A stretch of 64,000 bases of DNA from Peromyscus leucopus. Lineage: Eukaryota > Chordata > Mammalia > Rodentia > Cricetidae. A model generated the notes under the pieces. It worked only from the letters and a program-made list of their open reading frames with translations, was not told where the DNA came from and did not search any database. Shown one piece after another: positions 1-64,000 of the stretch. The DNA is taken from the NCBI RefSeq assembly GCF_004664715.2, contig NC_051066.1:84860736-84924735 (forward strand). The letters are read 5' to 3'. How positions within the stretch are numbered: the stretch's first letter is position 1; every line of letters starts with the position of its first letter. Made by a program: the position numbers and the translations under genes.

Positions 1-305
1 AACGCTCTTGACTTCCAGTTGAGTGTGATCAAAGCAAAGTACTGACAGGAGAGGAACTAGGAGAGGGGAAAGTCAGGACATTAATCTCCTCCTTTCCTGT
101 CTTGCTGTGGTTTGGCCACTGGTAGAGTTTCTCTATCAAGGCCCATCTTTCTTACATGCACAGCTCTCATCTGGTTTCAACTATGTCTGTCTTTGTCCTT
201 GTCCAATGGTTGAAAGGTGATAATAATTCTTTTGGGGAGTCCCTTGATCTGTTATTCTTCTTTTCTTAATTCTCTTCATACTTTATCAATTTTAAAAATT
301 TTTTA
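1..305. other. Unassigned non-coding sequence
   Basis: No open frame of note and no repeat I can name. The last ~40 bases become A/T-rich just before a tRNA-derived SINE fragment. Confidence 0.5.
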
Positions 306-379
306 CGGTACTAGGGATTAAACTTAGGCCTGCAAGCATGCAAGGCAAGTGTCCTGCAATAGAATTATTTCCCAGCCTC
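306..379 (-). mobile_element. ID/B4-type SINE fragment
   Basis: The plus strand reads as the reverse complement of the tRNA-derived ID head: an actagggattaaac block, then gcaaggcaagtgt, ending in cccagcctc. These match the ID/B4 signature of a box-B-like motif and a 'cccag' end, with many substitutions. It is an old, partial copy. Confidence 0.6.
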
Positions 380-553
380 TAGCCACACTTTTATTAATAT
401 TCTCAGTTTCTTCTTTGAATATATACCTGCCTCCTGTCTTAGATTGTTCTTATTACTATAACAAAGATACTTTAAACTGTGTGTCTAATAAATTGCAGAA
501 ATTTATTCTCATGCGAGTTCAGGAAGACCGTGATGCAGATGCTGGAAAATTCA

Positions 554-663
554 GCCAGGTCATGTTGGCACACACCTTTAGTTCCAGCACTCTGGAGGCA
601 GAGGCAGAGGCAGGTGGATCTCTGTGAGTTTGAGGCCATCCTGGTCTACAGAGTGAGTTCCGG
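554..663 (+). mobile_element. B1 SINE, left part, interrupted
   Basis: 7SL-derived B1: the head runs from gccaggtcatgttggcac through ttccagcactctgg and ggcaggtggatctctgtgag to cctggtctacagagtgagtt. It stops abruptly at 663. The missing right part with its A-rich tail is found 1.03 kb downstream at 1692-1753, so a later insertion has split one B1. Confidence 0.9.
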
Positions 664-1005
664 TGCTGTGGGCCGCAGGAATATATCATAAGAACTCAGC
701 AGGTTTTGGCAAAGTCACTACCTAGAGGAATCAGGAAATTCCTCCAGAGGAAGCCAAATCCCAAGGAGTTTTTGGTGTTACTTGGCTTGTTATATATCAG
801 CTGTATGCTGTTACAAAATTTATGTGTGCCTTCATAGTTTTCCCAATTGGCTTTTCCCTAAGAAGGGCTAACAGTGTGGACTGTTCATTCTCTGGACATA
901 CACATTCCAGGCATTTGGAGAACAGCCTCAGGAAAGGCTTTCTCTTGAATCAGATATCTCCCTTAGCCACTTTCAAGGACTACAGGAAACACTGCCCAGG
1001 TGGGT

Positions 1006-1051
1006 GCCCAACTTTCAAGGACTAACAGGCCCAACTTTCAAGGACTAACAG
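1006..1051 (+). repeat. Two perfect 23-bp tandem copies in the LTR
   Basis: The 23-bp unit beginning gcccaactttcaaggact occurs at 1006-1028 and 1029-1051 without a mismatch. A diverged third match (ctttcaaggactacagg) starts near 970. In a retroviral U3 such duplications are often enhancer repeats; that role is inference. Confidence 0.85.
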
Positions 1052-1194
1052 TGATAACAGCCCATATACAAGTCTCCTGACTTAAGGTAAATTCCACAAG
1101 GGGATACCACCTAGGTCAGGTGGACATTAAGTAGTAGCTTTACACAATTTGGCTCGGACCCTCCCTTTATATACCAGGACTTCAAGGGCACCAG

Positions 1195-1560
1195 ACAGAA
1201 AAGAGAAAAGAGAATAGAAGAACTATATTGGTAAGAACTTGAGAGGAACAAACTGAGATGAGGAAGAACTAGATTGAAGGGCTAGAAGAGAGGACTAGAG
1301 GAATGAGATGGAAGATGAGGAGGAGCCAGATGGGAAAGAACAGATGAGGAAGAATGAGATGAGGAGAGAGTAGGAGATGGGAGAGGAGATGATATGGGAA
1401 AGAAAAAGATGGATGAGAACCTAGATGGGGCAGAGCTAGATGAAGGAAATAAGATAGAACCTAGAGGGGACCGAAGATAAGTGTAGAGAGAAATCAGGCA
1501 AGAAATGAGCTAAATATGAGAGCAGAATATAAGCTTGTAACTGACACAGAATAATGAAGT
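1195..1560 (+). repeat. Purine-rich degenerate repeat within the LTR
   Basis: Roughly 360 bases are almost all A and G on the plus strand, with a recurring gatgaggaagaa-like word (for example near 1256, 1313, 1346 and 1358). It looks like an internally amplified short motif, not a simple microsatellite. It lies downstream of the TATA-like element, where R/U5 would be. Confidence 0.6.
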
Positions 1561-1691
1561 ATATGGGCTAAGGAGTTCCGTGTACATAGATTCATTTCCT
1601 TTCATCAAAGATTAATTATCAGCTGGTTGTAGATTCTTCCCAGACTCTGGGAGGGGACTATCGAGGGGCTGGACCCACATAGTCCCCAATA

Positions 1692-1753
1692 TTCCAGGAC
1701 AGCCAGGGCAGTTATACAGAGAAACCTTGTCTTGAAAAACCAGGAAAAAAAAA
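1692..1753 (+). mobile_element. B1 SINE, right part with A tail
   Basis: Continues the B1 broken at 663: ttccaggacagccagggc, then tacagagaaaccttgtcttg, and an A-rich tail at 1745-1753. Together with 554-663 it makes one nearly complete B1. Confidence 0.9.
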
Positions 1754-4700
1754 GATGCTGGTAAATTTGATGTCTATAAGTACTTTCTTACTGTGTACTT
1801 GAATGGTAGAAGAGGGAACAGATGTTATCCATTTGTTTATAAGGGTCCAAATATTATTTGATGCCTATGCTTTCATACACTTGTGATCAGCACCCAAGAC
1901 ACTCATCTCACATTATTGCTATCTTGGGGCTTAGGGTTTTGACATATAAATTGAGGGTGAGCTGCCTGAGTTTTCAGTTAATTGAACTACCAGGGTGTTA
2001 CAGTGTGTGACCTTGAAAACATTACTTGTTTTCTACCGCTGTGTTTTTATTTTCAAAATAAAGTTGAGAATGACATTATTGTGGTATTGATTGTTGCAGG
2101 ATGAAATAAACTGACAGACCTAATGTGCTCTGCATATAAAAAAATTAGATATTATTATGAATACGATTTCTCATGTAATCATTAAAACAAAAGTACAATG
2201 TAGGCATGATGAAGTTTAGGTAACAAAGCTATGATTCAAAAAACTGGTCCTATTTGCAAGCTAAGTTTTACATTATTCTGTAAAGTGAGGTTTCCCACAT
2301 AGCTTTAAGGGAGATAACAAAAACAGTAAGATTAATAGCAAGCAAAAACATGATGAAACATTGTAGAGATGATGGAATGTTGACTAGCTTTGCGTCTGAA
2401 GAAACTAATCTCTCAGAAGTGACACTAGACAGTGAAATGTTGATTTAGTGCCATGCCAATCATGCCATAGAATATGGTGTTTTACTTTTTTTCCCTCAAA
2501 GAATGATTGCCATTCACATCTATCTGTCTATGTATCTATCTATCCACCCATCTATCTAAAGTCTTCAAGCTCTAATTCTAGAAAAGGACTATTCTCATCC
2601 TCCTCATTGCTTGGAAAGATGTGAAATCCTGTGATTAGCTAGACAATTCTCATTCTTCTTTTCTAAGGTAAGACTCTTTACTGAAGGTTGGATAGAAAAA
2701 GGGAAACTGGATTATCTCAGTTTCACATTAACCCCCTTTAAAAACGCAACTGTGGGTGAGGAGAGACAAGAAGACAATGCCGGTGATTTAAGTTGGATTT
2801 ATCTAATCTATCTGGGCAGACTCACTTGAAACTTGTTTTGAAGGAAATAAATTCTTCTTGGTTTCTACAGCTTAGTAGAGGCATTATTTTTCAGACTGAA
2901 AACAAAATGATGGATCCTAGATGAAGATAACCTGGGACTGTGTGTGTGCCACAAGTCACTCAGGCTTGTTAGAAGACAGCGGGATCAGAAGATGGCAGCA
3001 CAAAGGAGTGTAGCAGGAGATTGGTCAGAGGTTCAGAAAATGGTGTTACTGTGAGAGAAGCACACCAAGGATAAAAACAAATAGGAATTGATTAAATCCA
3101 AATTGAAAATTGAGTTTATGTGTGTGTACATGTATCAATTTAATCTCCCACATAGAGAAAGAACTGATTTGGGACCATAGTAAATTAGGTGGCATGGGAG
3201 AGATGCTAAGCAGGCCTTGAATAATTTGGTGAGGTCATCTGTATAAACCCACATGCAACTCACCAAACTCACTGCTTTTAATAAGCCCAACCAAGCTTTG
3301 TCAGTGTGTAGGGACGCCTGAATCAGCACACATAGGCTGATTGTAACAGGAAACATTCTCCACAGCTCAGTCCTAGGATGAAGACCAGTAGAGATTTCCA
3401 GAATTTGTTTCTCTTTTTTTTGAGGAACTGTGTAATCAGTTCCTTTTCATTTCCCTCAACTATTGGAGCTCTACAATCAGGTATTTCCATTATTAGAGTG
3501 GCCACCGCCACCATAAAGAGGTGATCAAGGGCAAACACTTATGGGAGTCACCATATCAGTTCAATAAAACATCTCATTGAGCCTGTTGAGGGAGTTTTAG
3601 GGTAAAGGCCTAAGTCTGGGAGTCCTCAAGGACTAGGTTTGGCCATATATACCAGTACACTAGTTAAAAGATGAGCAACAGTGAAAAACAGAGAAAGGAG
3701 GTTCCATCAGTGTGGCTCATAAAGATGGCAGAACTCCAGGATGTCAGTCTGTGGGTCGTATAGAATTGTTTCTTTAAAGATAAAAAAATAAACAAACAAA
3801 AGAGAAGCAGATAAAGGTATCGGTGACCTTACTGAGACCAGGCAATTCCTTGCTCTAAGTTTCCCTATATTGCATCACATAGCAGTTTTCCAGGCTGTGC
3901 CTTGCCCACAGAAGACCCCATGTTACAAGAAGCTTTTGACCAGTTTGAAGGAGAAGGTACCATCCGCCCAGCACATACAAATACATGAATTATTCCTGAG
4001 AGTAGAAAGGGAGTCACCCAACAAATTTATTGAAATGAATTAAGACTGTAGGGGAACATGGATATATTCAAAATTGTAGTGAAACCAGGCCCAAGGTCTT
4101 AATGGACATTCCAGACCAAGGAATGAGTATTACTCCCTTATCCGGAATACATAGATGCCTAACATTGGGTACTTCACGGTCCCCCATAAATCTGTAATAT
4201 GATATCTGTCAGAACCAATATCATGATATTGAAACCTGATATCATGAGCCAATAAACAAAGAACTCTCTGACTATCCCTGCACCATGGGTGTGCCCTGCT
4301 AGATGTGAACAATTGCACTGCCTGCCTATCCACCTGTTTACCCATTTTGACCTGACTTTCATTTCCTGATCTGCACCCATTTCTGCTCTTGGAATATGGT
4401 TTTTCCTTTCACCTCTCAGCTGAAACCTGCAGCTTCTCTCTCGAATCCTAACTCCAGCAGCTCCATCAGTACCACCCTCCCAGCACTGGTACGGTTTATT
4501 ATCTTACTAATACATACCCAGTCCACCTCCAAAGCCTCTTGCATTCTGCTGCAACCTCATTAACTTATATTCATTCTGTAAACCATATATATGCATATAA
4601 ATATATAGATACAGTTAATGTGTGCTCTGTCTTATGAATTAATATTGGTAATTAGGATTTGGGAGAAATAATAGCATTCACCTAGTCCAGGTTACCAAGG

Positions 4701-5640
4701 TAGACTAGATTATATGACAAGTTGTTGTCCCTAAGACTGCTAAACAGTATGAATTTATTGGAGCAGATGGGCAAGAGTCTTGGTCAAAGTGTGGTCTGAT
4801 GGCTCACTGTCTCTGTTCTGGCTCTAAAATGTAGACCAACCTATCCCTGTTGATGGAGGGGAGTGATCTAATTCCCATAAGATGATTAACCCTGTTGCAA
4901 GGTGCAGCCTCACCATCTAAGATAATCACACTCATGTGTCTGGTTATCTAGTCTACTTTGTTCTACCTAGAATCCAAGGTGGCTATGTCTCTTAGACAAT
5001 GAGTCTTTGTGTTTTCAACCTTGAAGGGGAATAAGATAAGGTAGTGTTGTGAGCTCTGTCCTCTGGTCTTGACGTGGCCATTGTTACCTAGAAATCAGAG
5101 CAGCGTGACTACCTGCAGGAGATACTTACAAGATGAGACCTATTAATATTCCTTCACTGAAGGGGAGGAGAGTTCATGAGTAAGTTCATGAGACACAGGA
5201 GACACCCCTCCTAACCCACTCCTACCCCCACTTAGAGGGTATATGCCTTTCAATGTTCCCAGAGGATGACTTTACTTCACTGGTCTAGCTGCTTATAAGA
5301 TGTGCATGCTCCTGGAAGCAACCCCAGCTAATCACTGGCTGTCTAAGGTAGACTTAGATGAAACTGTTCCTTTGGATTTTGTTTCTGTCACCTCTGGGGT
5401 GAATAGATATTTATTCATGTCCCCCTAGGGAAAATGTACCAACAGGCAGTGATCACCAATGTCTTCGATGTACTGAGTGATGAACATATTTGTGCAGAGG
5501 AGAGAGCTGCAGAACAAAGCAGAAATTCCAGGCTTCCATTCTGGCTTTAGTACCTTGTAGGCCCAAATGAGTGAGGAGTCAGTCATTTTGCATGACTGCT
5601 GTATAAGATAATGCTTTTATAAAGATGACCATGAAAATAC
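1754..5640. other. Unassigned non-coding stretch
   Basis: No coding signal and no confidently named transposon in 3.9 kb. Frames are under 75 codons and unrelated to each other. A short, imperfect TATC tract lies at 2517-2558. The rest is ordinary AT-moderate sequence that may hide ancient repeats I cannot recognise by eye. Confidence 0.5.
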
Positions 5641-5781
5641 CTGGCCATGCCTATAATCCCAGCAGTGGGGAAATCTGAAGCAGGGGGATCTTGAATTTGA
5701 GGCCAGTCTGGACTCATGAATCTATGTCTCAAAAAAAAAAAAAAAAAAAGAAAGAAAGAAAAGAAGAAAGAAAGAAAGAAA
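5641..5781 (+). mobile_element. Old B1-like SINE with AAAG tail
   Basis: Contains ctggccatgcctataatccc, gcagggggatcttgaatttg and a gaatctatgtctc end, then a pure A run and (AAAG)n. It is diverged from young B1 and lacks the standard right half, so an older B1 or PB1-like copy fits. The AAAG tract is a degenerated poly(A) tail. Confidence 0.65.
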
Positions 5782-6578
5782 TGTTTCATATATTCCTGTG
5801 AGAAATGTTTTCATTTTTCCTATCAAAGATAGCTAGTCTAACAAAGGCCAAAATTCCATGAGTCTTCCCCACCTTGTAAAACTTATGTGTAAATCCTTTA
5901 CTGTCCCCAACATGGTAAAACTTTGATTATTCAAGGTCCCGCTGTATCCCAGGAATGTGATGGCCTGGAGTGACTGACCTCGGCTCTTTTTCCTGCATTT
6001 CCTTTGCACAAACTCTTTTAAAACCAACGAGTCTCAAAAGATTGTGATGTTGGACCCCAACCAACGGAGAAGAGACACAGTCACCGCCCACATTATACTA
6101 AAAGCCAAGAGAAATTGCTGCTCCGGGGGGCTTGCTTGTCTGGTTTGGATCTTGACACACCTTTTTTACAAAATGGTTTGTGTGTTTCTTTCTGCAACAT
6201 CAAAAATGTTTGTTTCCACCATTTTCATTTTCTAGATTAAGCAATGGAAGCATAAACTCTCATTACCACAGAAGTCAGTCTAGAATTCTGACCCGTTTAT
6301 GTTTAAGTCTGAAATTTGTACCCTTTTCTACTTTTTAATAATATTTTAATATTCAGAAATAGAGGAAAAATCAGAGAGGAGATCTGACAATTTAATTCCC
6401 TTTCCACTTAGAGTAATGTGTGGAAATCTCTGGAAGGCTTGGTCAATTCCTAAGAGTTACCCAGTGTCATCTTGTTCTCAACACTGTGTATCTCAACACC
6501 CAAAACTTTGCCTTTTCCAAACTTACCTAGAAACTTAGGTCCTTTCTGTGTTTGCACAAAAGCCCTACACAGACAAAG

Positions 6579-6581
<3 letters not shown>
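5782..6581. other. Unassigned non-coding stretch
   Basis: No named repeat or plausible exon seen. Short frames on both strands have no recognisable protein content. Confidence 0.45.

Positions 6582-6641
<60 letters not shown>
6582..6641 (+). repeat. (CT)n microsatellite
   Basis: About 60 bases of pure CT dinucleotide, pyrimidines on the plus strand. It explains the Ser-Leu and Arg-Glu runs in overlapping frames. Confidence 0.98.
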
Positions 6642-6643
<2 letters not shown>

Positions 6644-7402
6644 ACACACTCCCCATATATACATACATTGTAAAATTTGCTGAAAAATTGAGCCATGTGT
6701 TATGTTGTTAGTCAGATACCAGACAGTTTGAAGGTCACCAAGGATGGACTCTTCTTTTGTAAAGCCAGGATCAGAAAGAGCAGGACTTTGATTACTGTTC
6801 AAAAGAATGAGATCTGAGTTCTCTCTCTGGCCTTGGGTGGAGACATGACATTCTGAACTGCCCAAAAGATTATAGGATTGCTCTCTAGCCAAAGACCTTC
6901 TGGTAAGGAACAAAGACATACTATTGTACCTTCCCAAAAGAATTCATCAAAATTGACCTGTCAGTTATCCAGACAGGAAAATGCCCTTAGGAAAGCCATT
7001 TGTTCTGGGGACTTCAAGAAATGGTGTAAAGCTTTCTGGAAAATGCAGGGTTACACAATGGTCTCTCTGGCCATTGACCACTTGCACCCAACTCTGCTGT
7101 CTGTGTCCCATTTACATTCATTCAGTGGAGATCACGAGGACTGGTGAGCTGAGGAGAGGCAAAAGCGAGATCTCATTGAAAGTTGGGAGACAGCAACACA
7201 GCAAAGAGCAAAGGACTTCCATGTGAACATCAGGTTCCCAGATTCCTTAGCCTCAGCACTTTCAACTGAGAGCTTTGTCCTAGCCTCAGGCTGTTTATTC
7301 CCCTGGTTACTTTCACTTTCTGTCTTCTGTGGCTTCTCAAAGTCCCTACATTGCTAATTCCAGTAAGTGGTATCATTGTGTTTTCTATGCTTTCAAACTC
7401 TG
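6642..7402. other. Unassigned non-coding stretch
   Basis: No repeat family recognised. Two overlapping short plus-strand frames (about 80-90 codons) share no known motif and lack neighbouring splice context. Confidence 0.45.
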
Positions 7403-7549
7403 CTTCCTTCCTTCCTTCCTTCCTTCCTTCCTTCCTTCCTTCCTTCCTTCCTTCCTTCCTTCCTTCCTTCCTTCCTCCTCCTCCCTCCCTCCCTCCTTCC
7501 TCCCTCCCTCCCTTCCTCTCTCCCTCTCTCTCTCCCTTCCTTCCTTCCT
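7403..7549 (+). repeat. (TTCC)n followed by C/T-rich tract
   Basis: About 18 tandem TTCC units grade into CCTCCCT-type and then CTCT sequence. It is entirely pyrimidine on the plus strand. The Pro/Ser/Phe-rich and Arg/Lys/Glu-rich frames here are artefacts of this tract. Confidence 0.97.
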
Positions 7550-9287
7550 ATTTCTTCACCTAAATCCTCCAAAGAACCCAATGGAACAAGCCTTTCCATT
7601 TAATAGACAGTATCTTAGAAGACAAGGGACAAAGACCTGCCTAACCTCAAGAGCCACTGCCCTGCAGTGTGGGTCTGTTTCTGCAAGGACTTAGCGGAGC
7701 CTGGGGTCGACATGAAGGACCACTCCAGTATTCCATGCCTTTCCCGATGGACTGGATCAAGCTGATTTCCTGGAGACTAATTGCACTGGATCTGGATCTC
7801 TCTGTCTTCCGCTGTCTCTGGGTTAGGCCGAGGTTTTTGAAACTCAGGAGATTTCTGTGGGCTTCTGGGCTCCTTTAAGGGCATTTGGCACCCTATAAAA
7901 GAAGCTCATTAAAGGAAACAGTTGGAGTGCTTTCCTTTTAATAGTCTGGCCATGGAAAGTTGACCCACTCAGAGTGTTTGGAGGTGGAAAGCTGGAGACT
8001 TGGAGACAGTGGACAAGCCTGTTTGGCAGGGCAGAGCAAGACTGCAGAGGGGATGGGCCAGTCTCTTGGAGTCTCATTCCTGGTGGTCAGGAAAGCCCAC
8101 TGAGGGCTCTATAAAGAAATAATAGCAGCAGTTAAACCAGTCAGGGGTCCAGTTTGGGGTTGAAATTCCAGATCCTGCTCCCTCAACTCTTGAGGTTTGG
8201 CTCTCTACATCCCCTCTTCTTCTGAGGTCCTGTTAACTTGAATGTTTTTGAAAGCTTTGAGGGTGGGAAAGGGTGGCCTTGTCACAAAGGAAGGCTAATT
8301 GGCTGGAACTCCCCAGTCACTCCCTCCAGCTGGCCTGAATCTCTTTGGGTTTTAGGTCTTCCTAAAGAACTGAAAAGAGAGTCCTGCCTCTCTTTTCAAA
8401 ATATTTAAAACCAAATAAATTCAAATTAGGTCTTTTCTTGCTGTCAATGGTGTTTTACCCTTGTTTTCAAGGAGGAAAGCAGGGTGCCACGGGGACATAT
8501 TGGCTTCATAGTAAGATATGCGCCCAGTTAACTCCTCCCTGCAGAAAAATGACCAGGTTGTGACATCCTTTAAGCAAGAATAGCAAATTCTGAGCATGCA
8601 TGTGGCTCTTATGATTCTCTAAGATATAGCAGATACACCAATGGACCAAAGCCTTGTTCCCCCCTGCTGAGCATGGAAGTCTCATAATTCTTCTTGATAT
8701 AACTACCCCTTGACTGTGGCCAGTAATCATTGTAGCTCCAGGCCTGGAGTCTGTTTTACCTCTTTGTCTTTGTCCCAAGTTGCCCCAGAGCTGAAAAGGC
8801 ATTGTCTAAGTGACAGAGGCTCAGCCCATGGCAAGGTCAATTGGGTAAATCATAGGTTTGTCTCCAGATCCCAAGTGTTTTCATCTTAGGCTTTCAAGCT
8901 TCTTGTGCCTTCCTTTTCCTCCTCCCCATCTGCCGCCACACTTCCTTTTCTTTGAAATGTATTGCAGCTTCTTGGGAAGGACTCCCTGGTTTCCAATGTG
9001 CTTGTTACCACGAAACCCAATATTAGTGATGAAAAACGTCTATTTAATCCAACTGAGACTATGCCAGCCTGGAATTTATATCACTCACAGAGAACTTTTG
9101 GGGACAGGCTTCAATTAAAATGAAAAGAAAAGTTATCTGGAATGAACTGTGATCATTTTGGACCTGATGTAGTGTTGATTGGATATTGCAGTATAGTGAA
9201 AACAGCATAGGTGGACAAATAGAACTGTTCTCACATTGCAACTACATCATTTCCTTGAGTGTCGTTCAAGAATTTAATTAAATTTAT
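7550..9287. other. Unassigned non-coding stretch
   Basis: No family recognised and no coding evidence. Frames of 60-98 codons on either strand lack motifs, and nothing suggests splicing between them. Confidence 0.45.
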
Positions 9288-9366
9288 TTAAGGGTCTGTT
9301 TCAATGTCAGTAAAATGAGGGAAATAATAAGCCCTTATTTCAGATTGTGAGGATAAAATCAGTTTC
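9288..9366 (+). mobile_element. MIR fragment
   Basis: The block tcaatgtcagtaaaatgagg followed by gaaataataagccc and gtgaggataaaatcagt matches the 3' half of the ancient mammalian MIR SINE. It is diverged and truncated. Confidence 0.5.
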
Positions 9367-9397
9367 TACCTATAAGATGACATTTGGCATTGTTTTG

Positions 9398-9795
9398 AAT
9401 ATGAGGTGTTCCTTAAGGTTCCTGTATTGTGGTCTTGGTTGTTAGCCAATAAGTGATTGGATCCTGAGGGCTTTAAGAACTGATGAAGGATTAATCTTTT
9501 GATGTATTCATGATATGATGGTCTTATTGAGACGAGGTACAAGCAGGAAGCAGGGCTAGTGCCAGGAACCAGGTCATGGATGTTGCATCCTTGCAAGTTA
9601 TATCTTGTCTTGGTCCCTTCTTCTATCCCTTTTTTTTTTTTACTTCCTAGTTACCATAATGTAAGTTATTCCAATCTGCCATGCCCTTCCTTCCATGATG
9701 AACTGACACTATGACCTCTAAATACCATCCCCTCTTTAAACTGTTTACATGAGGGGTTTTGTCACAGCAACACAAAGTCTCACTAACACATTTAA
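9398..9795 (+). mobile_element. MaLR-type LTR (ERVL-MaLR class)
   Basis: The order of words resembles rodent and mammalian MaLR LTRs: tgaggtgttccttaaggttc at the start, a 'gccatgcccttcc..ccatgatg' block around 9680, and an end reading ttttgtcacagcaacacaaa then ctaacaca. A T run at about 9630 splits it. Subfamily not assigned; edges approximate. Confidence 0.55.
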
Positions 9796-9884
9796 GATAT
9801 TTTGGCAAATTTTAGGCTTACGTCAATCCTTGTTATCCCTAGATTTATGGAAGAAGCTTCATGGACCAGGACACTTGGGAGAGT

Positions 9885-9988
9885 CAAGTTAACTTTATCA
9901 TTTACTCAACAGCCACTTGACAAAGAGGTAAAATTGGTTGTCCAAGGTTGCATAGCTAATACGAAACAGCTAGACTTTGTCTCCTGAA
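9885..9988 (-). mobile_element. MIR fragment, reverse
   Basis: Reads like the MIR reverse complement: a gacaaagaggtaaaattgg word, then tccaaggttgcatagctaat and a degenerate 'gctagactttg' end. Old and diverged. Confidence 0.45.
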
Positions 9989-10882
9989 TTTCATGGACCA
10001 TGTTCGTAGTCACTTCAATGCCTTCTACTTGACCTTAAGTAAGGCATTATAATTTTCAGCTTCTTAGAGGGAAAGTGGAGATGAGTGAAAGTTAATCTCA
10101 ATGAGGTATTCTAAGGATTAAATCAGTCAGTACTTGTAACGTAGTGCTTGGCCTGTTAGGATGCATATTATTACATAATCATCATCATAGCTATTGTTTT
10201 TTTTTTTTTTTTCTGAATCATTCCCTATGTCCCATCATCCACCCTTGTAGTTGGCACAGAGTGTCAGTGTGTGTGAGCAGCCTGTTGGAAACAGCATATG
10301 ATATTGTTATCCCAGTAAAAGAAGAGGAGTGGATGGCTTTCAGAATGGAGAACTCTGGCTGACCTTTTGGCTACCTCATAAATAATTCTAAGAAATCTCT
10401 TTCTGGTTGTCCTGGGGAAATCCTGGAGGAGTAAGTAGCTCAGGCCACGCAAGCATCAGAGCTTGCCCAGAACATCCAGACTCTTTGCCATTCATGGCTA
10501 TCCTGTAAAAGCTGACCTTCTTAAAGACTATGAAACAAAGCCTGTTCTCATGTTTAAGAGGGAATAGCTCCAGGACCTCTTGTTTGTAGACAGGGCAGGC
10601 AATGGTGGAGATCTCATTAACCTTTGTGTTCTTGTATTTAACACTACATGCCTGGAATTGACCACTCTTACTGAAAATTTGTTACTCCATCAAGAGTTTG
10701 AAGAGATGAATTCCCAGAGAAGATTTATCATTTAAGTTTTTATAATTCTTCTACCCAATCCAGAAATGACTAAGACAATTAGTCTTGCTTAGGTCCTCAG
10801 TAATCATTTTCTTCTTAACAATATGTGAATTCCAGGAATGGCAACTTCATATTCTACTGGGTAATGACAATGGCATGCGATA
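9989..10882. other. Mostly unassigned; possible MIR tail
   Basis: A weak MIR 3' match lies near 10100-10155 (aaggattaaatcagtcag, then agtgcttggc). A T run lies at about 10196-10212. The rest is unassigned. Confidence 0.4.
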
Positions 10883-10883
10883 C

Positions 10884-10936
<53 letters not shown>

Positions 10937-11021
10937 GTATGTGTGTGTATGTATGTGTATATGTATTTGTATATGTATATATGTATGTATATATAAATAT
11001 GTATATGTATGTATGTATATA
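10883..11021 (+). repeat. (CA)n then (TATG)n compound microsatellite
   Basis: ACAT and CA repeats pass into TATG, TG and TA repeats over ~140 bases. It directly abuts the poly(A) side of a minus-strand L1, so it probably grew from the degenerating tail. Confidence 0.95.
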
Positions 11022-11880
11022 AATTTATTTATTTATTTTACATCCTAGCTGCGGTTTCCTTTCTTCCTTTCCTCCAAGTCCCTCTCCCCAACCTCCCTCT
11101 GTTCCCATTCCCCAGTCCACTCCCCTCCATTTCTGTTTAGGAAAGGACAGGTCTCCCATGAATATCAACAAAACATAGAATATCAAGTTGCAGTAAGACT
11201 AAATACCTCCCTGTGTATTAAGGCTGGATGAGGTGACCCAGTATGAGGAGTAGGGTTCCAAAAGCCTGTAAAAGAGTTGGAGACAGCCCTTGTTCCCACT
11301 ATTAGGAGTCCCACAAGAGGACCAAGCTACAGAACTGTAATATATACTCAGAGGGCCTAGGTCAGTCCCATGCAGGCTCCCTAGTTGTCGATTCAGTCTC
11401 TGTGAGCCCCTAAGAGCCCAGGTTACTTGATTCTGTGAGTTTTCTTGTAGTGTCCTTGACCCCTCTGGCTCCCACAATCCTTTCTCTCCCTCTTCTGCAG
11501 GATTCCCCTCAAACTATGCCTAATGTTTGGCTATGGCTATGCATCTTTTTGCATCAGTTGCTGGATGAAGCCTCTCTGATGACAATTGGACTAGGCACCA
11601 ATCTATGAGTATAGCAGAGTATCATTAGGCATCATTACATTGACATTTTTTCCCTTCTAGTTGTTTTTGGTTCTTTCCTAGGTCTCTGGGTCATCCAGCC
11701 TGTGGGACCTGGTGCTGCAGGAAGTGTCAGAGCTGAGCTTACTTTCCTGGCATGAGTTTTAGTCTAGAGCAGTCATTGGTTGGGCACTCCCTCAATCTAT
11801 AGGTTACCCTTACCCAGCACATGCCATAGGCAGAACAGACTGTAGGCCAAAGGTTATGTGGACACAGAGTAATCTTTGTA
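11022..11880 (-). mobile_element. LINE-1 3' UTR, 5'-truncated
   Basis: The reverse complement reads as a rodent L1 3' end: gggctgtctccaactctttt, gcttttggaaccctactcct, ccagccttaatacacaggga, then a G-rich purine block and a taaaataaataaataaat tail. No ORF2 sequence is present. The left edge is sharp at the tail; the right edge near 11880 is approximate. Confidence 0.85.
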
Positions 11881-12378
11881 AGATTAACCTAAGAAATGAT
11901 AGATAGCTTCATGTCTACCCCTTTGAAGGAGTAGCTACATGTATTATATGGCATTACTTTGTAATTGGCATTTGTTTTATTGCTCTCATTTGCTCATTTG
12001 ATCACTTACATTAGCAAATACCCTTTATATTTATTCAATGCATTAAGGTATAATAAAATACTTCTTCTTTATTACTGCTCAAATTGTTCCTAGGAGTGCC
12101 ATCACATGGTTTCTATGTTCCTTGAGCATAGCTTTATCTATTTTTTTTTTTGGTATTTATTTCATTTAGTTTCTGGGACAACAATATCCATTAGACTCAT
12201 TTTGCATAATTCTGGTCATATTGTATGATGAGCCTGGTCATATTGTATAATCAACCATTTTCTAAGGAAGCCCTGGTTCTGAGATTGGTATTAGGAACCA
12301 TGATCTAGCAGTCTCATTGTTTCTTGGTATCTTCAGTAAGTGAAAACAGAAATGTGTGTATTCAAACACAAACATTTA

Positions 12379-12419
<41 letters not shown>

Positions 12420-12488
12420 ATTTATTCTTGTTATTTCAAATTCTAATCAAGTCTCATTCTCCTTGCTGGTAAATTTACTTCTCACAGT
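11881..12488. other. Unassigned AT-rich spacer
   Basis: Sequence between two oppositely oriented L1 fragments. It contains a T run (about 12142-12151) and a TA tract (listed separately). No coding evidence. Confidence 0.45.
12381..12418 (+). repeat. (TA)n microsatellite
   Basis: About 19 uninterrupted AT units between gaatatat and atccattt. Confidence 0.97.
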
Positions 12489-12891
12489 AAGAAACCTGAA
12501 TCCAAGTCTGAACCAGGGAGCCTGCATGAGACCAACCTAAGCCCCCTACATATATATGACAGTCGTATAGCTTGGTCTATTTGTGGAACTCCTGACAATG
12601 GGAGCAGGGACTGTCCCTAACACTTGCAGGGTTTTGGTAACCTATTCCTCATACTGAATTGCCTTGCCCAGCCTTAATACAAGCAGAGGTGCTTAGTCAT
12701 ACTGCAATGTGATATGGCATGCTTTGTTGATACCCATGGGGGGCCTGCCCCTTTCTGAACAGAAACAGAAGAGGAATGGATTGGGAGGGGGTGGAGGTGT
12801 GGTGGGGGAGGGAATGGGAGGAGAGGAGGGAGGGGAAACTGCAGGCAGGATATAAAATAATAAAAGAAAAAGAAAAAAGAAACCTGAATCC
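12489..12891 (+). mobile_element. 5'-truncated LINE-1 with perfect 15-bp TSD
   Basis: The insertion body is 12504-12876. It carries L1 3' UTR landmarks: gggagcctgcatgagaccaa, gcccagccttaatacaagca, ggggcctgcccctttctgaa, a G/A-rich block, then a poly(A)-type tail of taaaataataaaagaaaaag form. The 15-mer aagaaacctgaatcc occurs exactly at 12489-12503 and 12877-12891, a clear target-site duplication. A textbook target-primed reverse transcription product 373 bp long. Confidence 0.95.
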
Positions 12892-13168
12892 TACTATTGA
12901 CTTACTCGTGAATTGCAGTATAGTGGTTGCAGAATTGTTGAGATGTAGCCCCATGGGAAACAGCCTGGTCTATGAGAGTCCAGGGCTGTGTCCAGCTCCC
13001 TTTGCACTAGTCTCTCAGTCTCTGCTCATCGCTTACCTTTTTCTGGGGAGTTTGTTTTATGTGCTTGGGTTTCATTGAGTTCTTTTGTCACATCTCACTC
13101 TATCTGGGATTCTCCTGATTTTTACTTTGCACATATCAAGCTTTTGTCTATACTGAAGCATTATATGG

Positions 13169-13389
13169 AGTTTGAAAAATTATTTTTATTTTATGTTATG
13201 AGTATGAGTGTTTTGTCTACATGTTTGACTGTGTACCATGTGCATGTCTGATGGCCCAGAATGTCAGAAGATTTTGGATACCTTTAAACTGGAATTGCAG
13301 ATGGCTGTGAACTGCCCTTAGGTGGAGGAAACCTGGGTCCTCTGGAAGAGCAACAAGTTCTCTTAACTGCTGAGCCATCTCTCCAGCCT
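13169..13389 (-). mobile_element. B3-type SINE
   Basis: The plus strand ends in ctgctgagccatctctccag, the reverse complement of the B2/B3 tRNA-derived head. Before it come aacctgggtcctctggaaga, cagatggctgtgaactg and a T-rich tail side. Length and internal words fit B3 better than B2. Confidence 0.85.
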
Positions 13390-13429
13390 CATTATATACA
13401 TTTTTGACAACTCTATAGTGCTACTCATG

Positions 13430-13578
13430 TAGTTTTTCTTTTCTTCTCCCTACTCCCTTTCTTCTTCTTTCTCTCTCTTCCTTATTCCATCCTTCCCTTA
13501 ATATACACCCTCTCTTCCTCCCTCCCTTCTTCCCTCTCTCCTTCTCTCTCTCTCTCTTTCTTTTTCTTTCTTTCTTGT
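13430..13578 (+). repeat. C/T-rich low-complexity tract
   Basis: About 150 bases dominated by pyrimidines with short CTTT, CCCT and CT runs, leading into a GT tract. It explains the Arg/Lys/Glu-rich frame on the minus strand. Confidence 0.85.
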
Positions 13579-13922
13579 GTGTGTATGTGTGTGTTGTATA
13601 CATATGTGTATGTGGGTGCATTACCCATACATTGATATGTGGAGAACAGAGGTCAATGCCAGGTATCTTCCATTATTTCTATCTGCTTCAGTTTTTGGAG
13701 CAAGGTTTTTCACTGAACCTGGAGCTTCCTGTTTTGGCTAAACTTGGCTATCCAGCTAGCCCCTGGGACCCTCCATCTCCACTTTCGAAGTGTTGAGGTT
13801 ACAGGCACATGCTGCTGTGTTTGGCTCTTACATGGGTAATATGGATCAGAACACATGTCCCTTCTGTTTACTCAGCTAGTACTTTACCAACTGAGTTGTC
13901 TTCCCATTCCAGCCTTTCTTTG
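13579..13922 (-). mobile_element. Dimeric tRNA/B1-like SINE with GT-side tail
   Basis: The plus strand shows (GT)n, then atatgtggagaacagaggtc, a ctgaacctggagcttcctg block, tagcccctgggaccctcc, gttacaggcacatgctgctg, and an end like the reverse complement of a tRNA-type head. The same word order recurs at 23742-24082, 41973-43262 and 56083-56440, and inverted at 52545-52885. I do not recall the formal family name. The (GT)n side is its 3' tail. Confidence 0.6.
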
Positions 13923-13964
13923 TTTTCTTTCTTCTTCTAGTCTTTCTTTTTATCTATCTTTATT

Positions 13965-14100
13965 CTTTCCAGGTAGGGTGTCACTATATAGCCTATATGT
14001 AGCCTACATTTGCCTCAAACTTGTTATGTATCACAGACTGGCCTTGAACTTTCAATTTTCCTGTGTCTGCCTCTTGAATGCTTGGGATGACTAGTGGACC
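13965..14100 (-). mobile_element. Old B1-like SINE
   Basis: Reverse-complement B1 words: ggtagggtgtcactatatag, cagactggccttgaacttt, tgtctgcctcttgaatgctt. Strongly diverged. Confidence 0.6.
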
Positions 14101-14115
14101 TCCTACCTCTCCCTT

Positions 14116-14116
<1 letters not shown>

Positions 14117-14147
<31 letters not shown>
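14117..14147 (+). repeat. (CA)n microsatellite
   Basis: About 15 CA units next to the B1-like fragment. Confidence 0.97.
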
Positions 14148-14151
<4 letters not shown>

Positions 14152-15109
14152 GAATTTTATTCCACTTAGGGATGATGCAGCCAGAAGTCTTTTACCACAA
14201 GCCATTTCCTCATCCTGGGATTTGCATCCTCCAGACACCTGAGGAATACATTTCTGTTCATTATTAACTATTCAGTCTCTTATATCAGCACAACATTAAC
14301 GGGAAGAAGATCATCAGACATCAGAGGCTTCATTCATTGATATGGCTGGTGTTTCTTAGAGCTGAACTTTCTAGACACACACTCTGCTCTTATTTTGAAG
14401 CAAAACTTCATATTTGGTTTTTACAAGGGCTGTTTCCCATACTTGGTCTCTTTATAGAGCTGGAGTTGAGATCCTTTCTGCTTGAATTGGGATCTCTCAG
14501 TCAAGAAGCAGTACCTTAGGATCATAGGATTAACAGAAAATACCCTTTGTCTTTGAAAGGGTGTCGGAATAAAATCCTTTCACTGGTCTCAGATTCAGGC
14601 AGATCATTTCTAAGATAACTATTCTCTCCTGAACTGTTTTCATTTCTCAGTGATGTCAGCATTCTGCCTCCCTGGGAGGCCTCCCTCACAGGGATCATCT
14701 TCGCACCATCTTGCTCAGTCCTGGAGATACAATCTGCTTGTCCTGGCACATGTCCCAGGCCAAGACATGGTGAGAGCAGATATGGCTCCTCCTTGTCTCA
14801 CCCACAAAGATGTGAATCTCAGCACTTTGAGTGATGGTTTTGTGGTTATAAATGGTGAGAAATGTTCATGGAATGGAAGGAGCAATGCTTAAAGGTAAGG
14901 GCACTGCATAAAACCCGAATGTTGAGTCTCCCAAGGCTGTAAAACCTTGAGGACTTTCTTACTTTCATAAATATTTCTTTATTATAAATCACCATAATGA
15001 TTAGCATCTGGAACTTTCTGTAGGCTGAGGGAACCATTCCATGAAAAGCTTAAGGAACTGTAACTATGACAAAAATACAATGTCATCTTGTTCTCTGTAG
15101 TGTGGTCTT
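14148..15109. other. Unassigned non-coding stretch
   Basis: No repeat family named and no convincing exon. Short unrelated frames only. Confidence 0.45.
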
Positions 15110-15560
15110 TGATAGTTATGGTTTTAGATTTGAATGAGTGGGTTTATTAAGTATATAGCAAGTGAAAGAAATAAACAGTTAGCAGATAGCAAGATACACG
15201 CAGCAGATAGATTGCAAAACATTATCAAATTGGACCTTTGCAATATCCAGTAGGAATGATTGGAGTAACCCGATTGAGAGTACAAACAGAATACCATGAC
15301 TGAGGAAGCCCCCAAAACGGTCATGATGGAGTAACTGATGGAGAGATTCCTGGGCACAACACCCCCATGGATGAGCTTCTGGTTTCTTGGTCCTACTACA
15401 GGCTTTTTATACCATGGAGTAAACAAGAGCAACCTCCGCTGGGAATAGTTTACCTTCTGGCAGTTCTCAAAGACAATGTTTTTGTTTGTTTGCTTTCCCC
15501 TTAACTATTTGCTGTTCTCCTTTCTTATCATCACCGAGCTAGGTGCCCAGGACAGGAAGT
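15110..15560 (-). mobile_element. Putative LTR with TATA and poly(A) signal
   Basis: On the minus strand a TATAAAAA box (15404-15411) is followed about 260 bases later by AATAAA (plus-strand tttatt, 15143-15148), an LTR-like promoter/poly(A) pair. The 102-codon minus-strand frame across it is then non-coding. Edges and family are not determined; an unrelated chance pair is possible. Confidence 0.4.
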
Positions 15561-16384
15561 TCTGAAATAAATACACTGGAGTTTAGGACAGGAGAGCCCT
15601 CTTTACCCCCAGATTCTGCTCTTAACAAGCTTAAATGGTACATGACAAGTTGCCAGCAGGATACATATTATACATGTGTATAACTGGATTCAACTTTTCT
15701 TATATATACCACTGTTCCCACCAAGGAAACAAAACTGTCTATAGCTCCCTAAAAGTGCTTGATGTATTTCCCGTCGTTTGACTCATAAGAGATTTTTCTT
15801 AATACATTCCTTTTCTTCTCAAATTGCAGATTTTCTATATGGAAGCATGTTAGATATGTCATTTGTACAATAGCTATGTTAGTCATGTAGCTTGTTGTTT
15901 TCCTAACAGCCTTTTGGAAAATGGCTCCTAAAGCAGTGGAGATTTTTTTTATTGGCAGTTAGTGAGAGTTGGGGTGTAAAAGGCTCAAATTGGGAAACAG
16001 TGGACCATGTCTTGAGATTCCTTCAGTTTTAAAAGTCCCTATTTCTAAAATAGCTCTTTTTCTTTAAAATATGTTTTGTATTTAAGTAAATCTGGAGTAT
16101 AACATATGGCTCCATTAATACACACCTGAGGATAGTTACAGAATATAAATACAAATTCAACTTAACCAGTGACAAGAGAACATTTAAAATGGAATGGCGT
16201 TTTGCTCCAGGTCTAGCTCTTAGAAGCATTTCAAGCTAACAGAGGCTGTGACTATAGGTGTGAATTAGGAATAGGAAGAGAACGTGATATGTCAATCACA
16301 GGCAGCCACTGTACTCTGTACCTCCTCAACACTGTGCCTGGAATTAAATTTGACTCATCAAAACATTTCTTTTTAAAACACTTA
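15561..16384. other. Unassigned non-coding stretch
   Basis: No named repeat; may include U3 sequence of the putative minus-strand LTR at its left edge. No coding evidence. Confidence 0.4.
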
Positions 16385-16580
16385 ACTTGACTTTATGATT
16401 GTGAATGTGTGTCTGTATGTGTGTTTGTGCACATAAGTGCAGGTGAAGCCAGAAGGCACTGGGTCCTCTCGAGCTGGAATTCCAGGTGTAGTAAGCCATC
16501 TGACATGGGTGCTGGGAAAGGAACTCAGGTCCTCCGAAAGGGCACTGTGTGATCTTAACCACGGAGCCATCTCTCTAGCC
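16385..16580 (-). mobile_element. B2/B3-type SINE
   Basis: The reverse-complement head is at the right end (ttaaccacggagccatctct). Before it come gggtgctgggaaaggaactc, a ggtcctctcgagctggaat block and a GT-rich tail side. Moderately diverged B3. Confidence 0.8.
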
Positions 16581-16789
16581 TCCAAACATTCATTTATCTA
16601 TTAAATCATTCGTTAGTTTCAAAGCAGGTTCTAATTAAGGGGTTTCAGCTGCAAACAACAGAAACTGACTTAGACTACATTTAATTTTAGTGAGTGGATA
16701 GGAAAATTAACAGAGAACTAAATAGCAAGGCTACAGTAACTTGCCTATGCTTTTTCCACCTGTCTGTGTCTACACTGTTTGCAGTATGT
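16581..16789. other. Possible unassigned ancient repeat
   Basis: The phrase ggtttcagctgcaaacaaca followed by gaaactgacttagac resembles an ancient mammalian interspersed repeat I cannot name. No coding content. Confidence 0.3.
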
Positions 16790-17215
16790 TTTTGTACCTC
16801 CTTATCTATTAAGAAAGACTAGCTTTTGTCTCCCTTAAATGTGGGATGATCCTGTGACTTGCTTCTTTCAATGGAATGCATGTATACCATGAAGGGACAA
16901 GTTTGAACCTGGGTTTTAATGAGCCTTGTGAGTTTCTACTCTCTCATCTGGAAATTTGCCCAGCTGAATGTGAACACAATCAACTGAGAAATGTGGAAAA
17001 GAGATGCCATGAAGGACAGCAAATGCCAGCTCAAGAACTCTAGACCTACAAGTCTCCTGTTTGCTGAGCCTGTTGTAAATTTATGTGCATGCCTCTGAAG
17101 TCCAGGAGAGATGCCATGCATATATAAGTCCAAAATGGTCATTATCAGAATTTTGAGATATGTTAGTGCTGCTGGGCTTTGGGATTTTTGCTGCACAGCA
17201 AAAGCTCACAAAGAC
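16790..17215 (+). mobile_element. MLT1-like ancient LTR
   Basis: Word order fits the ancestral MaLR/MLT1 LTR: 'tgatcctgtgacttgcttc', 'aatggaatgcatgtatacc', a mid block with gccatgaaggacagc, and an end reading tgctgggctttgggattttt then gctgcacagcaaaagc. Diverged, so old; edges approximate. Confidence 0.5.
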
Positions 17216-17427
17216 TTTGGGAAACAGGGCCCTTGTGACTCCTCTACAGATCTGCCACTTCATGTGCTTTTCATAATTCTTGGACCCTATTCATTCCTGA
17301 GCAAAATATGTTAATTGGTTGATCTTAGGTCAGAGGCCTTTACCTACATAGGATGGATTAGAGTGGCTTAGCAGAATTGTCTTGGTTATAAAGGGTAGAG
17401 GACAAGTATAAAGGACATATCCTTGTT

Positions 17428-17567
17428 GACACACATCTGTAGTCTCAGCACTTAGGAGGCTGAGGTAAACCGATCCCAGGTTCCTGGTCTGGATGGATTC
17501 AGTAATGAAATCTCATCTCAGAAGCAAAACAAAGTTACAACAATAAAATCTCACAAAAAGAAATTCC
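17428..17567 (+). mobile_element. Old B1/B4-like SINE
   Basis: Has gacacacatctgtagtctca, gcacttaggaggctgaggta and a degenerate A-rich end. Too diverged for subfamily assignment. Confidence 0.5.
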
Positions 17568-18489
17568 TTAAAGGTAGCTGCTATTTTTAACAAAGGAAAA
17601 AGAGATCTTGGGTGCATATAATACATATCTATGCTAAGCATTTATTCTGTGTACTCATTCATTGAAGAGTTAAAACCTTCACTTTCGACAAGAAAGTCTG
17701 AAGCTAACAAAGGAGCCTGCAAAGTCATTGTGCTAGCTAGGCAGGTAATGGTGACTTGTTATCAGGAAAAGAGTTCTGAAGAAACTAGTGTTCGAACTGA
17801 ACTCTGTGACGTAATGGGCTGTGCAAAGACACAGGAGTGGCCAGGAGCACAGGAGACCTTTGGGACATTTAGAGTTGTATGAGTAAGAGTTATCACAATA
17901 AGTCAAATTTATACTTGCTTTACTTTAATCAAGAGTGGGGATGTTGTGTTCCTAGACTCTGCCAGTTCCTATAGTTTACCTCATCCAGATCTGTTTTTTA
18001 CCTGCTCTACTTGGTCTTGATGTCTGCTACCATGGCTAATAGGTCAGAGAACATCACTTGCTCCGAGTGACACAGAGAATAGGAAAAGGTTAGTGTGGGC
18101 CTTCAGGCTGGGTGGCTGTACGTGTTTGTTAGTGAACTTATTTTCTTTTTTCTATAAACAATGAGGAATTGTTGGAGGTAGGCGCAAGGGCATTTGGTCT
18201 TGTTTAAGTTTATGTTTCAAAGAAATTATACTAAATTAATAAGAAACATTATACTTAAAAACAAAAGATCCAGCCAGAGGCAAGTCGAAGAATGACAGCA
18301 AGGGACAGCAAAGGAGGGAGATCAATTAAGCCATTGTTTTATAGACAAGAAATGATGACTTCAGTTAAAGGGAATGAAATGTTTCAAGTTTACAATCCTT
18401 ATTTAACAATCATGGTTTTTGTCCACTTTCTATTTTTATTATTTGTTAATTTAGTAAACAGGGCTGTTCCCAAGATTGGAAGTGAATCT

Positions 18490-18490
<1 letters not shown>
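17568..18490. other. Unassigned non-coding stretch
   Basis: No clear gene. A phrase near 17820 (ctgtgcaaagacacaggagt) resembles a word in an ancient mammalian repeat also suspected at 62195-62500, but I cannot define it. Confidence 0.4.

Positions 18491-18551
<61 letters not shown>
18491..18551 (+). repeat. (TC)n microsatellite at a B1 tail
   Basis: About 30 TC units directly abut the tail side of the minus-strand B1 that follows, so the tract probably derives from the element's tail. Confidence 0.97.
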
Positions 18552-18553
<2 letters not shown>

Positions 18554-18688
18554 TTTTTCAAGATAGGGTTTTTCTGTACAGCCCTGGAACTTGCTCTGTA
18601 GACCAGACTGACTTCAAACTCACAGAGATCCACCTGCCTCTGCCTCCCGAGTGCTGGGATTAAAGGTTTGAGCCACACTGTCCAGCCC
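18552..18688 (-). mobile_element. B1 SINE
   Basis: Near-complete reverse-complement B1: ggttttttcaagatagggtt, cctggaacttgctctgtaga, cctctgcctcccgagtgctg, ggattaaaggtttgagcc. Good preservation suggests a fairly young copy. Confidence 0.92.
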
Positions 18689-18826
18689 ATTTGTCTTCTC
18701 TTGACAGGAGAAATATCCTCACTTCAATGCAGGAAAAATCAGAGAACTAGGAGACTAGTGGCCAACTAAGAGGCTGCCATTTATGGACAATCTATTACTG
18801 ACTTTGCTTATGTTCTTTAAATTGTT

Positions 18827-21370
18827 AAAAATAAAGAGAATGGAACACCTCCACCCCATGCCATGTGGCTGGGGTAGGTGGGACTCAACTAAATGCAGAC
18901 CAGGGTTTCTAGCCCCGGTCTGCAGAGGACTCCAGCAACATCTTCAGACCAACCAGGAGCCTGCCCAGTGCCCCAGAGGTGCCTGGCAGTTGGACACTAT
19001 TATGATCTCTTTGTGACGAGGAAGAATGGTCCTGCCCAGCACCATGACAGACTGAGTGGGACAAGGGACCCACATGCAGGTCTGAAACAGTTTGCCCCAG
19101 CTCCAAGGAGAAAACATGGGTCCACCTGGCACCTTGTGGTGCCAGGCAGACAGGTAGTATGGTGAGCAAATGTATGGCGTGGTATGTGAGAAAGAGACAG
19201 ACAGAGTGGTTCACAGGACAGGGGCATATCAGAAGAGAGAAAGGTGAGGAGTGGGTTGATGTGGATGGCAATGGTAATGTCTGGGCCTGGGCTGCTGCTG
19301 GGGTCCATGTCTGGGTTCATGGCTCTGATGCAGGTGCTGTCTTTGTTGCTGTTGGTGGCTCCTGATACCACTAAAGGTGGAGTGGATAGGCTGTATAGAG
19401 TAGGCCCCACCCCTCACTAACTCTAGGGAGAACCGGTCCTGCCCTTTACCAGCTGAAGCACTCAGGAGAGAGGGTCCTACACCATGCCTGGGCAGCACAA
19501 TAGAGCTGATCTCCTTCACAGGAGCATGGGCAAGCTGGTCCTGAGGGCATGAGAATGGGAGAGCACGTTGAGCCCTCTCATCTGCTATGTGGTGGCATGG
19601 GTGAGGGAAAGATGGCCTCCTCCCCTCACCACCTAAAGCAGATGGGAGACCTGACCCAACCCCTCATCAGCTGCAGCACTCGGGAGGACAGGCCCTGCAT
19701 CTCGCCTGGGCAGTGTAGTAGACTTGACCCTGTAGACAGGGGCATGGGTGAGCCAGCCCTGAGTGTGTGAGAGGGACATGGCTGGTACTGCCTCCCTCAT
19801 CTGAGGTGCGGTGGTGGGGATGGGGGAAAGATGCCCTCTTCCCTTCCCCCATCATCTCTAGCTGGCAAGGGAACTGACTCTCCACTTTACCAGCTGCAAC
19901 ACTTGGGCCCTGCACCTCACTGGGGTAACAGTAGAGCTGACCCACCCTCATCTGCCATATGGTAGCATGGGAGGGGAAGAGATGCCCTCCCCACCACCCT
20001 TGGGAGGGAAGAGGGTGGGAGAGCTGTCCCTGAGGTCATAAGAGTGGGAGAGCTGCCCCTGCTCCTCCCCAGCGGCATCACCGAGGAGAACAGGCCCTGC
20101 ACCTCCCCTGGGCAGCACAGTAGAGTTGACCCTGTTGGTTGATGTGTGGGTGAACCAGCTCCAAAGTTGTGAGTGTGGGTCAGCTATCCCCACTACTCAT
20201 CTGCCATGCCCTGACATGGGCAGGGGAGAGATGTCCCCCCTTACCCTTTGTGGCCTGTGACAGATGAGGAAGCTGACCTTTACCAGCTAGCACTCAGGAA
20301 AGTAGGCTCTGCTCTTCACTTGGACAGCACAGTAGAGCTGGCCCTGAGTGTGTGAGCGTGGGATAGCTGGCCACCCCCATCTGCCATGTGGTGGAAAGGG
20401 CGAAGGAAAGATGCCCCTACCTCCTTCTCCCCACTACCTGTGGTGAGCAAGGGAACCGATCCTTCCCCTTAGCTGCAGCACTCAGGAAAGTGGGGCCCTG
20501 CGCCTCGCCTGGACAACACAGCAGAGCTGATCCTATTGACAGTTGCGGGTGAACTGCCGAAAATGTGAGCATGGGAGATCTGGCTCTGCCCACTGATCGG
20601 CCGTATGGTGGTGTGGGCAGGGGAGAGATGTTGTCCTCTCCCCTAACCACCCGTGGCTGGTGGGAGGCTGGCCCTGCTCCTCATCAGCTGCACTGCACCT
20701 CGCCTGGGTAACAGAGTAGAGATGGCCCTGATGGTCCAGGTGTGGGAGTGTGGACTCTGACGGTGTCAAGGCAGGACAGCTGGTCCTGACTCTTGCTCAT
20801 TGTTGCAAGGGTTGAACTAGCTGGGGCAGTGCTGAAGGGCTCACCCTGGTGGTGAGGACAAGGGAGAGCTGAAGGGCTGACCAACCCTGCAACTATCCAG
20901 GCCCAGAACCAGGGTTATGAGTCTTCCCACCCCGACATCTACCCAAGCTATGATCTGCGTGAGCACACAAAGGGGCCAGTCCTGCAGACCCAAAGCTGCA
21001 GGATCTCCATGACACAGGGTGTCAACAGGATGCCCAAGAGGAGTCCCAGTGAGGGCCCAGCATAGATAGTGTAGCAGAAACCGGAGGTTTCGAAACAGAC
21101 CAATGACACTTTGCAATGAACACTTGCAAGTAAAGATGTATAGACAAAAGGATTTACTGCGTGGCTCACTATGTCACACTGCAGCTTCCATGATGAGACT
21201 ATTTTTCTTTTTTCCTTTCCTTTTTCTGTTTTCTTTTTTTTTTCTCTTAAATTTTATTTTATTTGGGGGGGGTAGAGTGGCAAAGGCAGAGAGTGGATAT
21301 GAAGGATTGAGATGCATGATGTGAAAGACACAAAGAATAAAAAGAAAGTTAAAAAAAAATAAAGAAAATG
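18827..21370 (+). mobile_element. 2.5-kb composite retroposon with internal VNTR
   Basis: The body runs 18843-21354. It has a unique 5' part, about seven diverged ~200-bp tandem monomers, a unique 3' part and an A-rich end (caaagaataaaaagaaag, then A run). The flanks aaaaataaagagaatg (18827-18842) and aaaaataaagaaaatg (21355-21370) match at 15 of 16 positions, a good target-site duplication, so the block moved as one unit. There are no transposase, reverse transcriptase or gag frames. The 3' words resemble the rodent RMER1 group as I remember it (class 'Other'); that name is tentative. The poly(A) end and TSD indicate L1-type mobilisation in trans. Confidence 0.75.
19451..20720 (+). repeat. 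Degenerate ~200-bp tandem monomers
   Basis: A landmark of the form agctgcagcactcaggaga followed by ccctgcacctcgcctgggca recurs, intact or degenerate, starting at 19451, 19669, 19892, 20071, 20285, 20471 and 20686. Spacings are 218, 223, 179, 214, 186 and 215. Each unit also carries a gtgggagagctg-like and a gggagagatgcc-like word. Copies are diverged by indels and substitutions, so the array is old. It produces overlapping non-coding frames on both strands. Confidence 0.85.
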
Positions 21371-22861
21371 CACTTATAGCAGCAGCTATGGAAAAGTCAG
21401 GTGAAAAGGAAAGTAAACAGCCTTAATATGGTGGGAGATCTCTGCAGAGAGGCAGCCATGTTGTCACCAAGTCTGATTCTGTAAAGTTAAGGAGGGCCAG
21501 CATTGCTTCCCGTTTGTCACTGGGATAGGGAAAACAGAAGACACTTTTCAAGTGAGGGAGTTGAGAAAGGTCTCTGCAATCCTGGTCACTACTGGTCAGT
21601 CAGGGAATATGCTCCTGAGGTACCAGAGAAGCCCAGGCCTGACAAATAGATGTGGGGCAGGCTGCTGGTGACTTTGCCTTGACCACTCAGTCTTTGGGAT
21701 GAATGCCTTCCCCCACCCCCATCCCCAGACTTTCTCTGTCCCCGACACAAGCCCATGGTGAACTGATTAGCCCTACTTTGCTTGTATGTAAGCCTGAGAG
21801 TCTGGGTGTGAGGCCTGAGCTAACTCTCCTGCCAGGAGCCCTGGGCCTGACCTGATGGGCCTGCCAGAATTGGCACCGAAGAGCAGCATCTGCTCTCCCT
21901 CCGCTAGGGTTTGCTGGCTGCGCTGAACAGTTTATTGTGTTATCTTTGGGCTTTTTCTTCCCCTCTTCTGCCAAAAGTAAGGGTGATGGGTCTGGCTTGC
22001 TGGATGTCTCTTTCACATCGTTGGGATATTTCCTTTTATCAAACTGCTTCTTAGGGTGGGTATAATTCAAAGGAAAAGAGATGCTGTATTTAGGGTTGGG
22101 CCTTCACAGTGTTCCGTATCCTAACATCTGGAGGTCTCTCTCTGCAGCATATCAAGCACATTAACTGTGCCCATGCTCCACACTAAAAACCTTCACCTTA
22201 AAATTTTATAAGGATTTTTATATTTTTATTTTATAAATTACTTGGCTCTATGTAAACTTTCTTTTAATTTATGATTGGTTTATGGGTTCTCTATAACCAA
22301 TTTGTATATTTTAGGGAATCTGTGAAGTGAGAAAACTGAATCATTAAATTGCAGTAGATATAATGAAATCTTTTTTAATGCTAACTAAGACAGGTAATGA
22401 CATCAGCATGCTGGTGATTTTTTGCAGACATTGAGTTACATATTTATTAATTTTAATTCTTATAATTTTCTTTGGTAGTCCTGAAGCCAGTAACTGTTTT
22501 TCTACCCAAGTCTGCCTTCTACATTTTCTAGGACCCCAACAGACTCTCAGCTCTGGAATTTCATTACCCTGCTGAGGGTTTACTACAATGGTGCTTCTCA
22601 CAAGATTTTGGCTCTAGCACACTTTTGTGCTCTTAAAAAATTAAGAACCCTTCCCAAAATTTTATTTTTACTCTATATCTTAAAATATAGATGATATAAA
22701 TAGCTATTTATTGTACTAGAAGTTATAACTTGTTGAACATAATAATGAATTGCTTTATATCATTGACATTTTTTAATTTAATATTTTTTTGAGAATTTCA
22801 TATGAAATTGTATTTTGTATATTGTATTTGTATATTGTATATTGTATTTTGTATATTGTAT
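21371..22861. other. Unassigned stretch with one longer open frame
   Basis: No transposon recognised through most of this stretch. On the minus strand a stop-free run of about 141 codons (roughly 22109 to 21687) begins with a Lys/Pro/Asp-rich segment. It has no ATG near its 5' end and no good splice acceptor beside it. A pyrimidine-rich acceptor-like tctctctctgcag lies on the opposite strand at 22135-22147. A stop-free run of this length is expected by chance in 64 kb, so I do not call a gene. The right end contains a TATTGTA-type tandem tract (22808-22861). Confidence 0.45.
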
Positions 22862-23345
22862 TTACATCATTTCCATCTCCCTCCCCTCTCCAGTTCCTCC
22901 CATGTCCCAACACCACCCCTCGCAAATTCATGACTTCTCCTATAATTACTATTGTTACACATATATACATACTCATATATTTACAATTTAGTCTAAGTAG
23001 TGTTGCCTAGATGTACATGGGTTTAGGACTGACCACTTAGAATTGGGAAACCTATCAGGGGGCTCATCATTGAAAAAAACTGATTCTCCCTCTCTCAGCA
23101 GCCATTGACTGCCTGTAGCTTTTTATCTAGAGATGAGCTTTGTTAAATTTATCCCTATCCATTTTGGCATGTCAACAGGTGTGGTCTTTTTCAGGCAACC
23201 ATATCATTGAGAGTTCATGGGAGCAACATCCCTACCATGTCTAGAAGATACTGTCTTGAGGCAGTTGTCTTGGTCCTTTGGCTCTCACATTTCTGCTCCC
23301 TTTTCTGAAATGTTCCTTGAGCCTTAGGTGTTATGATTGTTGGAT
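22862..23345 (-). mobile_element. LINE-1 (Lx-like) 3' UTR
   Basis: Plus-strand words are the reverse complement of an older rodent L1 3' end: catttccatctccctcccct, cctataattactattgttac, gtgttgcctagatgtacatg, atcagggggctcatcattg, tggcatgtcaacaggtgtgg, gaaatgttccttgagcctta. No ORF2 present. Confidence 0.8.
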
Positions 23346-23384
23346 ATGTCACAACTGGGGCTGGGTGGTTTGAGAGACAGGGTC

Positions 23385-23492
23385 TGACTTTGTGGTCTAG
23401 GCTGGTTGTAACAGCTTTGTAGCTGGCCTCAAACTTTTGGCAATCAGCCTCTTGAATGCTGGGATTCCAGTTGCCAGCAACAGCTTCAGTTA
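23385..23492 (-). mobile_element. Old B1-like SINE
   Basis: Reverse-complement B1 words gagacagggtctgactttg, gctggcctcaaactttt and ttgaatgctgggattccag; diverged. Confidence 0.65.
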
Positions 23493-23737
23493 GAATTAAC
23501 ATTTTAATTATGACAAACAGTTACATTTCTCTAAAAAATATAGCTAGAAAAGTGACAGTTTTGTGAATCTTAGTGACTTAGTAGAAGACACATTCTCCTA
23601 ATTCATTTAGAACTTAATGTGTTCCTATATATTGATTTAATAGTGATTAAAAATAGCTTCATGTAGATATGCATTTGTAGAAAAAAGAGGTATATTTTAA
23701 TGGGTTTTCTTGATACTACATCAAAACATGAAGTCAG

Positions 23738-23741
<4 letters not shown>

Positions 23742-23793
<52 letters not shown>

Positions 23794-24082
23794 CAGGTGC
23801 ATGTGTATTTGGAGGCCAGAAGTCAATGTTGAGTCTTTCTCAGTGACTTTCCACCTTATTTTTGTTTACTTTTTGAGACAACCTGGAATTCCTTGCCTTG
23901 ACTAAGCTAGAATGGCTGGCTAGCAAGCTCCATAGATCCTTCTAATTCTACCCTCAGAGCACTGAGATTACAAGTGTATAAAGTCACCATGCCTACTTAA
24001 CTTAGGTAGGTGCTGGGGATCAAATTCAGGTCCTTGTGCTCATGGAGCAAGCAGTTTACAGATTGAACTCCCCAACCTTTTG
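23742..24082 (-). mobile_element. Dimeric SINE with (TG)n tail
   Basis: Begins with about 24 TG units (23742-23790), then gtatttggaggccagaagtc, a ttttgagacaacctggaat block, tggctagcaagctccatag, agcactgagattacaagtg and gtgctggggatcaaattcag, ending in a degenerate tRNA-type head. Same family as the copies near 13.6, 43.0, 52.6 and 56.1 kb. Confidence 0.65.
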
Positions 24083-24085
24083 AAT

Positions 24086-24564
24086 GCAAATTTCTTGAAA
24101 GTTATCTGTAGTGTAGATTCAGAAATCACAATAGTGGAAAATTCATATTATGTTAAACTCTATGAGGCAGTTTGTCCTTAGAAGCTAATCATGCCAGCAC
24201 AATGCCTGAGTCTCAGTGCCATGGGTGCGCATCTGTTCTTTCAAGCACAAATGGTAATGCTTGAAGAGTGAGTCTAGTTAAGACTGCAGCTCCAACACTC
24301 AGTCAGGTGCCTTTCCTCAGGCATCAAGATACACTATGAGCTTCTCATTTCCTCATGCAGAATGATAAGGAGTCATGTGTTCAAGGGTTGAAAAGCAGTA
24401 CTGTGGATAATTATTCTCTTTCATGAAATACATGCTTATGTAAAGTGCCACTGTTTTCTACTGCAGGTTGATGGCAAGGAAGAAATGAATACCACTGGTA
24501 GAGTTTTGAGGTGCCTTGGTTGTGCTATGGTGCTGGTAGCTTTCCTATCTTTCCTATCTCACTA
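24086..24564. other. Unassigned non-coding stretch
   Basis: No repeat or exon recognised. Confidence 0.4.
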
Positions 24565-24867
24565 TCAGTGAAACCAGGACCTGTCCTTAGTGCATGAGCT
24601 GGCTTTTTGAAGCCTGGGGCCTATGCTGGGACACTTTGCTCAGCCTGGGTAAAGGGAGGAGGGGACCTGCCTTGACTGAATCTACCAGGCTGAGCTGAAT
24701 CCCCAGAGGAGTCTTTGCCCTGGAGGAGATGAGAATGGGGGGTGGATTGGGGGAGGGCGAGTGGGGAGTTGGGAGGAGGGAAGACAGGGGAATCCGTGGC
24801 TGATATGTAAAATTAAATTAAATTATAAAATTTAAATTATAAAATTTTTATCTAAAATAAAAAAATG
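24565..24867 (+). mobile_element. LINE-1 (Lx-like) 3' end
   Basis: Words typical of a rodent L1 3' UTR: ctatgctgggacactttgct, cagcctgggtaaagggagg, ttgccctggaggagatgag, a G-rich block, gaatccgtggctgatatgta, then an AAATTAAATTA-type tail. 5'-truncated; no target duplication noticed. Confidence 0.8.
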
Positions 24868-25979
24868 TAAACACAATAGAAAGCGAAAACAACTTCTTAA
24901 TGTTAATGTGAAAGTCCTTTAGATTTTATAGAGTCCTTGGGAGGGTCTTGGGGACCCAGAACTGTACACGAGAACCTCTGTGGTACCTGGCCTTAAGGTA
25001 AGCATCTAAGATGATGTCAGATGCATCACAAAAGTCCAGGCGCCTGTAGTGGATATGTGTTTATTCACTTCATCACACAGTTATAGAAGTGAGATGCAAC
25101 AAAGTATGTCAAATGCTTGCCCTAGTGAAGGGCACATGTGTTATAAAGATGAAGTATAATTATGAATATCACAATGATAAGTCATTTAAAAAATTTCCCT
25201 GGAGATCACTGGCAGCATTCCTTTGTGTTTCTATCACTGGTGTTTGACCAGACTCTTTCCTCTTGAGAGGAAATCCCTCTGTTCCCTTTCCATTTCACTG
25301 AGACTGTTGTGACTTCTGGGGACTTATTCCTGTGTACACTGGGAAGAGAGTCCCACTAAGGAATTCCCACCGGTTTGAGGGCTACAGAAAGCAGCGGTCA
25401 TTTTTTTTTTTTTTTTTTTTTCTCAGCTCTCGAAATCTAGTCTAGACATTCTGAGGAGGTGGAGGATATAATTACAGCTTGAAGCACTTTGCAGGCACCA
25501 GCAGTGCAACTCCACCAGCACATATGTGACTCAAGTCCCAAGAGGGCAGTGAAATCTGATGATTCACTTGCCCAGATAAGCTGGAAGTGAAACTTTAGAG
25601 GTCCCGGGTCCAGTTGTCTTTTTTACATTCCCTTTGCTCATAACTGATTTCTCCATTTGGCTTGTGTAATTCAAAGTAACAAATGTGTCTTGAGCACTTA
25701 CTAGGAGCATCCCCTTTGGGGGCCACATTGCATCTGTTATTGTGCTGTTTGTTCTCTGATGGTGGCTCTAGACCCATCTCCACTTTTGGGGGTTGCTGCT
25801 CTGAGTTTGCTTTATATGGATGGCACCCCAGGCTCTGGCACCCAGTTGGATTCTATCTGCAGCAGGTGCCTCGATGATCTGAGATTGGATGGCAGAGTAG
25901 AAACAGGCTGGCTTCCCATCTCAGAGCTGGTCTGATGAGATTATAACATGTGCTGTGTACTCCTTTCCCACTGTTACAG
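24868..25979. other. Unassigned stretch with a T run
   Basis: A pure T run lies at about 25400-25421. The rest holds no recognised repeat and no supported gene. Confidence 0.4.
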
Positions 25980-26395
25980 CTGACTATATCTCTCATTGAT
26001 GGTTAACCTTATGTCAATGGCTAACTTTATGTTTAAAAGTTTAAAAATTACTGTGCTTAAAAGAACTATTAAGTACAATTGAACTTCCATTGCCTGGTCT
26101 TATACAACTTTAACAAAACTGTTTATGCAAGATAGTAGGTCACAAGGTTAACCATTGTTTATACTTCTGTAAACCAAAGCTTGTTTTGCTTGAGATAACC
26201 AAGACTTTGCAAAAACATAATGTAATCTTCTGCTTGCATGTGAATGTAACTTTATGTTTCATGCCTTTACAAACTCCTGACTAATGTGGTTAGGCAATAC
26301 ACTTAGGGAATCCCTTGTCTTGGATGTAAATATGGCACCAGGATCTGAATAAAAACCTCTTCTTTTTAGTAATGGTCAGACTGATAAATCCATGA
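25980..26395 (+). mobile_element. Possible LTR 3' portion
   Basis: AT-rich sequence ending in ggatctgaataaaaacctct, which looks like the poly(A)-signal region of a retroviral LTR, followed by a short U5-like stretch. No clear U3 start, partner LTR or internal genes. Weak call. Confidence 0.3.
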
Positions 26396-26404
26396 ACAAC
26401 CCCA

Positions 26405-26515
26405 GACCCATAACAACAACAGCAGTAGCAGCAGCAGCAGCAGCAACAACACACACACACACACACGCACACGCACGCGCACGCACGCACGCACGCGCAC
26501 GCGCACACATACCCA
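26405..26515 (+). repeat. (CAA/CAG)n then (CA)n/(CGCA)n compound tract
   Basis: About 35 bases of CAA/CAG triplets lead into CA repeats and then a CGCACGCA-type block. The alternating purine-pyrimidine part with CpG steps is the kind of sequence that favours Z-DNA. The His/Thr/Arg and Cys/Val frames here are artefacts. Confidence 0.95.
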
Positions 26516-27365
26516 CAGAGTTCAGGTTTAAAAAGAATAGAGAAACACAAAACCCCCTTTATCACCAGGTAGATAGAAAATGCATGTATTTGCTGTTATA
26601 GTCTGAAGGCTGGTGTTCCTCCCAACTTCATAGGTTGAAATCTTAACTCCAGGTGATGATAGTAGGAAGAAGAGGCTTTGGAAAGCAATGAAGTGATGAT
26701 GGCAGAGTCTTCCTGGCTGGAATTAGTGACCCTATCAGAGAGACCCCAGAAAATTATCGGCTTGTCTCTTCACCATGCAAGGATTCAGTGAAAAGCTGCT
26801 ATTCATAAGCCAATGTGGCAATGGCAACATAATACAAATATCTCTTACATTCTAAAAATCTGGGCCTCATAGACAGAGTTAATAAAAACAAAAAATGAAA
26901 GTTACTTAAGATTGCTAACCGATTGTGCCCTCAGCCTGTTTGTTTAACCTTCCTTTAGAGAACAGTCTAACAGCCAACCTTAACTTGCCTTCAATTTCCC
27001 ATGTAATGAATGTTTACAATACAAACTAAATCTTAAATTATCTACTCTTCCATCCCTAACCCAAGAGTAACTCATGTGCTTTATGATAATCATTATCTTG
27101 AAACAACAAATAGGCTGGAAGTGGCCTTATATGTGAATATCAGCTGTAGCATATGGATATTGCTTGCTGAACAAAGATGTTTGAAATACTGTTTGTTATA
27201 TGGGTCATCTGGGGTCAGTTGGTGTTGGTGACTTAATACCCTGAACAACCCTTAAAATTTTTCTGTAAAGTATCCCTCATTCTTTCCCCATATGATGTTT
27301 TATGTGCTGTTCAAAGAGAAAGCAAAACCCTTTATAGAGACAGACACAACAGTGAAACTCCCTCA
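26516..27365. other. Unassigned non-coding stretch
   Basis: No named repeat and no coding evidence. Confidence 0.4.
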
Positions 27366-27424
27366 GACATATACAGACACACTCAGACAAGCAGACAAAT
27401 GGACAGACAGACAAAGACAGCTTC
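27366..27424 (+). repeat. Imperfect (ACAG)n tract
   Basis: Short, interrupted acagacacactcagacaagc-type repeats of about 60 bases. Confidence 0.8.
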
Positions 27425-27884
27425 ACAAGACAGCCTTCAGGCTGGCAAAGATGCAGTTGTACAACAGACAATTTGGACTCAGTCTTGGTTGAAGGAGACC
27501 AAGGTGAAGGGCTTTCGTTTCTGTTATTAATGCAATACCAAAAGCCTATCAGTGACTCTTGAGTTTATTTTTAATGCATTAAAACAATTTTTTTTGTGCC
27601 TCATGTATGTGAGGAATCATTAGTGCACTAACTCTGTACAAGCCACGAGATTGGTGCTCATGAATCTCTAAATCACTCAGTGCCTGGTTGTTTGTTTGGT
27701 TTTTTCTTTTCTTTTTTTACTTCTCAGCCTTAAGAACTCTGGAGAAATATACTTCTATTGTCTTAGTTTATGTTTGTGTTGTTGTTTTTATTACAATGCA
27801 AGCTAAGACACCAAAACTATAAGACAAGAATGAAAACAAATGAAGTGAAAACTGCTTCAGTGCTATCATGGTTAAGAGCATGGA

Positions 27885-28105
27885 CCTGATGGCCATAAAT
27901 CTGCAATTCCAGCTCTTCAGAAGGATGAGGTGGGAGGTTCACAGCTTCGAAGCTTGACTAATCTATGGGCCAGTTGAAAGCCAGCATCAACAACTCAGAG
28001 AGAGCCTGTTTCAAAATGAAAAGCAAAACAAGGCTTCAGATAGAACTCAACCTCAACGGCAGAGGACCTGAATCATAGATTCATCTCCATCACTGTAACA
28101 GACAG
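27885..28105 (+). mobile_element. B4-type (B1 plus ID) SINE
   Basis: The first part is B1-like (gcaattccagctcttcagaa, gatgaggtgggaggttcac, gagagagcctgtttc) and the second ID-like (ggcttcagatagaactcaac, then gaatcatagattcatctcc). The order matches the rodent B4 dimer; strongly diverged. Confidence 0.5.
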
Positions 28106-28169
28106 ATGAAAGACAGAAAGACAGACAAAACCTGGAGAGAGGGGGCACATACTCTGAGACTCTACACAG

Positions 28170-28340
28170 ATTAGGATTCTGGTTCTCCCACTTCAGTGAT
28201 GTGATTATAAGCTACATTAGCTTTCTGTGCATCCGTTTCTTTGTCTGTAGTTTAGGAATAATGATTCACCTCTTCATAGAGTGTTGGACATTAAGTGACT
28301 TTATGTACATAAATGTTTGTTAAGTATTTAAACGATACCA
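28170..28340 (+). mobile_element. MIR fragment
   Basis: MIR-like progression: ggttctcccacttcagtgat, ttctttgtctgtagttta, gaataatgattcacctc, then ttggacattaagtgac. Old and diverged. Confidence 0.45.
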
Positions 28341-28914
28341 GGCACACGGAAAGCCCCATATGGCATGAAGCTGCCTTTGCTCTGTTGATGATAGTGGTGA
28401 TGATGACAATGAAAATGGAATTATCTACCCAGGCTCTGAGCAAAGGGATAAAGATACATCAGCCCGAGATAGAACCTCTCTGCAGCAGAGTCCAGACGGA
28501 AACGAAGGTGACAACTTCTTTACTATGTGATTTTGTGTTGTTTGCTTCTGTGTGTGTTATCAAAAATTTGTGCCACCCAAATTGGCTTAGGTGTCACCAG
28601 TAGACTATTTCCGATAGCTGGGAAATCTGGTAACATTAACAAATGACTTCGAACTACAGAGCATGAACAACAAGCAACGTTTGAGGAGCAGCTCGGAGCA
28701 AGGAGCCTCAAGCTTAATGTGAGTTGGAAGGAAGCTGTTGGCTAGTCTCATCAGTTAGGGCTGGGAAATTGGCATACAAAGCTGCCCCAGGAGGGTAGAA
28801 GTGTTATCATACTCAGAGCCAGGGGAGTAAGTTAACAGGAAAAGACAACATTAAAAACACACATAAAAACCCCTCCTCCCCAGAGAGATAGCAGACATTT
28901 CTGAGGGAGTTGAC

Positions 28915-29045
28915 TGGAGAAGCAGTTCCCAAAGTGTGTTTCCCAGAGCCTTGTCTACAAGACCTGCAGAAATCCAAGTCCCACAGGCTTACCCCAAGAT
29001 CTACTGAATCAGAATCACTGGGGGTTGATGAGTCCTGAAGGGATG
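28915..29045 (+). mobile_element. MER5A-like hAT-Charlie remnant
   Basis: Starts like a Charlie terminal repeat (gcagttcccaaagtgtgttt) and carries the MER5A core gatctactgaatcagaatca then ctgggggttgatgag. The right terminus is degraded. A non-autonomous fossil without coding capacity. Confidence 0.55.
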
Positions 29046-29192
29046 AGAATCTCCAGTCTGGGGGAAGATGAGTGTATGCTAGCAAAAGCCACATGTAAGA
29101 TTTTGTGCACATTTACTGAGATATTTCTTTAATCAGCTGGTATACTGCAGAGGTGGGATTTAAACCTGTAAGGTTTCACATGAGAGTCTTAC

Positions 29193-29260
29193 TCCTCCCT
29201 CCCTCCTTCCCTCCCTCCCTCCCTCCCTCCTTCCCCTCTCTTTCCTTCTCTCTTCTTCCT

Positions 29261-29295
<35 letters not shown>

Positions 29296-29305
29296 ATCTA
29301 TCTTT
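29193..29305 (+). repeat. C/T-rich tract, (CCCT)n and (CTTT)n
   Basis: CCTCCCT repeats grade into TTTC repeats and a few TATC units. Pyrimidine on the plus strand throughout. Confidence 0.95.
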
Positions 29306-29394
29306 TTACTGACATATTTCTAAGCATCTATTTCTATGCCGACTGTTTGACTTCCCCGGCTCCTGTGATCCATATGTTAAATCTGACAGATACA

Positions 29395-29465
29395 TTGATA
29401 TGCTCATTTTACAGGTGAAAAAATTGAGACTTAGACTTAATAACCATTTGTTCACAAGCCTTTGG
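29395..29465 (-). mobile_element. MIR core fragment, reverse
   Basis: Has the typical reverse MIR phrase: ctcattttacaggtgaaaaa, then attgagacttagac. Confidence 0.45.
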
Positions 29466-29539
29466 GACCTCGAATAATGAAATCATTGGGTGGTACAAAG
29501 AAGAGGATGGGTTATAATGAATTATTGGACAATTGTCTA

Positions 29540-29672
29540 GACCAGCACTGTCCAGAAATTTCTATCCTGGTAGAAACATTTATATATTTTTGTGTAGTCT
29601 GACATGATGAATATCTATGGTGTGATGGAAGAATTGAATGAACAGTTTTAGTTAATTTAAATATGAATAGAT
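29540..29672 (+). mobile_element. MER3-like hAT-Charlie remnant
   Basis: Starts accagcactgtccagaaatt, has a degenerate mid section, and ends in gttaatttaaatatgaatag, matching the MER3 order as I remember it. No coding capacity. Confidence 0.5.
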
Positions 29673-30284
29673 ACATAACTATCCTTTTTGACAGTGCAAG
29701 TCTAACATCCTAGAGCTAGTAAGTGTTGGGGCAGGGCTGTCCAACTCACAAACCTATGATTTTTGTTCATTTTTTTTCTGACCACAGAGATTTTCTTGCC
29801 CACTCTCTGAAAAGGACTATGATATCTTCCTGTTCAAGTGTCTGGGAAATTACCCTGGGAGCTAGGATGGCACCAAGTACCCTAACATTACTCAGTCATT
29901 TGGAGGGAATGAATGGGAAAGAGCCCCAGCAGGCTGTTAAAATACTCCCCATGGTGGATGTCAGTGCTGACTGGTAGCTTTCAGGGCAAAGAGAATGGAG
30001 GAGGAGCCTGTCATTGCCCAGCAGTTGCAGTGGCCCCCTGGCCACTATGTTAATATGAGACTGTGGATGAACCAGCCAGAGCCCTCTTGAAGACAACTGT
30101 TTAAAACTAAATTGTAGGACTGGAGCACATTTTGGTTTCTTTTCTTGCTCGTCCCCGGAGCTGATGGAACATTGAAAACTCCTGCTCACAGGAATTCTTG
30201 GCCTCATCAGCCCTAGAAATTGTTCAAATATCCCCCACCCACTTTTCTTTCTGTCATTCAGGAATCTCATTATTCCAGGCAAGA

Positions 30285-30358
30285 GACTGGCAAATGCTTC
30301 CTGTAAAGACCTGATAGTGAATATTTTAGGATTATGTAAGTAAGGCCTCTGTTTCATG
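30285..30358 (+). mobile_element. hAT-Charlie-family fragment
   Basis: The phrase gactggcaaatgcttcctgt, then gatagtgaatattttagga, is characteristic of an ancient mammalian Charlie-type repeat. Truncated. A 153-codon minus-strand frame (30357-29896) starts inside it and is therefore not credible as a gene. Confidence 0.5.
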
Positions 30359-32085
30359 TTCTTCTATGTGTGAAGCTCGACTTTTGTGGGGTTTTATTTT
30401 TGTTTTTTTTTTTTAAGCAATTCTTTTTAAATGTAAAAATGATGTTTAGACTCAACTAACCAGTATTTGATTTGCTTCCGAGTTTAAACATTAAGCACAA
30501 AGACTTTGTGTCAGTTAGCTTCAACTACAGGCCAAGAAGGGTATTTCTGATGCAAATTGCACTGGTCTACCTTTTGAGAAATACTGTCCTAGGGGGAAGG
30601 ACTTAAAGAGGTCTGTCTAATAACCACACCTTTTCTTTAACAAGTCAGGGAGCTGAAGTCCAGGGAGATGAGTCTATAACTTGCTCTGAGAGTTTGAGTT
30701 TGGGCTACATAGGGACCTAGCTGTATGTGAGGGGGATGATGGCACCACCCCAGGGAGAGCCAGGAGATGGGAAGAAACAGGAACCCTGATGGTTCATTTT
30801 ATAAAGTGTCCCTGAATGTGGCCACTTCAATGCACTTTCAACAACCTGCCTCCCCTTGGGATTTCAGCCGCTCTGAGTCAGCTTTTCTGGATGCCAGGTG
30901 AAGATGCTGTAATGGGTGCAGCCTCCTCCAGCCGCCAGCCTTCTTTGATCCTCCTCTTTTGAGAGAAATTTCTTTGAAGGAATCTTCTCAAGCCATCACC
31001 CAAATGTTTAATCCTTTAAACGTGCAGACCTTTGTAGTGAACTGGGCAGGACACATGTAACTCTCTGCACACAGAGGCAAAATAGATATAGAGCTGTCAG
31101 CAGGCCAGGCCCAGGACTGGGACATGTGACTTTCAGTCTTGTTTGTATCAGCAAATACCCTAAAAGGGCAGAGTCCCCAACAAACCCTCTGGGACTTGCT
31201 GTCTCACGGGAAATGTCGAGGGGCAGAAAGGGCCATTCCAGGTTTCTTTTTGTTAGGTGTTGTCAGAAGACTAATTGTTAACACTGTTTTCATAACTCAT
31301 CCTCTCACCCTCCCTGTTCACTCACTCTGTCTGTCGCCCTTTTTATTTGGGGTGGTGGTGGGGAAACAAACAAACGTAAAAATGAAAGCATTGACTTTGG
31401 CCAAATCTAGCATTTCCTGGCAGAAATTATACTCCTGAAAAGCTCATATATATTCACAGTTAAGTCAGCAGCCCTCAAAGGTTTCTCTAGGGAGCCTGAG
31501 CATTTCCTTCCAGGTTTAAAGAATGGAGCTGACAACATGAATTTGGGTAGGGGAAAACACATCCAAACCCTCACCATTTATTAATAAATAATAAGGTAAG
31601 CCAATTGAATATTATCAATAACTTTTCAACAGTGTTTTGGTCCATTTAGGGATATAGTTAGCACAAATTACCTGTGTCTGGTACCCCAGCTGGACAGCCC
31701 CCTTCCTGGCAGGAGGATTTCCCTAATTCTGCCTTTAACATGCTGTGACAGGAGACTCGCAGGCCAAGGGAGTTAAAACTCACAGTCACATAGACTTAGT
31801 GTTGCTTGGTTTTTCATAATGCCTGTATTTTTTCTTTTAAACCCTAACGCATTACATGTTCGAAGTGGGGAAATGTAGTAAAATTTAAAACACACAAAGG
31901 CAAGAGGCAGCCACACAAATCACATATAATCCCACAACTCAGAAATGACCACATTGGTTTAAAAACCAACCAACCAACTAACCACACCACAACAAAAAAA
32001 CGCCTTTGACTTCTTTTCTAGTCACCGAAGCAATATATTCTCAGTGCTCTAGCAAACCCTAAAAGAGAAGTTAATCATAGCTAAT
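30359..32085. other. Mostly unassigned stretch
   Basis: A T run lies near 30395-30413, and a possible MER5-like end near 30530-30592 (ttctgatgcaaattgcactg). A weak reverse MIR may lie near 30640-30705. No supported gene. Confidence 0.4.
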
Positions 32086-32304
32086 TCCTCAGCTAATGCT
32101 GCTTCCATGAAGTGCTTTGCTTCCTCAGCTAATGCTGCTTCCATGAAGTGCTTTGCTTCCTCAGCTAATGATGATGCTTCCATGAAGTCCTTTGCTTCCT
32201 GAGCTAATGAGGCTTCCATGAAGTCCTTTGCTTCCTGAGCTAATGAGGCTTCCATGAAGTCCTTTGCTTCCTCAGCTAATGATGCTTCCGTGAAGTCCTT
32301 TGCT
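32086..32304 (-). repeat. Six-copy 36-bp minisatellite, open on minus strand
   Basis: Tandem units start at 32086, 32122, 32158, 32197, 32233 and 32269. Five are 36 bp and the third is 39 bp, with one extra codon-sized insertion. On the minus strand one frame is open through all copies and would encode a 12-residue repeat of the form MEASLAQEAKDF/H. The frame runs from just after a TAG at about 32309 to a stop at 32049. There is no promoter, splice or homology evidence that it is translated. A 36-bp unit keeps any stop-free frame open automatically, so coding is unproven. Confidence 0.9.
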
Positions 32305-32735
32305 ACCTAGCCCGCTGCTTAGCTCTCTTTTGCACTGCTCCCAGGCTCTGTACTTACGAGGGCTGTGAGCTGGTAGAGAGGCTCAGTCATGTTTGCTTTA
32401 GTGCTTTGGAACGATGCCTCCCTGAGGGCTGGACCCAGGAGAAGCAGCATCTCCGACACACAGGGGATACCACTGTCCCTCACTGTACTCAGCAGAATTT
32501 AAACAAGATGTCTGGCACCCTTCCAAAAGGGGTTTCCAGCTAGTGTGAATGCCAGCTGGACTCCCAGGCAGCAACAGGACCCGGGAGGCTGCAGTACTTG
32601 CTGAGTTAGCTGCTGATGCCCTTACACTGTTGGCTGCTTCCCTTTCCAAACCAGTGTTGTTGCCGTTTGTCTTATTAATTCTGCCAGAAACACAGCCACT
32701 CTTCTAATGCCCAACATCCTCTCAATTAATTGCCC
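32305..32735. other. Unassigned stretch
   Basis: A minus-strand 83-codon frame (32649-32398) is Ala/Ser-rich and has no recognised domain. A donor-like GTAAGTA lies on the minus strand near 32350-32356, but no exon can be built around it. Confidence 0.4.
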
Positions 32736-32736
32736 A

Positions 32737-32836
32737 AGACAGGGTCCAAGAGCTAGAACTTTCTATGTAGCTAAGAATGACCTTGACTCTTGACCCTCCT
32801 GCCTCTGATCGCACACATGAACCACCATGCCTAACT
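32737..32836 (-). mobile_element. Old B1-like SINE
   Basis: Reverse-complement B1 words agacagggtccaagagcta, tagctaagaatgaccttgac, tgaccctcctgcctctga, gaaccaccatgcctaa. Diverged. Confidence 0.65.
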
Positions 32837-32949
32837 CAAGCTCCACTTTTTTTCCCCACACTGCCCTCCATCTTTTCCACCTTGCCAAAAAAAAAAAAAA
32901 ATGCTGAGCATTATTTTCTTACTGGGTATGTGAGAAGCAGCAATGTAAC

Positions 32950-33090
32950 GAACACTCTGTTGGCTTTGAAGTCTGATTGACTTGGATTATGTTCTGGTCA
33001 GTGGGCACCATCTATGCTCAGCTGTTATCTTCCCCTTCAGGGAAGCAAATATTTACCCTAAAGGGTATGTTGAAGACTGAAGAAAAATTT
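32950..33090 (+). mobile_element. MIR fragment
   Basis: Begins like MIR (ttggctttgaagtctgattg, acttggattatgttc) and continues in MIR order but strongly diverged. Confidence 0.4.
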
Positions 33091-33899
33091 GGCAGAATCT
33101 AACCAATCCATGTGCTGTGCTTTTTTTTTTTCCTTAAAAAAAAAATCTTAGAAAGTTTTCCTTTATAAATTTTATAGTTTTGTTTTTTAACCCTTTTTTT
33201 TCTTGATGACAAGCTTGCAAAAACAATTTACTACCTTTTAGGAATGCAAATGGTCTATAAACCTGTAATGACCAGAACATAAAAACACAATAGAGCATTG
33301 TAACCTCACTATGTCCAAGGTACTGTGTGGTACATACTTTAAATGAATGATTGTAATGGGTCCTTATGAAGCCACAATTCAAAATGAGGTTGAATCACCA
33401 GAGCCTGAAACCTAGTCACTTTTACTAAAAGATGTCATTCTAATATATTTCTTAGAGTGAGAGGTGAGAATGGGCAGAAGGAGGAAGGATAGTCTTTTTG
33501 GTCATCCAGAGAAGGGCATTGGTAGAAATTTCGATGGCATCTAGCATGAGGGTACCATTGCAAAGCCCAGTGTCATGGAGTCACACGGAGCAAAGCCTTG
33601 GCATGTGGGCCCAGGCACTTGTTAAGGGGACCTCCCAGTCTTGTCTTGATCACACTTAGGCATCTCGGATAGGCTTTGGGAAGGAAAAGCCTTCAGTGCA
33701 GGGGACCTCAATGTAAAAATCTGGGGCGTATGTTGGTGTGTGGTGGGAAAAAGAGGTGTAATTATTTGGAGCAGAAGGAGGTTTGGGCAGCAAAATCTTT
33801 CATGGTTTTCTTTGTCCTTCACTACTGCAATATTTCCTTTGCTTTGTGTGAGAAGAGGGGGAAGAACTGATTTTTTTCAGAGCCCCTCCCTTGTCCCAG
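33091..33899. other. Unassigned stretch with A/T runs
   Basis: A T run and an adjoining A run lie near 33121-33147, and another T run near 33194. No coding evidence. Confidence 0.4.
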
Positions 33900-34050
33900 G
33901 TGTCTTGTATAAATATCTCCTCTGGTATTTGGAGGTAGGTAGGTGGTGCTAGTACTTGTCCCGTTTTAGAGGGGAACACCAAGGCCCAGGAAGCAAAGGA
34001 CATTTGCTAGTATCTTGAAGGCACAGCGTGACTAATCTGGAGTTTCAAAT
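33900..34050 (-). mobile_element. MIR fragment, reverse
   Basis: Reverse MIR order: gtcccgttttagaggggaac, caaggcccaggaagcaaagg, then gcacagcgtgactaatctgg. Diverged. Confidence 0.45.
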
Positions 34051-35176
34051 TAGTTCCTTTGGACTAAAAATTCCCACTGAACCCAGAAACAAAACTACAC
34101 CAGTATGAGTGAAGGCCAAGAAGCATTTACCAACTGATAGACGGATCTGCTGCAATGCAGCTAACAATAATTCAGTTCCATGTTCAACCAAATATTCATA
34201 GGAAGGAGTCAAGACTAGTCTCTAGGAGGAGAGGGGGAGAGAAATGGGGAATTCTTCACATGCTTACACTGTTTCCTAAGTGAGGACACTTGTGGTTTTA
34301 TTCCAGAAATTACTCCTTTTCCCCCACTTCAATTTCATTTGATAGAATGAAGAAGCTCTGGATGAATGGCAGAAATTGTTTTTGGGGAGTGACTGGGCGG
34401 TGCGGTGACTTGCAGTGAGTGAGCTCATAGAAAGGCATTTTTATTGGAAATTTCTTTCATTTCAAGCTGCCTGTCCCGGATGGATGGCCGCTCTGAGAGC
34501 CTTACTTCAGCAGCTTGTCCTGAAAGCCTTGCTGGACCCCTTCCCTCGGGCTGAGAGATTCTCCATCTCTGACCCATTTGCTGTCAGCCCATGGGATTAG
34601 TGGGATTTGTGTCTGAGCCAGGGGGACCTGCCCTGGCAAGCTACTCAGCCATGACAAGGTTCCCGTCTGAGACAAACAGTCCTGCAGCCTGCAGACCTTC
34701 CTTATTCCCCCACCATGGAGAGCCTGTTCAGGCTTTTACCTCCTAAAGCCTCTTGGTTTCCTTAGTTTGGAGTGGGGCAGGAGGGGAGTGTGAAACAGAT
34801 TCCAAGTCATGAGTGCAGAGCGCAGCCAGGGCCATATTGTCCCTTTCTGGCAGGCAACCACTCACGGAATTTTCCCTGCTGTCCCTACGGCTCTCAAGTT
34901 TCCCAACCTGTCCCTCAGAGTACATGGAATTGGCTCTCCACCTCAGAGAAAATACTCATAGCTGCTAGGCCACCATTTAGCCCTGTGGGGGTTACAACTG
35001 AAGGGGCCTCTTTCCCAACGATGTAGTTTATTTCCAAACGTAGGACATTGCTTACGTTGTCACGAGGCCAACAGGAGGGACTATAGGTAGAGCATGGCTG
35101 TAGCCATGTCCAACAGCTGCGGACCTCCTTCTCCCTGACCTATTTAAGTCATGCTCTGTGATTGATGATTGGAATG
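34051..35176. other. Unassigned non-coding stretch
   Basis: No repeat or gene recognised. Frames of 60-84 codons without motifs. Confidence 0.4.
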
Positions 35177-35326
35177 AGAAGAAGAAGGAGGAGGAGGAGG
35201 AAGAGGAGGAGGAGGAGGAGGAGAGGAGGAGGAGGAGGAGGAGGAGGAGGAGGAGGAGAAGAAGAAGAAGAAGAAGAAGAAGAAGAAGAAGAAGAAGAAG
35301 AAGAAGAAGAAGAAGAAGAAGAAGAA
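35177..35326 (+). repeat. (AGG)n(AAG)n trinucleotide tract
   Basis: Two AAG units, then mostly AGG/GAG for about 80 bases, then about 22 uninterrupted AAG units. It is entirely purine on the plus strand, with mirror symmetry that permits triplex (H-DNA) folding. The GAA/TTC class is the one that expands in Friedreich ataxia. The poly-Arg, poly-Glu, poly-Leu and poly-Phe frames are artefacts. Confidence 0.97.
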
Positions 35327-35434
35327 AGCCACTATAGATGGATAGCCAATGGGAATTCAAAAACCAACATTGCTTGTTCCTGGCACATGTCTTTGCCTGA
35401 CATTGAGGAGGCACTGTGAGTGGCACAGTAATCA

Positions 35435-35682
35435 AAAGCAGGTGTTAATGGAGCCAGACAGAACTGGATTCAAGCCCCACGCATTTTACTAATATGGTGA
35501 CTCTGGGTGTAGTCCAACCCCCTCCCCGCCCCAATCTGGGCTTTAAAGCCCTGGGAGCGGGAGAGAATAATAGTTCTCTTAGTCCTGTTCCGAGGGTTAA
35601 ATGAGATAAACAGGGGAACACGGCACTTAGAGCAGGGCCTGGCGAACAGCCAGTGCTCAGCCAACGCTGGCTGTGATTATAG
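35435..35682 (+). mobile_element. MIR SINE, long copy
   Basis: Follows MIR nearly end to end: ggagccagacagaactggat, tcaagccccacgcat, then ggttaaatgagataaacagg and gcacttagagcagggcctgg, ending near a degenerate gctggctgtgattat. Confidence 0.6.
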
Positions 35683-35734
35683 AAAAATGCAGTGCAGCAT
35701 CCAGTGCCAAGGACACGCTCCGCGAACGTAGCTG

Positions 35735-35885
35735 GGCCCTCGGATCCTGGAATGCCAGGACTGGAAGGGACCTCCTCGAAAGGCAAATCCGTTTTCTCAT
35801 CTCCTTTTGCAAATGAGCCCGCTGAGAGCCCAAGAGGGTCACAGACCATTCCGGAGCCATGTTCTGAATTCAGCTGCAAGAAGGG
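35735..35885 (+). mobile_element. Ancient SINE/LINE2-like fragment
   Basis: The phrase ccaggactggaagggacctc, then ttttctcatctccttttgca and a 'gagagcccaagagggtcaca' block, matches a common ancient mammalian repeat whose exact name I am unsure of. Overlapping frames of 117 and 149 codons are therefore not credible. Confidence 0.45.
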
Positions 35886-36061
35886 CGGCTGCATCCGGCT
35901 TCCTGCTTCTTTTCCCTTCAGAGAACACCCCGAGTCCCGCGTGGCCCTTCAAACTCAGTGTGTAGTTCTTGAGGGCGGAGTTGCTGTGGGAATTCTACTT
36001 TTATGGTGTCTCTCTGAAAGAACCAAGGCTGCAGGTTTCATTTGATTTAAGAGCTAGTTGT

Positions 36062-36232
36062 AGTATGGGGAAATCGAAAATGCTAGAAGTCGGTTTGAAT
36101 TTGACCCACACAGCTCATTAATTTTGTGGTCTCTATACAGTGACTAAACACTGAGACTCAGTTTCCTCCTTTGTAAAATGGAGATGTGAGCAATAGTCAC
36201 CTCAAAATGTGCTTGTAACAATCAACTTAGTT
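36062..36232 (+). mobile_element. MIR fragment
   Basis: Carries the MIR phrase gactcagtttcctcctttgt followed by aaaatggagatgtgagcaat; diverged. Confidence 0.55.
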
Positions 36233-36251
36233 AACCTGAAGATTTTAAAAT

Positions 36252-36435
36252 GATGCCTGAGCCGGGCGGTGGTGGTGCACACCTTTAATCCCAGCCCTCA
36301 GGAGGCAGAGCCAGGTGGATCTCTATGAGTTTGAGGTCAGCCTGGTCTAGAGAGCGAGATCCAGGAAAGGTGCAAATCTACACAGAGAAACTCTGTTTCG
36401 AAAAACCAACCCCCCTCCCAAAAAAAAGATGCCTG
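36252..36435 (+). mobile_element. B1 SINE, near full length, with TSD
   Basis: Body 36260-36427: gccgggcggtggtggtgcac, acctttaatcccagccctca, ggtggatctctatgagtttg, gcctggtctagagagcgag, then a segment reading atccaggaaaggtgcaaatc and acacagagaaactctgtttc, ending in an A tail. The 8-mer gatgcctg flanks it at 36252-36259 and 36428-36435. The 'ggaaaggtgcaaat' segment is the form I associate with cricetid rather than mouse B1. Confidence 0.93.
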
Positions 36436-36514
36436 TCCAGAGCTGGTTTGGTTAACAGCATTTTCTGCACAATCGTGAAGACAGGACTTTGGATCCTGTA
36501 CCTGCATACTAAGC

Positions 36515-36770
36515 TGTGTGTTCTGAACATGCCTATAATCCCAGCTCTGGAGGTAAACAGGAACAGGAGGATTGCTGGTGTTCACTGTCTTCTAGCCTAT
36601 CCAGGCTCCTGGAGAGACCCTATCTCAGAGAAATAGAAGGAACGTGACAGAGGAGGACACCGGTGCTCTCTTCTGGCCTCACACATATACACCCTTACAT
36701 ACATGAGTATATGTACCCTGCACTCAACCGCCACACACGAAATGAAGTCTTAAAAATAAAAATAAAATGG
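36515..36770 (+). mobile_element. Composite B1-like/B3-like SINE
   Basis: The left part is B1-like (catgcctataatcccagctc, ggattgctggtgttcac) and the right part has the B2/B3 3' phrase ggtgctctcttctggcctca followed by CA-rich sequence and an AAATAAA tail. Possibly two nested elements; edges approximate. Confidence 0.5.
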
Positions 36771-38097
36771 TATTTTGTTCTTGACAAATACCTACTGCTA
36801 CTAAAAGTCATTTTGATAGAAGCCGGTACTTAAGAACTCACCCCCTGCCTCAGTGTCAGAACTAGCACCCTAGATCACATGACAAGGAGGAGACAGAGCT
36901 GCAGTCAACGTTTCTTGGATTCATGGGAGAGAAGAGGATTGGCTTGCATTCCTGGCATGGCTTTAGGATACCAGCCTGGCTTGCCTCTGTGGCCTGTGGC
37001 ATTGGGAGTCACATATTGCATCATTCTTCATATTTATCTTTCCCTAGAGCAAAGCAGAGGCTTTTCTTTGTTCAATTAGGAGTCGTGGGCAAGGCCAAGC
37101 AGTGAGGGGGCAGCTGTCAGGAGAATTCAGGCTGGAGCAGGCTCAACAGGGAGGAACCTGGGAAATGTGATCTGTACTGCCCAAGTGCCTCCCCATGCCT
37201 GCCCCTCCCGGGTCCAGCTGCTCAGGAGAAGGGAGGAAGCAAGCGTTTTCCCACTGCCATTGTGTTCTGGACAGGTTCATCAATCTTAGCTTATCTCTTC
37301 CCCATAGTCACTCAAACTGGTTATTGGCCTCCTTTATGGAAAAGGAAGAGGAAACTCAAGGATAGAGGCAAGGGCAGCATTCGTGCCCAGAATCTGGGAC
37401 TCCCGAGCCCTTGCTCCTTGTGGCACAGGATAAATCCTGCTGGCCCAGTCAGGCGATCGCCAGAAGCATCTGGCTTCTCATCAATCAGTGCAACCCACGG
37501 CAGGAAGCAACAGAAATAAACCTAGAGGCCGTGGTTCCTGGAATTAATGACAAAGGCAACAGAAGATCAAGCCTGAGGCTCTGTCCTGGTTCCTATGCCC
37601 CTCACTCTCTTCCCACTACCTGCCTCTTAGCCTTACTGCCCCTCATACCTCCAAATGCCCCGGGATGAACTCTCGCCTGGAGAGGGCACCTGTCCTGGTG
37701 CCAACCCAGCATGCTTGGCCTTCACAACAATAGCTGGAAGGGCCTCTTAGAGCAAATACTTCCTGAAGTGCCCAGAGCAGCCACTGTCCCTGCTGCTCAG
37801 GAACAATCACACTCCATACCAGCTTCCGTGTGGTGCTCCATTTCCAGCCTCCTGGGCCTGCAGCTGCAGGCCTTCAGCTCTCTCCGAGAGTCAGGCAGAT
37901 GACATGCGCAGGAGGCCAGGGCTCAGAATACTAATGGCCCTAAACATTCACATTCTAGGACAATTTTAAATTCTTTCTCCAGAAACTATACTTGGAGGAA
38001 AAAGAATGAGAATTTCCACTTTGCTTTATTCTTCCTGAACATCCACTGCCTAATCCTTTGTCCTTGTCTCAGTGGCAGAGTACTCTTCAAATATGTG

Positions 38098-38098
<1 letters not shown>
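36771..38098. other. Unassigned stretch with possible MIR
   Basis: A reverse MIR-like segment may lie at 37310-37420 (ggaaaaggaagaggaaactc, then cccagaatctgggactcc). Several frames of 60-85 codons lack motifs. No supported gene. Confidence 0.4.
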
Positions 38099-38133
<35 letters not shown>

Positions 38134-38338
38134 ACACACACACGTAAAGGGTAGGGGGATAGAGGCAGAGAGACAGAGAGACAGTGGTAGACAGAGAAAG
38201 AGACAGAGGAGGGAAGAGATTCAACATGGATATACATATATATATGTATATATATATACACAAACATATATGTATATATACATATGTATATATATATGTG
38301 TATAGATATTATGAAATATATATGTATATATATAACAT
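38099..38338 (+). repeat. Compound CT, CA, GAGACA and TATG/TA microsatellite
   Basis: Four simple-repeat blocks in succession: a short CT/CA run, a GAGACA-like purine block (38155-38220), then about 110 bases of TATA/TATG/ACAT. Frames here are artefacts. Confidence 0.93.
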
Positions 38339-38694
38339 TTCATAATGATAGCACTTCTAACAAGTCCCAGGTATCACTATGTGACAATACCCTGGGCAGC
38401 TTGAACTCCACCCATGTTAACTGCTGGAGATGGCCCGAACCCAACTGGTGAAACTGAGGATTTATTGTCAAAATGCTGGGAAATGGAGCACAGAGTGATG
38501 GAAAAATGGACAGCAGAGTCAATTAACTCTCACCAAAGGGCTGAGGAATGAGGACAGGTAGTTGGAGAGTATAAAGAAGAGGACATTAGATTTGTGAATG
38601 TGTAAACAAATGGATAATTTTAAAAGAAATATAAAGGAGGTCCATGAAACAATAAGATTACATGAGTGATGTAATGTTTAGAGTCTCTGGACCT

Positions 38695-38910
38695 TAGCCT
38701 GCCCAGTTTAGCTGCATCTCTGGTCCACTTAGTACTGTGTCTCCTTGGCCAAGTGCTTAATCAACTTTATTACTCAGTATTCCTGTCATTAAATGAAGAG
38801 CAGGACAATAAAGCAGCCACCTCATACTTTGCGGTAGAGACTTTAGAAGTGTAAAGTGCTGGAACCATACCTGGCATACGGCAGGAGATACATAGGAGTG
38901 TCAGCTATGA
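38695..38910 (+). mobile_element. MIR SINE, long copy
   Basis: Follows MIR order: tgcatctctggtccacttag, ttggccaagtgcttaatca, ttcctgtcattaaatgaag, then agtgctggaaccatacctgg and cagctatgat. Nearly full length but diverged. Confidence 0.55.
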
Positions 38911-39074
38911 TTCGGAACAGGGAGGAGTGGAGCATGGGGCATAAGAGATTTCAGGAGTCAGTCCTAATCCTACACACCTCTAATGTTCTTGCTCCAGATG
39001 ATAGTGAAACAACAGTCCACAAAGTCTGGCTTCTGCAGGGAACTTGCAAAGCTGAGTTGCTGAAAAACTTGCAT

Positions 39075-39250
39075 CTTGAAATCAGAGCACATAGCATCTG
39101 TGTGGTCATGGGCAAATCATCTGTATTCTTAGAGTCTCATTCTTCTTTTGTGTAAAATGGGCGCGATCATAGCCATCCTTTATGGGGTTGGGGTGAGGAT
39201 TGACTGAGATAATGTATGTCAACCACCTAAAAGTTAAAATGCTAGAAAAA
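39075..39250 (+). mobile_element. MIR fragment
   Basis: gtggtcatgggcaaatcat, ttgtgtaaaatgggcgcgat, ggggtgaggattgactgaga and taatgtatgt are in MIR order. Confidence 0.6.
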
Positions 39251-40359
39251 GTGGGAAAGCTGGCAAGAAACTGAAGAGCTATAAACACGAGAGAGATCCC
39301 CAGTCAAAGATCAAGCAGCTACCCCCCACTAAACTCTATTTTGCATCCTTTGTTTTTATTATTGTCTGTCAATCCACAAAGTCTCTTTCACTCATAAATG
39401 TATGTCCGGCACTTATCTCCATCGTAACAAGCCAATACAAATTTGCCAAAATGAACAAATAAACACAAATACTGCCCAGGATCGAACCCTTAAAAAGGGA
39501 GAATCTGGAACCTGTTCCTGAAGCTCAAGCAACAGCCAGAGAGCGTGATTTTTTTCCTAAGGTCCCCTTGCACTTCTGAGGCAAAGCAGCATAATTCGCG
39601 GCCCTGGTCCTTTGCCAGGACATCAGTGTAACTGATGCGTCCACTGTGGTGAACCTGAGGGCTGATTAAGAGTTTATGTAAATGCTGAAGCTCTTGGCAG
39701 TACTCCTCCCTCTGATTTGGACATGACTCAGGGCAGGAGAAGTTTTCAGAGAACGAGCTTTGAGAGAATACCCACCCGCAATGGTGGAAACCTTAGAAGA
39801 AAGGACCACAGAGGAGCACACCTCATCAGGGATTAGGGGATGCTGGGCAGGTTTTCAGAGGCATATGGAGGCAAGATGTCAGTATGACCTTGCTTCTCTA
39901 ACAGAATCTGAAATGCGTTTTAACCAGTGAGTTCCTAAGCAGCCTTTAAGCAGAGAGGACAGCATGGCAGGTTTATAAAGAGATGGAGGGTTGGGATGAC
40001 TTCTTCCTGGTTCCTGTGAGAGCACCATGGGAAGAGGAAATCAGGTCTTGGGTCAGTCGCTTCCATGCTCTTTCTGTCGTGTAGATCAGCGAGCAGGAGG
40101 CACAGGAGCACTGGATGAAGAGGCTGGAGACTTCCTCCAGCCTTACCTAGTCCTGGCCTTCTGACCTTGTCTCTGAAGAGACTGTGACCCTAGCAAAATG
40201 TATCAGCCATTTTCAGTCACAGTTTCCTGGTCTGCTCAGTAAGACTAAAACAACCCCTGTCCATTCTTTTATAAAACTATCTTTTAACTATGGTAGCTCA
40301 AACTTATCTAGCCTTTGCTGTGTCAGCCCTTGTATAACCTGTCCGGCTTCACAGGAGAC
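39251..40359. other. Unassigned non-coding stretch
   Basis: No transposon recognised and no coding evidence; any function would need conservation data. An AP-1-like tgactcag lies near 39724. Confidence 0.4.
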
Positions 40360-40445
40360 AAAGAAAATCTAGCCGGAGAACATCCGGCTAACAGTGGTGC
40401 AGCTGGGATTCGAACACAGGCTGCTTAGCGTGGGAGCCAGATCTA
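40360..40445 (-). mobile_element. MIR 5' end, reverse
   Basis: The phrase gtgcagctgggattcgaaca, then caggctgcttagc and gggagccagatc, is the reverse of the MIR tRNA-like end. Confidence 0.55.
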
Positions 40446-40473
40446 ATGGGTATGTTGTTATTCTCCTGCCTTC

Positions 40474-40667
40474 AAGTGGTTCTCAACCTTCCTAATGCTG
40501 GTGACCCCAAACCATAGAACTATTTTCATTGCTATTTCATAACTGTAATCTTGCTACTGTTGTGAATCGTGATGCAGATATCTGTGTTTTCCAATGGTCT
40601 TAAGTGACCCTGTGAAAGGGTCGTTTGACTCCCAAAGGGGTCTCGACCCCCAGGTTGAGAACAACTG
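40474..40667 (+). mobile_element. URR1-like hAT-Charlie MITE
   Basis: Terminal inverted repeats are visible: agtggttctcaacctt at the left and, reversed, cagttgttctcaacctgg at the right. Interior words cctaatgctggtgacccc, gtaatcttgctactgttgtg, gtgaaagggtcgtttgactc and aaggggtctcgaccccc match the rodent URR1 group. No transposase. The 8-bp flanks (40466-40473, 40668-40675) are not convincingly identical. Confidence 0.8.
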
Positions 40668-40854
40668 CTCTAAAGAGGGCCCTAAGAAGAAGAAACCCCA
40701 GCTGTTTGGCAGCTGATCAGGATCTCAACAAGTCTTCAGCGGACAGGAGGAGGGTACAGTAGTTAGGAAAGGGTGATAGTACGCGTCTATGGTAATTGTT
40801 TCCCCAGAAGATGAGCTTGCATTTTTTATGACTAGTATTAGAAAATGAAAATGT

Positions 40855-40918
40855 ATAGACTCTGACCTTGGAGACAGAGATAGGTTTGAATCCAGGCTTG
40901 ACCACATGATTCCTGATT
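40855..40918 (+). mobile_element. MIR 5' fragment
   Basis: ctctgaccttggagacagag followed by ataggtttgaatccaggctt resembles the start of MIR. Confidence 0.45.
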
Positions 40919-41639
40919 GGAATATTTCAATTCCCTTAAAAAAACAAACAAACAAACAAAAACGAGGAGTATTAAGGTTGTGAGGGCTGTATTTGGGTTA
41001 CACCGGATGTGTGGTGTATGTGTGGGTCATGCTCGTTTTTTCAGATTCACTTCCTGCAGTGTGATTCATTTTCCTTATCTGTTAGTCTGAGCCAAACCAC
41101 CATTTCTAGAGTTTAGGTTAGGGTCTGAGCGCCATTTCAGTGATGACCTGAAATGGACAAGGAACATGGGGGCCAGTGGGTACCATTCACGTTTCCTGGA
41201 CACCTGAGCTTTAGGAGTTTGAAGGACTCAGCTAGGAAGTTAAGGACCTTATGAGAGCTTCTATCCAAGAAGCACAATTTCTGGGGAGCCAGAAGACAAA
41301 TGCAGGGAATCCACAGGGCTCCCTGCCGTCATCTATCAGAGAATCATGACACAAAGTCCAGCCAGAGCCACAAAGAACTGAATCTGTGTTGAATGACAAA
41401 ATAGTAAAGATGCACAAATACCCAAGGTAGATCCACGTGACCCGAGCTGACAGAGAAGACGGTACTGGGTGTATGAGTCCCAGATGATTTAAAACCAGGT
41501 GGTGTTTCAGGCATTTGGAAGACATCCAGATAAAACTTGGGGTGCCCTGGACATTCAGGAAGGAATTCTACATTGTACAGGAAGGAGAATTGACTGATTT
41601 TTGGTCCCTACTCATAATTAAAGATAGTGGTATATATTG

Positions 41640-41825
41640 GACAGTTAATGTGGGCTGGAAAGTGTGATCATACACTCTCCTTTAATCTCTGCAACAGTCC
41701 TATAATGTAGGGGACTGCTTTTCCTACCTCACTGATGGAGAAACTGGGGCTCAGGAATATGGAATGACTAACTCTTGGTTAAGTAGCCCTAAGCAGAAGC
41801 CCTGGAGCACTTATGCTTTATGGCT
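41640..41825 (-). mobile_element. MIR fragment, reverse
   Basis: Reverse MIR order: ctttaatctctgcaacagtc, ctataatgtaggggactgc, gatggagaaactggggctca, then a degenerate end. Confidence 0.55.
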
Positions 41826-41971
41826 TGGCTTCCTCCCAGCTTTCTTGGCTCCTAAACTTCCTGTATCCTCTTCTTTTTCATCCCAGCCTCACTGGTGAGG
41901 TCCTTGAAAACTCTTGTAGTCTAACTGGTACCAGACGATTTTATTCACTGTCCTTTTTTCTCTACTTGTAG

Positions 41972-41972
<1 letters not shown>

Positions 41973-42017
<45 letters not shown>

Positions 42018-42454
42018 TGTGTGTGTGGTGTGTGTGTGTTATGTGTTGTGTGTCTGTGTGGTGTGTGGTGTGTTATGTGTTGTGTGTCTGTGTGGTGTGT
42101 GGGTGGTGTGGTGTGTGTGTTATGTGTTGTGTGTCTGTGTGGTGTGTGGTGTGTTATGTGTTGTGTGTCTGTGTGGTGTGTGGGTGGTGTGGTGTGTGTG
42201 TTATGTGGTGTGTGTGTGTTATGTGTTGTGTGTGTATGGTGTGTGTGTGTGTTATGTGGGGTGTATGTGCAGTGTGTGGTGTGTGTGTGTGTGTGTGTGT
42301 GTGTTATGTGTTGTGTGTCTGTGTGTGTGTGTGTGTGTGTTATGTGGTGTGTATGTGTGGTGTGTGGTGTGTATGTGTGGTGTGTGTGTGGTGTGTGTGT
42401 GTGTATGTGTGTGTTGTGTGTGTGTGTTGTGTGTGTTTTTGTGTGTTTGTGTGG

Positions 42455-42485
<31 letters not shown>

Positions 42486-42517
42486 TGTGTGGTGTGTGTG
42501 TGTGTGTGTGTGTATGT

Positions 42518-42558
<41 letters not shown>

Positions 42559-42916
42559 GTGTGTGTGTGTGTGTATGTGGTGTGTATGTGTGGTGTGTGG
42601 TGTGTGTGTGTGTGTGTGTGTGTGTGGTTGTGTGTGTGTGTGTGTGTATGTGTGTGTGTGTGTGTGTGTGTGTTGTGTGGTTGTGTGTGTTGTGTGTGTT
42701 GTGTGTATGTGTGGTGTGTGTGTGTGTGTGTGTGTGGTGTGTGGTGTGTGTGTGTGTGTGTGTGGTATGTGGTGTGTGGTGTGTGTGTATGTGGTGTATG
42801 TGTGGTGTGTGTGTGTGTGTGTGGTATGTGGTGTGTGGTGTGTGTGTATGTGGTGTATGTGTGGTGTGTGTGTGTGTGTGTGTGGTGTGTGGTGTGTGTG
42901 TATGTGGTGTATGTGT

Positions 42917-42995
<79 letters not shown>

Positions 42996-42999
42996 GGTG
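41973..42999 (+). repeat. Giant interrupted (GT)n array with higher-order repeats
   Basis: About 1.03 kb of GT-rich sequence broken by TTATG, GG, TATG and CTG interruptions. An 81-bp unit is tandemly duplicated without mismatch at 42039-42119 and 42120-42200, itself a 34+47 bp structure. A second unit of 59-61 bp recurs three times from 42764, 42823 and 42884. All three forward frames stay open for about 330-380 codons of Cys/Val-rich sequence and the reverse frame is His/Thr-rich. These are artefacts of a repeat lacking TGA, TAA and TAG, not genes. Possible Z-DNA-forming tract. Confidence 0.98.
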
Positions 43000-43262
43000 T
43001 TTAGGCCAGAGGAGCATATTGGGTGTCCTGCTTCGGGACTCTCTACCTTATCCCCTTGAAATAGGGCCTCTCATTGACCCAGGGTTTGCTGGTGTGCTGA
43101 ATTTTAGTTAGGCTAACTGACTAGGGATCTCCTGATCCAACTTCTTCTGCCACCTTTAGAGCTACGCTTCCAGGTGCACACAGCCATGCCTGGCCTTTAT
43201 GTGGGTCTTCAGGATCTGAACTCAGGTCCTCATGCTTGCTTTCTTCCTCACTGAACCATTTT
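43000..43262 (-). mobile_element. Dimeric SINE abutting the GT array
   Basis: ttaggccagaggagcatatt, cttgaaatagggcctctcat, gctaactgactagggatctc, cacacagccatgcctggcct, ggatctgaactcaggtcctc and a degenerate head end. Same family and orientation as the copies near 13.6, 23.8 and 56.1 kb; the GT array occupies the place of its usual GT tail. Confidence 0.65.
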
Positions 43263-44966
43263 GTGAGTTCTTAACAAGTAGCCAGTGTGCTCCTCACATT
43301 CTGGTCCCTTTAGAGGGGCCTCTCCAACCAGTATTAGACTGTCAAGGGTGAGCTTGTGGGTGCCTCACAAATGTGACCCATCTGCAGACTGATGGTGTTT
43401 CAGGACAGACCCTTGAGACTATATCATTCTACTTTCACTGAATAGTGTGCTTGTCCACCAAGAAGTCTTCTGCTTTGACACTTATCCATGGTCTTCAACA
43501 TTTAGCCCAGTGTTCTGAAGGTAGACTGTGTGTGCCACGGCTTTTATAGATGCCTACTCAAGATTGTGTGAGTTCTTCCATGAGGCCACATGAGGTAGGA
43601 AGGTGGGATTCTCTTTTATTGGATTGCAAACATAAGACTTAGTCCGTTTTCTCAAGGTCTTGGGCTTGGATAAAACTTCAGGAATGCCCCCCTGCTCTGT
43701 CCTGTCCTCCCTTCGCTAGGGGTCTGGGGACCTGTTTTGAGATCAACTCAGTCATAGAGGGATGTAGAGGACAACCCCTTCCTTCTACCCCACTCACTCC
43801 ATATATTTACTTTTGATGTCCAGCACATGCCAGAGAGTGTTCTATTCACAGATGGCCTGAGATAGCCCCTGTGTCAGTAGACCCTGCAATCTCCCAGGGT
43901 AGTTACAACTAGCAGTATGATATGATAGATTGTCTCATCAAGGAAGTTGTAGGTAGTATAAATGAAACACTCTCTAATGAAATCGTGGAAGACTTCTTGG
44001 AAGAAGTAAAAACCAAACTATGACCACACGAACAAAAGTCAGTAGGGAGGGAAACTTTCCATGAATTATGCTAATTGAGGTTTGGGAATTTTCTTATGCC
44101 AAACGGGATAGTCACATTCAGTGTGTATATCAGGCCTGTGAAAAGATGTAAGAGGAAGAGGGGGAATCAAATTTAAAACTCATGCTTAAAATTAAAAACC
44201 AAACAATCTGAGCTCTCTTTCTTTCTCATCTTCAGTCTCTGAAGATCTGACTGCATAGGGTGCAGTTCTCTGAGCTCTGGCTGATACCAGCAAACAAGAG
44301 CATATTAAAAAATCGGTCACCAAGAGGTGGAGAGAAACGAAGCCTCATTGCATGAGGCCTGAGTTCCTTCTGAAAGGCGTAGAGCCACAGGCAGGGAAGA
44401 CTTGCCTCCTGTCTAGTAATCAGCAGGTACCACCCTTCTCCTCTTTGCATACACGTTCCACACGGACTGCCCTAGCGATGACTCAGAGGCATTAATAGCA
44501 TGACCACTTGTGCGGCTCACAGATTAGGCAACCACGCCAAGAGTCTGTTGTGTTGAAGGGGCTCTGGGTAGGAAGCACTCCGGGGCAGGGTCTGACTTGC
44601 CAGGGGAGGTTTGCAGAGTGTGCAGACTGTGACTCACGGAGGTCTGCGATGAATAAATAGTTCTTTCTGCTGTGACTGGTGACAGCATTGGTGACAGCTC
44701 ACCTTTGCAGTTGCCAAGGAGAATCTGACTGGTTTTTGACAAATTCAACTCTCCTGAGCAGCCAGGCCCTGCAGCGGGACCACCGTGAACAAATGCCTGG
44801 CCAAACCCAAAGGGTGATGAAGGAAGGGTCAGTATTGGTCAGCAAGCCAGAAGACCAAATCTCTCCTGCTCGCCAAGGAAAAGTATCACTGCATGGGGAG
44901 GCTTCGCAGAAGGCAGCCTTGCGTTTCCAGGGTTGAGGGTGGGAGGGGTCTCCACATGCATCGCCT
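43263..44966. other. Unassigned non-coding stretch
   Basis: No repeat recognised. Two AP-1/MAF-like words (gatgactcagag near 44477 and tgtgactcacgg near 44628) lie about 150 bp apart in a moderately GC-rich part. This is too weak to call regulatory. Confidence 0.4.
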
Positions 44967-45156
44967 TCCTTTCTTTTTTTCTTTCTCTTTTCTTTCTTTT
45001 TTCCTTCCTTCCTTCCTTCCTTCCTTCCTTCCTTCCTTCCTTCCTTCCTTCCTTCCTTCCTTCCTTCCTTCCTTCCTCCCTCCCTCCTCCCTCCCTCCCT
45101 CCCTCCCTCCCTTCCTCCTCCTTCCCTCCCTCCCTCCCTTCCTTCCTCTCTTCTTG
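44967..45156 (+). repeat. (TTCC)n and (CCCT)n pyrimidine tract
   Basis: About 190 bases of pyrimidine: a T/C-rich lead, about 16 TTCC units, then CCTCCCT repeats. Same composition and order as 7403-7549. Confidence 0.97.
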
Positions 45157-45796
45157 TTTTCAAATCTGGTAAGATTCAAAAGTCTGGTAAGAAGGTAAAT
45201 TATCCTCTTTTACCCATATAATTTAGGGTTTATTTGGTGACTAGTAACAAGCAGGAACTCTGACTACTAAGTCATTGAGATGTTTAAGCCCCATGACTGA
45301 AAGTCTAGGGACAAATAATCTAAGGTGAGAACAACACTTTAACAGTGTTATTGACAGTATTATTGAATGGCAAGCACCTTTCTGTCTTCCATACTTATGC
45401 AGGACATCAAGTCTTCTGCTATCTGACTTATGGCTGCAAGATGACTGCCGCATCTCCAAGTATCACAATAGTATTCGAAGTTATAAGGGTGGTATGAAGT
45501 GGGATGGGGAGTTTGAAGTGGCTTACTCTTTTGATGGATCAGAGCATTACTGACTAGAAGTAGCATCATGGGATGCAACTTGGGAAGTGAGTGCCTGACA
45601 AATGATAAAGAAGTGTGACCTATCCAGACCAATCTGGATTCACCTCTTCTAGGATGCAGTACTTTGGACTCTTGAACAGGCTAATATTCTCTTGGCAAGG
45701 AAGAAGGTTGTTGGAGGCAGGGGAATTATTTCTGTCACATTGGAAAAGTAGCCCAGCATTATACTATGAGAACATACCACTGATTAGAAATAAAAT
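45157..45796. other. Unassigned non-coding stretch
   Basis: No recognised repeat or gene. Confidence 0.4.
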
Positions 45797-45930
45797 AAAG
45801 CCAAGTGTGGTGGCATAGGCCTTTAATCCTAGCAGGGAGATTTCTGTGAGTTCAAGGCTAGCATGTTCTACATAATAAACTCCAAGACAGCTAGGACTAT
45901 ATAGAGAGACTCTAGCTCAAAAAAAAAAAA
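45797..45930 (+). mobile_element. B1-like SINE with A tail
   Basis: aagccaagtgtggtggcata, ggcctttaatcctagcaggg (a shortened B1 head region), tgtgagttcaaggctagcat, then gagagactctagctc and an A run at 45918-45930. It has an internal deletion relative to full B1. Confidence 0.8.
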
Positions 45931-46874
45931 TTAATAATAAAGAACAGAGATAGAGGTGTGAATTTGGGACATTTTTAAGTGGGAAGTCTTCAGGCATGTG
46001 GTAAGTTCCTAAGATGTCAGTGTCTCATAATAGAAGACTGCAGAGAAAAGCAAGCCATTTGTTACTTGGAATGCCCATTGTTACATTTCTCCTTCAAGAC
46101 TCTGGTCAGCTTGACCTGGTTTGTGAACATTCCAAACTCTTCATGGTTAGCTAGCTGTTTGCTTCTGAGCCCAAGTGCGTTCAGCATACCCTCATGTGAC
46201 AAGCATTACATTCTGAATCTCAGGATTGATTGTGTCCGTGTGCAATTTAGCCTCATGCTTGGTGTCTCTGTAGGTTCAAGTGAGGCCTGTCATGGCTTCC
46301 CATTGTCAGCAGGTAATAGGTATTAGTGGACAGTAAACTTGGGTGAACTTTAAACTGGTCTCGCCAGACCCCGGATGCTGACCCGGCTGACCAATTCAGA
46401 TTCACCTGTACCCACTCTCTTCCTTAGAATGTTGTGTTCCATCCATTCTCAGCCCATAGAAGCCACTATCTCTGCTCTCTACATCTTTGCGTCACAAGGT
46501 TTCTACTGCACGAAGAACTCTTCTTCTGCTCCACCCTCTCTTGATTTTCATTGTCTCTGGAAAGCCCTTCACAACCCCAGGCTCAGACTAGGTGGCCTTT
46601 CTCTGTCACTTTTCCCACCTGCATACTATACCTCTAAACACACTGAGGTATCTACTTGAGTGCCCAGCAGTTGGACCAGGATGACTTCATTTGTTGGATG
46701 GTTGGTGGGGCTCAAGGTTCTCCATCAGATATTTAATGTTGGATCAAATGACCATGTTTATAGTTGTGGCTCTGCTCCTCGGGAGGGTGCCGAACTCTCA
46801 TTAGGACTTCAGTGGAGTAAACCTTGGATGATCTGCCATTGTGTGACCATGGTACAAGGATATCCTTTCTCTAG
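45931..46874. other. Unassigned non-coding stretch
   Basis: Frames up to 115 codons on the plus strand (45979-46326) have no recognised motif. No transposon named. Confidence 0.4.
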
Positions 46875-47026
46875 GCACAGACATTTTTAAAGAAAGATTT
46901 GTTTATTATGTATACAGTGTTCTCCCTGCATGTATGTTGCTGGGAATTGAACTCAAGACTTCAGGAAGAACAGACAGTGTTCTTAACTGCTGAGCCATCT
47001 CTCCAGCCCAGCACAGACATTTTTAA
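46875..47026 (-). mobile_element. Internally deleted B3-type SINE with perfect 16-bp TSD
   Basis: Body 46891-47010 ends in actgctgagccatctctcca, the reverse B2/B3 head, and starts with the tail side (agaaagatttgtttattatg). The internal part expected between gcatgtatgttgctgg and gaattgaactc is missing. The 16-mer gcacagacatttttaa flanks it exactly at 46875-46890 and 47011-47026. Confidence 0.95.
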
Positions 47027-47954
47027 TCATCTTAATTTGCTGCAATTTACTGCATGACAACATAATTCAAATAAAATAAGAAATGCTTGCCTAGAGTTCA
47101 ATAAATTGATGCTCAACTTGACTCAGAGAGGAATGGAAACAAAACGTCATTATTTATTACACAAGCAAAATTGCCAGGAAACAACCCATGGGGAGTCTTT
47201 AGCCTAGTGTATGACACACACAGTGTCTAGAAAACATCAGCTACCTTCATGATCTGCTACCTTAAAATTCCTTTGCATTCTCATGCCTGGGTCTGTCACC
47301 TTACTTTAAAGCACATCAGTAGAAGATGGCCTGAAAACCAGTTCTCCTGGGTCATTCAGCATCACAATGGATTCTTTTTAGTTCCAATTATTATGGCTTT
47401 AGCAATAGCATATTTTTGTGCTTATGGTGTTGGCAACTTTTTGAACATCTTGAAAAAATGGAAAATATGGTAGATGCTAATGAGAATTAAAAACATGGGT
47501 GGAAGCTAGGATCTGCTCCAGTGGACAGCAGTCTTCAGGCCCCTGTGTTTATTTAGGAACCTGTAAAAAGGGCTGAGACCATGGCTGTGAGACAGTTGGA
47601 AAGCAAACACTACAGGAGCTTACCAACAATTAACCTCGAATTTTATAGCTTCTGCAAGAAGGACTGTACTCCAGATGGCAATAAAAATCTAGCCCTCTAA
47701 AGGAGTAGCCCCTTGTGCCACTTACGAAGAAACTAACCTACAGAAATATTCATGAGATAAACATCTTCCTCCTCTTGTCTTCAAAGCTTCCTAGGGGTAA
47801 CTTCTTGCTAGAGCCAAGCAGGGCATGGAGTGTAAGTTCCCTGAGTATGAGCATCTTTTTGGATTCAACCACTTGGAGGATTCAGTCTTAACACAGAGAC
47901 TCAAAAAATGTTATTCTGGTGTGCTGTGATATGATGTGCTGTGCTGTGTGTGTG
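47027..47954. other. Unassigned non-coding stretch
   Basis: No recognised repeat or gene; short AT-rich frames only. Confidence 0.4.
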
Positions 47955-48129
47955 TCTGTGTGTCTGTGTCTGTATGTCTGTGTGTTTAGGTGCATTTAGG
48001 CTAAGGTGCATGTGTGGAGGCCAAAGAACAACTTTTGGAAGTTGGTTCTTTTTGTGGGTCCTGGCGATTGAGCTTGGATCATCAGGCTTGGCAGCAAATG
48101 CCTTACCCATTGGGCCATTTCACTGGCCC
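47955..48129 (-). mobile_element. tRNA-derived rodent SINE (B4/RSINE-like)
   Basis: gtgcatgtgtggaggccaaa, caacttttggaagttggttc, gtgggtcctggcgattgagc, ttggatcatcaggcttggca, then acccattgggccatttcact. The tRNA-like head is at the right end. Family name uncertain. Confidence 0.6.
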
Positions 48130-48311
48130 TTAACATAGAAACTTAAAATACGGACAAAACTTTATGTACTCAGAGAAGCTGAGTACAGCCTCATTCATAA
48201 TAACCCCCAAATGGGAAGCATCTAAAATTACATGCTATCTGGGAAAGAACTTGGTAAATTATGGGATGTCCAAGGAAAAGAATATACAGTTGATGTTTGC
48301 AGACACTTTGG

Positions 48312-48312
<1 letters not shown>

Positions 48313-48378
<66 letters not shown>

Positions 48379-48396
48379 GCACACACACACATGCGC
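48313..48396 (+). repeat. (AC)n(GCAC)n tract with CpG steps
   Basis: About 17 AC units, then about 8 GCAC units and a short GCGCACAC end. Alternating purine-pyrimidine and Z-DNA-prone, like 26440-26510. Confidence 0.97.
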
Positions 48397-48599
48397 GAGC
48401 TAGCACATGTAAACTGCTTATAGCATATCAACTGAAAGAGCAAAGAGATAGTAGATGTTTGTCTGTTCTACTATTGTGTTAGGAAAGCAATCCAAAAGTT
48501 ATTTGTGGTTTTCCCTCCAGGCATTTAGAGTACAGGAGAGGGCTTCTTCCCCCTCCTTGTTACAAGTTTTCATCTTTTACAGCCAAATGAATAGCACAG

Positions 48600-48812
48600 T
48601 GTTTAAATACCTTGGACGTCTTGCTTTTGAGCCCTGCCTCCACTGGCCTGCCATGTCACCTCCTTTTCATCTCAGTTTTCTCAAGCATCTTGTGGGAGTA
48701 ATGTTTATTCCTACTTTGTAGGACAAATGCAGTGTAAAGATAATTTAAGAAGACAAGCTTGATGCAGGCAGTGCCCACCTGGTGAGCACTCAGAGATGCC
48801 AGCTAATATTGC
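48600..48812 (+). mobile_element. MIR SINE, long copy
   Basis: In MIR order: cttgcttttgagccctgcct, gccatgtcacctccttttca, tcagttttctcaagcatctt, then tgagcactcagagatgccag and ctaatattgcc. Confidence 0.55.
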
Positions 48813-48974
48813 CTACTTTCAGGTTGCAAAACTTCCCAACAAATCTGGAAACTTTAAAAAGAGAGGGGTTTGTCTGTTCTCCTGCCTTAGATCAGTCAAA
48901 GATGTAGTTTGCAGCTTTTCTTTTCTTTTTTAGTTCTTATTTGCCTTATGGCTAAAAGCATTTTATTTTGGAGG

Positions 48975-49185
48975 ATTGCTTTTAACCCCGGCAGGCTTTG
49001 AGTCACTATTTCACTGAGGATGACCTTGCACACTTCTAACTCTCCTGCCTTCCTCTCCACCTCTACCTCCCATGTGGTGAGATTACAGACGTGTGCCACT
49101 GTGTTTGATTTATGCTGTGCTGGGGATTAAATTCATGGGCTTGTGAATGCTGGACAGGTGGGCTACCAGTGGAGCTAGGTCACCA
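48975..49185 (-). mobile_element. B4-type (ID plus B1) SINE
   Basis: Reverse B1 part (aggctttgagtcactatttc, ctcctgccttcctctccacc, gattacagacgtgtgccact) followed by reverse ID part (gctgtgctggggattaaatt, caccatttc). Order matches the reverse of a rodent B4 dimer. Confidence 0.65.
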
Positions 49186-49194
49186 TTTCAACAC

Positions 49195-49380
49195 CCAAAA
49201 TACTGTTTTCTGTGTATGAGTGTTTGCCTATATGTATGTCTATGCATCATGCATGTGTGCCTAGAGCCCTTGGAGGCCAGAAAGGATGTTGATCTTTACA
49301 TGGTTGTGAACTGCCATGTCTGCTAGGGATTGAACATGGGTACTAGAGATTGAACATGGGTCCTCTGCAGCCACCAAAGA
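49195..49380 (-). mobile_element. B3-like SINE with small internal duplication
   Basis: tgcatcatgcatgtgtgcct, ggaggccagaaaggatgttg, acatggttgtgaactgccat, then agattgaacatgggt occurring twice, then cctctgcagccacc. The B2/B3 head itself is missing. Confidence 0.6.
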
Positions 49381-49437
49381 GATTTTATTTCTCTACCTAT
49401 ATAGAAGATGGTCAGAGTAGTATAAAGGAGTGTATTT

Positions 49438-49925
49438 AATGTAATATTGCTGCAGAACAAATGGCCACCAACTTGGTGACTTTAAACAGCACGCATTGTT
49501 AAGTTTCTGTGGGTCTGGAGTCTGGGCATGGCTGGGTTGGGCCCTTCACAAGCCTCTAGTGGGGATATCAGCTGGGCTGCGTTCTCACCTGGAGGCATCC
49601 CTAGTGATGAATCCTCAGTGACAGGGTCGAGGGCAGCTTCTGATGTGGGCCAGACTTGGTGCTGGAAGGTCACACCCAGTTCCTAGATGCCTCCCATGGT
49701 TCCTTGTCTCAGGGGCTTCTCTCATAAGGAAGTTGTCAGCTCCACAGGCCGCTCACTCCACCATTGCCCAGGAAGCTCTCTAGACTGCGTCGGCTATTGG
49801 GTGAAGTCTTAGAACACATGCCTAGTCGAAGCTCAGCCATTCCGCCACCTTTGTCATTCCCATTGTTAGAGAAAGGTCACCAGTCCCTCCCTGTGCAAGG
49901 GAGGTCATGATTATTAGGACACTAG
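49438..49925 (+). mobile_element. Ancient mammalian repeat, family uncertain
   Basis: attgctgcagaacaaatggc, accaacttggtgactttaaa, gtttctgtgggtctggagtc, gctgggctgcgttctcacct and tcatgattattaggaca follow the order of a widespread ancient mammalian element, perhaps an L1M 3' end or MLT-class. I cannot name it with certainty. Diverged throughout. Confidence 0.45.
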
Positions 49926-49977
49926 TAGGTGAAGACTGTAAAGTATCTCTTTCAGTCTCTCCACCACCGTAAGGAAT

Positions 49978-49980
<3 letters not shown>

Positions 49981-50043
<63 letters not shown>
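49981..50043 (+). repeat. (TC)n microsatellite
   Basis: About 31 TC/CT units, pyrimidine on the plus strand. Confidence 0.98.
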
Positions 50044-50047
<4 letters not shown>

Positions 50048-50359
50048 TAATAATAGGCACTTTGGAGTTGAGAGACTATCTTCCAGAGACTTCCATGCGC
50101 TGGCTCTGCTGTCCTTCCTGCTAACTATCTTCTCGCTTTGATCATAACCTGAAGGCTGCTCCTCTAAGCCCTACACCCTTCAAAGAGGCAAGAAGGGGAA
50201 AGGGCAAAAGACACCTGCCAGCTAGGCCAGCTTCTCTGTCAGTAAAACAATAGGTTCTCAGAAGTCTTGCTCTCTGACTCATTACCCCCATTGCCTTTTC
50301 TCCACCTCACCTGTATCGCCAGGCGATCTAGATTGTGCAGGCCAGAGGGAAGTTTGCAA

Positions 50360-50371
50360 GCGCGCACGCGT

Positions 50372-50420
<49 letters not shown>
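50360..50420 (+). repeat. (AC)n microsatellite with CpG-rich lead
   Basis: gcgcgcacgcgtgtac leads into about 23 CA units. The alternating CG/CA lead is Z-DNA-prone. His/Thr and Cys/Val frames here are artefacts. Confidence 0.97.
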
Positions 50421-50421
<1 letters not shown>

Positions 50422-52129
50422 CAATACCCACTGTTATCTCCACACACACACAAAAAAAAGCCAGACTCAGCCCTTCAATGCCTGAGAACACAGGGGAAAT
50501 TTATGTGAATAAGTTGCAAAGCTTGATTAAGAAAACTGTGTGGTTCCTGGTCCATAACAGAGTGTCCAAGTTGCCTCTTTTCTCTTTCTCTTCCTGTTTT
50601 TCTTCTACGTTGTCCCTACATCTGGGCTTTAAATGCTCCAAACACAGCAGCACTTCTAGAGTTAAGCGCCCAGACAAGCAGGCAAGTCTGTCTTCGGAGC
50701 TCAGAGGGAAGTTTATGAGGGAGGAATGTAATAGCCCCAGCTGGAGTGCTGCCAGGGGACTAGCAACTGCAACACCCTTATTTGCTCTGGGGAGGAGCAG
50801 CTTGGAAACTTTTTATGAGATTCCAGAAGCAGCAAGGTCATCGGTTTTATGGCCATCCCGCTCCATTTGTAAATACGGCCTTTGAATGATAATGTTTGGA
50901 CTCCTTGACAAGAACAAGGCTGGCAGTTAGCTCCTCTGAAGCAGGGGACGATAGAGTAAGAGATGTTCTGTTTAACAGGATTGCAAGGCATGCAGAGTAA
51001 TTTTAGATCCCAACAAACAATGGTGATCCACCATTCCTACTTTCAGAGAACTGAATTTCCAAATGGCCTCACTATAAAGTTCCTGGGATGTATCAGAGGC
51101 AGGTAATCTGATTAGTCAGGTCCCAAGAGAAACAGCATGTGTTTACTGTCATGCTCATTTCCCAGGCAGCCCAAGTGTCTGGAGGAGAGCTCTTGTTGTG
51201 ATACTGTCAAGACCAAGGAGGAGGGACGGCTGCGCCCTTGCCAGGCCCCAAGTATTCTTTCAAGTCAGAAAACTTTCTCCAGTGACACCTGGGCCTCTTT
51301 CTCTAGCTGCTCACTGGACCGTGCTTTTCATTACAGATGAGTGTTTTCGAGACTGGGCCCAGGGACTGTTTGGCACCGTTTGTCCAGGTGTCAGGTCTTA
51401 TGTGGGTTGCAGTTAACCATGGGAATGGGATAATTCCACCATAGGGTTCCTGTTGGGGCTAGAAGGCAGCAAAGGCAGTATCAGCTTGTGTACTCAGTGC
51501 CTGAAAACTCAGCTCAGTTAAGTGCTGGCATTTGTTAGATCTGAAGTTATTCATAAATCCTAGTAGTCACATGGAGCAGAATAGATCTTAGTTTCTTCTT
51601 CTTCTCTCTCCCCGCTCCCTTTCTCTCTGTGTGTGCACGTGTGCACATATACATGATGAGGGGTAAGAGATGATATTGAAAATGAAGGGTTTAGTGGAAA
51701 GTTTGTTCAGATCAGATGGTGACCACCTTGGAATGCAACTCCTCAAGGCTAGGCATCTCTTTCCAAAGGAGGCCAGTTAAAAGGCTGTTCTCTGAAGACC
51801 TTGGTCAACTTTAGACAAATACCTTCCCTGTGGGCTAAATCAGAAGTTCCCCTTGTGATGATGTCTCACTGCCTGAAGACCTTAGGGGAAGCCTAAGTTT
51901 TCTATTGTGTGGTTTTTTTTTTTTTCCTGGTAAACATTGCATCAGACCATGTTGTCTTTTATATACAAGTAATAATTGAGAATTTCAGTTATTAAAATGT
52001 TTCATGTCATTCTAACTTAAAATTTATGATTGACATATTATTGAAATATAACTTTAAGTAGAACTTTATGTCAATCATATTGATTAAGCTAATTATTAGA
52101 TTAATTTTTTATAACTTTGTTGATCAGAT
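50421..52129. other. Unassigned repeat-poor stretch
   Basis: No transposon recognised in about 1.7 kb apart from short simple runs (for example a T run near 51910). A 171-codon plus-strand frame (50370-50885) starts in the CA tract and continues into this region without recognisable domains. No splice-site pair is evident. Confidence 0.4.
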
Positions 52130-52321
52130 GATTGAGACTATTTTGTTTGTTTGTTTGTTTTTCATTTTTTGAAACAGGATTTTTCTGTGTAACTGTTCTG
52201 GCTGTCCTAGAACTCCTTTCTTAGACCAGGCTGGCCTTGAACTCAGAGATCTGCTTGCCTCTGCCTCCTGAGTGCTGGGATTAAGTGCTTTTACCACCAT
52301 TGCCCCTCCTCGATTGAGACT
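52130..52321 (-). mobile_element. B1 SINE with 10-bp TSD
   Basis: Body 52140-52311: a GTTT-rich tail side, ttgaaacaggatttttctgt, ctggctgtcctagaactcct, gaccaggctggccttgaact, gcctctgcctcctgagtgct, ggattaagtgc. The 10-mer gattgagact flanks it at 52130-52139 and 52312-52321. Confidence 0.93.
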
Positions 52322-52544
52322 TTTAAAATTAAATTTACTTATAAAATGCAGTTAAACTATCTGAGGAATATAACTCCTTAAGTCTGTAAATATAACCAGC
52401 CACTACAGAACTCTTTAAAAGTGCCTTGTTGATTGAATATTTAATAAAATAAAGTTTGTAGGCTGAATAGAAAAACAGAGAGAAAATACACATTAAGATT
52501 TATAACTTATAAGTGAATGATTAGCTTAAAACTGCAGGTTAAGG

Positions 52545-52885
52545 AGTTGAGAGATAGCTCAGTGAGTAAAGCATTCTTCTGGCAACTCTGAGGATCAGAG
52601 TTCAGATCCCAGAGTCCACATAAATGTCAGGTGGCCCCCCTGTAATCCCAGCCCCAGGAGGCAGAGTCACACAAACTGGCTAGCTAGACTAGAAGAAACT
52701 CCGTGAGCTCTGAGGTTCAGTGACAGATCTTGAATCAATATATCCAGTAGTGTGATTGAGGAAGATACCCAGTGTCAACCTCTGGCTTCCACACACACGT
52801 CCTTTCTCATACAGAGTGCCTGCATACATGAACATGATGAGCATATCCACATACATCACATACACGTACACATGCCAAACCCCCA
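52545..52885 (+). mobile_element. Dimeric SINE, plus orientation
   Basis: The tRNA-like head gttgagagatagctcagtga, then gatcagagttcagatcccag, ctgtaatcccagccccagga, actggctagctagactagaa, gtgagctctgaggttcagtg, tgtcaacctctggcttccac and a CA-rich tail. It shows the family from head to tail and lets the reverse copies in the window be oriented. Confidence 0.7.
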
Positions 52886-52954
52886 AAACCTTCAAGATAA
52901 ACATCTCAATAGTATTCTCAGTGCTCCCAACTTACTCTCGAGCATCAAAAGAGT

Positions 52955-53035
52955 TGGATTGAGAGAGGTGTCCACCCAAGGTCACATGGCCAATAGGTAT
53001 CACAGTAACAATGTAACGCACAGATAAACCTGCTG
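52955..53035 (-). mobile_element. MIR fragment, reverse
   Basis: cacccaaggtcacatggcca then ataggtatcacagtaacaat resembles the reverse MIR core; short. Confidence 0.4.
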
Positions 53036-54007
53036 ACCTTCATTGCTCTGTTTTCACTCACTTCTTTGCAGCACTTGTTTGATTTTGATCAAGATTTGGT
53101 CATTAACCTTCTGTGTCTTATTTGACTGCTTGCCTCTGCTCAGCTGCTTACCTTGTAGTCTAGGATGGGGTAAAACATAGAGGAACTCAATACACGTATC
53201 AGATTCAAAAGGCCGCAGCCCTAACTCCTGAGGAAGGATGGCTGGTTGATATTGAGTTGAAGAGAATGTCATCTTCTGTGCCCCTGTTGAGTTTTAAGAG
53301 AAGTTGAGCTGCAGCCTTGGACTTGAGAGGTTCGTACTGTCCAGATATGACTGCCTATAAGCCCTGTGCTGTTAACCATATTTTACTGTTGGACTCCATG
53401 GGTATTCATCTCCCTGCTCTCAGGAAAAAGGGGCACCTCCTCTGCTCAGCAGAGCCCATGTGGTCTAGCCCTGACCACCTCTGTGGTCTATCCCTGCCCA
53501 CCTCTGCTCTACCTGCTCTGAGGACACTGGCTTTATTTAGTTCTTTGACCACACAAGGTCTTCTTTAGATATGGTCTGGTCCCATTTTGGTCACTTCTGG
53601 GGCTCCTTGAGCATCTCCTTCAGGCACTTCCTAGGATACATTTTTACTTGTAATTGTGCAATATCTGCCTCATGTGGAAAGCCTTTTAGTTCCACGTGCC
53701 TTGCCCACTTTGTTCATCGTGAGTAGGGGCTTAGTAGGGGCCTGTTTTTATTTTTGTTAATGTTAGCACTCAGTACTTATTTGTTGCTAAGACGGGTGAA
53801 AGAATGGATGTGTGGCTCTCAGCTTTCTTATGAGCTTTTGGACTGGCTGGCTCTCCATTCAGCCAGGAGGGATTTTAGATGAAATTTTATCAGACAGATA
53901 GGGGACATGATGTCTGTGATTCCTTCCAGGCCAGTGAGCCTTTTCCTTCAAAAGGGCTTTTTGTCACTTTGCTTTAGCTGTTGCTTTTATCTTTATTATG
54001 GAGAGCT

Positions 54008-54009
<2 letters not shown>
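53036..54009. other. Unassigned non-coding stretch
   Basis: No recognised repeat or gene. A small internal duplication of the form ctgtggtctatccctgccca versus gtggtctagccctgacca lies near 53460-53510. Confidence 0.4.
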
Positions 54010-54072
<63 letters not shown>

Positions 54073-54077
54073 CTCTG

Positions 54078-54166
<89 letters not shown>
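54010..54166 (+). repeat. (CT)n-(GT)n-(GA)n compound tract
   Basis: CT repeats (54011-54076, one CCT interruption), then GT repeats (54078-54098), then GA repeats (54098-54166). The CT and GA blocks are reverse complements of similar length separated by ~22 bases of GT, so either strand or an RNA could fold into a hairpin of about 60 pairs. The Ser-Leu/Arg-Glu frames are artefacts. Confidence 0.98.
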
Positions 54167-54169
<3 letters not shown>

Positions 54170-54849
54170 GGAGGGAGAGCTGATTTTTAAGGTGATTTGG
54201 AAAGGTCAAGAAGGAACCTAGAAATGACCTTGGTTTCCCTGCTTGCCTCACTCAAGCAAGTGAGGCCTCATTTGGAAGGGAGATGGGGGTCAGCTGCAAA
54301 TGTCAAACTCCGGGACATCAACGAGTTTTGTATTTCCCAATGAAGGTTTATGATTAAACTCCAATAACTCAAATGCACCATCCGTGAAGAATGCCAGCTC
54401 CAACTGGTAATTCTTGTTTTCCCTAATCTCCTCCTCCTTTATTTAAAAAAACAAAAATCTCTGCCTCTGAATTCCTCCAGCCACAGCCACGAGTGGGGGG
54501 CTGGTGGCATTCTGATGACACAGAAATGCTTGCCCACATTGGTAAGCCTATACTCTCTGCAGGGAGAGACAAAGAAAGCGTCTAAGGCCAGAGAGGCAGA
54601 CAGTCTCTACAAAGAGTCAGTGCCATGCTGTCTTATTCAGAAAGGCTGGGCCAACAGTGGCCTCTACCTGGAGATGATGTGAGTTCCACTGGTACCTTCT
54701 GTCCGGCTGAGGGATGCTGACTGGCAGCATTGTGGAATTAAAAGATAGCATATTTGAAATCTACAAATCTTCTTCATACCCTACTTGATTTCCCGTCCCT
54801 TCGGTAGATGATGTCATCAGCATTTATGTGGTACATCAGCATTTATGTG

Positions 54850-55035
54850 GTACATTCATGGGCTCCTATATTACTCTAATTACTCCCAACAATGTTGCCA
54901 GGTAGGCTTTACAACACCCACTTTTCTGGTGGGAAAACTGAGCTCAAAGGGTTTTGTAACTTGCCTAGCACACACAGTATGAGATACCCGAGCCAGTATT
55001 CTAAAGTCAAATTTGTCTGCCCTAAAGCTGGTCCT
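54850..55035 (-). mobile_element. MIR fragment, reverse
   Basis: Reverse MIR order: ttactcccaacaatgttgcc, aggtaggctttacaaca, ggtgggaaaactgagctcaa, gggttttgtaacttgcctag, cagtatgagatacccgag. Diverged but continuous. Confidence 0.55.
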
Positions 55036-56082
55036 CTGGCTGCCACTGAGTCTTAACAGAAATCCCAGCAAGGGGTAGGGGCCTGGCCCTTTCTCCTTCC
55101 CAGGGGCCTGCTCTCTAGGAAAGGTCTCTCAGCCACTAGACTTCTTTGCTCTACTTCTTTCTACATTACTAATTCCTGTTTATAGTCAGAAGCCAGGCCG
55201 ACTTTCCTTCCAGAAAGACCAGTCCCCTTATAAAAGCAACCAGCTGTCTCCAAGCCCTTCACCCTCACCCCACCCTCATAGACCAAGAGTTCTTTCTGTT
55301 TTAAGTCCCAGGGTGGCTGGTTAGCATGTATAGGTGAATCGGCCCAATAATGACTTAATGAAGAGTTTGAAAGCCCACTTGGGGCTTGAAATGTTTAAGG
55401 AACTGTAGTTCAGTTCTCAGTTTACTGTTCTCTGTGTAAAATGCTTTAGTTGAGTGTGCTGTGATTAGTAAAAACATGGAGGTAAATAATTTAGTTTTCT
55501 CTTTGAGTAAATGACTGAGGTGAGCATGTGGGTAGTGAGAAGCATGTACTAAGAGTGGGGGAGGGGCTTTGAAGACAAAACCGGGACATTTCCGTCCTTT
55601 TTCCAGTGCGTTAGCTGATGTAAGGACAGTTACTGCTTATGGAATGGATGCTTCAGCATGCCACACTGCCAAGTGTCCTGGCAGGTGTCATCATCATCCC
55701 ACCAACAGACACAGCTGAGAAGTAGCTGCGGCTTGAAAACTGGGACACTGACCCACTGGCCTTTTCCATCATTGCTCTGCTCAGAGAAAAGAATCTAGCC
55801 CAAGGCAACTGAATGTGTTCCTATTAATACCCAGTTTATCTTACTTATTATCTCAATTTGTAGTATCTTATTATTTAAAAAAAAACCGTTATTGTCACTT
55901 AGGTAATTAAATAATCACATGTGAGGTTTTTTTCTGACATCTTTTATGAATAAAATACTCCTTTTGTTTTAAAACTTGGATTATAATACATAGGCCGCAG
56001 TTTTCAACTTCTTAATACAGCAATATCATCTTTCCAAGGCTGCAAACACTTCTCTTTAATTGGGCCATATTTATTTATTTAC
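55036..56082. other. Unassigned non-coding stretch
   Basis: No recognised transposon apart from a possible short reverse MIR near 55685-55760. No coding evidence. Confidence 0.4.
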
Positions 56083-56440
56083 ATGTGTGCTTGTGTGTGT
56101 GTGTATGTGTGTGTGTGTGTGTGTGTATGTGTGTGTGTGTATGTGTATATGTGTACATATGTGGAGGTCAGAGGTCAACATGAGAAGTTCTCTTCAATCA
56201 CTTTCCTAGTTTTTGAGGCAGAGTCTCTCGCTGAAGCTGGAGCTCACCTGTTTAGCTAGCCTGGGGCCCAGGGATCCTCCTGTCTTTCCACCCTCTGCCC
56301 CCACCCTCCCACCCCACTTTAGGTCAGGTCTGCCCCTGTTTTTTTTTTTTTTTTTTTTTTTTTTCTTTTTTTAAACACAGGTTCTTGAGAATCAAGCTTA
56401 GGTCCTCATATTTGTATGATAAGCCATTTATCAACTGAAC
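56083..56440 (-). mobile_element. Dimeric SINE with (TG)n side and T-run insertion
   Basis: A GT tract (56083-56162), then tatgtggaggtcagaggtca, tttgaggcagagtctctcgc, gaagctggagctcacctgtt, ggggcccagggatcctcctg, a T run at 56339-56364, then gagaatcaagcttaggtcct and a degenerate head. Same family as the copies near 13.6, 23.8, 43.0 and 52.6 kb. Confidence 0.65.
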
Positions 56441-56879
56441 CATCTTTATTTATTAAGCACACATTCCCACATGATTTCATTAGCGAATCACTCAGTGTTG
56501 AGAAGTTTGGTTGTTTGTCACAACTTTCTCTTCTAAGCACCACCAGAGTAAAGCTACTAGCACATGTGTGGGATGTATCCCTAGGATCAATGTTCTGACG
56601 CTCCTTTCTATGTTACTTTTGAAAATGGTAGACTTCTAGTGTTTAAATCCTTCTTTAGGTAAATTGTACCAATTTATGCTTTACCCGTGAGTGTTCACTT
56701 CCTCACACTTCAGCGTTTGCACAGACTTCTTAACTCACTAGTCAGTAACACACTAAGAAAATAGACAAATTTAACAACTTGAAGTATTGTTGGGGAGCTC
56801 CAATTTGGTAGAAATTCATAGACAACAAGGTATAAACACGGTATTCTGCAATCGGGGTGAATGCAAATCTAGCCAGCCA

Positions 56880-57120
56880 TTCTTCGGTTTCTATGTGAGA
56901 TGAGTTCTAGGACTCCCTTAGATATGAAAATCTGTGTCTACTCAAATCCCTTATAAAACTACAGTATTTCAATGTAACAAAGCACCAGCTCCTGAGCTCT
57001 TTAAAACCATGCTTAGATTACAGTAGCTATCATAACACTATCACTAGTTGGTATACATATGTTTAGAGAGTGCTGACAAGAAAGTCTATGTATGTTCAGT
57101 GTAGAAACAGTTTTAAGTAC
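56880..57120 (+). mobile_element. TcMar-Tigger-like MITE fragment
   Basis: gttctaggactcccttagat, gtgtctactcaaatccctta, taaaactacagtattt, then tgcttagattacagtagc and gacaagaaagtctatgtatg follow the order of an ancient Tigger/MER8-like element. Termini not resolved. No transposase. Confidence 0.45.
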
Positions 57121-58025
57121 TTTCAATAAGAAGTTTGAATCTGTCTATATGGAGAACAGGCCATATACCAAGACCAGACACGGTCTACAAGAAACTCATG
57201 GCCGAGTGGGTAAATTGGATGAGGATGAGCAGAATGTGTCCTGAAACATTGGCAGCCTGGTGCAGCTGGCCCAAAGCTGAGGATGGATAATGGGAAGAAA
57301 GGGACGGGGCATTCCCAAGTCCTCTCAGGGCTCCACTGCTTCCTTGACAGTGGGTAACTATCAAGGCCTTTGAAAGGGACCAACTGTTGTGAGTGGATTT
57401 GAGTTTGTGGAAAATCCTTCTGTCTACACCTCCTCTTGGCTCATCTCCTCTTGATCACATGTTTGTTTTGCTCACTCCAGGAAGGAAGGAAAAAAAGAGA
57501 AAAAAGTGAAAGCAGGAATAAGGAAAATGGAAAGTTTGATCTTTTCTGATGTAAAAATGCCTTGATTTTGAATTTTTGCATATTCAAATATATTTTGGAG
57601 ACATTTGAGAAAAATAATAGCAAAATTTGTAACAATCTCACCAACTCTGTGGTCTGTAGCTGCCTTCCCTTTTTCATTCACACAGGTCATAACTCCGGAG
57701 CGGTTATACTCTGGTCATGACTCATGACATACAATCCCACAGAAAAGCAGGAGCCTTGCTCAATTCTGACCTTCAGTCTATATATAAGCAGATCTACTTT
57801 TGGGCCCTGGAGAGATGACAGAAGATAACAGACATGCAATTAATCTGAAAGGCAAGAAAAAAAAAAATCATAAATTTGAGTGTTTAAAAATAATTGTTCC
57901 TTTTTAAAGTTAGATTTGGTATATATAACACAGTAGGATATGCATGGGATTCCATGAACCTGTCTTCAGAACAAATCTCATCTCTTCTGCACTGTTACTA
58001 ACACAAGACCAATCCCAAGTTTACG
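57121..58025. other. Unassigned non-coding stretch
   Basis: No recognised repeat or gene; an A run lies near 57857-57867. Confidence 0.4.
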
Positions 58026-58029
58026 ATTG

Positions 58030-58200
58030 GTCCTGGGGCTGGAAATGGCTAAATAGTCAAGTGTGCCTCCTCCTCTTACAGACTCCCAGCACCCAAGTCA
58101 CAGGGCACTCTACACCCTCTTCTGGCCTCTTTGGACACACATACACATGTGGCATAACTTTTACATAGTCATCCACATAAAAAACGTTTGTATTTGTGCA
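58030..58200 (+). mobile_element. B2/B3-type SINE, internally deleted
   Basis: The degenerate head cctggggctggaaatggcta, then gactcccagcacccaagtca, ctacaccctcttctggcctc and a CACATA-rich tail with AAAAAA. Shorter than full B3. Confidence 0.65.
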
Positions 58201-58344
58201 TCAACTGCCTCTAAAAACTAAGACTAGGTTTACCCAGAATTCTTTCATTGTAGATAATTTTTACTGATTTCTCTTACATTATCTTATATATTGATCAAGA
58301 ATGTTATCAGCTCTTTTGTTTAAATGTAAATAACAATAAAAATT

Positions 58345-58527
58345 TAGGTGGTGGTGGTCCATGCCTTTAATCCCAGCACTTGGAAGGCAAAGGTAAGTGG
58401 ATCTGTGAGTTCTAGGCCAGCCTTGTCTACAGAGTGAGTTCCAGGACAGTTAGAGCTACACAGAGAAACTGTCTCAAAAACCAACCAACCAATCAACCAA
58501 CCAACCAACCAAACAAACAAAACAAAA
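58345..58527 (+). mobile_element. B1 SINE with (CAAC)n tail
   Basis: aggtggtggtggtccatgcc, tttaatcccagcacttggaa, tgagttctaggccagccttg, acagagtgagttccaggaca, agctacacagagaaactgtc, then a CAACCAAC microsatellite tail (58483-58527). Head slightly truncated. Confidence 0.92.
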
Positions 58528-58528
58528 C

Positions 58529-58950
58529 TGTGTGTTCAGTTGGAAGCTCCAGCTCAACCCTGCATGATCCAGAAAGCTCCATTCCTTTCTATGTCTCTCC
58601 AAACCCCACCCTCTCCAAGAATCTCCAAGAAAGAAAAGGCACCAAAAAGTCCAGTTCCATGTTCTTGGTGGCTACTGCAGTTCCTCCCCTGAAGTTGCCA
58701 ACAGCCCAAGTCCCTGCCCAGAGTGCTCAGCTTTTGACCATACTTGGGCACAAACCCAGCTTATGACAGATACATCATCACCCTTCATCTACAGGGTATA
58801 TAAGCTCCCTGCTTTAGTTCAGGTGAGTGACTTGTCTGGCCTGACCTCTGGGGCTGGAGGACTTACCCAGGAGTTGCTTTGCTCAAATAAACCTGTTCTT
58901 TTACTTTTGAAATTCGACTTGATCTGGCTTACTGTGTTAGTGGAGAAACC
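58529..58950 (+). mobile_element. Putative solo LTR with TATA box and poly(A) signal
   Basis: Begins tgtgtgttcagttgg directly after the B1 tail. It contains TATATAA (58797-58803) and AATAAA (58886-58891) about 85 bases apart, consistent with a short R region as in class I endogenous retroviruses. No primer-binding site or internal genes follow. The 3' boundary is uncertain. The small frames over it are not credible as proteins. Confidence 0.55.
58797..58803 (+). promoter_or_regulatory. TATA box in putative LTR
   Basis: TATATAA preceded by acaggg and followed by gctccctgc; correctly placed upstream of AATAAA at 58886. Activity unknown. Confidence 0.5.
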
Positions 58951-60337
58951 AATTATCACGATACAGAAAACTTGCTATAGAGTAATCTAATCCTTATATT
59001 CAATAATTTCTAATAGGCATAATTTCTGCTGGCATAATTGTCATTTTGTTAAAATGGGTCATTCTTCACATCTACTTTTACTAATGACGCATCTGTAGAT
59101 TTCTGAAGCATAAGTTAATTAGAGACTGTAAAGAAATATCCAGGTGATTTTTGTTCCTTGTTTTCTGCTTGAGACATTTGAACCTCTCAATTGTCACTCC
59201 TTAAAAATGCTGATGAATTCTTGAGACCCACCTCTCTCGGTATTTTTATCTCTCACACCATAAATACATGTTTGCATATATGAATGTATGTACATACATA
59301 TATTCCTTATTTGTGGCTGGAAACTCCCCAACTTCTCTTCAGTCTTGCAGGCTCATAACAAGCCCATGATATCTCATTTGAGCCTGAGCTGCTGAGAAAT
59401 GTCAGCTCATCCAAGGCCACTAGCTCAGCCTCAGAACTGTGATCGAAGGTCTTAGTTCAGAAGAAATGAATTGATGGTCCTGTCTCAGATGATACTATTG
59501 ATGGAGGACTCAAATTGCCCAAGTTGACTCTTTGTTTCAAATTCAATGAAATATGGGGACTCCAGCCCTCACCTCCCACCCCAAGCCATCCTTCTTGATG
59601 GAAGTGTCAGGGGCCTTCTGTTTGAAAATCCAACTAGTGTGGACCCTTACAATAGAGACAGAGCATACTCTGAGAGAGGTGATATTTACCATGAGCAAAA
59701 TGGAAGTTGTTGGAAAGTCCCTGCTTATTTAAAGTCCAGGGGCCAGATTTTGAGATAAAAACAATCTTAAAAAAAAAAAAAAGTCCTCTGTCCACAAATA
59801 AGCATTTAGTGAGGATCCAGAGCATGAGCACTGTGGTACAAGTGTGGCCTTTACAACCATTGTCCAAACTCAAATGTCAGTCTTGGAGAGGACAAGGATG
59901 TGGTTGGGACAAGATCTATGTACATATTTAGATACAAAACTTTAACAGTTGGTAACAGCAAAGTGAGATCACCTTTGGGTGTGGAAAAAGACAAATACAA
60001 AGGGGGAAATTTACCTAAGAAAATTCATTTCTTATTAGCAACATCAACATAAGGATCTAAAATTATAGAATGTGTTCCAAAGATTTAACTCTGCGAGAAT
60101 ATTCAATGGATAGATAATTTACATAACTTATCCATGACATGGAACTGCACATATAAACATACACATACACATAGATGGAGACTATCTCCACTAACCAGAT
60201 CAATATACTGTGTACACAAGCCAGTAAGACTCTCTCTTCATTTTCCACAGTTGGAGCAAGAGACAGTTAATAGATATACTGGTAAGTAGCACATTTTTTT
60301 CTTAAAAAGGCAATAACAATGATCCCCAAAAGTTGAC
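58951..60337. other. Unassigned non-coding stretch
   Basis: No recognised repeat or gene. An A run lies at 59769-59782. Short frames only. Confidence 0.4.
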
Positions 60338-60675
60338 TGCAGGTGGATTTTTTTTTCATCAGGATTACTGGCTCCCCAGTAATGACATGGAGACTTATCA
60401 TTAATTATAAAATCTTGGCCATAGCTTAGCCTTGTTACTACCTAGCTCTTACAACTTAAATTGACCCACTTTTGTTAATCTATATATTGCCACATGGCTT
60501 GTGGTTTTACCTGTCCTCTAGCATGTCTTGTTCCCTCTGAGTCTCCTGGCATTCTGTGTCCGGCTATACTGCCTATACCTCCTGCCTAGCTAATGGTTGT
60601 GCTTTTATAATTAATAATAAGTCCCCATGTCATTACCGGAGAGCCAGCAGTCCCAATGAAAAAAATCCGCCTACA
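60338..60675 (+). repeat. ~70-bp inverted arms around a 194-bp centre
   Basis: The left arm (60338-60410) and the reverse complement of the right arm (60605-60675) align from the termini through a T run (9 versus 7 Ts) to the shared taatgacatgg and ttaattataa words. In the 54 positions after the T run I count 46 matches, and all 8 differences are transitions. The segment itself has TG...CA ends. In RNA the arms would form a long stem, G-U pairs absorbing some of the transitions. Confidence 0.85.
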
Positions 60676-60677
60676 AA

Positions 60678-60699
60678 TGGTGCCTCATGTTGAACACCA
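60678..60699. promoter_or_regulatory. Primer-binding-site-like palindrome
   Basis: 22 bases beginning TGGTGCC and ending ACACCA. Read on the minus strand, its first 18 bases match the tRNA-Lys1,2-type retroviral primer-binding site at 13 of 18 positions, all five differences being transitions. The plus strand also starts with TGG, directly after a CA-ended segment and two A bases, so either orientation is possible. Confidence 0.5.
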
Positions 60700-60706
60700 G
60701 AAGAAG

Positions 60707-61001
60707 TGTTTATCTAATTATTCTTTATCAATAAAAACTTGGGAGTCAGATATCGGGGTAAGAACCTGAATGATCAGAGAAGTAGCGGAGAAGCAACCAG
60801 TGACCTCCTCTCTCTCTTGTTCCTTGATCCAAAAGGGGCCGAGACTCTCTCTAAGCCCCATCCTACTACTTCCTGTCTCTCTATCTGTCCTCAGTGCTCC
60901 AAAACCTCAATGGTTAATTTTGGTTAGCTAGTAGCTAGCTCCACTCTCTGATTCAAAGCAAACTTTATTGTGATTTATTGTGATCAAAATACCACACAGC
61001 A
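60707..61001 (-). mobile_element. LTR-like segment
   Basis: On the minus strand it starts TGCTGTGTGG and ends AGATAAACA, i.e. TG...CA, and is followed after 7 bases by the primer-binding-site-like palindrome. AATAAA-type words occur near its minus-strand start (caataaatcacaataaag). Its length, 295 bp, is typical of a rodent LTR. No matching second LTR is present in the window. Confidence 0.55.
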
Positions 61002-62194
61002 GTTGATTCTATTGAATTTTTGTGAAAACAGGAAAGATTCATTCAGGTTTGTTTCCCTTCCCCCCATCTTCACCTATTACCTTGTTAGGCTTTTAGTCCA
61101 CAAAGAATATCACTAACTCACTTTTGACTCTGACCTCCAGAGAATGAGAACTAGAAACTCTGGAAAGAGTTTCTGCTCAAAGTAGTAGAAATATAAGCCT
61201 GTTTGCTTGTTCCTTGGTTATTAACAAGAGCATTCCAGTTCATTCCAGTCTGTCTCTCTAGATTTGGAGTGTTTCACATGAAAGCAAGGGTGATGTTGCA
61301 GTGGCAGCCAGGAGGCTGAGTGGCCCATGGTGCTGGTGAGGTGGTAGGACCGGGCCATAGTGTGCTTGGTGGATCCTTTAAAAGATCTGGTTTTTTGGTT
61401 GTTTGTTTTTGACAAGGCAAAGGGATGCCATGAAGGAGTTTAGGGCCAGAGAGTGACAGGATTTGATGTGTGAATTTTCAGATCATCCACACCAGCTGCT
61501 TCATGTAGTTAACACATTGGAAGGACTAATGGCTTCAGGGTAGCCTATCTGATGAGATCTCAGACTCTTCCCAGTTGCCAGACATTGGACAGTGATATAC
61601 ACGGGAGGGAAGAGTTAAGGACATGGAGAGTACCACTTAATGGATAAGGTAATTGAGTTTCTTTGCATCTAGGAAGCCAGTCTGGAAGGAGAGAGTAATA
61701 TGTTTCAGTAACTGTAAACCACAAAGGAAAATCCTCCCCATGGAAGATAAGGATAGTTAAAAAAAAAAAAAAAAAAAAAAAGAGCATCCAGGCTAGTGCC
61801 AACCTGGCTCTGTTGCTGCTAGTTAACATCAAGATACTGCATCAACAACATTAAGTTTATTAATTTGTAGAACAACTACACAATGATTTTCCAGTGTGTG
61901 GAGAGACTCTGATTAGAAGAGATGAGGCTGAAGCCAGAGTTCCTGACAATGAGATCTTAGAGTAGAAATCAATGAACACATGAATAAAAACAACAGCAAA
62001 AAAACAATTTCAGTCAGTGATAAGGAGTGGGAAGGGATAAAAAAGTGCTTGTTAGAAGGGCCGCTGTAGGGGCGAGCTGTCTGTGGACTCTTACCAGTAA
62101 TCCAGGAAGCGTTTCTGGGAAGATGACTTTTGTACTGAGATAAGAAGGAAACAGACACGAACAGATCTGGGGTAGGGAATACACCTGCCTCATG
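61002..62194. other. Unassigned stretch with an A run
   Basis: A pure A run lies at about 61760-61781. The phrase gccagagagtgacaggattt near 61444 may belong to the same ancient repeat as 62195-62500. No supported gene. Confidence 0.4.
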
Positions 62195-62500
62195 AGGCTG
62201 CTACCCCAAGATGTAACAAGCTTGGCAAAGGACAGGAAAGCTCTTGTGGTTGAAGGGGCAGAGGAAAGTAGATAATACAGAGAAGCAGGTAAGGGGAGAG
62301 CCATTAGGGGCTTGGCAGCCATTGTCATAAGGGTCTTGGACTTTGTTCTAAGGGTGGCTTGGAAGCCCTTGAAGACTCTGAATGAAGGGCAGTTGAGCAT
62401 GCTGAGGACTGGGAGGAAGATGACTGCAAAGCACGGAAGCAGTGGTCCAGGCAAGAGAGAAACCAGGGTGGCTCAGGCGAGTGAGGAACTCCAGTAGAGT
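62195..62500 (+). mobile_element. Ancient mammalian repeat, family uncertain
   Basis: ggcagccattgtcataaggg, tcttggactttgttctaagg, gtggcttggaagcccttgaa, tggtccaggcaagagagaaa and accagggtggctcaggc follow the order of a common ancient mammalian repeat I cannot name confidently. Minus-strand frames of 130 and 146 codons overlap it and are therefore doubtful. Confidence 0.45.
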
Positions 62501-64000
62501 CCTGGCTGGGAAGAAGGTCATGTTTCAGTGTGAGTTGTGAAGCGTGAGGGTTCAGGGACAGCATATTGTTGCAGGTCACAGCCATAGGGCCTGTACCTCG
62601 CTGTTTCTCTAGTCTGCTGGGGATGGATGAAAGTCTGCGTATCCTGGGCAGGCTCCTAAAATGACATCCTTTGAAAGAAAAGGCCTTGTTAACCACTGAG
62701 AAATGAGAGAGCCACACCTTTAGGATACAAAGCTGGGTCTCTCTCCTCCGTTGTCATAAACAGTTCAGCTCTAGCTTCAACTTGCACTTTGCCTTAGCTG
62801 AAGAAACGATGTCATAGGCCCCAGGCAGCTTTCAAGGTAGTTGAGTAACTGTCAACTGCCTCATAAAGTGGCAGGGAGTTCTCACCTCCAGTCCGTGCAA
62901 GTACCCTAGCGCTCCTTCCATCACAAACTTGGGTTCTGGAAACCTTTAAAATAACATTTTAGTGAAGAATCGAATTGTGGAGGAATGCAACCTGCACGAT
63001 TCAGTTTTTTTTTTTTTTTTTTTATAATACTCCCAAACAAGTGGGAATGCAGTGTCTGAGGATACAAACAGACACAGGGAAGCTCCGGGAGAGTCACATT
63101 TCAAATACTGGAGATCTTTTGGCAGGTAGAGGAATCAGGGCAGGGAACCAGATATTCTATTTATGTTTATTTTGCACCGGCACTTTATTTTTTTATGTAT
63201 ACACATTCTAAAACATGCAAGGGTCTCCTAAAAAAAATAGAAAAGGAAAAGAAACCATGAAATATTTTAAAAGAGGAAAGCTGTCCAAGGCTTGCACTCC
63301 AGTTGCCCTGGATTGTTGTCTCTCCCAGTCGTCCATGTGGGAGTTGCTGTGACCTTCAGAACAGGAAACATATGGTTCCATGTTTTCCAGGGCACTGACC
63401 TGCCTTGGGATTATAATGCTCCGAAAACTCTGCCCCTCTTCCCGGTTCGAAGTGACCTGGAGCAGGTTATTTCCCTTTTGTGGGCTTCGGTTTTGCCAGA
63501 GCAAAAGCAAAACGACAAGAGTGTCTGAGCAGCATTCTGCGCTCACAGCAGATGTGAGTCATCAGCCACACAGGTATTCTCTGTAACTTAGGAGAGCTAA
63601 GTGTTTGCAACATAGACTTTGGCAGTGGATTAAAGATAAGAGGCAATAAGTCTATGTTCTGAATGCTTCATCTTTAAAGCTCCTTCAAAACTGGTCACCC
63701 TTTCTGTCCCTTCTTGTCCATTTTAGAGTCAGTTACCTCAATTATTTTGAGAGCTCTAAAAGTCGGGAGAAGGCCTCATTTTCATTGACCACACATTGCC
63801 ATATTTCGCAGGCAACAGAGACTAGACTTCCAGCAAAAGCTGCCCGAAAAGCGCCATTTCTTTTACCTTTACTATGCCAACTGCATCTCAGATCTAAACT
63901 GCAGTAGATCAAACCACGTACTAAGCCATTCAGCATGCTAGGCCTATATAGGCAAGGACTGGGTCCTACTTTGTGCTGGACGCTTGTGGAAAAACAAGAG
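62501..64000. other. Unassigned non-coding stretch
   Basis: A T run lies at 63006-63023. A 112-codon minus-strand frame (63546-63208) and shorter plus-strand frames overlap without recognisable domains. No supported gene. Confidence 0.4.

What the first reader, a model, noticed from the sequence alone, without database searches (positions are those of the whole stretch)
60338..61001. LTR-type composite with long inverted arms next to a primer-binding-site palindrome
A 664-bp block with TG...CA ends and gttgac/gttgat flanks contains two back-to-back TG...CA segments meeting at a 22-bp TGG...CCA palindrome that resembles a tRNA-Lys primer-binding site on either strand. The left segment has ~70-bp inverted arms, far longer than usual LTR termini, and in the aligned 54 bases every arm mismatch is a transition. 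This could be a non-autonomous LTR element whose RNA carries a long stem beside the primer site, for packaging or priming, or two elements joined in opposite orientation.
Basis: partly seen in the sequence, partly recalled or inferred. Interest (0 to 1): 0.75.

Follow-up and report, generated by a model that had tools for sequence, protein, structure and literature searches.

The report
Old two-part rodent LTR relic
This is probably an ordinary, decayed remnant of a retrovirus-like element in which two LTR-like pieces, one shaped like a long hairpin, flank a worn tRNA-lysine priming site; whether the two-part form is a family or a single accident could not be tested.

Summary
The sequence facts hold in part. 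The left segment (60338-60675) has inverted arms of about 89 nt ending exactly at TG/CA, far beyond chance; in the outer 75 bases all ten substitutions are transitions. A PBS-like site lies between the segments, best on the minus strand (60699 to 60682): 13 of 18 to the tRNA-Lys1,2 PBS, all five mismatches transitions. The plus strand gives 11 of 18. The '22-bp palindrome' is weak: 6 of 11 pairs. The 6-bp flanks match 5 of 6 for the whole block and not for either segment alone, but about 5% of such searches would give that by chance. The segments are not homologous, so this is not a normal two-LTR element. Best reading: an old, noncoding, lysine-primed LTR relic on the minus strand, joined head to head at the PBS to a second, hairpin-shaped LTR-like unit, probably inserted once. 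No second copy could be examined: the genome search did not complete in all 14 attempts, no Dfam and no collection of animal genomes was on hand, and the other collections searched gave nothing. Recurrence, family and any use of the stem remain untested. Interest is low.

The parts
60332..60337 (.). left flank GTTGAC, putative 6-bp target-site duplication
   Evidence: 5 of 6 match to 61002-61007; the left segment alone gives 2 of 6 and the right segment alone 1 of 6
60338..60675 (.). left segment, 338 bp, TG...CA, LTR-like and hairpin-shaped
   Evidence: TGCA...TACA ends; RNA fold z -10.5 on plus and -13.9 on minus against 100 shuffles each
60338..60426 (+). left inverted arm (89 nt)
   Evidence: pairs with 60588-60675 at 80% over 90 columns
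60588..60675 (-). right inverted arm (88 nt)
   Evidence: pairs with 60338-60426
60678..60699 (.). 22-nt imperfect TGG...CCA palindrome
   Evidence: 6 of 11 pairs, the outer five and one inner
60682..60699 (-). decayed primer-binding site for tRNA-Lys1,2, read on the minus strand
   Evidence: 13 of 18, all 5 mismatches transitions; the only minus-strand site with 5 or fewer mismatches, one other exists on the plus strand but is not all-transition; 0 of 30 Markov windows hold an all-transition site
60700..60706 (+). GAAGAAG: spacer between the LTR-like end and the PBS on the minus strand; a weak purine run before TG on the plus strand
   Evidence: read directly; with the A before it 8 purines, and runs of 8 or more occur 289 times on the plus strand of the window
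60707..61001 (-). right segment, 295 bp, TG...CA, LTR-like; 5' LTR in the minus-strand reading
   Evidence: TGTT...AGCA ends, no detectable homology to the left segment on either strand
61002..61007 (.). right flank GTTGAT, putative target-site duplication

Best explanation
The block is an old, noncoding LTR-retroelement relic of the tRNA-Lys1,2-primed kind, read on the minus strand: an LTR-like unit (61001 to 60707), a 7-nt spacer, a decayed Lys1,2 primer-binding site (60699 to 60682), and then a second, unrelated LTR-like unit (60675 to 60338) in head-to-head arrangement. Proposed origin (inferred): during reverse transcription of two different lysine-primed element RNAs in one particle, the newly made end of one, which stops at the PBS copied from the tRNA, was joined to the PBS end of the other, helped by the partial self-symmetry of that site. 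The product had proper TG...CA integrase ends on the outside and was inserted once, leaving a 6-bp duplication. It probably does nothing now (inferred). Shown: the anatomy, the arms, the PBS match and its better strand. Inferred: single insertion, the joining route and the age.
For: The minus-strand PBS match has only transitions, as decay would leave (0.023 such sites expected per window, 0 of 30 Markov windows), and it falls in the short gap between two TG...CA segments. The arms end exactly at TG/CA. The flanks match 5 of 6 for the whole block and only 2 of 6 or 1 of 6 for the parts alone. The two segments are not detectably homologous. Four of the six surviving pairs of the 22-mer are its outermost four, TGGT/ACCA, which lie outside the symmetric core of the Lys1,2 PBS, as two opposed PBS starts would leave. 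Composite LTR insertions by template switching, with a target duplication given for at least one, are described in Triticeae (PMC1950507, abstract and passages). In one cricetid, the deer mouse, ERVK elements are abundant and largely nonautonomous (PMC10089650, section 7).
Against: The flank match is modest: 23 of 4525 CA sites in the window are followed by a 6-mer that matches as well, and 10 CA sites lie near the right end, so about a 5% chance. The PBS has 5 of 18 mismatches; 21 of 30 Markov windows hold some site with 5 or fewer mismatches of any kind, and the window itself holds a second one. A Met PBS does nearly as well, 6 mismatches on either strand. Pfam found no family in the ten frames tested, there is no clear polypurine tract, and no second copy was found in the window. 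The joining route is inferred from the junction alone. That both segments are independent LTR families rests on recall, not on any call.
Confidence: 0.42

Rival explanations
1. The 664 bp are one solo LTR, or a short nonautonomous element, of a known rodent ERVK-type family whose sequence simply contains the hairpin and a PBS-like stretch.
For: TG...CA ends with one flanking 5-of-6 duplication; [quoted passage not shown]
Against: A PBS normally lies outside the LTR; here it sits mid-block next to internal TG and CA ends.
Confidence: 0.28
2. Two unrelated proviruses inserted near each other in opposite orientation and a later deletion joined them at their primer-binding sites.
For: Head-to-head order with the PBS at the junction.
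Against: The outer flanks should then not match; they match 5 of 6 (about 5% by chance), while neither segment has its own duplication. Under this rival the inner flanks would be lost, so their absence is no evidence against it.
Confidence: 0.15
3. A nonautonomous element whose RNA uses the long stem beside the PBS for packaging or priming.
For: The stem is the dominant fold on both strands; for the left segment alone it is stronger on the minus strand, the PBS strand (z -13.9 against -10.5).
Against: For the whole block the z-score is weaker on the minus strand (-6.0) than on the plus strand (-8.5). No homologous second LTR; the excess of G-U-keeping changes is not significant (8 of 10, p = 0.11; 8 of 13, p = 0.58); inverted arms fold by construction.
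Confidence: 0.1
4. The left segment is a foldback or MITE-like DNA transposon that landed beside an LTR.
For: Long inverted termini around a 338-bp unit.
Against: No 6-bp target duplication for the left segment alone (2 of 6; other lengths were only read by eye); the termini are TG...CA and lie 2 nt from the PBS-like 22-mer.
Confidence: 0.05

Closest known systems
Class II (ERVK/ERV2-type) rodent endogenous retroviruses and their nonautonomous derivatives, such as mys/mysTR and MYSERV
   Same: TG...CA ends, 6-bp target duplication and lysine-type PBS (these two recalled as typical of the class), noncoding
   Different: No coding region, no matching LTR pair; sequence membership not tested (no Dfam or Repbase)
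Template-switch composite LTR insertions of Triticeae (PMC1950507, abstract and passages)
   Same: Fusion of two parent elements then inserted as one unit; a passage seen gives GCATG as the duplication of one of them
   Different: In that model the outer LTRs end up identical; here the outer units are unrelated and head to head
TRIM-type minimal LTR elements (recalled)
   Same: Very short, LTR - PBS - LTR order
   Different: The two LTR-like units are not homologous
2-LTR circle junctions (recalled)
   Same: Two LTR ends brought together
   Different: There the LTRs meet directly in the same orientation; here a PBS lies between opposed units

Membership tests
LTR retroelement (ERVK-type) | TG...CA termini | tested here: met
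LTR retroelement (ERVK-type) | 6-bp target-site duplication | tested here: inconclusive
   5 of 6 match; about 5% by chance given 10 candidate CA sites
LTR retroelement (ERVK-type) | PBS just inside the 5' LTR | tested here: met
   Lys1,2 PBS 13 of 18, all mismatches transitions, 7 nt from the LTR-like end on the minus strand; decayed, and a Met PBS gives 6 mismatches
LTR retroelement (ERVK-type) | Two homologous LTRs | tested here: not met
   segments not homologous on either strand, scores 14 and 12 against a 95% point of 16 in 200 shuffles
LTR retroelement (ERVK-type) | Clear polypurine tract before the 3' LTR | tested here: inconclusive
   only a run of 8 purines on the plus strand, one of 289 runs of 8 or more on that strand of the window; before the left unit in the minus-strand reading none was seen by eye
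LTR retroelement (ERVK-type) | Sequence match to a curated LTR family | not testable with these tools
   no Dfam or Repbase; genome search unanswered in 14 attempts (last)
TRIM-type minimal element | Identical or homologous short LTRs | tested here: not met
Foldback/MITE DNA transposon | Target duplication around the inverted-arm unit | tested here: not met
   6-mers beside the left segment match 2 of 6; other lengths not computed
Template-switch composite | Fused elements flanked by one target duplication | tested here: inconclusive
   whole block 5 of 6; parts 2 of 6 and 1 of 6

The most novel reading that the evidence does not exclude
A heterologous head-to-head LTR composite born by joining two different lysine-primed cDNAs at their primer-binding sites, made possible by the self-symmetry of the Lys1,2 PBS, and then integrated as one unit; if it recurs, a family of 'PBS-joined' mobile LTR pairs that leave a long hairpin RNA next to the primer site.
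Probability: 0.12. Interest if true: 0.5.

Novelty: new member of a known kind. Interest (0 to 1): 0.2.

Why it matters
If the joining route is right, it would be a fossil of a specific reverse-transcription error, with the join marked by the PBS, and would show that a normally short-lived intermediate can be integrated. Otherwise it is one more decayed LTR relic, and long inverted arms alone are no sign of function.

Tried and rejected
Copies elsewhere: none in the window beyond the block's own arms (the next best hit has E = 0.12). Five pattern scans of viral contigs, two of genome contigs, and distant DNA searches of plasmids, phages and E. coli genomes gave no match; none of these collections is meant to hold rodent DNA, so this says nothing about copy number. 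Protein homology search was not used, as the block is noncoding. Rfam on the window: no match at gathering thresholds. tRNA genes: none by ARAGORN, bacterial code, so the PBS-like site is not part of a predicted tRNA gene. Pfam: 10 frames picked by hand, all of 125 codons or more, out of 147 stop-to-stop frames of 80 or more codons (26 of them of 125 or more, counted), had no family at E 0.01; 16 frames as long were not tested. Other tRNAs: 8 PBS sequences were compared near the junction and over the window, and Met and Ile at the two 18-mers of the site; Lys1,2 on the minus strand was best, Met next with 6 mismatches, one a transversion, on either strand.

Rejected: compensatory evolution in the arms (not significant); polyadenylation signals as a guide to orientation (AATAAA lies near the start of the right segment on both strands).

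Literature: searches on composite, chimeric, inverted or palindromic LTRs and on palindromic primer-binding sites listed 2, 6 and 12 papers; judged by title and start of abstract, none is on this element. Searches listed general rodent or solitary-LTR papers, 15 shown each of more. Six letter strings like the block, none of them exactly from it, were in no paper of the library. Only open-licence PubMed Central papers are covered. Papers seen: PMC10089650 passages and section 7; PMC8437802 passages; PMC8775094 one passage; PMC1084362 one passage and section 7; PMC7472051 two passages; PMC1950507 outline, abstract and passages.

Corrections: my notebook entry calls the PBS site unique at 5 or fewer mismatches on both strands. 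That is wrong: the plus strand holds one such site elsewhere. What holds is that it is the only one on the minus strand, and the only all-transition one on either strand.

Full report
What is there. The block 60338-61001 has TG at its left end and CA at its right end, with flanks GTTGAC and GTTGAT. It consists of a left segment 60338-60675 (338 bp, TGCA...TACA), AA, an imperfect 22-nt TGG...CCA palindrome 60678-60699, GAAGAAG, and a right segment 60707-61001 (295 bp, TGTT...AGCA).

The arms. The ends of the left segment pair as inverted repeats over about 89 nt: 72 identities, 13 transitions, 2 transversions, 3 gap columns, local score 52 against a maximum of 17 in 500 shuffles of two-letter blocks. 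Pairing begins exactly at TG/CA: the 20 nt outside match at 4 of 20. Of 57 inverted pairs found in the window (arms at most 1000 nt apart, the 25 longest shown), this is the longest shown that is not simple sequence. The segment folds far better than shuffles on both strands: z -10.5 plus, -13.9 minus, 100 shuffles each; the right segment does not, z -1.1 and -0.6. The whole block gives z -8.5 plus and -6.0 minus on 20 shuffles each. Of 13 transitions, 5 leave a G-U pair in plus RNA and 8 in minus RNA; in the outer arms 8 of 10 favour minus. Neither departs from an even split (p = 0.58 and 0.11), so there is no evidence of selection on the stem.

The primer-binding site. The 18-letter PBS for tRNA-Lys1,2 was checked in two papers (PMC8775094, passage; PMC1084362, passage and section 7). 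On the minus strand, 60699 to 60682 matches it at 13 of 18 and all five mismatches are transitions. It is the only minus-strand position in the window with 5 or fewer mismatches; the plus strand holds one elsewhere, which is not all-transition. Sites with 5 or fewer mismatches of any kind are common in Markov sequence (21 of 30 windows), but all-transition sites are not (0 of 30; 0.023 expected per window). On the plus strand the match here is 11 of 18, one of 35 plus-strand sites that do at least as well. A Met PBS gives 6 mismatches on either strand, one of them a transversion. So the minus strand is the likelier sense strand and Lys1,2 the likelier primer, but neither is certain.

The palindrome. 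Only 6 of 11 pairs of the 22-mer form, a level reached by 2583 of 63979 22-mers in the window. Its five outer pairs are perfect, as in 116 of 63979. The published Lys1,2 PBS is itself symmetric at 6 of 7 pairs in its last 14 letters, which helps to explain a resemblance on both strands; but in the block most of those inner pairs are broken, and four of the six surviving pairs are the outermost TGGT/ACCA, outside that core. Those four pairs are what two opposed PBS starts would leave; by chance four given letters agree once in 256.

One insertion or two. The 6-mers beside the whole block match 5 of 6; those beside the left segment alone match 2 of 6 and those beside the right segment alone 1 of 6. 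This favours insertion as one unit, but 23 of 4525 CA sites in the window are followed by a 6-mer matching as well, and 10 CA sites lie between 60950 and 61050, so the chance level is about 5%.

What it is not. The two segments are not detectably homologous on either strand (scores 14 and 12, 95% point of 200 shuffles 16), so the block is not a normal element with two LTRs nor a TRIM. The left segment has no 6-bp duplication of its own, against a DNA foldback element. Ten of 147 frames of the window (80 codons or more) were tested and had no Pfam family; retroviral genes elsewhere in the window are not excluded.

How it most likely arose. I favour a head-to-head joining of two lysine-primed LTR ends at the PBS during reverse transcription, followed by one insertion. 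Composite LTR insertions made by template switching are described in Triticeae (PMC1950507, abstract and passages), although in that model the outer LTRs end up identical. In the deer mouse, a cricetid, ERVK elements make up over 75% of lineage-specific ERV sequence and the most abundant subfamilies are nonautonomous; recombination that replaced internal sequence is proposed there (PMC10089650, section 7).

Limits. The decisive test, a search for other copies, could not be made: the genome search did not complete in 14 attempts, and the other collections searched are microbial or viral. The block has no second copy in the window.

Verdict. Real anatomy, ordinary kind, uncertain assembly. Interest 0.2; the PBS-joined composite as a confirmed or recurring mechanism has probability 0.12 and would merit about 0.5.

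Noticed in passing
window 41974-42994: Imperfect GT array of about 1 kb (TRF score 1254); the 40001-44000 bin has GC skew 0.279 and AT skew -0.269.
   Followed up: no
window 32085-32308: 36-bp tandem repeat, 6.1 copies, lying almost wholly in a minus-strand open frame 32052-32306 whose translation repeats EAKDFMEASLA-like units.
   Followed up: no
window 19403-20792: Strongly diverged self-similar stretch, about 58-65% identity at offsets of about 211, 442, 620, 802 and 1023 bases, as from an old tandem array of about 200-bp units.
   Followed up: no
window 11024-11386 and 12511-12869: Inverted pair of about 360 nt at 74.5% identity; looks like old LINE sequence by recall only.
   Followed up: no
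window 553-669, 18572-18749, 36258-36411, 52138-52372, 58287-58504: Mutually similar stretches of roughly 100-230 nt on both strands, among others; SINE-like by recall.
   Followed up: no
window 54006-54166: A CT run followed by a GA run, giving up to 58 perfectly complementary bases.
   Followed up: no
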